Positions 1 through 32,453 of a stretch of DNA of 32,453 nucleotides are shown here, one piece after another. Below the pieces are notes generated by a model. That model searched no databases, was not told the DNA's origin, and was given only the letters and a program-made list of their open reading frames with translations. This stretch comes from an uncultured Planctomycetota bacterium (GTDB lineage: Bacteria > Planctomycetota > Phycisphaerae > UBA1845 > Fen-1342): positions 1 to 32,453 of the forward strand of contig CAADGM010000028.1 of assembly GCA_900696535.1 (NCBI GenBank), given 5' to 3'. A program made the position numbers and the translations under genes. Every line of letters starts with the position of its first letter. Within the stretch, counting starts at the first letter, position 1.

Positions 1-2
1 CG

Positions 3-389
3 GCCTGCGCGCCCGTCGAGGCCGACATCCTCCAGCTTCCGCGGGCGGACCGGCCGGCGTTCATGGCCGAGTACGGCATCAGCGCGCTGGCCCGCGACCG
101 GATCATCCGCGCCTGCTTCGACGCGCTGGGGCTGATCGTCATGCTGACCGCCGGGCCAGAGGAAGTCCGCGCCTGGCCGCTGACCCGGGGAACGACCGCG
201 GTCGAGGCCGCAGGAAAGATCCACACCGACCTGGCCCGCGGGTTCATCAAGGCTGAGACGGTCGCGTTCGACGACCTGCGGGCGACGGGCTCGATGCGCG
301 ACGCCAAGGCCGCCAACAAAGTCCGCCTCGAGCCGAAGGGCTACGTCATCCAGGATGGCGACGTCGTGCTCATCAAGTTCAGCGTTTGA
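3..389 (+). CDS. ychF: Redox-regulated/ribosome-binding GTPase-family ATPase YchF, C-terminal fragment
   Basis: The reading frame is open from the left edge, so only the last 128 or so residues are present. They match the C-terminal half of YchF (Obg-like ATPase, OLA1 homologue), which ends in a TGS-like domain (DUF933). Diagnostic segments are the LGL..MLTAGP.EVRAWPL stretch, then the GTTA.EAAGKIHTDLARGFIKAE block, and the ending G.VIQDGDVVLIKFSV. The P-loop G domain must lie upstream of the window. In the family the protein binds ATP rather than GTP and associates with ribosomes. An ATG at position 63 exists but is internal, because homology starts before it. The next gene starts 63 bases downstream on the same strand. 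Confidence 0.93.
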   Translation, partial: ACAPVEADILQLPRADRPAFMAEYGISALARDRIIRACFDALGLIVMLTAGPEEVRAWPLTRGTTAVEAAGKIHTDLARGFIKAETVAFDDLRATGSMRDAKAANKVRLEPKGYVIQDGDVVLIKFSV

Positions 390-452
390 ACCGCGCCGCG
401 CGGCCACGCAACCGGTACGGCCGCGCGCAGCCGCCGCACAGGAGCGTTCGTC

Positions 453-2396
453 ATGGGCCGTCTCACCGCGTGCATCGGCGGGCTCGGAGTGTGCCTGGGA
501 CTCGGCGTGGCGCTCGCTGCCGCCGCCGAGCGCGTCACGCAGGCCGACCTGCTGCGCCGCGTGGTCGACCTGCGCCGGCTGCCCATCCCGGCGGCCGGGG
601 AGCGCACGGGCGTGTTCAGCAGCGCCGCTCGCATCGCGCGACCGGCGGACGCTTCGAGCGCGCCGGGCCCCTTCCTGCGGCGCACGGACGGCGGCTGGGG
701 CGTGATGGCGGAGATCGAAGGGCCGGGCGCCATCACACGCCTTTGGTGCGACCCGCCGAGCGGTCCGCTGCGCATCGTGCTCGACGACGAGACGGTCTTC
801 GACGCATCGATTGAGGAGTTACTGGCCGGCACAACCGAGGCGTTCGCGCAGCCACTCGTCATGCCGCCGAGCACGTCCTGCGTGCCGATGGGTTTCGCCC
901 GGCAAGCCGTCGTGATGACGCGCAACGCGTCGCTCCGCTACGAGGTGAGCTACGTGCGCTTCGCGGCCAGCACAGAAGTCGAGCGATTCAGCCCGAAGCT
1001 CGACGACGCGGCCCGGCAAGCCCTGACCGACGTGCAGCGCATCCTCCAGAGCGGGCCGCGCGACCGCGAGCTCTTCGGCCCCGGCAAGCGCCCCATGCCC
1101 GTCGCCATCGAGCAGAAGATCGGCCCGGGCGAGAAGCTCGCCGAGACCGTGGACGGCGATGGCACCGTGCGGGGGCTGTACATCGCGCTGACGGACCGCA
1201 CCGATCCGCGCGGCAACTACCCGCTGCACCGCGTGATCCTGAGGCTGTTCTTCGACGGCGACAGCCAGCCGAGCGTTGAGGCGCCGCTGACGGCCTTCTT
1301 CGGCAGCGGCTTCGAGCCGGCGCGCTTCAACGCCCTGGCGCTGGGGACCGACAAGGACCTGCGCGTACCCCTGCCCGAGCGACGCATGGGGCAGGACCGC
1401 TTCATGTACTGCCTGTATCCGATGCCTTTTCGCGACGGAGTGCGGATCGAACTCGAGAACCGCAATACGCAACGCAAGCCGATCGGCCTGCTCGTCATCA
1501 TGATGGTCGACACGGACACGCCACCCGAAGGCGCCTGGCGGTTCTTCGCGCGATTCCGCGCCGAGCAGCCGTGCCGGGAGGCCGAGTTTCGTCTGCTCGA
1601 AGCCGACGGCCCCGGCCGGGTCGTCGGCCTGTCGCTCAATGTCGACATCCCCCGCGTCGGATGGTGGGGAGCGGGCTCCGGCCTCGCCTGGCTCGACGGC
1701 GCCGACGCGCCTGCCTACTGGAGCACGGCCGGCGATGCCCTGCTCGGCGGCGGAGGCGGCGGGATCGAGGTCGGCACGCGGCCGCTCGCGGGTGTGACGC
1801 GCACTGGCCCCTACGGCAAGAGCAGCGGCTACCGGCTGCTCATACCCGATTCGCTGGCTTTCGATCGATCCATCCGGCTGGCGCTCCAGAACGCCGCGCC
1901 GGGCGATCAGCGCGACCTGTATTACGGCGCTGTCACCTACTGGTACGCGGCGCCGAGCGCGCGCCACGCCATGACTCGCGTCGAGGAGCGCGACCTGGCT
2001 GTTCCGGGGTTGCGCTTTCCCGAGGCCGTCGAGTTCGAGACCAACATCCGCACGCCGAACTGGGGCCATCCGCTGCGGGAGGAGTTCACCGACGTCGAGT
2101 TCTCCGGCGGCGTGGCGGCCACGATCGGCATCGACGGCCCTGTGCAGGTCAACATCCCGTCGGACCGCCAGCGGACGGTTCGGCTGAAGCTGCGCGTCAG
2201 CCCGCGCAAGCCGTTCGACCAGATTGCCGTTCTCGATCCCGCGGACAAGCCTCTGGCAACGATCCCTTACGCTCGCACGACGGACGGGGTCTTCGAGGTC
2301 GGCACGACGACGCTCGCCCCAGGCGACAACCTGTTCACCGTGCGGGCACCCCGCGGCACGATCCTGGACTGCTGGATTCTCGAAGATCCGGAGTGA
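453..2396 (+). CDS. Secreted DUF2961-family protein (possible glycoside hydrolase, GH172-like)
   Basis: A 647-residue protein with an N-terminal signal peptide (hydrophobic run about residues 5-24, ending in alanines). DUF2961 hallmarks are visible: a GPGAITRLWCDPP strand near residue 90, a region rich in APLTAFFGSGFEPARFNA near 280, and the YCLYPMPFRDGVRIELEN block near 325. DUF2961 contains the GH172 enzymes that act on difructose dianhydrides and alpha-D-fructofuranose/arabinofuranose links, so a carbohydrate-active role outside the cytoplasm is plausible, but the substrate cannot be read from sequence. An AGGAG ribosome-binding site at 440-444 lies 8 bases before the ATG, which fixes the start. 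The C-terminal 150 residues look like a beta-rich accessory domain. It converges with the next gene, leaving only 18 bases between stop codons. Confidence 0.85.
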   Translation: MGRLTACIGGLGVCLGLGVALAAAAERVTQADLLRRVVDLRRLPIPAAGERTGVFSSAARIARPADASSAPGPFLRRTDGGWGVMAEIEGPGAITRLWCDPPSGPLRIVLDDETVFDASIEELLAGTTEAFAQPLVMPPSTSCVPMGFARQAVVMTRNASLRYEVSYVRFAASTEVERFSPKLDDAARQALTDVQRILQSGPRDRELFGPGKRPMPVAIEQKIGPGEKLAETVDGDGTVRGLYIALTDRTDPRGNYPLHRVILRLFFDGDSQPSVEAPLTAFFGSGFEPARFNALALGTDKDLRVPLPERRMGQDRFMYCLYPMPFRDGVRIELENRNTQRKPIGLLVIMMVDTDTPPEGAWRFFARFRAEQPCREAEFRLLEADGPGRVVGLSLNVDIPRVGWWGAGSGLAWLDGADAPAYWSTAGDALLGGGGGGIEVGTRPLAGVTRTGPYGKSSGYRLLIPDSLAFDRSIRLALQNAAPGDQRDLYYGAVTYWYAAPSARHAMTRVEERDLAVPGLRFPEAVEFETNIRTPNWGHPLREEFTDVEFSGGVAATIGIDGPVQVNIPSDRQRTVRLKLRVSPRKPFDQIAVLDPADKPLATIPYARTTDGVFEVGTTTLAPGDNLFTVRAPRGTILDCWILEDPE

Positions 2397-2414
2397 CGAG
2401 CTGCGCGTAGCCCA

Positions 2415-3635
2415 TCACTCCGGCTCGCCCTCGCCCGCACGATCACCGGGCTCAGCCGGCAGAGCTGGCTCGTCCGCGGCCGGGGCGGGCTCGACGGGCC
2501 GGACCTTCCGACGGGCTGCCAACTCGGCCTCGATGGCGTCGGCTGCCACGGGCTCACCGCCCGGCGTGAGTGGCCACCGGGCGACGCCGGCCGCCTCCCG
2601 CCCCGTCAGCAGTTGGCACACCAGCCACGTCTGCTCCATCCGTACGCTGTCCGCGAGCGCCGGCAGTTCGGCCGCGGCAACCTGCGGCACCCACTCCGCG
2701 ATCGCCTTGACCGCCGCGCGGTCCGCGACGACGGGGCCGTCGACGATGTGCCCCTGTCGGAACGCGAGCAGCTTCCAGGCCCGGCGGCGGGTCACGGGCA
2801 GCGCCAGCGCCTGGTCGAGATGCGTCGCGGGGGCGGCCAGTGCGGCCCACTCCCCTGACCATCGGGCGGCGAAAGCAAGCTGCTGCTTGAGCAGCGCGGC
2901 GCGCTCGAACGCCTGCTGCTCGGCGGCGGCGCGCATCTCGCGCGTGGCGCGTTCTCGCCACTCGCCGACACCGCCGCTGGCGAATCGCCAGGCCGCCAGA
3001 TTGCGTTCCAGGTACGACGCCAGCGGTGCCCCACCGTCGCAGGGCGCGTCGCAGCGACGCATCTCGGCGTACGCACAGCGCTTGCCGCGCGGCGCGCGGC
3101 GCACCTGCTCGGGGTAGCGGCACAGGTCGAACAGGTCCCACAGTCCCTCGAGCGCTGCCTGCGCTGCCGACCGCGACGGCCACGGGCCGACGAACTCGCC
3201 CACGTCGCACCACACGCGCTCGCTGACGCGGACCTCCGGGATTGCGGCGCCGCGGTCGAACGCAAGGAACCAGCTCGGCCCGAACGCGATCAGCTTGCGA
3301 TAGGAGCGCGGATGAAGCTCCCGCGCCACCCGGTAGTACCACCAGCGTGACTCGAACGCGCACGCGGCCTCCCGCCAGCGCACGCCGCACGCGATCTCAC
3401 CGACGTCCGCCCGTCGCGAGCTACGCTCGCGCTCGGCCAGCCGCGCCAGTACCGCCGCGCGAAGCTGCTGCGTGGCCAGAAGCTGAATCGGCCGCTCATC
3501 CGCCGCGATGAAGAGCAGCACGGCCGGGTGATTCGGAAGTGACTTGATCGTCTCGGTCGACGGGCGGCCGGACCAGCGAAGCGAGTGGGGCAGCGCGTCA
3601 GCGAGTAAGGCGTCGGGGATGGGTGCGTGGTCCAT
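2415..3635 (-). CDS. UvrC-like protein with degenerate GIY-YIG domain
   Basis: A 406-residue protein that aligns by eye with the N-terminal half of the UvrC encoded 1.1 kb away. It keeps the cysteine set that in UvrC holds an Fe-S cluster (C172, C187, C195, C199; spacing 15-8-4 against 17-8-4 in the true UvrC) and a UVR-like helix near 235-255. The GIY-YIG nuclease part has decayed: the GVY and YVG positions read VLL and QLL (about residues 39-53), and the position of the catalytic Glu of the LLKEN motif appears to be Tyr (near 101). The RNase H-like incision domain and HhH are absent, replaced by about 130 unrecognised residues with a Pro/Ala/Glu tail. It is probably not a nuclease; a DNA-binding or UvrB-interacting accessory role is inference. 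The fabZ-like gene is 42 bases upstream on the same strand. Confidence 0.75.
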   Translation of the reverse strand: MDHAPIPDALLADALPHSLRWSGRPSTETIKSLPNHPAVLLFIAADERPIQLLATQQLRAAVLARLAERERSSRRADVGEIACGVRWREAACAFESRWWYYRVARELHPRSYRKLIAFGPSWFLAFDRGAAIPEVRVSERVWCDVGEFVGPWPSRSAAQAALEGLWDLFDLCRYPEQVRRAPRGKRCAYAEMRRCDAPCDGGAPLASYLERNLAAWRFASGGVGEWRERATREMRAAAEQQAFERAALLKQQLAFAARWSGEWAALAAPATHLDQALALPVTRRRAWKLLAFRQGHIVDGPVVADRAAVKAIAEWVPQVAAAELPALADSVRMEQTWLVCQLLTGREAAGVARWPLTPGGEPVAADAIEAELAARRKVRPVEPAPAADEPALPAEPGDRAGEGEPE

Positions 3636-3677
3636 CGCTCGGGCCCGCTCGCGGCCAGGTGGCGCCCGTCCGGGCGC

Positions 3678-4151
3678 TCAGATGGGCATGCCCGTGATCC
3701 GCGCCTCGAAGACCATATTTGAGCCGACGAAGCCCTGCACCTCGCAGATCGTGCGGCGCGGCTTGACTTCGATGCCCTTCCCGACGACGACGAAGCGACA
3801 AGTCGGCTCGACCGTCCCGCGAAACTTGACGCCGTCCACGCCGGTGAAGCCCAGAAACCGCCCGGCGCCGAAGAAGTGGGAGTGCATGAGACTGGCAAGC
3901 TGGGCCCCGACCTCGATCATGAGGACGCCCGGGAACAGCGGGCGGCCCGGGATGTGGCCGCGCGTCCAGAACGCGTCCGGGAGGATGTCGTGGTAGCCGG
4001 CGAAGACGCGGGTCACCTCGTCGATCGACACGATGGCATCGACGAGCGCGAACTCGAATCGATGCGGCAACAGCCCATCGATGGCCTTCCGGTCGAGCAG
4101 AATTCTGGATAGATCGAGCTGCGCCGGGTCAAGAATGACCGGTGGGGGCAT
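3678..4151 (-). CDS. FabZ-like 3-hydroxyacyl-ACP dehydratase (hotdog fold)
   Basis: A 157-residue single hotdog-fold protein. The family signature is clear: LPHRFEFALVD near residues 28-38, the catalytic His in GHIPGRP (H66), and the catalytic Glu in PGVLMIEVGAQ (E80). FabZ removes water from 3-hydroxyacyl-ACP in fatty acid elongation in the cytoplasm. The segment between the two blocks departs from classical FabZ, so it may be a paralogue with another beta-hydroxyacyl substrate rather than the housekeeping enzyme. Length is normal for the family (about 140-160). It sits between an Hc1-like gene 43 bases upstream and the UvrC-like gene 42 bases downstream, all leftward, so co-transcription is possible. 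Confidence 0.85.
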   Translation of the reverse strand: MPPPVILDPAQLDLSRILLDRKAIDGLLPHRFEFALVDAIVSIDEVTRVFAGYHDILPDAFWTRGHIPGRPLFPGVLMIEVGAQLASLMHSHFFGAGRFLGFTGVDGVKFRGTVEPTCRFVVVGKGIEVKPRRTICEVQGFVGSNMVFEARITGMPI

Positions 4152-4194
4152 TACGGCTCCGGGTGGGCTGGCCGACCGTCGTTCCCACGCTGAA

Positions 4195-4389
4195 TCAAGA
4201 TTGGGGTGGGGTCGGGTTCTCGGTGCTGCGCAGGTCCAGGATCTTCTTGCGGACGTCCTGGGCCATGTTCTTGATGTCCTGCATGATCTTGCGGACGCGC
4301 GTACCGGCCGCCTTGTTCCCCCCCTGGGCCTTGTACACGTCCTCCTCGATCTCGGCGACGAGTTGTTTCAGCTTGAGATACTCCTCCAT
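4195..4389 (-). CDS. Histone H1-like Hc1-family small protein
   Basis: A 64-residue lysine-rich helical protein. The central block KAQGGNKAAGTRVRK (about residues 20-34) followed by a lysine/arginine-containing helix matches the conserved N-terminal part of chlamydial Hc1 (KAEKGNKAAAQRVR type). Chlamydial Hc1 condenses the nucleoid; the planctomycete proteins share only this short helical module and lack the long basic tail, so DNA compaction is not proven here. A GGAG motif lies 5-8 bases before the ATG. Upstream is a 371-base non-coding stretch shared with uvrC, which is transcribed the other way. Confidence 0.8.
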   Translation of the reverse strand: MEEYLKLKQLVAEIEEDVYKAQGGNKAAGTRVRKIMQDIKNMAQDVRKKILDLRSTENPTPPQS

Positions 4390-4648
4390 CGCGGTCTCCG
4401 TCCTTTCGCGGGTGCGCCACCGAAACCGGCCCTGGCGACGCGAACAAGCCGACGTTCTCGGTCAGGCAACGCCTATACTATCGGCCGAACGCCTTACCGC
4501 GCCCCAGCGGGGCGGGTTCTAGCATCGTCCATCGGCCGCCGCAAGGGCTCCAGACCCGACCCGAGCGGGGCTGACCCCCTGTGACGGCTTCGGGATCGCT
4601 CCCGAACAAAGATTCCGGCTCCGGGACCGATCACGATCGATCGAAGTG

Positions 4649-4689
4649 GGACGCACCCAAGGCAGGTCCGATTTCAGCCGGGTGCGTCC
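4649..4689. repeat. 10-bp perfect inverted repeat upstream of uvrC
   Basis: GGACGCACCC and GGGTGCGTCC are separated by 21 bases. The element ends about 70 bases before the uvrC start and about 57 bases before its putative -10 box. It could be an operator or a stem-loop; no U-tract follows, so an intrinsic terminator is less likely. Confidence 0.5.
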
Positions 4690-4746
4690 ACCGGGCAGGG
4701 CACGCCGGCGAAGTCATGTTCGGCAGGTCGCCAGTTTGGCGGCGGC

Positions 4747-4752
4747 TATACT
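4747..4752 (+). promoter_or_regulatory. Putative -10 box (TATACT) for a near-leaderless uvrC transcript
   Basis: TATACT ends 8 bases before the uvrC ATG. If transcription starts 6-8 bases after a -10 box, the mRNA begins at or next to the start codon. No Shine-Dalgarno-like sequence lies between, which fits leaderless initiation. No good -35 match is visible at 17 bases spacing. Confidence 0.45.
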
Positions 4753-4760
4753 CGTTGGCC

Positions 4761-6200
4761 ATGCCACCCGGGCCAGATGAACGCCTTCGTCGCCTGCGGG
4801 AGAAGATCGCTCAACTGCCCAAATCGCCCGGGGTGTACCTGATGAAGGACGCCGACGGGGTCGTCCTCTACGTCGGGAAGGCGCGCGAGCTGCGTTCGCG
4901 CGTGGCCAGCTACTTCCAGGACGGGGCCGATCTGCTCACCTCCCGCGGCCCGCGCATCGCGCACATGGCCACGCTCGTCGAGGACATCGACGTGCTTGAA
5001 TGTGACAGCGAGGTCGATGCCCTCCTGAAGGAAAACCGCCTCATCAAGGACATCCAGCCGCACTACAACGAGCGGCTCAAGGACGGTAAGAGCTTCCCCT
5101 ACCTGGAGATCCGCACCGGCGACGACTTCCCCGGCGTGTACGTCACCCGCACGCCCCGCCGCAAGGGCGTCAAGCTCTACGGACCGCTCCTGCAAGCCAG
5201 CGCCGTCCGGGACGCGGTCAACACCCTGCAACGCATCTTCAAGTTCCGCACATGCGAGTTGGAGATCTCCGAGGACGATCCGCAGCGCCGCTTCTTCCGG
5301 CCCTGCCTCCTGCACGCAATCAACCAGTGCTCGGCTCCGTGCGCCGACCGGATCAGCCGGGCGGCCTACGCGGAGGACATCCGCCGGCTTCGGCGGCTGC
5401 TCGACTCCAAGCAGAGCGTGCTGCTGCGAGAGATGCGGCAGGAAATGGAGCAGGCCGCGGCGGAGAAGCGCTACGAACATGCGGCCACGCTTCGTGACCG
5501 GATCAAGGCGGTGGAGGGTCTCTCGCTTCAAGGGGACGTCCGTACGGACGTGCAGCCGGAGGTCTTTTTCGTCGACCCGACGGCGGGGCTCGACAAGCTC
5601 CAGCAGGTCCTCGGGCTGCCGCAGCGCCCGCGGATCATCGAAGGCATCGACATCGCCACGCTGCACGGCGAGGAGTCGGTCGGCTCGCTGGTGTGCTTCA
5701 TTGACGGTCGTCCGTTCAAGAGCGGCTATCGGCGCTACCGGATCCGGACGGTCGAGGGCGTGGACGACTACGCGATGATCCGCGAGGTGATCGTGCGGCG
5801 ATACCGCCACGCGGTGAACGCCGAGGAGCTGTTCCCTGACCTGGTGCTGATCGACGGCGGCCTGGGCCAGCTCCACGCCGCCCTGGAAGCGTTCGACGCG
5901 ATGCATCGCGCGATCGAGGCGGAGGGCGGGCAGGCGGCCCGGCCGGCGATGGTGGTGGCGCTGGCCAAGCGCGAGGAGCTCGTCTATGCGCAGGCGCGAT
6001 CGACGCCGCTTCGGCTGGATCGGAACAACGAGGCGCTGCGCCTGCTCCAGTCAGTGCGGGACGAGGCCCACCGCTTCGGACAGCACTACCACCACCTGCT
6101 GCGGCGCAAGCGGACATTCGACGAGGATGTCGCCACCGGTCGTCGCCCGCCGCGAACACGCGGTTCGCGGAAGGCGCCGCCCCCGCCGTCAGAGTCTTGA
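4761..6200 (+). CDS. uvrC: Excinuclease ABC subunit UvrC, short form without C-terminal HhH
   Basis: A 479-residue nucleotide-excision-repair nuclease that makes the 3' and 5' cuts around a UvrAB-marked lesion. Domains in order: GIY-YIG (GVYLM at 24, YVGKARELRSRV at 37-48, Glu in LLKEN near 91, N103); Cys-rich region with C165, C182, C190, C194, the Fe-S ligands in known UvrC; UVR motif near 235-252 for UvrB contact; RNase H-like incision domain (GIDIATLHG near 295, LIDGGLGQL near 363, RDEAHRF with the catalytic His). The usual (HhH)2 DNA-binding region of about 100 residues is missing; the protein ends in a short Arg/Pro-rich tail. The start at 4761 is preferred because the conserved N-terminus begins there. 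It converges with the methyltransferase gene 9 bases away. Confidence 0.93.
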   Translation: MPPGPDERLRRLREKIAQLPKSPGVYLMKDADGVVLYVGKARELRSRVASYFQDGADLLTSRGPRIAHMATLVEDIDVLECDSEVDALLKENRLIKDIQPHYNERLKDGKSFPYLEIRTGDDFPGVYVTRTPRRKGVKLYGPLLQASAVRDAVNTLQRIFKFRTCELEISEDDPQRRFFRPCLLHAINQCSAPCADRISRAAYAEDIRRLRRLLDSKQSVLLREMRQEMEQAAAEKRYEHAATLRDRIKAVEGLSLQGDVRTDVQPEVFFVDPTAGLDKLQQVLGLPQRPRIIEGIDIATLHGEESVGSLVCFIDGRPFKSGYRRYRIRTVEGVDDYAMIREVIVRRYRHAVNAEELFPDLVLIDGGLGQLHAALEAFDAMHRAIEAEGGQAARPAMVVALAKREELVYAQARSTPLRLDRNNEALRLLQSVRDEAHRFGQHYHHLLRRKRTFDEDVATGRRPPRTRGSRKAPPPPSES

Positions 6201-6209
6201 AACGCGGAT

Positions 6210-6773
6210 TCAGCTCACCAGGCACCACAGGAACTCGCGATTGCCGCCGTGCCCGCGGATCGGGCTTTCCGTCTCGCCGAGGATCGTCCAACTGAGCTGC
6301 GCCACGTCCGCCCGGCAACGCTCCAGCACCGCCGCGAGCTGCGCTTCGCGTACGCGGCCGCCGGCCAGTTCCTCCGGCGCCGCCTCGTACTGCGGCTTGA
6401 CCAGCGTGATCACCCGACCACCGGGCCGCAGCGCCCGCCGGGCGGCCGGGAGGATCAGCCGCTGCGGCGTCCAGCCCACGTCGATGGTGACGAGGTCGCA
6501 CGGCTCGGGCGGCGAAAAGTGCAGGGCGTTGGTGCGTTCGTGGACGACCACGCGCGGGTCACGGCGGAGGGCGTATGCCAGCACGCCGTAGCCGGGCTCG
6601 ACCGCGTGCACGCGAGCGGCGCCGTGGCGAAGCAGGCAGTCTACGAAGCCGCCCACATGGCTGCCCAGGTCGATGCACACCCACCCGCGGACGTCGACGT
6701 TGAAGGCGCGCAGCGCGGCCTCGAGCTTGAGGCCCCCGCGACTGACGTATGGGCCGGAGTCCGACGTGCTCAT
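6210..6773 (-). CDS. TlyA-family rRNA 2'-O-methyltransferase without S4 domain
   Basis: A 187-residue FtsJ/RrmJ-fold methyltransferase. The N-terminus YVSRGGLKLEAAL is the junction that in TlyA follows the S4 RNA-binding domain; here the protein begins directly at it. The SAM-binding motif DLGSHVGGF is at 35-43, followed by HAVEPGYG. Candidate catalytic residues of the K-D-K-E set are K16, D98, K126 and a Glu near the C-terminus. TlyA enzymes methylate 23S and sometimes 16S rRNA cytidines; the missing S4 domain leaves target choice open. The ATG at 6773 is chosen because the frame further upstream is low-complexity Arg/Ser sequence overlapping the next gene. It lies 70 bases downstream of the lipoprotein gene on the same strand. 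Confidence 0.82.
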   Translation of the reverse strand: MSTSDSGPYVSRGGLKLEAALRAFNVDVRGWVCIDLGSHVGGFVDCLLRHGAARVHAVEPGYGVLAYALRRDPRVVVHERTNALHFSPPEPCDLVTIDVGWTPQRLILPAARRALRPGGRVITLVKPQYEAAPEELAGGRVREAQLAAVLERCRADVAQLSWTILGETESPIRGHGGNREFLWCLVS

Positions 6774-6843
6774 CTGAAGCGGCCGCCGATCAGGCCCGGC
6801 GGCACGAGCGAGGTCGCCGGTCGCCAGGCTGGAAATACTACGC

Positions 6844-7521
6844 TCACGGCTCCCGCGGCGCCGGCTGCCAGCGGCCGTTCTCCGAACGCTCGAACTCCTC
6901 GACTTTCGAGCCCGCGGTCCACTCCAGCGGCTGGCCGTCGAGCAGCAGCACGATGCTTCGCGACGCGTCCACCATCGGCACGTCCGAGCGCGCGATCCGC
7001 AGGCGCTGGACATTCTGCGTGGCCACGATGAGCCGCTGGCCACCTTCCGTCCGGGCCGTGACCTCCGCTGAAATACCGGCCTTGAAACGCTTCACCACGG
7101 TGATGTACGGCGGCGCAGGCGGACTCGGGGCTTGCGTAGCCTCCGACTCGGCCCGCGGCACATCGGAACGCGGCGGCGACGGCGGCGGAGGTGTCGCCGC
7201 GCGACTCGTGTCGGTGCCTGGTGATGCATGCCCCGGCGACGGCGGGGCTGCGGGGGCGGGCGAGGCAGGCGATGCTGGTGTACTCCGATCCGCCGACGGC
7301 GCAGGCGTGGACGCAGCACGACTCGACGGGCCGGCCGGAGACTCGGCCGACGGCCCCACCGTTGCGGGACCGCGCTGCGGCTCGGGCGCGACAGCCGACC
7401 CTCGTGGCGGCGCCGCGGCCGGGCCGTCGGGTGACTTCGATGGCGCCTCACAGCCACTGAGCGCCACGACCAGAAGCACCCCGCACGCTACGCACAACGC
7501 GACGCTCATGACGCGATGCAT
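6844..7521 (-). CDS. Predicted lipoprotein with Pro/Ala/Ser-rich linker
   Basis: A 225-residue protein. The start at 7521 follows an AAGGAG ribosome-binding site with 6 bases spacing and gives a clear lipoprotein signal peptide (hydrophobic residues 5-22, lipobox LSGC). After the Cys comes about 100 residues of Pro/Ala/Ser-rich disordered linker, then a compact C-terminal domain of about 80 residues with alternating hydrophobic strands (ITVVKRFKAG, RLIVATQNVQRLRI, SIVLLLDGQPLEW). I do not recognise the terminal domain. The layout suggests a membrane-anchored domain held away from the surface by a flexible tether. It is divergent from the MFS-PlsC gene, with about 200 bases between starts. Confidence 0.75.
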   Translation of the reverse strand: MHRVMSVALCVACGVLLVVALSGCEAPSKSPDGPAAAPPRGSAVAPEPQRGPATVGPSAESPAGPSSRAASTPAPSADRSTPASPASPAPAAPPSPGHASPGTDTSRAATPPPPSPPRSDVPRAESEATQAPSPPAPPYITVVKRFKAGISAEVTARTEGGQRLIVATQNVQRLRIARSDVPMVDASRSIVLLLDGQPLEWTAGSKVEEFERSENGRWQPAPREP

Positions 7522-7724
7522 CGCCGACTCCTTGCCCGCTTGCGGCGTGCCAGATTGTAACGCTCCGCCCGCAGCAGCCGGCGCCGCGTGCATCTCTACT
7601 CAGGGGCGTGCGTGAACGAGGTGCCAGTGGCATCCTTTACCGCACGCGAGCGGGCCCGTACGCTGCCCACGCCCGGCGCGCGGCCCGCGTCGAGGCCGGC
7701 CGAGCGAGCGCCAAGCACCCGTCC

Positions 7725-9659
7725 ATGAATGCCGACCGCACCGAACCGCGCCTCCCCGACTGGCTCGTCCTCAACCGCAACTTCGTCCTGCTCTGGCTGG
7801 CCTACGGCATCGCCGCCTTCGGCGACCACCTGAGCGAGATGGCGATGCTCAGCGGCCGGGGCGGGCTGGCCCGCCCGGATGTCACGCGCATCCAGGCGCT
7901 GATGACCTTCGCGTTCTTCCTCCCCTTCGTCGTGCTCGGGCCGCTGGCCGGCTGGTGGAGCGATCGGTTCAGCCGCAAATCGACCATGATCGCGGCCGAC
8001 CTGCTGCGGGCGGCGCTGGTCTTCAACCTGGCGTACGTGATCGCGCTCCTCGATCGCTGGTTCCCACCCGACGCGGACGGCCGCGGCAGCGTCTACTCGA
8101 TCATCCTCCCGCTGGTGGTGATCGGGGCATTGGCGGCGTTCTTCTCACCCGCGCGGCAAGCGCTGCTGCCGATCCTGATCCGCCCCGAGCAACTCGTCCG
8201 TGGCAACGCGATGATCAACGCGCTCGGTACGATCTGCGCCATTCTCAGCGCGATCGTCGGCGGGCTGCTCGTCAATCGCGGGCTCGAGCACGAGAACTTC
8301 CACATCAACGCGCTGACGTTCGTGCTCAGCGCCGTGTGCGTCTTCGGCATCAGCCTGCGCACGGCCCGGGTGGTTCCGCGAGCCCCCCTGGAAGGCACCT
8401 GGGAGCCCCTGCGCGACGGCTTCCGCTACGTCCGCACGCACCGCCGCACGCTTCAGCTCATTGCTTTGGCGAGCGTGTACTGGGGCGCCGCGGGCGTGGG
8501 CGTCTCGGTCATTCCCGCCATCGCCAAGCAGTATTTCGGAGAGGATTACGCGGCGGCAGGCACACTCCGCGGCGTGCTGGCGATCGGCCTGGCCAGCGGG
8601 GCGGCCGTGATGACGATCGTCGGTCCGTCGCTGCCGGTCGCCCTGGCGTTTCTCATCGGACTGGGCGGGGCGGCGGCCTGGCTGGTCCTGCTGGCCGCGA
8701 GCACGGCGCTCAACTGGCCCGCATTCGTCAGTGGCGCGTGTCTCTTCGGCATGGGCGGCGCGGGGGCCGCCATCCTGGTCAGTGTCATGGCCACGCTCCA
8801 GCGCGTCGTGCCGGACGCGCGCCGCGGCCGAGTCTTCGGCGTCTCCGACATGAGCACCATGGCCGCGATGGTGCTGACGACGGGGCTCATCGGCCTGCCG
8901 GACATCCCGAACCTCGACACGTACGTCCCCTGGCTCCTGCTGCTGACCGCCGCCGGGCTCTTCGTCACCGCCGTCCTCGCATGGCGCGTCTACCGCCGCG
9001 GCGATCGGCACTCCGCGGCCGTCTGGTGGCTGTGGCGCCTGGTGCGGTTCTACGTGGCACTGTGGTGTCGTGCCCGGCGGGAAGGGCACTGCACGGTACC
9101 CCGCAGCGGGCCCGTGCTCATCGCCGCAAACCACACGGCGGGGGTCGATCCCCTCCTGATCATCGGAACGTGTCCGGGGCGCTTGCCGGCGTTCCTCGTC
9201 GCCAGCGAGTACTATCGCCGACCGCTTGCCGGGTGGTTCATGCGCCTGGCCAAGTGCATTCCGGTCGATCGCCGCAGCCCCGGCAAGTCGTCCCTGTCGG
9301 CGGCGCTGGACTTGCTCCGCGAGGGCGGGTGCCTGGGCATCTTTCCGCAGGGCACGTATGCGCCGCCCGGCGAGCCCGAGGTCGAGGCCAAGGCGGGCGT
9401 CGGCGCGCTGGCCCTGCGCACCGAAGCAACCATCATTCCCGTGCACATTTCCGGCACACGGTACGACGACAGCCCAATTCGCTCGCTCGTGCGGCGGCAC
9501 GATGTGCGCATCCGGTACGGCCCACCCGTGAACCTCGCGGCACTTCGTGTGCCGGATGCACCCCGCGACGCCGCCGAGCGCGCCACCGAGCAGATCATGG
9601 CTGCCATCCGCGCGCTGGCCCCCGCGGGCGACGCGTCGGCAGGGCCCGCAGCACGGTAG
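7725..9659 (+). CDS. MFS transporter fused to PlsC-type lysophospholipid acyltransferase
   Basis: A 645-residue two-domain membrane protein. Residues about 10-425 form a 12-TM major facilitator domain (first segment FVLLWLAYGIAAFGD; WWSDRFSRKSTM is the MFS loop 2-3 motif). Residues about 440-640 form a PlsC/LPLAT domain: NHTAGVD at 469-475 gives the HX4D catalytic motif, and FPQGT at 540-544 is motif III, with Gln in place of the usual Glu. The plan resembles LplT-Aas fusions that flip and re-acylate lysophospholipids, but without the acyl-ACP synthetase domain. Lysophospholipid uptake and repair is therefore a reasonable inference. The start is at the ATG after which MFS homology begins; no clear ribosome-binding site is seen. 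The next gene begins 4 bases after the stop. Confidence 0.85.
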   Translation: MNADRTEPRLPDWLVLNRNFVLLWLAYGIAAFGDHLSEMAMLSGRGGLARPDVTRIQALMTFAFFLPFVVLGPLAGWWSDRFSRKSTMIAADLLRAALVFNLAYVIALLDRWFPPDADGRGSVYSIILPLVVIGALAAFFSPARQALLPILIRPEQLVRGNAMINALGTICAILSAIVGGLLVNRGLEHENFHINALTFVLSAVCVFGISLRTARVVPRAPLEGTWEPLRDGFRYVRTHRRTLQLIALASVYWGAAGVGVSVIPAIAKQYFGEDYAAAGTLRGVLAIGLASGAAVMTIVGPSLPVALAFLIGLGGAAAWLVLLAASTALNWPAFVSGACLFGMGGAGAAILVSVMATLQRVVPDARRGRVFGVSDMSTMAAMVLTTGLIGLPDIPNLDTYVPWLLLLTAAGLFVTAVLAWRVYRRGDRHSAAVWWLWRLVRFYVALWCRARREGHCTVPRSGPVLIAANHTAGVDPLLIIGTCPGRLPAFLVASEYYRRPLAGWFMRLAKCIPVDRRSPGKSSLSAALDLLREGGCLGIFPQGTYAPPGEPEVEAKAGVGALALRTEATIIPVHISGTRYDDSPIRSLVRRHDVRIRYGPPVNLAALRVPDAPRDAAERATEQIMAAIRALAPAGDASAGPAAR

Positions 9660-9663
9660 GCCC

Positions 9664-11262
9664 ATGGAGCGACAGGATACCCACCGGCCAGTCGGTCTCG
9701 CCGCGTGCGTTCCGCCGCGAAATTGGCTGCTCTTTGCCGCCGCGGGCCCGATCGTAGCCCTGGCACTGCTTCGCGCCGGCGACGTGCCGCTCGGCAAGCC
9801 GGGCACCTTCGTGTACCCGTACTCACCGGTCGCGGGGCTGCGCGCCGGGCCCGCGCTGGTGGGGGTCATACTGAGCGCTGCGGTCGCCGCGAGCATCGTA
9901 CTGGTCGGATCGGCTGCACCGTGGCGTCGTCGGGCAGGTTGGGTTCTCGCGACCGTCGGCTGGACAGTGATCTCGGCGTGGACGTACTTCGCGCCGCCCG
10001 GGCACTACAACCAGCATGTCTTCAACGCAACCTCGCCATCTCACGACGGTGCGTTCGTCCGAGAGGCGCTTTCGATCGAGGATGTGCCCGAGTATCTCCG
10101 CGGCTTCCCGGATCGCACCCGCACGCCGATCGCCCGCATGCGCGGCACGCGCGTCGTCAGTAACCCGCCCGGCACGACGCTGCTCGCCGTAGCTGCCAAC
10201 TCGGCGCTCGCTCACCTGCCGGTACTCGGCAACGCCGCGGCGGCTCCCTTCGACCGCTCGATCCAGGCCCCCGAGGTCGATCGCGCAGCACTGCGACCGG
10301 CGATCCGGCTCGGCATCGCGTTCTTCTGGTTGCTGACGGCCCTGTGGGCGCTGTCCGCGCCACTGTACTACGCGCTAGGGCGCCTGCACTTCGACGCACC
10401 GATCGCGCTCGCCTTCGCGCTGGGCGTCGTCTTCTGTGGACCGCTCCTGTTGTTCTCGCCGGGCAAGGATGCGGCGCAATTGCTCACCGTGGTCGTGCCG
10501 CTACTGCTCTGGTTGCTCGCGACGCGCCCGGGAGCTTCGGCCGAGGATGCACGTCGCACACCGGGCGCCCGCTGGGTGGTCGCGCTGGCGGCGGGCGCGA
10601 CCTTTATCCTGGCCACGCTGGTGAGCCTCGTACACGCGTGGGTCGCGCTCGTCGTGCTCACGGCCAGCGGCGTCACGGCACTCCGAATGTCCAAGTTGCG
10701 GTCCCTGCTGATCGCCGCGTTGCTGCCGGCTTCGGTCGGCGCGGCCGCGGCAATCCTGCTCTGCGGCACCGTCGGCCTGGACTACTTCGCAACGTGTGCG
10801 GCTGTCGCCGAAGCACAGGCCCGCGTCACGCGCGGCACCGCGGCGATGCCGACTGTCTGGCAAGCACTTGGCATCCCTCTCTTCATCCTGTTCGCCGGAC
10901 CGGCCTTGTGGGTAATGCTCGGCTGGTCATGCCGAAGCGGCGGGGCCGCAACCCACGTCGAGGGCCGGGCCCTGTTCGGCGACGTGCTGCTGTCAGGCAG
11001 CGCGGCCGTGATGGTCGCGACCGTCGGCTTCACGAATGCCGAGACGCCGCGGCTGTGGATTCCGTTCATTCCGCTGCTGCTGCTGGGCGCGATGCTCCGC
11101 ATCGACGCGCTGCGGCCCGGCACCCGCGCAGTGTCCAGGCCCGCGCTCAGCTTCGTCGCGCTGCTGGTATTCGCGCAGCTCGTGACCGGCTGGCTGCAAT
11201 GGTCGCAGATGGACATGCGCGAGAGCGAGACGCGCATCACGGAGGGACGCTACTTCGGCTGA
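9664..11262 (+). CDS. Polytopic membrane protein, possible GT-C-type glycosyltransferase
   Basis: A 532-residue protein with about 10-12 predicted membrane segments (first near residue 20-38; clusters near 70-90, 215-290, 310-390, 420-445, 475-520). A large hydrophilic loop after the second segment (about 110-200) includes a VSNPPGTTLLA stretch, similar to the NPPG/HPPG motif of some GT-C membrane glycosyltransferases and their planctomycete relatives. There is no other motif I can name, so the class assignment is tentative. It starts 4 bases after the MFS-PlsC stop, so the two genes probably form an operon concerned with membrane lipids or glycolipids. A 219-base gap without visible gene follows. 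Confidence 0.65.
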   Translation: MERQDTHRPVGLAACVPPRNWLLFAAAGPIVALALLRAGDVPLGKPGTFVYPYSPVAGLRAGPALVGVILSAAVAASIVLVGSAAPWRRRAGWVLATVGWTVISAWTYFAPPGHYNQHVFNATSPSHDGAFVREALSIEDVPEYLRGFPDRTRTPIARMRGTRVVSNPPGTTLLAVAANSALAHLPVLGNAAAAPFDRSIQAPEVDRAALRPAIRLGIAFFWLLTALWALSAPLYYALGRLHFDAPIALAFALGVVFCGPLLLFSPGKDAAQLLTVVVPLLLWLLATRPGASAEDARRTPGARWVVALAAGATFILATLVSLVHAWVALVVLTASGVTALRMSKLRSLLIAALLPASVGAAAAILLCGTVGLDYFATCAAVAEAQARVTRGTAAMPTVWQALGIPLFILFAGPALWVMLGWSCRSGGAATHVEGRALFGDVLLSGSAAVMVATVGFTNAETPRLWIPFIPLLLLGAMLRIDALRPGTRAVSRPALSFVALLVFAQLVTGWLQWSQMDMRESETRITEGRYFG

Positions 11263-11481
11263 TGGCGTCCCCGCCTGGCTCGGCACCATCCCGAGAGAAT
11301 CGGGTTGACAGCGCCCCGGCCCGCGCGGTCCGATTCCCGCAGCGGCGCGGCCGGGCTCGCGCTTCGGACGACCGCCGCGCGGCGACCGGCGGCAGGCCGG
11401 TGCGTCTCTTGCCCGGCGGCCCGACGGTAGCCGGACCAAACCCCGCGGGTCGACGCCCGCCCAGAACGGAGGAGTGCAGCC

Positions 11482-12114
11482 GTGACCCGATTTCGCCTGC
11501 TCATGACTCTGTGTGTGGTGACATCCGTGGCCCTGGCGGCATCGCTGGCGCACGCGGCCGGTGACAAGCCCAAGCCGGCCCAGCCGACGCCCGCCAAGCC
11601 GACCACCGAACGCCCGGTCGCCGAGAGACCGGCGTCCGCCGCGCCGACCACCGAAAAGCCCGCCGACCCGGCGGCCAAGCCCGACGCGCTGGAGCCCTTC
11701 CGCAAGCTCGCCGGTACGTGGGTCGGCAAGGCCGGCAGCGGCGAGGACACTTCCGACGTCGAGGTGACTTACCGGGTCATCGCGGCCGGCAGCGCCGTGG
11801 TTGAGGAGCTCTTCCGCGGCACGCCGCACGAGATGATCACCGTGTTCTACCTCGACGAGGGGCAGCTCGTCCTGACGCACTACTGCTCGGCACGTAACCA
11901 GCCACGCATGAAGGCCGCCCCGAGCGACGATCCGAAGGTCACGAAGTTCGAGTTCGCCGGCGGCACCAACATCGACCCCGCCACCAGCAGCCACATGCAC
12001 GCGGCCACTTTCCGCTTCATCTCCGACAACGAGATCGAGGCGACCTGGACGCACTGGGACGGCGGCAAGGCCACGGGCGACGTCAAGTTCTCGCTCAAGC
12101 GCAAGGACTCCTGA
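11482..12114 (+). CDS. Secreted lipocalin-like / DUF1579-like small protein
   Basis: A 210-residue protein starting at GTG behind a strong GGAGGAG ribosome-binding site. Residues 1-25 form a signal peptide ending in AHA. A linker of Lys/Pro/Ala/Thr repeats (KPTTERP, ERPASAAPTTEKP) runs to about 65. The folded part begins with LAGTWVGKAG, the type of G-x-W strand that opens small beta-barrels, and continues with YRVIAAGSAVVEELFRGTPHEMITVFYLD. This pattern is seen in DUF1579-type and related beta-barrel proteins. The ligand is unknown. It stands alone between a membrane protein and GIDE-LemA. Confidence 0.65.
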   Translation: MTRFRLLMTLCVVTSVALAASLAHAAGDKPKPAQPTPAKPTTERPVAERPASAAPTTEKPADPAAKPDALEPFRKLAGTWVGKAGSGEDTSDVEVTYRVIAAGSAVVEELFRGTPHEMITVFYLDEGQLVLTHYCSARNQPRMKAAPSDDPKVTKFEFAGGTNIDPATSSHMHAATFRFISDNEIEATWTHWDGGKATGDVKFSLKRKDS

Positions 12115-12211
12115 GCGGCTGCGTCCCTGGACCGGCGCTCGCGCCGGCCCCGACCGTCGCTTCTTGTGACGAGCGCACCGCGGCGCGCTCGCACCCGGTA
12201 CCATCGTCCGC

Positions 12212-13537
12212 GTGGACGAGCGCACCTGGCTGCTCGTCGTCGCCGGCGGGCTGCTGGCCGCCCTTTGCCTGTGGGGCGCGACCCGTGCCGCGCGCCGGGC
12301 GCGCCTGGTCCGTGACCTGCCCACGTGCAGCACTGACGGCGTGTTCATCGGGCTCGTGGAGCTGAAGGGGCGGGCGCGCTCGGAGCGACCGCTGACCAGC
12401 TTCCTCGCCGAGCGGCCCTGCGTGCACTACGCCTGGTGCGTCCAGGAGCATTGGCGCCGCACGGTCACCGAAACCTACACCGACAAGGACGGCAAGACCC
12501 GCACGCGCACGCGCGTCGAGAGCGGCTGGACGACCGTCGCCAGCGGCGGCGAGCAGCAGGACTTCTATCTCCAGGACGAGGACGGCGCGATCCGCATCCG
12601 GCCGGCCGGCGCCGAGATCGAGCCGCTTTCGGTCTTCGACCGCGCTTGCTCGCCGCGGGACCCGTTGTATTACGGCAAGGGACCGGCCGGGGCCGTGGCG
12701 AACTCGACACACACGCGCAGCTTCACCGAGAAGGCCATCCCGATCGACGCCACGATCTACGTCGTCGGCATGGCGCGCGAGCGGGACGATGTGATCGCCC
12801 CGGAGATCGCCGCCCACCGCGACGCCCCGATGTACCTCATCTCCACGCGCAGCGAGCAGCAGGTGCGGCGCGGGTACACGGCGCAGTACTGGTTCGTGGC
12901 TGCACTCGGCCTGGTGCTGTGGGTCGCGGGGTGGGTCGTCCGCGACGCGCTCGCGGCGGCGGGCCCGGTACCGTGGGGTGAGCGGCTGCCGGTGTATGCA
13001 GGCTGGGGGGCGGCGTACCTGGGCGCCTGGCTGCTGGCGTGGGTGTGGCTGGCGTACAACAGCCTCGTCGGGCTGCGGCAGCGCGTCCGACAGGCGTGGG
13101 CCAACGTCGACGTCCAGCTTAAGCGCCGGGCCGACCTGATCCCCAACCTGGTGCGCGCGGTGGAGGGGCTGCGCGACCACGAGCGGCAGGTGCAGACGCA
13201 CCTGGCCGAACTGCGCGCCCAGGCCGGCGCGACCGCCCCCGGCGAGCCCGGGCCGGACCCGCACGGGTGCCTGGCCAGCCTGCTGGCGATCGTCGAACGC
13301 TACCCGGAGCTGAAGGCCAGCGAGAGCTTCCTGCGGCTCCAGCGGGAGCTGGCCGCGACCGAACAGCGAATCGCCCTGGCCCGCGGCTACTTCAACGAGA
13401 TCGCGACGTTCTACAACACGCGGCTGGAGTCGGTGCCCGACGGCTACGTCGCCGCCCTGGCCGGCATGCGGCCCAAGCCGCTGATCACCGCGACGGATTT
13501 CGAGCGGGCGGCGGCGGCGGTGCAACTCAGCGCGTGA
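12212..13537 (+). CDS. GIDE-LemA fusion membrane protein
   Basis: A 441-residue protein from a GTG start. TM1 at 5-21; a GIDE-type domain (the MULAN/GIDE intermembrane domain, here without RING) spans about 45-225, recognised by GRARSERPLTSFLAERPCVHYAWCVQEH and the Y..GMA..RDD.I end; TM2 about 224-244; TM3 about 262-281; then LemA at 281-435 with YNSLVGLRQRVRQAWANVDVQLKRRADLIPNLV-type start and the YPELKAS..FL.LQ.EL..TE.RIA.AR segment. LemA domains are coiled bundles exposed outside the membrane; function is unsettled in both families. Its place next to the ESCRT-like cluster may matter because both domains occur in envelope-stress and membrane-organising proteins, but that is inference. Confidence 0.9.
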   Translation: MDERTWLLVVAGGLLAALCLWGATRAARRARLVRDLPTCSTDGVFIGLVELKGRARSERPLTSFLAERPCVHYAWCVQEHWRRTVTETYTDKDGKTRTRTRVESGWTTVASGGEQQDFYLQDEDGAIRIRPAGAEIEPLSVFDRACSPRDPLYYGKGPAGAVANSTHTRSFTEKAIPIDATIYVVGMARERDDVIAPEIAAHRDAPMYLISTRSEQQVRRGYTAQYWFVAALGLVLWVAGWVVRDALAAAGPVPWGERLPVYAGWGAAYLGAWLLAWVWLAYNSLVGLRQRVRQAWANVDVQLKRRADLIPNLVRAVEGLRDHERQVQTHLAELRAQAGATAPGEPGPDPHGCLASLLAIVERYPELKASESFLRLQRELAATEQRIALARGYFNEIATFYNTRLESVPDGYVAALAGMRPKPLITATDFERAAAAVQLSA

Positions 13538-13574
13538 AGTGACAAGGTGAAGAAGTGATAACGTGACAAGGGGC
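13538..13574 (+). repeat. Intergenic GTGATAACGTGA..AAGGGGC repeat, copy 1
   Basis: Directly after the GIDE-LemA stop lies a run of GTGA units (GTGACAAGG, GTGAAGAA, GTGATAACGTGACAAGGGGC). The same core occurs at 15215-15250 on this strand and, inverted, at 15709-15746. Confidence 0.7.
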
Positions 13575-13639
13575 GAGTGACGGGTGTCGGGCCAACGCGC
13601 GAGCCGTCGGCGTGGCATCCGGCAGGACGTGAACCTCGA

Positions 13640-14509
13640 TTATACGTCGATTCGACGCGCTACGATATCCAGTGCGGGGTAATGGAGCGAAGTAGCGTTG
13701 ATGTTCATCTCCTTGAGTCGATCGCGAACATCGCCCTTCAAATGCCCTGGGATTACGATGCGACCGCGCTCGATCTGCGCGTTGTTCGGAACCTTGTCGA
13801 TGGCCTCGTTGTGGGTTTTTCTCAGGCAGCCGCACGCTGTCATGAAAGCCTGCTGAGCCGCCATTCGGGGGAATGTTGGTTCATAGTGGATCTTCGAGAT
13901 CCAAGGCGCTCCGCTCGGGTCGAACGCGGTCGCCTCCAGTACACGCGGGTCAGTACCAGCAACTACCTCGGGCGTCCCCATCTCACGGACTCTCCCGTAG
14001 TACTGGGACCGCGTCGGGACTCGCCAGCCGTCCCACGCCTCGTGAATGACTTGCTCAAACTCGTTGTCATTGAACGACCAAATCACGCCATCAGTATCGC
14101 TGTGCTCGTGGCACGCGAACCAGGCCGCCACCCAAGGCGAGTGCGTCCAGTCGAGGAGTCGTGTCGGGAGCCCGCAGTGCCTTCCCAATGCAAGTAGGTT
14201 CCAGATATTCTGTAAGTAAGCCCCCTCGATGCTGCTGGCGTACAGAGCGCCCTCATCGCGGAAGCGCGCTATGACCGCCTGCTCTCGACCAAGCCACTGC
14301 TCGTACGACTCGTCGCGCGCGCAGCGTGTGAGCGCTCTGTCGATCGTGGTCTCAAGCTGCCAACTGGCCCTCGCAAGTCCCCGCCATGCGATAGATTTAG
14401 CGCGACACGCAGTGGTCGTACGTATTTCGTCGTAAAGCTGGTCGAAGCTCATGACCTGCCGAGCAGGCCAGCCCTGCGCCACTGCGAGACTCGAAGCCTC
14501 ATGGTTCAT
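13640..14509 (-). CDS. FRG-domain protein
   Basis: A 289-residue cytoplasmic protein with an FRG domain: AWRGLARASWQL at 41-51 carries the (F/W)RG motif, and RHCGLPTRLLDWTHSPWVAAWFAC at 110-133 is the second conserved block. FRG proteins are scattered accessory genes, often in mobile or defence-like settings, with no settled biochemistry. Base composition is lower in GC than in its neighbours (a representative 60-base stretch at 13681-13740 is 50% GC, against about 63% at 13381-13440), which suggests transfer. A 14-base perfect palindrome lies 14 bases before its start. It reads in the same direction as the ESCRT-like genes and starts 77 bases after the Snf7-like stop. Confidence 0.82.
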   Translation of the reverse strand: MNHEASSLAVAQGWPARQVMSFDQLYDEIRTTTACRAKSIAWRGLARASWQLETTIDRALTRCARDESYEQWLGREQAVIARFRDEGALYASSIEGAYLQNIWNLLALGRHCGLPTRLLDWTHSPWVAAWFACHEHSDTDGVIWSFNDNEFEQVIHEAWDGWRVPTRSQYYGRVREMGTPEVVAGTDPRVLEATAFDPSGAPWISKIHYEPTFPRMAAQQAFMTACGCLRKTHNEAIDKVPNNAQIERGRIVIPGHLKGDVRDRLKEMNINATSLHYPALDIVARRIDV

Positions 14510-14522
14510 ACTCGATCCGGGT

Positions 14523-14536
14523 CCCTGTCGACAGGG
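14523..14536. promoter_or_regulatory. 14-bp perfect palindrome upstream of the FRG gene
   Basis: CCCTGTCGACAGGG lies 14 bases before the FRG start codon, where an operator would be placed. A palindrome of this length is expected about twice by chance in a window of this size, so only position makes it notable. Confidence 0.35.
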
Positions 14537-14586
14537 TGAGCGGTGTACGAACCCCCGTCATACTTGCCACTCAGCGAGAGTAGACG

Positions 14587-15198
14587 CTACTTCGCCTCCT
14601 TCGCCCCGCCCTGGCTCTTGAGCGCGTCCAGCTCCGCCCGCAGGGCCGACATCTGCTGACCCTCGCGGGCCTTCTCGACCTGCTCTTCCGCCGCGATCAG
14701 CCGGTCGATCTCCTCGTCGCTGATGGCCTCGCTGGGGGCCGCGGCCACGTCCGCGGAGGCGGTCTGCTCGATCCCTTCCAGGAACATCGTCATCCGCTCC
14801 TCCATCGTCTGCGACTGGGCGATGGCCTTTTCCCACTCGAGCTGCGTCCTGGTCAGGTCGGCCTGGCCGTACATCCGCCCGATCTCGGCGGCCATGATCT
14901 TCATCGCACCGGCGAAGTCCGCCGCCGCCTCGGCCTGCCGCTTGATCAGCAGCGCGTTCTTCACCGCCAGGAGCTGCCGCTCGAGCATCTTCTTGATCGT
15001 CGCGGTCTTCTTGAGCGAGTTGCGGACGAAGGCGTACGACTGCATGTCGCCGATGGCCTTGGCCTGGCGCGCGTTCTTCACGAACTCGTCCTGGAACTTG
15101 CTCTGCTCGGCGATGGACTTCTCGATCCGCCGGATGCCCTGGCGGATCTTCATGTCGCGCTCGATTCGGCGTTCTTCGCTGGACTTGAAGAGACCCAT
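14587..15198 (-). CDS. ESCRT-III (Snf7/Vps2)-like protein with C-terminal MIM1-like helix
   Basis: A 203-residue, almost wholly helical, charged protein. It begins MGLFK followed by a basic helix, like the N-terminus of Vps2/CHMP2 and Snf7. A long helical hairpin follows (about 14-50 and 51-110, GDMQSYAFVRNSLKKTATIKKML), then ADFAGAMKIMAAEIGRMYG, and a TMEERM..FLEGIEQ helix near 131-145; order and spacing match eukaryotic Vps2-type ESCRT-III. Near the end, LRAELDALK (186-194) fits the MIM1 pattern L-x-x-R-L-x-x-L-K except Glu for Arg. MIM1 helices recruit Vps4 MIT domains; a MIT-like AAA protein is encoded 6.6 kb away. PspA/Vipp1 are the established bacterial members of the superfamily and are the main alternative. 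Membrane remodelling is inferred. Confidence 0.7.
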   Translation of the reverse strand: MGLFKSSEERRIERDMKIRQGIRRIEKSIAEQSKFQDEFVKNARQAKAIGDMQSYAFVRNSLKKTATIKKMLERQLLAVKNALLIKRQAEAAADFAGAMKIMAAEIGRMYGQADLTRTQLEWEKAIAQSQTMEERMTMFLEGIEQTASADVAAAPSEAISDEEIDRLIAAEEQVEKAREGQQMSALRAELDALKSQGGAKEAK

Positions 15199-15214
15199 CG
15201 TCCGCTCCGTGTGC

Positions 15215-15250
15215 GTGATAACGTGATCACGTGAGAACGTGATAAGGGGC
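15215..15250 (+). repeat. Intergenic GTGATAACGTGA..AAGGGGC repeat, copy 2
   Basis: GTGATAACGTGA, ACGTGATCACGT (a perfect 12-base palindrome at 15221-15232) and ACGTGATAAGGGGC lie between the Snf7-like and four-helix-bundle genes. It is the mate of the inverted copy at 15709-15746. Confidence 0.75.
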
Positions 15251-15252
15251 TG

Positions 15253-15699
15253 CTACTCCCACGTCTGGCCCGTCCCGGGGCCTGGCTTCCCGTCGTGCTC
15301 AATCGGGTTGAGGTACTTCGGCCCCGGCATGCCCTCACGCGTACGGCGCAGGCGGCTGATGTACGCCTGAAGCTGGCGAGAGCATGGCTCGCAGCGCTCG
15401 TGCAGCCACGCGAAGGCGCGTTTGTCGATCAGGCCCACGTCATGGGCGGTACAGATCTGGCTCCGCAACTCGCCCGCAGACCCCCTGGCGATGTAGCACG
15501 CCTCGATCTGCTGCTTGCGCGTCCCGCGCTCAAAACCTTCGGCGATGTTGCTGCCGATGCTGACTGCGGCACGCTTCATCCGGGTCGCCAGGGCAAAGTC
15601 CTTCGCGAGCCGTTGCCGCTCGGCAGCCCGATAGACGCCGCGCGCGAGGATGCGCGCCGTCTGCCACACTCTCAGGTCTGCAAATCGGTTAGCGGCCAT
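15253..15699 (-). CDS. Four-helix-bundle protein (23S rRNA IVP family)
   Basis: A 148-residue member of the 23S rRNA intervening-sequence protein family. Signatures are FADLRVWQTARILARGVYR at the N-terminus, then LATRMKRAAVSIGSNIAEGFERGT and ACYIARGSAGELRSQICTAHDVG. The family is widespread in metagenomic bacteria and forms homo-oligomeric four-helix bundles; no enzymatic activity is known. The start at 15699 has AAGGGG about 10 bases upstream. It lies between two ESCRT-III-like genes in the same direction, with about 50 bases on either side, and is framed by inverted copies of an intergenic repeat, so it looks like a later insertion into the cluster. Confidence 0.9.
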   Translation of the reverse strand: MAANRFADLRVWQTARILARGVYRAAERQRLAKDFALATRMKRAAVSIGSNIAEGFERGTRKQQIEACYIARGSAGELRSQICTAHDVGLIDKRAFAWLHERCEPCSRQLQAYISRLRRTREGMPGPKYLNPIEHDGKPGPGTGQTWE

Positions 15700-15708
15700 A
15701 GCGTGCGA

Positions 15709-15746
15709 GCCCCTTTTCACCATCTCACGTTGGCACTTTATCACAC
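15709..15746 (-). repeat. Intergenic GTGATAA..AAGGGGC repeat, inverted copy 3
   Basis: On the minus strand the sequence reads GTGTGATAAAGTGCCAACGTGA then GATGGTGAAAAGGGGC. It is inverted relative to copy 2 and brackets the four-helix-bundle gene. Confidence 0.7.
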
Positions 15747-15749
15747 CGC

Positions 15750-16358
15750 TCACTCCGTGGCCGCTCCGCGCTCGCGCAGGCGGCGCTCGGCCTCGTCGAA
15801 GGCGGTGTGCGTGTCCTTGATCAGGCCGGCGTCGAGGTCGCCCCAGATCTTCATCAGCTCCTGTCCCGCCGGCGAGAGGCCCGCCCCGCCCGCGTCGGCC
15901 TCGGCCCCGATGGCCAGGATCTGGTCCAGCCGCTCCTGATACATCTCGGTCGTGATCGCGTCGCTCTCGATCAGCCGGGCGATCGTGGCCAGGTCGGCGT
16001 CGCGGATGGCCACCCGCCCGCCCAGGTTCAGCCCCGCGGCCGAGGCGGCGTTCTCCCGCAGCAGCCGCAGCCGGGCGACCGTGAGCATCTCCTTGCTGCG
16101 GATATTGAGCTGACGGCTGAGCATGGACTGCTCGGTGTGCAGGAGGTCGTACTGCTGCGCGAGCGTGCGGCGCATCTCGGGCGTGCGCTCCTTGGCGCCC
16201 TGCTCGACGAGCTTCTCCTTGTCGGCGGCCAGCTTGCGGACGCGGGCCATCGTGCGGTCGCGGTCGGCCTGGAGCAGCATCTCCTGGGCGCGCAGCTCGG
16301 CCGGGGACATGCTGGCCAGGGTCTTACGCTTGGTGGTGAGCCATTCGAAGAAGTTCAT
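15750..16358 (-). CDS. ESCRT-III-like coiled-coil protein
   Basis: A 202-residue helical protein starting MNFFEWLTTKRKTL. A short SPAEL box (18-22) leads into a long helical hairpin (about 22-58 and 60-105, broken at ERTPE), an Ala/Gly-rich break, and a second helical set (ADLATIARLIES, MYQERLDQILAIGAE, ELMKIWGDLD) with an acidic/basic tail. The helix lengths and break match the alpha1-alpha2/3 hairpin and alpha4-5 of ESCRT-III/PspA proteins. It aligns end to end with residues 270-440 of the protein encoded next upstream (MN-aromatic-x-W start, SPAE box, same hairpin), so the two are paralogues. The ATG at 16358 is preferred over an upstream in-frame ATG on that alignment. Confidence 0.62.
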   Translation of the reverse strand: MNFFEWLTTKRKTLASMSPAELRAQEMLLQADRDRTMARVRKLAADKEKLVEQGAKERTPEMRRTLAQQYDLLHTEQSMLSRQLNIRSKEMLTVARLRLLRENAASAAGLNLGGRVAIRDADLATIARLIESDAITTEMYQERLDQILAIGAEADAGGAGLSPAGQELMKIWGDLDAGLIKDTHTAFDEAERRLRERGAATE

Positions 16359-16390
16359 GCGCTGTCCATTCCTGAGCCGCAAACTCTGGA

Positions 16391-16520
16391 GCACCCGCTC
16401 TCAACCGATAACGTGGAGCACCCGCTATCAGCGGGTGTCGAGACGTGCACGCTACCGGCGGGTGACGTCGAGCGTCGGCGCTTAGTCGGCGATGTGCAGC
16501 ACCCGCCATGAGCGGGTCCC
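16391..16520. repeat. Repeated CACCCGC hairpins between two ESCRT-III-like genes
   Basis: GGAGCACCCGCT occurs at about 16388 and 16415. CACCCGC-TATCA-GCGGGTG (16419-16437) is a 7-bp stem, and ACCCGC-CATGA-GCGGGT (16501-16517) a 6-bp stem with the same sequence and loop size. No T-tract follows. They may be a REP-like element, an attenuator or an mRNA-processing site. Confidence 0.55.
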
Positions 16521-16583
16521 GGTCGACCCGCTCCTGCTGCGACGCGCAGCTTCCCCCGACGGCGCGAGTTCCACACTTCCGAC

Positions 16584-18053
16584 TCAGCTCAACTCCGGCT
16601 TCGCCTTGCTCTTCTCGCCCGGCGGCGGCTCGGCCGGCGCGGGGCCGCCCGCCAGCCGCTCCGCACCCGGCGCACGGCTGCGCTCCGCGGCCGGCGGCGC
16701 GGGTTCGGCTCCGGCCTTGGACGGGGCCGCCTTCTCCGCCGCCGCGGCCCTGAACCGCTCCATGATGGCCTGCTCTTCCTCGGCCATGGCGGGCGAGGTG
16801 GCCCCGACCTCGATGCTCGCGGCGAGGTCGGCGCTGGTGGCCAGCTCCGCCATCATTGCCTCGGCCTGGGCCGCCTCGCGGGCCAACTCCTCGGACGAGG
16901 GCAGCGCCACGCGCTTGCCCTTCTCGGCCCTGGTCTGGTGGTGGATGTGCGTGCCAATCACGTCAATCTGCTGCGTGAGCATGTTCGCCTGGGCCTGCAC
17001 TCGGCGCATCTCGCGCTCGGTCCGCATGAGTTGCCCGGCGATCGCGCGGCGCTCGGCATCGTTCTTGGCGTCGACCCCGCGCTGCTCGAGCTCGCGGGCC
17101 TGCTCGCCCAGCCCGGTCAACCGCTGGTCAAGCTGGTGCCGCTCCGCCTCGAGCTGCACGCGCTGCGCGGTCAGCTCGCGGACGCGCTCGGCCGGCGAGG
17201 GCGGCAGGCGAAACACGTTCCGACGGATCCAGCTCCACCAGTTCATCTCGCGAACCTCGTCGGCCAGCGGGCTGCGGCAAACGTGCAGCACGCCCTCGTG
17301 CACCACGGTCATCAGCCGACCGTCACGCCGGCACGCCTCGCGAACCAGCGCCACCACCTGCTCGCCCGGCAACCCGAGCTGCTCGGCCAGCTCCGGCAGC
17401 GCAAGGCCGCGCGACTCGAGCTCGACCGCGTGCTTCTGAAGATGATACACCAGCCGGCCCACCCGCTCGTCCAGCGACTCGAGCTCGAACAGCGGCCGCC
17501 AGGGAGATTTCTTGAGCACCTCGGGCACGTCGACGTCCCAGCCGCCGTCCGCCCGCCCGCCCATCAGGATCAGCGAGCAATCGCCGGCGGCGTTCACGAG
17601 CGCGCGGGCTTCGGGCGTGAACCCGGTCGGGCTCGCGAAGACCACCGCGGTCGGACGCTGCGGCCGGGGCATGCTGCGGAAGCGCGCCAGGGCGTCGCGC
17701 ACGTACTCGGCATCGATCGGGCCTGCGGCGCCGCCGAGGATCATCGCCTGCAGCGGCATGAGCACCTGCGCCCGCAGCCGAACGACCTCCCGGCGGAGCG
17801 GACCCAGAACGCGGCGCTCGAAGCGCAGTTGCTGCCCCTGCGCGCCGGGCAGCGACTGCTCGAGGGCGTACGGGTTGGCGGCGGAGGCCCCCCAGCGACT
17901 GACCGCGGCGCGAACCGTCTCCGCGCCGTCCGGCGTCGTTTCGACGCGCACGCGGTCCGCTGGCAGCCAGCGGCCCAGAAGCTGCTCGGCGCGCTTCACG
18001 AGCTGCCGGTGAAACTGGTCCTCGAACTGCTTGTAGCGGCTCCGCTCGTCCAT
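16584..18053 (-). CDS. Winged-helix plus ESCRT-III-like protein (CHMP7-like layout)
   Basis: A 489-residue protein. Residues 1-125 are helical and unrecognised. Residues 130-190 (PTAVVFASPTGFTPEARAL, SLILMGG) look like an alpha/beta core. Residues 200-260 look like a winged helix: ALPELAEQLGLPGEQVVALVREACRRDGRLMTVVHEGVLHV. At 270 begins a second unit, MNWWSW..SPAER, with a long charged helical hairpin (284-370) and later helices (385-440) that align with the neighbouring ESCRT-III-like protein; the tail is Pro/Ala/Glu-rich. A winged helix joined to an ESCRT-III unit is the layout of eukaryotic CHMP7, and winged helices occur in archaeal CdvB. That comparison rests on domain order and needs structural proof. 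The start at 18053 is chosen because sequence upstream becomes low-complexity and overlaps the next gene. Confidence 0.6.
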   Translation of the reverse strand: MDERSRYKQFEDQFHRQLVKRAEQLLGRWLPADRVRVETTPDGAETVRAAVSRWGASAANPYALEQSLPGAQGQQLRFERRVLGPLRREVVRLRAQVLMPLQAMILGGAAGPIDAEYVRDALARFRSMPRPQRPTAVVFASPTGFTPEARALVNAAGDCSLILMGGRADGGWDVDVPEVLKKSPWRPLFELESLDERVGRLVYHLQKHAVELESRGLALPELAEQLGLPGEQVVALVREACRRDGRLMTVVHEGVLHVCRSPLADEVREMNWWSWIRRNVFRLPPSPAERVRELTAQRVQLEAERHQLDQRLTGLGEQARELEQRGVDAKNDAERRAIAGQLMRTEREMRRVQAQANMLTQQIDVIGTHIHHQTRAEKGKRVALPSSEELAREAAQAEAMMAELATSADLAASIEVGATSPAMAEEEQAIMERFRAAAAEKAAPSKAGAEPAPPAAERSRAPGAERLAGGPAPAEPPPGEKSKAKPELS

Positions 18054-18165
18054 GGTCTCGCTCGGCGGCACGCCGATGAATGGCTGCGGCAACGGTTCCC
18101 GGCCGGTGCGGGCACGGCTCGTGACGCGCTGCCCGGACAGGGCGAGCGGCGTGGCCAGCACACCG

Positions 18166-18435
18166 CTAGCCGCGCAACCGGCTCCCGCAGCGGGCACAGT
18201 ACCGCGCCTGTGGCGGGTTGAGGTAGCCACACCGGGTATTCGGGCAGCCGACGAGCGTATTGACCGGGACTCCGGGATCCGGGTGGCCGGCCCCGAAGAA
18301 GGCCCGCCCGAGCGTCCGGAAAGCACAGGTGACCGCCCGGATCACCGACCCGACCACCACGACGAAGAAGCCGACGAATCCGACGACCAGGAGTGTCAGG
18401 AGAACCGCGAAGGCGCTGGTTTCACCCAGGAGCAT
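18166..18435 (-). CDS. Small membrane protein with C-terminal zinc ribbon
   Basis: An 89-residue protein with one long hydrophobic segment (about residues 8-36), then a short linker and a CPNTRC...CARC zinc ribbon (about 64-84). The start lies 6 bases after the kinase stop codon, so the two are surely co-transcribed and probably translationally coupled. The kinase carries two similar ribbons. A role as membrane partner or anchor of the kinase is inference. Confidence 0.75.
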   Translation of the reverse strand: MLLGETSAFAVLLTLLVVGFVGFFVVVVGSVIRAVTCAFRTLGRAFFGAGHPDPGVPVNTLVGCPNTRCGYLNPPQARYCARCGSRLRG

Positions 18436-18441
18436 GGCGAA

Positions 18442-19506
18442 CTACCCCCGCAGGGCCGCCAGCGCCGCCCCGCAGTAGATGCAGTACCGGTCGAACGGAC
18501 CCGGATACGCCCCGCACGCGCTGCACCGCACGATCTGATCGACGAGCTGCACGCCGCAGTGTGTGCAGAAGTTGTCCTCGGGCTCGACCGCGCCGCCGCA
18601 GCCCGGGCAGCGCGTCAATCCGCCCAGCGTGACGCTGTCCACCGGCGGCCGGGCCGGCGCAGCGCCACGCGGCGCCGCCTCCTGCTCGAGAATCTGGAGC
18701 ACCTCGGCGGCCGACTCGAAGCGCCGCTCGTGCCGGGCGTACAGCCGGCGAAAGACCTCGTCGAGCGTGGGCGGCGTGTCGGCCCGCAGCGTACTCGGCA
18801 GCTCGGCGCCGGCGGGCCGCTCGCCCGTGAGCAACTCAAAGAGGATCACGCCAACGGCGTAGAGGTCGCTGCGGGCGTCCGGTGGCAGGCGCCCGTCGCG
18901 CACCTCGGGGGCCATGTAGGCCAGCGTGCCGGCAAGCTGCGAGCCCTGCTCGTCCCGCGCGATCGAGGCGGATTGCATCACGATTGAGCGCAGGTCGTTT
19001 TCCGTCTTGACGCCCAGGCCGAAGTCTCCCACCTTCACGTCCTCGACGCGCAGCTCCACGAGCGACCGCGGCCCGAGGTTGAGCAGCACGTTGCCGGGCT
19101 TGAGGTCGCGGTGAATGACGCCGCCGGAATGGGCAACGCCGAGACCGGTCAGCACGCCACGGAGGATTGTCAGCAGTACGGGAAGCCCCAGTCCCTTGGG
19201 GTGCTGGTTGATGACATCGCGGAGCGACGGACCCGAGACGAGCTCCATGACGAGGTAGGGCGTGTCCGCGTAGGGATCGAGGCCGATGACCCGCACGATA
19301 TTGGGGTGCCGCAGGCCGTGGACGACGATGCCCTCCGACCGCAGGTAGCGGACGTAGTCCGGCTCCGTGGGCAGCTTGACCGCGACGCGCTCGCTGTCCC
19401 AGACGTGATGCCGCGCCTGCCAAACCTCGCCGAACGCACCGCGCCCGAGCAACGACTCGAGGATGTACTCGCTGATGCGCAATCCGGGCTGGTAGCGCGT
19501 GATCAT
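18442..19506 (-). CDS. Serine/threonine protein kinase with two C-terminal zinc ribbons
   Basis: A 354-residue Hanks-type kinase. The kinase domain (about 10-275) is complete: glycine loop GRGAFGEV at 21-28, VAVK with K44, catalytic HRDLKPGNV at 132-140, DFG at 161-163, APE at 199-201. All catalytic residues are present, so it should be active. The tail holds two zinc ribbons, C300/C303 with C314/C317, and C328/C331 with C342/C345. There is no TM segment, so it is cytosolic, perhaps recruited to the membrane by the TM/zinc-ribbon protein encoded just downstream. The ATG at 19506 has a GGGAGAGAGGG purine run upstream. Its place at the head of the ESCRT-like cluster suggests it controls that machinery; this is inference. 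Confidence 0.9.
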   Translation of the reverse strand: MITRYQPGLRISEYILESLLGRGAFGEVWQARHHVWDSERVAVKLPTEPDYVRYLRSEGIVVHGLRHPNIVRVIGLDPYADTPYLVMELVSGPSLRDVINQHPKGLGLPVLLTILRGVLTGLGVAHSGGVIHRDLKPGNVLLNLGPRSLVELRVEDVKVGDFGLGVKTENDLRSIVMQSASIARDEQGSQLAGTLAYMAPEVRDGRLPPDARSDLYAVGVILFELLTGERPAGAELPSTLRADTPPTLDEVFRRLYARHERRFESAAEVLQILEQEAAPRGAAPARPPVDSVTLGGLTRCPGCGGAVEPEDNFCTHCGVQLVDQIVRCSACGAYPGPFDRYCIYCGAALAALRG

Positions 19507-19582
19507 GCGGTCGGTCCCTCTCTCCCAGCGTGCTCCCCGAGCGGCGGGCCGGACAGGCGAGCCGTGGGCTGGAAGCGCGCGA

Positions 19583-19987
19583 TCATTGCGAGCGCTCCGC
19601 GAGGTACTCGCATACGAAGTAATTGTACGTTCCCGCCAGGGCGAGCAGCGCCAGCGCGCCCAGCCACGCCCAGCCACCGGCAGGCCAGCCGCCGATAAGC
19701 AGCAGGCCCGCGACCGCGTTGACCAGCGTCAGGCTCGCGATCAGCACGACCCCGACCCAGTTCTCGCCGACTTCGAGCAACCGCCGAATGAACAACTGGC
19801 TGATCCAGGGCAGCACGGCGGCGATGACGAACCACGCCACGGTACGCCAGATGGCCTCCCAGAGTGCCGCGCGGCCGGCGGGTCCGGCCTGGTACAGCGC
19901 AATCCCGCCCGCGACCAGGGCCGCCAGCGCGACGTAACCCAGGATTCGCTCGCTCAGGCGCGACAGCAGTCCGCCCTTGGTTTCCAT
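19583..19987 (-). CDS. Small polytopic membrane protein (about 4 TM)
   Basis: A 134-residue protein with about four hydrophobic segments (near 16-32, 46-62, 78-98 and 103-121) and a short charged C-terminus (EYLAERSQ). No family is recognised. The start METKGG is chosen because the residues before it look non-coding. It precedes the kinase gene by 76 bases on the same strand and is probably the first gene of the kinase/ESCRT-like transcript. Confidence 0.7.
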   Translation of the reverse strand: METKGGLLSRLSERILGYVALAALVAGGIALYQAGPAGRAALWEAIWRTVAWFVIAAVLPWISQLFIRRLLEVGENWVGVVLIASLTLVNAVAGLLLIGGWPAGGWAWLGALALLALAGTYNYFVCEYLAERSQ

Positions 19988-20152
19988 CGCCGGGCAGTGT
20001 ATCACCGCGCGGCCCGGCGGACGTTCCACAGCCGACCCAATCGCGGAATGCCCGACACGTTCCGACGGTGCAAGGGCGGCGTAACGGGTAATAGGTGCAC
20101 CGTCCGGTAGCCTGGCGGCCCGCGGACCGATGTGGCTGCCGCAATCGCGCGG

Positions 20153-21481
20153 CTACAGCAGCGTCCCGCGCAGTATGGCGGAGGCCAGCGCGAAGTAAAT
20201 GACCAGCCCGGTGACGTCGACCAGGGTTGCCACGAACGGCGCCGAGCTGGTGGCCGGGTCGAGGCGCAGTCGGCGCAACAGGAAGGGCAACATGCTGCCG
20301 ACGAGCGTGCCGAAACAGACCACGCCGATGAGGCTGGCCCAGACCGTCAGGCCGATCAGCACGTAGTGCGGTCCGTAGTCGTAGAAGCCGGCCGCCTGCC
20401 AGATGATCACGCGCAGGAACCCGATCAGCCCCAGCCACCCGCCCAGCGTGAGGCCGGACCGGAGTTCGCGGAGCAGGACGCGTGTCCAGTCGCGGAGCTG
20501 AAGCTCACTCAGGGCCAGCGAGCGCACAATCAGCGTGGCCGCCTGCGAGCCGGAGTTGCCCCCGCTGCTGATGATGAGTGGAATGAAAATGGCCAGCACG
20601 ATCGCCTTGGCAAGCTCGCCCTCGAAGAAACCCATCGCGGTCGCCGTCAGCGTCTGGCCGAGGAACAGCACCGAGAGCCACACGCCGCGCTTGCGGGTCA
20701 TCTCGAGGTACCCGACATCCAGGTAGGGCGCGCCGAGCTTCTCGGTACCGCCGAGCTTCTGAATGTCCTCGGTCGCCTCTTCCTGGACCACGTCGACCAC
20801 GTCGTCGACCGTGACCACGCCCTTCATCCGCCCCTCTTCATCGACGACCGGGACGGCCGTCAGGTCGTGCCGGGCAATGACCGCGGCCACGCTCTCCTGG
20901 TCGGCGGTCTCGTGCACCGTGACGACGTCGCGGCGCATCACCTGCTCGACCAGCGCGTCGGCCGGCGTCTGGAACAGCTCGCGGAACGACAGCACCCCCA
21001 GAAGCCGCTGCCCCGCGTCCAGGACGTAGATGTAGTGATACGTGGCGAGGTTCCGCTGCGTCTGCTGCCGCAGGTAGCGGATGGCTACGTCCATCGTGAC
21101 GTCCGGCCGCACGCGCACGAAGCGCGGATTCATCAGGCCGCCCGCGTCGTCTTCCGCGTAGGCCATCAGGGCGCGGACCTCGCGCAGCGTGATCGGATCC
21201 AGCCACGACTCGAACCGCTCGCGCTCCTCCGGCCTCACGGCCTGGAGCACGTCGGCCGTGTCGTCCGGCGGCAGGAAGCGGAGCCAGATCACCGCCTCGG
21301 CCGGCGTGAGGTCACGCAGCAGGCTCGCCTGGTCCGCCGACGAGAGCCCGGAGAAGAACTCGCGGGCTTCGTCGGAGGCCAGCAGCCGGAATGCGTCGAC
21401 CCGCTCGTCATCCGAGAGCACGCTCCAGAGGTCGCGGAGTGTCGCGGCGTCGAGTCTCTCGTCAGAAAGATCGGGCGGCAT
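20153..21481 (-). CDS. mgtE: Magnesium transporter MgtE
   Basis: A 442-residue MgtE-family Mg2+ channel. The N-domain (1-110) contains repeated LRDLTPAEA-type helices. Two CBS domains follow (about 118-238; VMRRDVVTVHETADQESVAAVIARHDLTAVPVVDE), then a connecting helix and five TM segments from about 268 to the end. The family signature SSGGNSGSQAATL is at 306-318. MgtE channels close when the cytosolic N and CBS domains bind Mg2+. The start at 21481 is where homology begins; the long upstream frame is GC-rich leader. It separates the leftward ESCRT-like cluster from the Vps4-like gene and is probably unrelated to them. Confidence 0.95.
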   Translation of the reverse strand: MPPDLSDERLDAATLRDLWSVLSDDERVDAFRLLASDEAREFFSGLSSADQASLLRDLTPAEAVIWLRFLPPDDTADVLQAVRPEERERFESWLDPITLREVRALMAYAEDDAGGLMNPRFVRVRPDVTMDVAIRYLRQQTQRNLATYHYIYVLDAGQRLLGVLSFRELFQTPADALVEQVMRRDVVTVHETADQESVAAVIARHDLTAVPVVDEEGRMKGVVTVDDVVDVVQEEATEDIQKLGGTEKLGAPYLDVGYLEMTRKRGVWLSVLFLGQTLTATAMGFFEGELAKAIVLAIFIPLIISSGGNSGSQAATLIVRSLALSELQLRDWTRVLLRELRSGLTLGGWLGLIGFLRVIIWQAAGFYDYGPHYVLIGLTVWASLIGVVCFGTLVGSMLPFLLRRLRLDPATSSAPFVATLVDVTGLVIYFALASAILRGTLL

Positions 21482-21798
21482 GGTGAGGTGACTCCCGCGC
21501 CCCCGGGGGCAACCCCGGGGCCCACTGCCTGGGTCCGCGCGCGGACCGACCGACCTGGTCCCGTGGCCACCCCCGGCCCGCCTCCCGCGCGCGGGCCGGA
21601 CGCGGCGACGCGAACCTAGCGTAGGCGTCGGCGTTGGGCAATCGCCACCGATCGTGCCGGCGCCGAGCGTGTCTCGAATTGCGCCCGGGCCAGAGAGCGG
21701 ACTTACGGCGAGAACCGCAATCGGTCGTACAATGTCCGGGTGTTGCGCCGCGACGCCGCGGCCGCGAATTCTGAGGACGCGCGACTGAATTCCCCGAG
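21482..21798. promoter_or_regulatory. Divergent mgtE / Vps4-like intergenic region
   Basis: No gene is seen. The mgtE side holds dense GC-rich self-complementary sequence: GCCCCCGGGGGC (21499-21510), CCCCGGGG (21513-21520) and GGTCCGCGCGCGGACC (21532-21547), suggesting a structured leader. I cannot assign it to the M-box riboswitch. On the other side TACAAT (21728-21733) is a candidate -10 box for the Vps4-like gene, about 65 bases before its ATG. Confidence 0.45.
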
Positions 21799-22950
21799 AT
21801 GCCTGCATCATTTGCCACGTTTCAGCGTCTCAAGGACAAGGGCCTGGCCGCCCTGCGCGAAGGCGACCACGTCGCCGCCCGGCCCTACCTGATCCAGGCC
21901 GCGGAGTGCATGATCGAGATCGCCGAGGCCAACACCGATCCGTCGCAGCGCGCTGAGCAGGAGGCCTACGCCAAGGAGCTGCTCGACCTGGCCCGCGATT
22001 GTGATCGCCGGGCGGCGGCCGGCGGGCGGGGCGGCGGGGCGGCGCTACGACCACGCGGCGAGCGGGCCCGCGGCGGCGGCGGGGGCGACGAGGAGCCGGG
22101 CGCCAACCCGGACGACTGGATCGTCCGCGAGAAGCCCACGGTCCGCTTCGACGACATCGCCGGACTCGACGACGTCAAGGCCGAGATCAAGCTCAAGATG
22201 CTGCACCCCTTCAACCACCCCGAGCTGGCGGCCCGGTACGGCATCGATGTCGGTGGCGGCGTGCTGCTGTGGGGCCCGCCCGGCACGGGCAAGACCATGT
22301 TCGCCAAGGCGATCGCGTGCGAGCTCGACGCGACGATGTTCGTCATCAGTCCCGCGCAGCTCATGAGCAAGTGGGTCGGCGAGGCCGAGCAGAACGTCCG
22401 TAAGCTCTTCGACGCCGCCAAACAGGAGGCCAAGAGCATCATCTTCATGGACGAGGTCGAGGCGCTCGTGCCCCGCCGCAGCGGCCAGCAGTCCACGGTC
22501 ATGCAGCGCGTCGTCCCGCAAATCCTCCAGGAGATCGAGGGCTTCGACCGCAAGGCCGGCCGAGCGCTCCTCTTCCTGGGCGCCACGAACGAGCCGTGGT
22601 CGCTCGACCCGGCGATGATGCGGCCCGGCCGGCTGGACGCGAAGATCTACGTCCCCCTGCCCGACGCCCCCGCCCGGCTGCGCCTGTTCGAGATCTATCT
22701 TGGCAAGCGCCCCCTGGCCGACGATATCGACCTGCCGGCGCTGGTCGAGCTCACCGCCGGCTACAGCGGCGCCGACATCAAGGCGATCTGCGAGCGTTCC
22801 GCAAGACGTCCCTTTTTGGAATCGATCGAGGGCGGTCAGCCTCGTAACATCCGCCAGGCCGACCTGCTGGCCGTGCTCGCCGAGACGCCGCGATCCGTGA
22901 CCGGCAAGGAGCTCGAGCGATTCGAGAAATGGAGGATCGAGAACCAATAG
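21799..22950 (+). CDS. Vps4-like AAA ATPase with N-terminal MIT-like domain
   Basis: A 383-residue single-ring AAA protein. Residues 5-72 form three predicted helices (FQRLKDKGLAALREGD.., PYLIQAAECMIEIAE, AEQEAYAKELLDLARDC), the form of a MIT domain. A Gly/Arg linker (73-105) follows. The ATPase begins with VRFDDIAGLDDVK; Walker A GPPGTGKT 159-166; pore loop LMSKWVGEAE 188-197, nearly identical to Vps4/katanin; Walker B IIFMDEVE 214-221; sensor GATNEPW; RPGRLDAKIYVPLPD; GYSGAD; ending TGKELERFEKW like katanin/CdvC. The Vps4 beta-domain is not apparent. In the family such ATPases pull ESCRT-III subunits or tubulin tails through the pore. Nearby ESCRT-III-like genes favour the first. AAA identity is certain; MIT is by eye. 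Confidence 0.85.
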   Translation: MPASFATFQRLKDKGLAALREGDHVAARPYLIQAAECMIEIAEANTDPSQRAEQEAYAKELLDLARDCDRRAAAGGRGGGAALRPRGERARGGGGGDEEPGANPDDWIVREKPTVRFDDIAGLDDVKAEIKLKMLHPFNHPELAARYGIDVGGGVLLWGPPGTGKTMFAKAIACELDATMFVISPAQLMSKWVGEAEQNVRKLFDAAKQEAKSIIFMDEVEALVPRRSGQQSTVMQRVVPQILQEIEGFDRKAGRALLFLGATNEPWSLDPAMMRPGRLDAKIYVPLPDAPARLRLFEIYLGKRPLADDIDLPALVELTAGYSGADIKAICERSARRPFLESIEGGQPRNIRQADLLAVLAETPRSVTGKELERFEKWRIENQ

Positions 22951-23155
22951 CGAAGAGCGAATGGCGAATAGCGAAGTAGGAGCGAGCAACCGAGTCGGCG
23001 GTATGTGACCGCTCGTTACCGAAGATCCGGCGGTTGCGGTCTCGGCGAACGAGATCCGACGTTTCGCCACTCGGCACTTGAGACCCGGCCTCTCGCCATT
23101 CGAGGTCCGCAGTTCGGTGTTTCGCCATTCGTTATCCGCTCCTCGCTCTTTACGG
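22946..23155. repeat. AATAGCGAA-type repeats forming long imperfect inverted repeat, copy A
   Basis: Degenerate units (AATAGCGAA, GAGCGAATGGCGAATAGCGA) run from the end of the Vps4-like gene; complementary units (TCGCCATTCG, CGCCATTCGTTATCCGC, CGCTCTTT) occupy 23090-23152, so the stretch can fold back on itself. The sequence between shows no gene. Confidence 0.6.
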
Positions 23156-23163
23156 AGTCTTCC

Positions 23164-23376
23164 ATGCGTTCCGTCGGTGCGGCGTACGGCTTGTGGGCGT
23201 TGTGCATCGTGGGTGTCGCCGGCGTGCACCGCTTCTACCTCGGGAAGTGGGTCACCGGCCTGATCTGGCTGTTCACCTGGGGCCTGCTCGGCATCGGCTC
23301 GCTCATCGACCTGATCCTCATCCCGGAGATGGTCGAGCGGCGCAACGCGCGCGCCGACGGGTACGCGACGTGGTGA
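23164..23376 (+). CDS. TM2-domain protein
   Basis: A 70-residue protein consisting of one TM2 domain: two TM helices (about 8-22 and 31-50) around the conserved G-x-HRFYLGKW motif at 19-28, followed by GLIWLFTWGLLGIGSLIDLILIP. TM2 proteins are small membrane proteins of unknown role, often beside genes for signalling or membrane stress. GGAG lies about 7 bases before the ATG. Repeat-rich spacers flank the gene on both sides. Confidence 0.88.
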   Translation: MRSVGAAYGLWALCIVGVAGVHRFYLGKWVTGLIWLFTWGLLGIGSLIDLILIPEMVERRNARADGYATW

Positions 23377-23379
23377 GGC

Positions 23380-23485
23380 ATGAATAGCGAATCGCGAATA
23401 GTGAATAGCGAGAGAGGAGCAGCCGATCCGACTGGCGGGGCCTCTTCCTTTGCCACTCGCCATTCGCTATTCGCATTTCGAGACA
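23380..23485. repeat. AATAGCGAA-type repeats forming long imperfect inverted repeat, copy B
   Basis: GAATAGCGAATCGCGAATAG and AGTGAATAGCGAGAGAGGA (about 23382-23418) face TGCCACTCGCCATTCGCT and ATTCGCATTTCG (about 23450-23482). The arms are complementary over roughly 30 bases with mismatches. Same family as copy A, on the other side of the TM2 gene. Confidence 0.65.
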
Positions 23486-23498
23486 CCGAGCGGCGCCC

Positions 23499-25292
23499 AT
23501 GCTCGACCGACTGACCGACGCCACGATCCTCGCCCTCCGCTGCCCGGGGTCCGCCTGGCCGCGGGGGCTGCTGGGCGGTCCGCCGCTCCCGGACGCGTGG
23601 ATGGGCCTGGTCGAGACGCCGGACGGCCGCCGGCGCTTTGTTCCGGCGGGAGAAGACCCGCGCCCCGCGCGCGACGACGTGCTCCTGCTGGTGCGCAACC
23701 GCGCGATCACGGTGCCGCTCGAGCTGCACGACGCACCGGCCGCTTGTGATCACGGCGTCGAAGCCCGCGTCGAACTGCTCGTCCGGCCCGAACGCCAGGA
23801 AACGGCCCTGGCCGCGCTGCGGCAGAATCTCCTCACGCAGCCGGAACTGCGACTCGACGAGTTCGCCGCGGCGGTCTGCGGCCCCGGCGGCGCAGTCGCG
23901 GCGTTGCGCGCGTACGTTCGCTCCCGACCCGCCGCCGACCTGGTCGGCACCGACCCGGAGCCCGAACTGCTCGCGCACTTGCAGGCGCGGCTCGGTCCCT
24001 GGCTCTACTCGGCCGGGCTCACCCTGGAGCGTGTCGCGACGGCCGCGTTTTCCAGCCCCGCGCTGGAAGCCCAGCGCAAGCTCCAACTCTCGACCCGCGA
24101 AGCGGCCGCACGACTCGAGGCCCGCGAGGCCGTCGAGCAGGCCGCGCTGACCGCCGCCCGACGCCGTGTCGAGGGTCTCAGCGCCATCCTCGACAAGCTC
24201 CGCAGCGCCGCCGGGAACGACGACCGGGCCGGCTGGCAGGCACTCCTGCCGGCGCTGACGCCGGCGGAGCGCGGCCGACTTCTCGAAAGCCTGTGGCGGA
24301 TCACGCCTGACCGGCACGTGGCCGCGGCGATCCTCGCGGTGGCTGGGGACGAGTGCCTGTGGCTTGACCCGTGCGACCCGCTGCGCGTGCAGCGCCGTGT
24401 CCAACTGCCACCGACACTCGGGCCGCCGCGATCAGTCTGCTTTGCCTTGGACACCGCGGGCTCGAGATCGTCGCCGGCGGGGCTCGTGCTCGTCGGTGCC
24501 CAGTCGGGTGTATTGGTGCTTGATGCGGACGACGGCGAGTTGCTGGCCGAGTACCCGGTGCCCGGGACGCGCGAGCTACGCTTCGGCTTCAACCGCGTGG
24601 CGCTGTCGGGATCGCGCCTGATCGCAACGCACTCGGAGCTGGGTTGCTGGACGTGGACGCGCAATCGCCCCGACAGCCCGGACGCCCTCCTCGTGCCCGA
24701 AGGCGGCACGCCCCGGACCGTTCGAGCGGCGACGTTCAGCGACGACGGGCACATGCTCTTCGCCGTCGACAGCGCGATTCGCGTGCACGCTCCCGACGGG
24801 GCGCTCGCGCGGACGCTCGAGATCAGCCGCGGCGGTGTCCACGACCTGGCCGTCAGCGGCGAACAGGTCTACGCGGCCACCGCGGACGGACTGCTGCTGG
24901 CCGATCGCTGGACCGCGCCCCAGGTCTGGCAGGTGCTGCATCGCCGCGCGGATCCCATCGAGTCGCTCGCCCTGCGGCGCTGGGACGACCTGGTCGAGCT
25001 GGTCATTCCGGCGGGCGAGGACGGCGTGCTCGGCGTGTACGGTGACGTGGGGATTGTGGCGCAGCTCGTCGCCACGCCGGTCCGCATTCGCCGCGCCTGG
25101 GCCTGCGACGACCTCGTCGTCGGTCTCTCCGAAGTCCGCGACCGTCTCGTCGTGCTCAACGCGAACCTGCCGGACTCGGTTCCGCGACAGGCGCCCACGA
25201 CACGGCTGACGCGCCACTCGATACAGGACGTGTGCATCGCGCTGCGCCGCGCCGCAAACCCGGCCGACGCCGCAGGAGAGAGCCCCTCATGA
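23499..25292 (+). CDS. SPFH-like plus beta-propeller-like protein
   Basis: A 597-residue protein without signal peptide. Residues about 35-190 resemble a band-7/SPFH core: DGRRRFVPAGEDP, a VLLLVRNRAITVPLEL strand pair, VEARVELLVRPE, and a helix-strand end GPWLYSAGLTLERVATAAFSSP. A charged helix follows (about 186-240, EAQRKLQLSTREAAARLEAREAVEQ), as in flotillin-like proteins. From about 290 to 575 there are repeated strand patterns ending in (V/A)-x-D/S and GVLVLDADDGELLAEYP, like WD40/PQQ propeller blades. I recognise no family for the whole. SPFH proteins scaffold membrane microdomains, so membrane association near the ESCRT-like system is plausible. Its stop overlaps the deoC start (ATGA). 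Confidence 0.6.
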   Translation: MLDRLTDATILALRCPGSAWPRGLLGGPPLPDAWMGLVETPDGRRRFVPAGEDPRPARDDVLLLVRNRAITVPLELHDAPAACDHGVEARVELLVRPERQETALAALRQNLLTQPELRLDEFAAAVCGPGGAVAALRAYVRSRPAADLVGTDPEPELLAHLQARLGPWLYSAGLTLERVATAAFSSPALEAQRKLQLSTREAAARLEAREAVEQAALTAARRRVEGLSAILDKLRSAAGNDDRAGWQALLPALTPAERGRLLESLWRITPDRHVAAAILAVAGDECLWLDPCDPLRVQRRVQLPPTLGPPRSVCFALDTAGSRSSPAGLVLVGAQSGVLVLDADDGELLAEYPVPGTRELRFGFNRVALSGSRLIATHSELGCWTWTRNRPDSPDALLVPEGGTPRTVRAATFSDDGHMLFAVDSAIRVHAPDGALARTLEISRGGVHDLAVSGEQVYAATADGLLLADRWTAPQVWQVLHRRADPIESLALRRWDDLVELVIPAGEDGVLGVYGDVGIVAQLVATPVRIRRAWACDDLVVGLSEVRDRLVVLNANLPDSVPRQAPTTRLTRHSIQDVCIALRRAANPADAAGESPS

Positions 25293-25978
25293 CGACAACG
25301 CACTACACCCGTGCGGAGCTGGCCCGGCTGATCGACCACACCATCCTCAGGCCGGAGGCCCGCGCGAGCGACGTGGCCCGCCTGTGCGACGAAGGGCTCG
25401 AACACGGCTTCTGCTCGGTGTGCGTGAACCCGTGGTGGGTGCCGGAGTGCGTGCGGCGCGTGGGCGGCTCGCCGGTCCGCGTGTGCACGGTGGCCGGCTT
25501 TCCGCTGGGTGCGACCACGCCCGAGCAGAAGGCTTGCGAGGCCCGGCTGGCGGTCGCCGCCGGGGCGACTGAGATCGACATGGTCGCCAACATCGGCGCG
25601 CTGCGGGACGGCCAGAGGGACGTGGTCGTCCGCGACATCGCTGCGGTGGTCGACGCGGTCAGGAGCGCCAACCCTGACGCACTGGTGAAGGTCATCGTGG
25701 AGACGCGAGCGCTGACGGAGCCGGAGATCATCCTCGCCTGCCGCTGTGTCGCCGAGGCCCAGGCCGACTTCATCAAGACCTCGACGGGCTTCCACCCCGC
25801 CGGCGGGGCGACCGCCGAGCACGTGGCCTTCCTCAAGCGGCACATCGCGCCGATCCGCGTGAAGGCCAGCGGCGGCATTCGCGACCTGTCCTCTGCCCTG
25901 GCGATGCTCGAAGCCGGCGCCGATCGCCTGGGCACATCCTCGGGCGTGGCGATCCTGGCCGAGCTGGAGAAGCGATGA
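25289..25978 (+). CDS. deoC: Deoxyribose-phosphate aldolase
   Basis: A 229-residue class I aldolase that splits 2-deoxyribose-5-phosphate into glyceraldehyde-3-phosphate and acetaldehyde in deoxynucleoside catabolism. Catalytic residues are visible: Schiff-base lysine in FIKTSTGF (K163), K192 in VKASGGI, and D97 in EIDMV. LIDHTIL at 14-20 and VCTVAGFPLGA are further signatures. The ATG overlaps the previous stop as ATGA, with AGGAGAG upstream, and its own stop overlaps the next ATG in the same way, so three genes are translationally coupled. Confidence 0.96.
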   Translation: MTTTHYTRAELARLIDHTILRPEARASDVARLCDEGLEHGFCSVCVNPWWVPECVRRVGGSPVRVCTVAGFPLGATTPEQKACEARLAVAAGATEIDMVANIGALRDGQRDVVVRDIAAVVDAVRSANPDALVKVIVETRALTEPEIILACRCVAEAQADFIKTSTGFHPAGGATAEHVAFLKRHIAPIRVKASGGIRDLSSALAMLEAGADRLGTSSGVAILAELEKR

Positions 25979-26412
25979 GCGCAGCGCCGGCGACGTTCGG
26001 CATCTGCCCGCGCTGTGCGCGGCCGCTCCGCTCGCGGGGTGGGAGCCCGCCGCGCTACTGCGCGGTCTGTGGTCAGCGCGTGGGTGCGGACGAGTTTGTC
26101 CATGTGCCGCCGCGTCCGTCCGGGGGCGCCGAGGGGCGGCCGAACGTCGAGCACCGCTTCTCACACGCGTCGAGCGTCGAGCATAGGTTCGTCGAGCCGG
26201 GAACGGACTGGGTCGGCGCGATAAGCATGGTTGCCGCGTGCCTGGGGCTGTTTCCATTCTGCGGCTTCCCGTTCGCGGTCGCGGCCGTGGCACTCGGAGT
26301 CGCCGCGCAGGTCGGGACGCGGCGCAGACCGAGCCGTGTCGCGCTGGGCGGCACGATGATCGGCGCGCTGGGTGTATTCATGCACCTCTCCTGCTGGGGC
26401 GCGTTCCGGTAG
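25975..26412 (+). CDS. Zinc-ribbon membrane protein
   Basis: A 145-residue protein: an N-terminal zinc ribbon (CPRC at 11-14, CAVC at 29-32), a polar linker of about 45 residues, then two hydrophobic segments (about 81-115 and 124-141) with a short basic loop, the pattern of DUF4190-like two-TM domains. It begins inside the deoC stop codon (ATGA). The mix of ribbon and membrane parts mirrors, in reverse order, the small protein coupled to the kinase gene. Confidence 0.72.
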   Translation: MSAAPATFGICPRCARPLRSRGGSPPRYCAVCGQRVGADEFVHVPPRPSGGAEGRPNVEHRFSHASSVEHRFVEPGTDWVGAISMVAACLGLFPFCGFPFAVAAVALGVAAQVGTRRRPSRVALGGTMIGALGVFMHLSCWGAFR

Positions 26413-26528
26413 CGCCTAGCGCCTTCTGAGAAGCGCGGGGGGTATGTGCGCCGCGCGGTTCTCGCCGCGGGCGCGAGACCCGAGTTCTGTCTGCACCCTG
26501 CCGGGGGTTCAAGACCGTCCCCCGCTCC

Positions 26529-29075
26529 TCAGGGCGCCAGCGCCGCGACGAACGGGTCGATGTCGTCAAAGTCCACCACCCCGTCGCCGTTCAAATCCCG
26601 CGCGCGGGCCGGGCAGTTCGGGAACGTGGCGAGATATCCGGGCGGGTCGCTCAGCGCCAGCACGAACGCGTCGATGTCGTTGAAGTCGACGGCCCCGTCG
26701 CAGTTGCAGTCCCCCGGGCGCGCGATCTCGACCGCCATGTACTGCACGCCCGGCACGAGCGTCAGGTTTGGCGTCGGCCCGAGATTCGCCACCCCGCCGC
26801 CCAGCCCCGGCAGCCACTGGTTGCTCACCAGTCCGTCGGCGCGCATCGCGAACGCGGCCAACTGAATCGTCCCGCTGAACGTGGGCGGCAGGCCCAGGTC
26901 GGCCAGCGGCAAGATCATCTCGACACCCGTGGTGGCCGTGTGTGCCCCGGTGCCGCTCAGATGCGTGACCCCGGCGGTATTGGAGTTGTCCAGCGCGACC
27001 TGCATGTCGTTCGGGTTGCTGCCGCCTGAGAGGAACCCGTCCCCGTCGCCGACCGTCCCCTGTCCGCGATACGTCTTCTGCACGCCGCCGGACGTCAGTA
27101 GCCGGTACTGATCAACGTACAGCGTGCCCTGATAATTGTTGATGTACAGCAGGTAGTCGGGCAGGAAGCCGGCGTCGAGCGTCGTACCGTCGAGCAGCGG
27201 GGCGGCGGGCGGGGGGCTGCTGCCGCCGAAGGTCAGCACGCTCTGTCCGCCGGGGGCCACGTCGAAGAGCAGCACCAGCCCCGTGGCATTCGGGGCCAGG
27301 TTGCCCGTCAGGCCGAACCAGATCGCCGGGCCGCGCGTCGACACGAAAAGCTGGTTGAGTTCGGCCACGTTGTCACCCAGGCCGGCCTCGTTGTTCTGTG
27401 TGGCCACCAGGTTTCCGGGTCCGAACTGTGCCGGGATGTCGCGACCGTCGACCGGGGCCGTCACCGGCGGCGGCGGCGAGACGTTCACCTGGAGAACGCG
27501 ATAGCTCAGCGCCGGCAGGAACAGGCTGTAGGCGTTCTTGTTCGCGTCCGTGATCGCCGTGAAGCTCTGGCCGGTCAGAATGTTCACCGGCGTGGTCGAA
27601 CCACCGGGAATCTGGTAGCCGCCCAGGTTCAGCGTGGCCAGCACGTTGCTCGTCGACAGGTTGATTGCGACGAGCAGGTCTTGCTCGGCGTGTATTCGCG
27701 TGAAGGCCCAAACGCTGCCCGCGGTGCACGGAACGGGGTAGTAGTCGCCGCGCCGCAGGGCCACGTGCGCCTTTCGCGCCGCGATGAGCGTGCGATACTC
27801 CTCGAGCAGCGAGCCGGCGACGCCCTGCTGTTCCTCGACGCTGCGGCCGTCATTGTCCTGCGAGAACCGCGTCTGCACCGCGCACAGATTCAGCGCGATG
27901 TAGTTGCTCATCGGCGGCCCGGCGACCGCGTTCCACTTGAACGGCTCGCGCATACCGATATCCGTCGCGTCGCTCGGACAGTACGTCTTCGTACCCAGCA
28001 TCCCGATCTCGTCGCCGAAGTAGAGGATCGGCGGGAACGGCTGGGTCATCAGGATCGCGGCGGCGACCTTCGCCTTGGCGAGACTGCCGCCGACCACCGA
28101 CGTGACCCGATCGACGTCATGGTCGCCGATCGTGCCCATGAATGTCCGGCCGGCCGGCAGGGCGGCCAGCGTGGCCTGCATCTGGCTGTAGAGCACCGCC
28201 GCGTTGCCGCTGGACAGCGCATCGCGGGCGGCGGCCTGAAACGGCTTGGCCAGCGAGGCGTCGTGCGCGGCCAGAAGCTCGGCCCCGTGACTGCTCCAGT
28301 CGGCCTGCTCAGCGAAGGTGAAGACGTCGGGATTGACGGCCTGGAGGGCCTGCTTCCAGGGGATCCAGAAGTCGGCGATGTTGTAGCCCCAGCCGTTGGG
28401 GCCGCTGTTGTAGTTCAGCCAGACGTGGTCGAGGCGGTATCCGTCGATGCCGTCGCTCGGGTCTCCGTCGCCGTCCGGGTCGAGCCAGCCGGCCGACCAG
28501 CCAATGACGGTCTGGCGGGTCGCGGGCGTGTTGAGGTTCCAATGGATGAAGCCGACCTGGCTGTTGTTCCAGGTCGTGTATACGCTGCCGAGGTAATTCG
28601 TGTTCTGCTGATTCGTAAAGGCCAGCCACGTGTCGTATGGGCTGGCGGGGTTGCCGTATGCGCTCTGGAAGTACACCGAGTTGTGACTGACGCCGTAAGC
28701 GACCAGGTCCACGAACACCTTCATCTGCCGCTGGTGCGCCTCGCCGACGAAGTCGAGGAACTGCTGGCGTGTTCCGAACCACGGCTTGACCTGGTCGGCG
28801 GGGCCGTGCTGATAGCCGTGGTACGCCGGCGACGGAAAGATCGGGTTCATCCAGACGCCCGTCACGCCGAGCTACTCGAGATAGATCAGCGAAGCCGACA
28901 TCCCTCCAAAGTCGCCGAAGCGGTGCGTGTCGCCATCTGAGTCGCGCCAGGCGATGGGCATGAAGTGGTAGAGGACATCGTCGCGAATGTCGCGATCGAC
29001 CCGCGGCTGGGCGACAGCCGATGCCGTCCCGCTAACAACCACCAGTAACGCAGCGAGCGGGGCCAACCTGTTCAT
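26529..29075 (-). pseudogene. Secreted GH13 alpha-amylase-family protein with dockerin-like repeats, interrupted by one in-frame TAG
   Basis: The frame begins at ATG 29075 (GAGGT 5 bases upstream) with a signal peptide (MNRLAPLAALLVVV...AVA) and the GH13 start (LYHFMPIAWRDSDGD.HRFGDFGG). A TAG at 28874-28872 falls where GH13 proteins read L-E/K-x-LGVTGVW; the frame then continues intact for 778 codons from 28865. Downstream are region II GYRLDHV with the nucleophile Asp, region III FTFAEQ with the acid Glu, region IV GDHDVDR, then a beta-sandwich and a C-terminal dockerin-like pair (DCNCDGAVDFNDID and DLNGDGVVDFDDID). One base change would restore an open frame of about 848 codons. It is a young pseudogene, a sequence error, or a readthrough case. 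Confidence 0.85.
28872..28874 (-). other. In-frame amber codon splitting the GH13 gene
   Basis: On the coding strand the context is CTC GAG TAG CTC GGC GTG. Frame is identical on both sides, so this is a single-base substitution (GAG, CAG or AAG to TAG) and not an indel. Confidence 0.9.
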
Positions 29076-29388
29076 CGGATACCTCGGCGGCGATGCACCA
29101 TGCACGGCATCGCCAGCGGCTCTGCCACCAGTCTAGCACGCCGACCGCCGAATCCCGCCGCACGCGTGCACCGCATCCCCAGTCGCCGGACCGATAGTTC
29201 CGCGCGGCGCGGGGCAATGACGTCGCCGCCCCGTTGCGCCGTCGGGCCCTGCGCCCCCGGCGCCCCCCAAGGAAGCGACCGGACACGCGCGCAGGAGCAG
29301 CGCCGAATCTGTGTCCGGCGTCCCTGCGTGCGCCGGCGAACGCGCGCTGGACACTCAGGTCCAGCGCTGCTGTTCTCTCGCTGCCCCC
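29076..29388. other. Intergenic stretch between efp and the GH13 gene
   Basis: No gene is supported. It contains the hairpin after efp (29344-29367) and a weak -10-like TAGACT on the minus strand near 29137-29132 that might serve the GH13 gene. Confidence 0.5.
29344..29367 (-). terminator. Hairpin downstream of efp
   Basis: GCGCTGGAC and GTCCAGCGC form a perfect 9-bp stem around a 6-base loop, beginning about 20 bases after the efp stop. No U-run follows, so it may be a weak terminator or an mRNA 3' end stabiliser. Confidence 0.6.
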
Positions 29389-29949
29389 TCAGCTGGCCTC
29401 TTTGCCCACGTACGTCCGCGTCCGCGTGTCCACGCGAACCACGTCTCCGCTCTTGATGAACAGCGGCACCTTGATCTCCAGCCCGTTCTCCAGCGTCGCC
29501 TCCTTGTACACGTTGCCGCCCGGCGAGCCGGCGTGGCTCGGCGCCGCCGTCAAACCCACCTTCAGCGGCACGATCTCCGGGAGTTCGAGCATCAGCGGCT
29601 GGCCGTCGGCGTAGAGCACCCGGTAGCTCTCACCCTCGCGGAGGAACGGCTCCGCGCCGGAGATCTGCGTCGGACTCAGCGCGAGCTCCTCGAAGGTCTC
29701 GCTCTCCATGAACACGCGCTCCGTCCCTTTGGCGTACAGGTACTGCACCTGCTTGTACCCGCACGGGACTTCCTGGATCGGCATCAGCTCGTCGAGCGAG
29801 CGGTCCACAGAGTGCCCGTCGCGCACGTCGCGAAGCAGCACATGCACGGTCGGCTTCATCTTGCCCGAGTGGCGCTCGTTGTACTCGGCGACCGTGTACA
29901 AGTGCCCCTGGTAACGGATCAGCATTCCGCGCTTGATGGGCATGTTCAT
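29389..29949 (-). CDS. efp: Translation elongation factor P
   Basis: A 186-residue EF-P, the normal length, with three beta-barrel domains. EF-P relieves ribosome stalling at proline runs. The N-terminus MNMPIKRGMLIRYQGHLYTVAEYNERHSG matches domain I; the loop that carries the modified Lys reads SGKMKP (K30, K32), instead of the common PGKGGA. The C-terminal signature GDVVRVDTRTRTYVGK is intact. GGAGG lies 7 bases before the ATG at 29949, and TATACT lies 28 bases before it. The upstream membrane-protein frame runs into efp with no stop codon. Confidence 0.92.
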   Translation of the reverse strand: MNMPIKRGMLIRYQGHLYTVAEYNERHSGKMKPTVHVLLRDVRDGHSVDRSLDELMPIQEVPCGYKQVQYLYAKGTERVFMESETFEELALSPTQISGAEPFLREGESYRVLYADGQPLMLELPEIVPLKVGLTAAPSHAGSPGGNVYKEATLENGLEIKVPLFIKSGDVVRVDTRTRTYVGKEAS

Positions 29950-31707
29950 GACGTGGCCTCCGCTGCGGAGTTCGTCCAGTATACCCGCCTCGACCCGGTA
30001 GATGCGCACCCTCGCCCCGCCCGGCCACGACCGGACCAGGCGGAGCCCCGCCCGCAGCTCGGGCCTCGTCAGCGCCTCGAACCGCTCGAGTCGCCACAGC
30101 CTGGCGTAGTGGCCGCTGTGGTCCGTGAAGACCTCGTCGTGCCAGACCAGGTAACGAACATTCCCCGCCCGGCATACCGCCAACACCTCCGGCCAGCTCG
30201 CCCCATCGATCTCGCCCAGCCCCACGAAACGCCCCGCCGGCTCCCGACCCGCGTACAGCCGCAGCAGGCCCGGAAGCGGCGACAGCACGCGCGCGTCCGG
30301 CTCGACATTGTCGCGAATCCACCGGGCCGCCTCGACCTCCGCCAGCCTCTCACGACCCGAGCCCAGTTCGCGCGCCCCGCGCTGCACCTGAACCACCACC
30401 AGCGTCACCAGCGCCAGCACGCCCACCGCGGCGACCGCGCGACGCCCCGGGCCGGCCAGCACCAAGGCCGCCGCAACGGCCGCCGCCGTCAAGGCAGGCA
30501 GCAGCGCGCGACCGGCCAGCGTCGCCGACGCGGGCGTCCAGCTCGCGAGCACCTCGCCTGCCTCGAGTAGCAGCATCAGCAGGTAGGCGCCCGCAATCGC
30601 CAGCGTGGTGCCGCCCACCCACGCCGCCGCGCGACCGCCGCCTTGCAGCCCGGTGTGGCGCCGACTCCACTCCAGCACGATCGCCACGCCGGCAACAACC
30701 AGCACGACCAGGGGCGGCGCGACAGGAAACCCGTAGCGCGGCTGCGAGAACGGCACCAGCGACCAGGCGGCCACGTACACAAGCAGCGCCACCAACGCAA
30801 CGACCGCATCGCCGCGCCGCTCGCGGACCAGCCGCGCAGCCCCCAGCAGTGCCAGCGCCCACACGGCTGCGACGAGCCACTCGCGCAGCCGGCCAGGCGG
30901 CAGCATCCCAAACGTAGCCCGCTCGAACAACCCGGGATCTGCCGCCGCAGCCGCAATGAGGTCCAGCGCGTGCCACGGCCGAAAAGCGGGCTGCTCCAGC
31001 ATGCGTGCGACGTAGTGGTCCTGCGATCGCTCGCTCCACGTGAGCGCAGTCAGTCCCAGCCAAATCAGTGCCGGCAGGGTGGCCAGGCCGGTCCGAATCA
31101 TGATCGCCCGCCACCGGGTGCCGCGGAGCCAGTCCACGACCGCAACCCCCGCCAGCAGGCCGGCCGCGTCGAAGCGCGTCATCACGGCGAGCGCCGCCAG
31201 CGCGTACGCCGCCGGGCCGCCGCGCGCAGCCGCGACAACCGTCGCCAGCATCAATGTTGCCAGCAGCAACTCGGCCAGCAGGTCGGCGGTCGCGTGCAGG
31301 GTCAGCGGGAGCAGGCAAAGCCACACGGCTCCGATCCAGCCGTTCCGGCCTGCCCAGTGCCACCCCGTGACGGCGGCCAGGCCCGCGAGGACCGGCAGCA
31401 GGACGACATTGATCCACTCGGCGACCGCCTTCTCGGGCGCCTCGCCCGGCACCAGCTTTGAAATCCCCACGATGAGCAGTGGGTAAACGGGTCCGCGCTT
31501 GAGGCTGCCCGGTAACTGGCCCGAGAGCAGCGCGTGGCCATTGTCGACAAACTCGAAGAAGTCGGCGTGCGGACGCGCGTAGTGCCCGCGGCACGCCAGG
31601 GCCACGACCAGCGCCAGGAGCGCGGCACCCAACAGGCCCGGACGCGCCTCGGGCGGCGTGGCGGATGCCGACGGCCGAAACCCGGAGGATCGCTGGCCGT
31701 TGCCCAC
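29389..31707 (-). CDS. GT-C-type membrane glycosyltransferase whose frame continues into efp
   Basis: The frame is open for 772 codons from GTG 31707 to the efp stop. Residues 1 to about 575 form a membrane protein: about 10 TM segments, an early loop HADFFEFVDNGHALLSGQLPGSLKRGPVYPLLI typical of GT39/ArnT-like GT-C enzymes that use polyprenyl-phosphate sugars, and a soluble C-terminal domain (EAARWIRDNVEPDARVLSP...GARVRIYRV). Natural homologues end near RIYRV. Here a bridge of about 14 residues (EAGILDELRSGGHV) overlaps the efp promoter and ribosome-binding site and then efp is read in frame. Either a real fusion is made alongside free EF-P, or the stop codon was lost or mis-sequenced. GAGG lies 10 bases before the GTG. 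Confidence 0.75.
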   Translation of the reverse strand: MGNGQRSSGFRPSASATPPEARPGLLGAALLALVVALACRGHYARPHADFFEFVDNGHALLSGQLPGSLKRGPVYPLLIVGISKLVPGEAPEKAVAEWINVVLLPVLAGLAAVTGWHWAGRNGWIGAVWLCLLPLTLHATADLLAELLLATLMLATVVAAARGGPAAYALAALAVMTRFDAAGLLAGVAVVDWLRGTRWRAIMIRTGLATLPALIWLGLTALTWSERSQDHYVARMLEQPAFRPWHALDLIAAAAADPGLFERATFGMLPPGRLREWLVAAVWALALLGAARLVRERRGDAVVALVALLVYVAAWSLVPFSQPRYGFPVAPPLVVLVVAGVAIVLEWSRRHTGLQGGGRAAAWVGGTTLAIAGAYLLMLLLEAGEVLASWTPASATLAGRALLPALTAAAVAAALVLAGPGRRAVAAVGVLALVTLVVVQVQRGARELGSGRERLAEVEAARWIRDNVEPDARVLSPLPGLLRLYAGREPAGRFVGLGEIDGASWPEVLAVCRAGNVRYLVWHDEVFTDHSGHYARLWRLERFEALTRPELRAGLRLVRSWPGGARVRIYRVEAGILDELRSGGHVMNMPIKRGMLIRYQGHLYTVAEYNERHSGKMKPTVHVLLRDVRDGHSVDRSLDELMPIQEVPCGYKQVQYLYAKGTERVFMESETFEELALSPTQISGAEPFLREGESYRVLYADGQPLMLELPEIVPLKVGLTAAPSHAGSPGGNVYKEATLENGLEIKVPLFIKSGDVVRVDTRTRTYVGKEAS
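29978..29983 (-). promoter_or_regulatory. Putative -10 box (TATACT) for efp
   Basis: TATACT on the minus strand lies 28 bases before the efp ATG and upstream of its GGAGG ribosome-binding site, inside the 3' end of the upstream membrane-protein frame. No clear -35 element is visible. Confidence 0.45.
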
Positions 31708-31828
31708 GTGCGGAATTCCTCGGACGGGACCGACGACTGTAGCAGGTCACCGGGCAGGCGACGAGTTGCTGGGCCGCGTGCCCCCATTGCTATCGATCCT
31801 GGAGCGCTGCCGCCGGCCAAACCCCGGT

Positions 31829-31834
31829 TATACT
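31829..31834 (+). promoter_or_regulatory. Putative -10 box (TATACT) for the CPBP protease gene
   Basis: The sequence GGTTATACT lies about 100 bases before the ATG at 31936, in the gap between divergent genes. No -35 match is visible. Confidence 0.35.
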
Positions 31835-31935
31835 CCGCCCCGCGCGTCGCCGCGCTCGCGTCGGCTTGACGCACATCGAAGCCCCGATTCGCGGCGATCA
31901 AGCCCGCCTCGGCGGCGTGTCAGCACGAGGACGCC

Positions 31936-32453
31936 ATGACGGTCGGATCGCCGGCCCCATCCCGCACCTGGAGCGCGTGGATCGAGCAGCTCGGCTCAAC
32001 GCGCCCCGACGTCGCGCTCATGGCCCCGTTCATGGCCTACCTGCTGCTCATGCCCGTGGCCGACCTCGTGCCGGCCACTTGGGCACCGGCGGCGATCGCG
32101 CTGCGGGGCATCGGGTCGCTCGCCGTATTCTGGGCATTTCGGCGGCACCTGCCCGCGTGGGGCCGGCCGCACTGGGGCCTGGCGGTCGTGGCGGGCGCAG
32201 TCTGCGCCTGGGGCTGGGTCGTCGGCCAGTACGTCTGCGATCACTTCGGCGTGGGCGGTCGGCTGCCTGGAATGCCGGGCGAGAAGACCGTCGTCGATCC
32301 GCGCGTCGCGCTGGGCGCCGACGACCTCTTCTGGGCGACCTGGTGGGCACGCCTGGTGGTGGCCACGGTCGCCGTACCGATCGTCGAGGAGTTCTTCTGG
32401 CGGGGCTTTCTGCTGCGGGCGCTGGTGGACTGGCACCACTTCGACCGGGTGCC
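31936..32453 (+). CDS. CPBP/CAAX-type intramembrane protease, N-terminal part
   Basis: The first 172 codons of a gene that runs off the right edge. The protein has several TM segments (about 30-50, 54-72, 82-100, 130-155) and the metal-binding motif EEFFWRG (EExxxR) near the end, the first catalytic block of CPBP (Abi/CAAX) proteases. The His-containing motifs would lie beyond the window. The layout, with a PFMAYLLLMP start and a long first loop, resembles the CAAX-protease-related proteins that accompany exosortase/PEP-CTERM systems; that link is inference. GAGG lies 6 bases before the ATG. Confidence 0.85.
   Translation, partial: MTVGSPAPSRTWSAWIEQLGSTRPDVALMAPFMAYLLLMPVADLVPATWAPAAIALRGIGSLAVFWAFRRHLPAWGRPHWGLAVVAGAVCAWGWVVGQYVCDHFGVGGRLPGMPGEKTVVDPRVALGADDLFWATWWARLVVATVAVPIVEEFFWRGFLLRALVDWHHFDRV

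Follow-up and report, generated by a model that had tools for sequence, protein, structure and literature searches.

This locus raises the question of whether a bacterium can carry an ESCRT-III protein and a Vps4-type ATPase together as one membrane-remodelling module. The window, a stretch of 32,453 nucleotides from an uncultured planctomycete, had been read in an earlier note as encoding three ESCRT-III-like proteins (P1, P2 and P3) and a MIT-like plus AAA protein between positions 14587 and 22950. All four open reading frames are present where that reading placed them (Table 1), and the proposed extent is incomplete in that the module reaches about 25.3 kb, a gene for an SPFH and beta-propeller protein at 23499-25292 having been missed.

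Table 1. Features of the module and their positions in the window.
Feature	Position	Strand	Basis
P1, ESCRT-III (Snf7-family) subunit, 203 aa	14587..15198	-	Pfam, PDB profile, AF2, Foldseek
P1 C-terminal helix LRAELDALK, MIM1-like, candidate MIT-docking tail	14617..14643	-	Conservation; binding inferred
P2, conserved coiled-coil protein, 202 aa	15750..16358	-	Homologous to P3 C-terminal half
P3, N-terminal conserved domain, wHTH-like stretch, P2-related coiled coil, low-complexity tail	16584..18053	-	
P3 coiled-coil domain, residues 270-435	16749..17246	-	hhalign to P2
P3 wHTH-like stretch, residues 217-258	17280..17405	-	Sub-threshold Pfam, alignment reading
Small TM protein, C-terminal zinc ribbon, 89 aa	18166..18435	-	Zn_Ribbon_1 sub-threshold
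Ser/Thr protein kinase, two C-terminal zinc ribbons	18442..19509	-	Pkinase 3.5e-35, Zn_ribbon_3
TM148, small putative membrane protein, first operon gene	19583..20029	-	Conserved position
MIT-AAA ATPase (AAA2), 383 aa, Vps4-like layout	21799..22950	+	Pfam AAA, AAA_lid_3, Vps4_C
Predicted MIT domain of AAA2, residues 1-78	21799..22032	+	AF2, Foldseek
Vps4_C-like C-terminal helix of AAA2, residues 349-378	22843..22932	+	Pfam Vps4_C
TM2-domain membrane protein	23005..23376	+	PF05154 1.1e-14
SPFH/Band-7 + beta-propeller protein, last conserved module gene	23499..25292	+	Band_7, propeller PDB matches

P1 is an ESCRT-III protein of the Snf7 family. It starts with MGLFKS, is 62-81% identical across the order, and in the AF2 model has helices at residues 7-49, 52-110, 115-152 and 161-199, with a long alpha1-alpha2/3 hairpin followed by alpha4-alpha5, at moderate confidence (pLDDT 75, pTM 0.47). 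The best ten Foldseek matches of this model are all ESCRT-III, with CHMP2A-CHMP3 first and CHMP1B, Snf7 and Asgard ESCRT-III among the best structures; no Foldseek E-value falls below 1e-3, either here or for the MIT model described below. The window P1 alone has no match to Pfam Snf7, and neither ESCRT-III nor MIT came up by sequence when the queries were single window proteins or order-level alignments; ESCRT-III was detected by sequence only from an alignment of P1 across classes. Among 38 members of this wider family Snf7 is matched by 17 (best E-value 2.7e-6) and PspA_IM30 is not among the Pfam families listed, and the best eight matches of the P1 profile in the PDB are all ESCRT-III (CHMP3, Snf7 and CHMP2A), at 8e-5 for CHMP3 and 1e-3 for SNF7. 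No Snf7 match is given by ten reversed P1 sequences, nor by P2 and the P3 C-terminal coiled coil, the coiled-coil proteins of the module itself.

A different relationship is seen with P2 and P3, which match each other and neither P1 nor known ESCRT-III, such that the proposal of three ESCRT-III-like proteins is borne out for P1 and lacks sequence support for the other two. P2 aligns with the C-terminal half of P3 (hhalign 97.7%, E 2e-12), and judging by sequence the two form a coiled-coil family separate from P1. Neither P2 nor P3 matches ESCRT-III in Pfam or in PDB profile searches, or P1 in any comparison including hhalign, and their assignment to ESCRT-III was set aside as unsupported by sequence. 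In several other classes the P3 coiled-coil domain has a gene of its own, with split genes at loci L298, L299, L303 and L304. The wHTH-like stretch of P3 is a weak, sub-threshold match to Pfam Rv2175c_wHTH (E 0.009), and the low-complexity tail often ends in PE[MLIA][GSN].

The N-terminus of the AAA protein is predicted to be a three-helix MIT fold (helices 5-20, 24-44 and 48-77; AF2 pLDDT 93.4, pTM 0.82), which bears out its earlier description, and the model superposes on the MIT domains of Vps4, katanin and MITD1 with TM values of 0.76-0.85 in Foldseek. The Pfam MIT model does not match the window AAA, and the call is based on the fold and on the alignment of a paralog, AAA1, to VPS4B. AAA1, of other classes, is co-linear over residues 8 to 356 with human VPS4B (246.9 bits), VPS4B being the only single-AAA-domain chain in its best 60 PDB matches, and scores 206 bits against yeast Cdc48 D2 alone. 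The window AAA has a single AAA domain and matches Pfam AAA (2.5e-40), AAA_lid_3 (2.5e-10) and Vps4_C (7e-4, just under the cut-off); the ortholog at L299 passes the curated Vps4_C cut-off (25.0 versus 21.3 bits). Its core is slightly nearer to the Cdc48 model (9.2e-67, 225.9 bits) than to CdvC (1.8e-63, 214.7 bits) and keeps the RPGR motif. The Vps4/katanin-type pore loop LMSKWVGEAE is present, as had been noticed, with little or no variation across the AAA family at W192, V193, G194 and E197.

The P1 tail is strongly conserved, with L186 and E189 invariant and R187, L190, L193 and K194 each kept in at least 90% of 68 sequences. The MIM1-like pattern LxxxLxxLK occurs in 79 of 79 P1 proteins of the order compared with 3 of 34 from other classes. 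Windows taken from internal coiled coil match the pattern 16.5% of the time, and because of this background the motif is suggestive of docking and was dropped as proof of it; its conservation suggests that this is a candidate MIT-docking tail.

Among 61 related genomes P1 is found in 49, P2 in 52, P3 in 53 and the AAA gene in about 50 (counting near-full-length matches alone), and all four core genes are missing from eight. P1 and AAA are both present in 48 genomes and both absent from 10, with one alone in three (Fisher p 8e-9 over the 61 genomes, relatedness ignored). The conserved operon runs TM protein-kinase-P3-P2-P1-AAA-SPFH/propeller, and 40 of 80 named loci have all seven genes in one cluster. 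Of the 66 named loci whose upstream sequence is long enough, 60 keep TM148-kinase-P3-P2-P1 unbroken, and in 48 of 60 loci AAA lies downstream of P1 in the same orientation, no more than 3.5 kb away. The module genes are almost always single-copy and are clustered far beyond chance. With linkage and co-inheritance taken as the test of membership of an ESCRT system, the ESCRT-III and Vps4-type genes prove to be both linked and co-inherited. In the window the block from TM148 to P1 is inverted and AAA is indeed divergent, as described earlier; this is a peculiarity of the window's genome and not the general layout, since AAA lies co-directionally downstream of P1 in relatives. In family f13 AAA does not adjoin P1, and 11 of 13 cases carry it at another genomic position; among the ten P1-lacking genomes covered by that search, a full-length match is seen only in G022, an assembly of 630 contigs from the same family as the window.

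The module is also present in other planctomycete classes, where AAA1 is often added as a second, VPS4B-like MIT-AAA. Named carriers are without exception MAGs or uncultured genomes. An anammox identity of the other-class carriers was not concluded, HZS_alpha being found in 3 of 20 genomes and inconsistently within families. FtsZ is absent in 100 of 101 relatives scanned, both with and without the module, and is therefore uninformative on module function; its loss was dropped as a correlate.

The earlier note had named three ways in which its ESCRT-III/Vps4 reading could fail: structures lacking the ESCRT-III hairpin and alpha4-5 arrangement, an AAA N-terminus other than a three-helix MIT fold, or a neighbourhood not conserved in related genomes. 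All were examined and the core pair of P1 and AAA withstood them, in that P1 has the arrangement, with ESCRT-III neighbours in both fold and sequence, the AAA model has the MIT fold, and the gene order is kept among relatives.

The full Ser/Thr kinase described earlier is confirmed (Pkinase E 3.5e-35), carries zinc ribbons and occurs in 69 of 80 named loci. Small membrane proteins had likewise been noted, and two small TM/zinc-ribbon proteins are present. The 89-aa protein recurs between the kinase and P3 in relatives, and TM148, with hydrophobic segments read from its sequence and no Pfam match, is conserved in position in 64 of 80 loci. The TM2-domain protein is found in only some relatives (4 of 80 loci). 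The SPFH-propeller gene is present in 47 of 80 loci; Band_7 exceeds its cut-off in 5 of 16 members and in the ortholog at L296 (24.8 versus 23.6 bits), and PDB matches to WD40 and propeller structures reach 5e-17. SPFH proteins are likewise known from Meth_adaptin ESCRT loci of archaea and from some loci with PspA (PMC10936438). We also note an FRG-domain gene adjoining P1 in the window, which does not recur in the loci of the 20 relatives compared.

P1 could instead be a PspA/Vipp1-type envelope-stress protein, sharing an operon by chance with an unrelated AAA regulator or unfoldase. The established ESCRT-III proteins of bacteria are PspA and Vipp1 (PMC8281802), and both appear at lower rank in the P1 Foldseek list, but this is made highly improbable by the Snf7 rather than PspA_IM30 matches of the P1 relatives, the profile matches to CHMP3, Snf7 and CHMP2A, the true PspA encoded as a separate gene in 9 of 61 relatives, and the MIT domain of an AAA protein that is not of PspF-type architecture. 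We give similarly little credence to a katanin/spastin-like unfoldase or severing enzyme acting on a cytoplasmic P1-P2-P3 coiled-coil cytoskeleton with no membrane role; the MIT model also resembles those of katanin and MITD1, and P2 and P3 are coiled coils without an established fold, but P1 is ESCRT-III in sequence and fold, and the small TM proteins and SPFH protein belong to the module.

NTP-dependent conflict systems contain combinations of kinase, AAA and propeller proteins, and with a wHTH-like protein and an FRG-domain gene beside P1 the cluster might be taken for a regulated conflict or defence system and not a housekeeping membrane machine. Such a role is extremely improbable, however, as defence islands are patchy whereas P1 is well conserved through the order, the genes are nearly always single-copy and extend to several classes, and the FRG gene was not seen again in the loci of the 20 relatives.

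The ESCRT-III/Vps4 module invites comparison with archaeal Cdv (CdvB with CdvC/Vps4), which also has a Snf7-family gene beside that of a single-AAA ATPase bearing a MIT domain and a Vps4_C-like C-terminus, and a wHTH-type partner (suspected here). It differs in being bacterial, with no gene recognised as CdvA, in having a Ser/Thr kinase, an SPFH-propeller protein and the P2/P3 coiled-coil family as partners, and in the Cdc48-like AAA core with RPGR. Eukaryotic ESCRT-III/VPS4 shares the CHMP3/CHMP2A and Snf7 proteins nearest to P1 and the co-linearity of VPS4B, MIT included, with AAA1, but has many ESCRT-III paralogs where the module has one proven. Bacterial PspA/Vipp1 shares the superfamily, the hairpin fold and, in some loci, SPFH partners, whereas P1 is unmatched by PspA_IM30 and accompanied by a MIT-AAA, PspA being a separate gene where present. 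Passages of a 2024 PSP survey (PMC11237479) describe bacterial PspA/Snf7 near AAA+ ATPases and a Vps4-like AAA in some bacteria; those systems differ in that the Vps4-like AAA is accompanied by TPR/6TM proteins, with snf7 displaced, or alternatively the AAA has two domains, one inactive. A planctomycete operon of Snf7 and MIT-AAA is not described in those passages.

The module is very probably a bacterial ATP-driven membrane-remodelling machine of the ESCRT-III/Vps4 type. The analysis shows the ESCRT-III identity of P1, the MIT fold of the AAA protein and the joint inheritance and clustering of the genes; from these we infer tail docking, polymerisation, ATP-driven turnover and partner roles. 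P1 would polymerise on the inner face of the membrane through its alpha1-alpha2 hairpin, like ESCRT-III, and the MIT domain of an AAA hexamer would capture the P1 C-terminal tail (MIM1-like in this order). The ATPase would then pull P1 subunits through the KWVG pore, and the resulting polymer turnover would drive membrane constriction or scission. Division or budding, work on internal membranes, and repair are candidate events for it to serve. P2 and P3 may be coiled-coil co-factors or co-polymers, with the wHTH-like P3 a plausible nucleator; positioning at a membrane domain may fall to the SPFH-propeller and small TM proteins, and regulation to the kinase. A bolder version, that a complete planctomycete ESCRT-III/Vps4 machine, equipped in several classes with two MIT-AAAs and up to four filament proteins, constricts or cuts membranes in the division or budding of bacteria without FtsZ, is rather unlikely.

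Published reviews place such systems in archaea and eukaryotes only, which a conserved bacterial operon of Snf7 and MIT-AAA contradicts. The finding bears on whether the ESCRT-III/Vps4 pair predates the archaeal lineage or has moved between domains, and the module provides a concrete candidate for membrane shaping or cutting in planctomycetes that lack FtsZ.

By profile comparison and predicted structure, P1 is an ESCRT-III protein. Its AlphaFold2 model (68 sequences; moderate confidence) has helices at residues 7-49, 52-110, 115-152 and 161-199, and the ten best Foldseek matches in the PDB are all ESCRT-III, including CHMP2A-CHMP3, CHMP1B/IST1, Loki CHMP4-7, Snf7 and Asgard ESCRT-IIIB, with Vipp1, CdvB and PspA ranking below them; none has an E-value of 0.001 or less, and probabilities extend to 1.00. 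When 38 P1 proteins drawn from several classes are combined into a profile, it matches CHMP3 (8e-5), SNF7 (about 1e-3) and CHMP2A, and its eight best matches are all ESCRT-III. Pfam Snf7 is found in 17 of the 38 (best 2.7e-6; one member scores 25.2 bits, short of the 27.3 cut-off), and is matched by neither ten reversed P1 sequences nor the module's other coiled coils. The earlier note proposed an ESCRT-III/Vps4-like module with three ESCRT-III-like subunits; this is supported for P1 and the ATPase, but one subunit of the three is established, as P2 and P3 match neither ESCRT-III nor P1 by sequence. P2 belongs to one family with the C-terminal half of P3. P3 further contains a conserved N-terminal domain and, by a weak Pfam match, a wHTH-like stretch; several other classes encode these parts as separate genes. 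A short conserved PE[MLIA][GSN] sequence frequently closes the tail of P3 orthologs.

The ATPase has, in its predicted structure, the MIT domain suspected earlier. Residues 1-78 form a three-helix bundle (pLDDT 93.4, pTM 0.82) for which Foldseek retrieves the MIT domains of MITD1, Vps4, katanin p60, NRBF2, spartin and archaeal Vps4, many with TM-scores of 0.76-0.85 as against 0.33-0.38 for consensus TPRs; the E-values are weak (0.2 and above), probably because the query is so short. CDC48 models score slightly above CdvC models on the AAA core of this protein (AAA2). At the C-terminus it matches Vps4_C, and in an ortholog this match exceeds the cut-off. AAA2 may descend from a Vps4 or a Cdc48-like ancestor. 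Several other planctomycete classes carry a second MIT-AAA protein, AAA1 (L291-L310, L258), co-linear with VPS4B and with SRFEKKI where RPGR otherwise stands; its alignment with human VPS4B runs from residue 8 to 356 and takes in both MIT and AAA.

Of 61 related genomes, about 50 have P1, and the same is true of AAA, P2 and P3; each gene is nearly always single-copy, and all four are missing from eight genomes. The relatives bearing names are nearly all labelled as Phycisphaerae, Phycisphaerales or Planctomycetota MAGs, UBA1845 included, and their gene order is TM148, kinase, P3, P2, P1, AAA, SPFH-propeller, nearly always on a common strand. The order from TM148 to P1 is intact in 60 of 66 named loci, AAA follows P1 within 3.5 kb in 48 of 60, and all seven genes occur together in 40; the kinase-P3 gap often holds a small zinc-ribbon protein. 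Within family f4 the module is wholly missing from seven genomes (G029, G035, G039, G042, G054, G057, G060) and retained in three (G045, G048, G051), a natural presence/absence comparison.

All four open reading frames noted earlier are present in the window at the positions given for them. The contig that contains it, C28, comes from an assembly of 4.24 Mb with 95.9% completeness and 6.1% contamination. Among the proteins of the window, Pfam identifies the AAA protein, the Ser/Thr kinase with its zinc ribbons and the small zinc-ribbon protein, with no significant match for P1, P2 or P3. The divergent ATPase gene is real but local, because the TM148-to-P1 block is here exceptionally inverted relative to AAA-TM2-SPFH/propeller-deoC. 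A possible misassembly at the inversion would leave the module unaffected, since it rests on other genomes.

Module genes and their neighbours in the window
Feature	Coordinates	Strand	Remark
GIDE-LemA domain fusion	12212-13537		
FRG-domain protein	13640-14509		adjoins P1 3' end
P1	14587-15198	-	
23S rRNA intervening-sequence family protein	15253-15753		PF05635, 3.8e-28; between P2 and P1, as in several relatives; absent from others
P2	15750-16358	-	
P3	16584-18053	-	
Kinase	18442-19509	-	
TM148	19583-20029	-	putative membrane protein
MgtE transporter	20153-21811		separates the module halves; longest frame overlaps AAA start, so true start probably downstream
AAA (AAA2)	21799-22950	+	
SPFH-propeller	23499-25292	+	

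The module is larger and more widespread than first described. The SPFH-propeller gene is a member; its family matches both WD40/propeller structures and Band_7, the latter above cut-off in L296. SPFH proteins are also known from Meth_adaptin ESCRT loci of archaea and from some PspA loci of bacteria (PMC10936438). Across the class, 83 of 298 genomes have P1 (E 0.01), including f13 and the divergent f23, as do 56 of 343 from a phylum-wide draw. Several other-class loci combine P3-like, one or two P2-like, AAA1, P1, AAA2, SPFH-propeller, TM protein and kinase genes, in varying subsets and orders. In f13 AAA2 does not adjoin P1, yet lies elsewhere in the genome in 11 of 13; among ten P1-lacking genomes of the same search, only G022 (window's family, 630 contigs) has AAA2. 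A 2023 review describes bacteria as having no clear Vps4 homologue. A 2024 PSP survey (PMC11237479) mentions PspA/Snf7 of bacteria close to AAA+ ATPases, and transfers of Vps4-like AAA; the partners in the cases described there differ from those of the planctomycete module. No account of the module was found in the literature covered, bioRxiv preprints, most subscription journals and supplements being outside its scope.

FtsZ/tubulin was found in only one of 101 relatives scanned, module present or absent alike, and is likewise missing from the window's own genome; the sole match is in G013 (L311), a genome with 8% contamination. The module may thus serve in division, yet co-occurrence does not point to such a role. 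In ESCRT-III/Vps4 systems the subunits polymerize, the ATPase docks through its MIT domain and subunits are extracted. The P1 tail is MIM1-like (LRAELxxLK) in all 79 members of the window's order; docking of this tail on the MIT domain is something we infer, as the strict motif is rare outside the order (3 of 34 P1 tails). The parts of the module fit this scheme, with a putative planctomycete polymer on which the ATPase would dock by its MIT domain and from which it would extract subunits.

Follow-up and report, generated by a model that had tools for sequence, protein, structure and literature searches.

The locus

The window analysed here is a 32,453-nucleotide stretch of DNA from an uncultured Planctomycetota bacterium (GenBank assembly GCA_900696535.1, contig CAADGM010000028.1). 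Its gene P0002 is accompanied by five further genes that recur with it in related genomes.

14587..15198, minus strand: P0003, Snf7/ESCRT-III-type protein (Pfam Snf7 and PDB profile matches)
15750..16358, minus strand: P0004, helical protein, a homologue of the P0002 C-terminal unit (hhalign; at 77 of the best 80 of 154 loci)
16584..18053, minus strand: P0002, 489 amino acids from a 490-codon frame, with a predicted alpha/beta domain, winged helix and ESCRT-III-like unit
18166..18435, minus strand: P0006, small zinc-ribbon protein whose N-terminal segment is hydrophobic (ribbon below cut-off; at 58 of the best 80 of 154 loci)
18442..19506, minus strand: P0007, protein kinase of the Ser/Thr type (Pkinase E 5e-35) that also bears two zinc ribbons (both Zn_ribbon_3)
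21799..22950, plus strand: P0005, Vps4-like AAA ATPase with an MIT-like N-terminus (Vps4_C in 31 of 33 family members; MIT-like fold in the model)

Other frames lie among and beside these genes. Between P0004 and P0003, positions 15253-15753 (minus strand) encode a protein of the four-helix-bundle or 23S rRNA intervening-sequence type (TIGR02436, PF05635), which has apparently been inserted into this genome's copy of the operon. An FRG-domain protein directly downstream of P0003 (13640-14509, minus strand) matches the PADLOC candidate defence family PDC-S15, and a frame at 12212-13537 (plus strand) encodes a protein whose C-terminal part resembles MamQ (70 bits to the NCBIfam model, below its cut-off). 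In the interval 20153-22950, a MgtE magnesium transporter sits between the ATPase, which is on the other strand, and the rest of the operon; the starts of the two listed frames in this interval, one frame on each strand, overlap, as against the co-directional order in relatives. A scan for promoters and terminators was uninformative.

A conserved operon in Phycisphaerae

An alignment of P0003 was scanned against a set in which each bacterial and archaeal species is represented by one genome, which yielded 154 relatives, and the best 80 were analysed. Nearly all of these 80 loci carried the title Phycisphaerae, Phycisphaerales or Planctomycetota. P0004 was present at 77 of them, P0002 at 74, the kinase at 68, the zinc ribbon at 58 and the ATPase at 51; part of the absences arose because many loci stop at a contig end. 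Where present, the genes lay on one strand in the order kinase-ribbon-P0002-P0004-P0003-ATPase, the exception being two of the best 80 loci, where the call for the small ribbon came behind P0002. The operon is conserved in Phycisphaerae. P0005 adjoins P0003 in most relatives, and its displacement in the window is a local rearrangement. Among 61 relatives, P0003 and the ATPase orthologue were both found in 48 and both missing from 10, with 3 discordant cases, and an AAA ATPase lay close to P0003 in 20 of 20 distant loci (L086-L105). The whole operon was also seen at one locus (L169) in a record titled Alphaproteobacteria, probably a misassigned metagenome bin. A direct sequence search with P0002 returned 4 of 294 phylum genomes, its own included, and would have made the gene an orphan; the operon partners showed otherwise.

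Matches in PADLOC, of the kinase to generic kinase models and of the ATPase to IetA models, would be expected if the genes formed an anti-phage defence operon. We rejected this explanation as highly improbable, since P0002, P0003, P0004 and P0006 had no PADLOC match and the gene content of the operon is stable across the order instead of varying.

Predicted architecture of P0002

The original prediction, made from the sequence alone, had placed a winged helix at residues 200-260 of P0002, followed in the same chain by an ESCRT-III-like unit; it had named no strand for the gene. An AlphaFold2 model computed with 63 orthologues (mean pLDDT 86.7, pTM 0.62), together with its structural matches in VIA-align, agrees with this succession of folds and divides the protein as follows.

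17484..18053, minus strand: N-terminal alpha/beta domain, residues 1-190, weakly RPB5-like (AlphaFold2 and structural matches)
17274..17474, minus strand: winged helix, residues 194-260 (AlphaFold2 and VIA-align matches)
16728..17246, minus strand: ESCRT-III-like unit, residues 270-442 (AlphaFold2 and structural matches)

Residues 3-190 form a separate alpha/beta domain in the model, which had been absent from the earlier description; its resemblance to RPB5 in VIA-align is weak (1dzf, Z 8.2; 7vba_E, Z 8.5). The predicted winged helix consists of helices 194-207, 219-226 and 230-243 and strands 247-252 and 255-260, and residues 192-270 matched the winged helices of Zalpha (Z 9.7), human ESCRT-II (9.0) and MarR-type MepR (9.0). 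A short helix (272-280) opens the second unit. It is followed by a hairpin of helices 287-328 and 332-381 and then by helices 388-416 and 421-442, so that the model displays the long alpha1-alpha2 hairpin and succeeding helices by which ESCRT-III is recognised.

How far the hairpin can be assigned to ESCRT-III depends on the ranking of its structural matches. The top match was the CHMP2A-CHMP3 filament (7zcg, Z 11.0, rmsd 1.9 over 96 residues), with which dynein stalks (Z 10.8, 10.7 and 10.6) and LSD1-CoREST (10.5) tied; further matches included Asgard ESCRT-IIIB (10.6), Vipp1 (9.8 and 9.6) and Loki CHMP4-7 (8.7), and for helical hairpins a Z under about 13 can reflect a common arrangement. 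Because VIA-align rows less than 1 Z unit apart count as tied, we describe the helical fold as compatible with ESCRT-III rather than proven. Foldseek gave nothing below 1e-3 for P0002, and ESCRT-III was absent among the top 50 matches listed, though VIA-align had it. By sequence, 5 of 63 P0002 members matched the Pfam Snf7 profile (best E 0.1) amid generic coiled coils, which fit the C-terminal half as well as Snf7 does, and profiles of P0002 and P0004 run against PDB and Pfam returned chance or coiled-coil matches, with no clear ESCRT-III among them. The original prediction had set its ESCRT-III assignment against a helical part that matched generic coiled coils only. On that point structure and sequence differ: the former puts CHMP2A-CHMP3 first, tied with the dynein stalk, and the latter finds coiled coils as readily as Snf7. 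The ESCRT-III label of the C-terminal half rests on its predicted fold, its homology with P0004 and its genomic company.

Two sequence features of ESCRT-III-type proteins gave uneven results. An amphipathic alpha-0 window stood above control in P0002 only (mean moment 0.44 vs 0.27), those of P0004 and P0003 not exceeding control. The strict MIM1 pattern occurred in 1 of 30 P0003, 0 of 63 P0002 and 0 of 57 P0004 sequences, a count that covers the MIM1 class.

Homology with P0004 and the identity of P0003

Profile comparison of the P0002 family (63 sequences) with the P0004 family (57) in hhalign gave a probability of 93% and an E value of 2.5e-7 over residues 270-370. The original prediction had aligned residues 270-440 of P0002 with its neighbour from a shared MN-aromatic start and SPAE box. 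Both motifs do correspond in the profile alignment, and the similarity is significant across about 100 residues rather than the whole of 270-440. P0003 showed no significant similarity to P0002 or to P0004 in the same kind of comparison. Because it aligns significantly with neither, one common family for the three proteins is not shown by sequence.

P0003 itself is, judging by its profile matches, a Snf7-type protein. Pfam Snf7 (PF03357) was matched by 16 of 30 P0003 relatives with a best E of 2.7e-6 and was the most frequent family in the scan; the window's own copy gave no Snf7 match at E 1. Of seven PDB profile matches up to E 1, six were CHMP3, SNF7 or CHMP2A (E values 0.0046, the best, 0.022 and 0.22, respectively). 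PspA_IM30 (PF04012) was absent among the 25 families listed for P0003, 14 lesser ones aside, and had no match anywhere in the genome G000.

Split and fused forms of P0002

In distant planctomycete families no fused P0002 was seen. There, the N-terminal part of P0002 corresponds to the C-terminus of a separate protein, and the C-terminal part is a gene of its own. Both halves were adjacent at three loci (L005, L090 and L099), and one half was recognised at ten others (L003, L086, L087, L089, L092, L093, L096, L097, L101 and L105). The free C-terminal proteins begin M-x-x-x-K/R-I-K/R-x-L, in line with codon 270 of the fused gene, and the one at L101 starts with GTG. Since the starts of the free halves line up with codon 270, the fusion junction of P0002 is a former gene start. 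This bears directly on the earlier suggestion that a whole ESCRT-III-like protein had been appended to another module, which the separate neighbouring genes, split at that very place, bear out. At two loci the N-terminal half lies behind a MerR-type HTH (L093, 3909-5474; L096, 2834-4372), which hints at DNA contact.

If the winged helix bound DNA, P0002 might be a transcription regulator or a nucleoid tether whose coiled coils oligomerise, with no membrane role. The winged helix fits DNA-binding folds as well as it fits ESCRT-II, and the MerR-type domain in the two distant relatives would suit such a function. Against it stand the gene's constant association with a Snf7-type protein and with an MIT-AAA ATPase, and the occurrence of the helical half on its own elsewhere, and we consider a purely DNA-directed function improbable.

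A candidate internal start at codon 270

17244..17246, minus strand: codon 270 as candidate site of internal initiation (GAGGT, Shine-Dalgarno-like, at 17254-17258)

The original prediction had also proposed that translation may start internally at the methionine at residue 270, and conservation at this codon supports the proposal. Among 63 fused orthologues the codon was ATG in 57, GTG in 5 and CAT in 1, that is, ATG or GTG in 62 of 63. All five valine cases were GTG, for which the chance from valine codon use is about 0.02. A Shine-Dalgarno-like match of at least 4 nt lay upstream in 61 of 62 sequences, compared with a mean of 43.0 and a maximum of 49 in 200 synonymous-codon shuffles, and matches of at least 5 nt numbered 31 (shuffle mean 19.9, maximum 29). 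Other conserved methionine columns behaved differently: 358, 400 and 423 fell within their shuffles, and column 51 was borderline for at least 4 nt (14, against a shuffle mean of 11.0 and maximum of 14). When relatives were thinned to below 60% identity (37 sequences), 0 of 300 shuffles reached the observed mean. Below 50% identity (14 sequences), 0 of 300 reached the mean and 3 the count of matches of at least 4 nt, and below 45% (11 sequences) the corresponding numbers were 1 and 4; the sequences share kinship, and shuffle counts are not exact probabilities.

We read this conservation as selection for internal initiation. P0002 probably yields two products: a long form that includes the winged helix, and the ESCRT-III-like subunit on its own. 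A conserved internal start would be a simple means of setting how much nucleator is made per filament subunit.

P0005 is predicted to be a Vps4-like ATPase

The C-terminal Vps4_C domain (PF09336) was found in 31 of 33 members of the P0005 family (best 3.2e-7) behind a single AAA cassette; the window copy scored 19.9 bits, slightly below the cut-off of 21.3. In the predicted structure the first 71 residues form three helices (pLDDT 95.8). For this N-terminus, MITD1 ranked first in Foldseek, where many other listed matches were MIT domains, and VIA gave MITD1 (Z 12.1), the MIT domain of VPS4A (11.9) and the ESCRT-III-bound MIT of S. solfataricus (11.8), with the TPRs of AIP (11.6) and NASP (11.5) within one Z unit of these. 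Sequence does not settle MIT vs TPR, TPR_2 being matched by 13 and MIT by 1 of the 33 members. P0005 is thus predicted by its model to carry an N-terminal MIT domain, as Vps4 does.

The AAA core points to a slightly different neighbourhood. Against AAA families P0005 scored 225.9 bits for CDC48 and 214.7 for CdvC, and its C-terminal region 72.1 bits for p97 D2, 67.2 for katanin and 62.4 for CdvC (4d81), which places the core slightly nearer p97/Cdc48 D2 than CdvC or katanin. Because its AAA core scores nearest p97/Cdc48 D2, we call P0005 Vps4-like by architecture and assign no ancestry. A second AAA ATPase adjoins P0003 in distant loci (L088, 1689-2912; L095, 7598-8938; L102, 11138-12424; and others), several of which hold both ATPases. 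For the second ATPase, tested at L095 and L102, the best single-ring PDB match was VPS4B, aligned from the MIT domain on (E 1.5e-48 for 7l9x and 7.9e-47 for 2zam).

These matches bear on another possibility, namely that the operon has no relation to ESCRT and encodes a generic coiled-coil scaffold together with an AAA disaggregase. The generic coiled-coil matches of P0002 and the modest Z values of its hairpin, under about 13, would both be expected of such a scaffold. The Snf7 matches of P0003, together with Vps4_C and the MIT-like fold of P0005, would not, and we regard a system unrelated to ESCRT as quite unlikely, more so even than a DNA-directed one.

A proposed membrane-remodelling machine

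The analysis shows the gene order, the homologies, the predicted folds, the split and fused states and the conservation of start codon and Shine-Dalgarno sequence. The observation behind the original prediction is confirmed and its interpretation supported. In our preferred reading, which we hold with good though not high confidence, P0002 is the adaptor or nucleator of a bacterial ESCRT-III/Vps4-type membrane-remodelling machine made up with its operon partners and including its two products. Its C-terminal half would be an ESCRT-III-like filament subunit that polymerises and binds membrane, and recruitment or nucleation of the polymer at its target would fall to the winged helix and the alpha/beta domain. 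P0004 and P0003 would be two further filament-type proteins, and P0005, whose MIT domain would contact their tails, would remodel or disassemble the polymer. The kinase P0007 is a likely regulator and the membrane-anchored zinc ribbon P0006 a likely tether. Initiation at codon 270 would probably give the ESCRT-III-like unit alone, and thus a capped and a free subunit from one gene.

Planctomycetes are known for unusual membranes. The operon might stand in for the missing FtsZ as a cell-division machine comparable to archaeal CdvABC. The ESCRT-III/Vps4 architecture would suit a division machine, and planctomycetes are described as lacking FtsZ in the accessible text of one study (PMC6952346). 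FtsZ exceeded the cut-off in 1 of 61 relatives (G306, contig C302:1267-2226), probably as a contaminant, since this genome has 8% contamination, and one other relative gave a weak match. P0003, for its part, is missing from 12 of the 61, none of which has FtsZ over the cut-off, and therefore the operon is not a universal FtsZ substitute. Six of these 12 (G322, G328, G332, G335, G347 and G353), each with a completeness of 90% or more, are without the ATPase orthologue as well, and P0003 was found in 57 of 392 genomes sampled from the phylum. Replacement of FtsZ as the sole role was rejected on the distribution of FtsZ and P0003, and a division machine of this kind appears unlikely.

A stronger contender is that the operon replaces PspA as a system for envelope stress and membrane repair, which we consider a serious possibility while leaning somewhat against it. 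PspA was found in 9 of the 61 relatives, in 5 of the 49 that have P0003 and in 4 of the 12 that lack it, and a kinase and a membrane zinc ribbon would suit stress sensing. The anti-correlation is not significant (Fisher p 0.065), and 5 genomes have both; interchange of PspA and P0003 is a hint. Returning to the machine proposed above, its role would be ATP-driven membrane remodelling, repair or vesiculation. We favour such conditional functions over obligatory division because of the distribution of FtsZ and PspA, obligatory division being less likely because FtsZ-less relatives without the operon exist.

Comparison with known systems

No description of this operon was found in the literature searched; bioRxiv and most subscription papers were outside its scope, so a prior description is possible. 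The original prediction had likened the fold classes of P0002 to those of CHMP7 and archaeal CdvB. The likeness to CHMP7 holds for domain order: as in CHMP7, the predicted winged helix of P0002 is N-terminal to an ESCRT-III unit in one chain, and the neighbours of the gene include other ESCRT-III-type proteins as well as an MIT-AAA ATPase. CHMP7 has two tandem winged helices. P0002 differs in its single winged helix, its extra alpha/beta domain, its conserved internal start and its bacterial setting, with no nuclear envelope, and we do not file it as CHMP7 because the model has one winged helix only and residues 3-190 are alpha/beta.

In the archaeal CdvB/CdvC system, as in the operon, ESCRT-III-type proteins occur together with an MIT-AAA ATPase, and a winged helix is fused to one of the subunits. 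According to the accessible text of PMC10936438, CdvB carries its winged helix at the C-terminus, so that the domain order is reversed in P0002, where the winged helix is N-terminal, and in this respect the comparison with CdvB did not hold. The AAA domain of P0005, moreover, scores nearer Cdc48 D2 than CdvC. Among bacterial proteins, PspA and Vipp1 have been placed in the ESCRT-III superfamily, a Vps4-like partner being left open in the accessible part of that report (PMC8281802). Vipp1 was among the structural matches of P0002, whereas P0003 matches Snf7 and PspA was not among its matches listed. Vps4-like ATPases occur in some bacteria in which, as far as the accessible text goes, an unrelated TPR/6TM gene takes the place of snf7 (PMC11237479); in the planctomycete operon, unlike in those systems, a Snf7-type gene is present.

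If our reading of the operon is true, bacteria of a phylum without FtsZ have an ESCRT-III/Vps4 pairing, and the operon makes the origin of the pair testable. The broader claim, that Planctomycetota possess a complete ESCRT-III/Vps4 machine with a CHMP7-like nucleator from a dual-product gene, is in our estimate evenly balanced between true and false; the pairing would then either not be an archaeal-eukaryotic invention or have crossed domains. Because split and fused versions coexist in one phylum, the route by which a winged helix joined ESCRT-III becomes testable as well.
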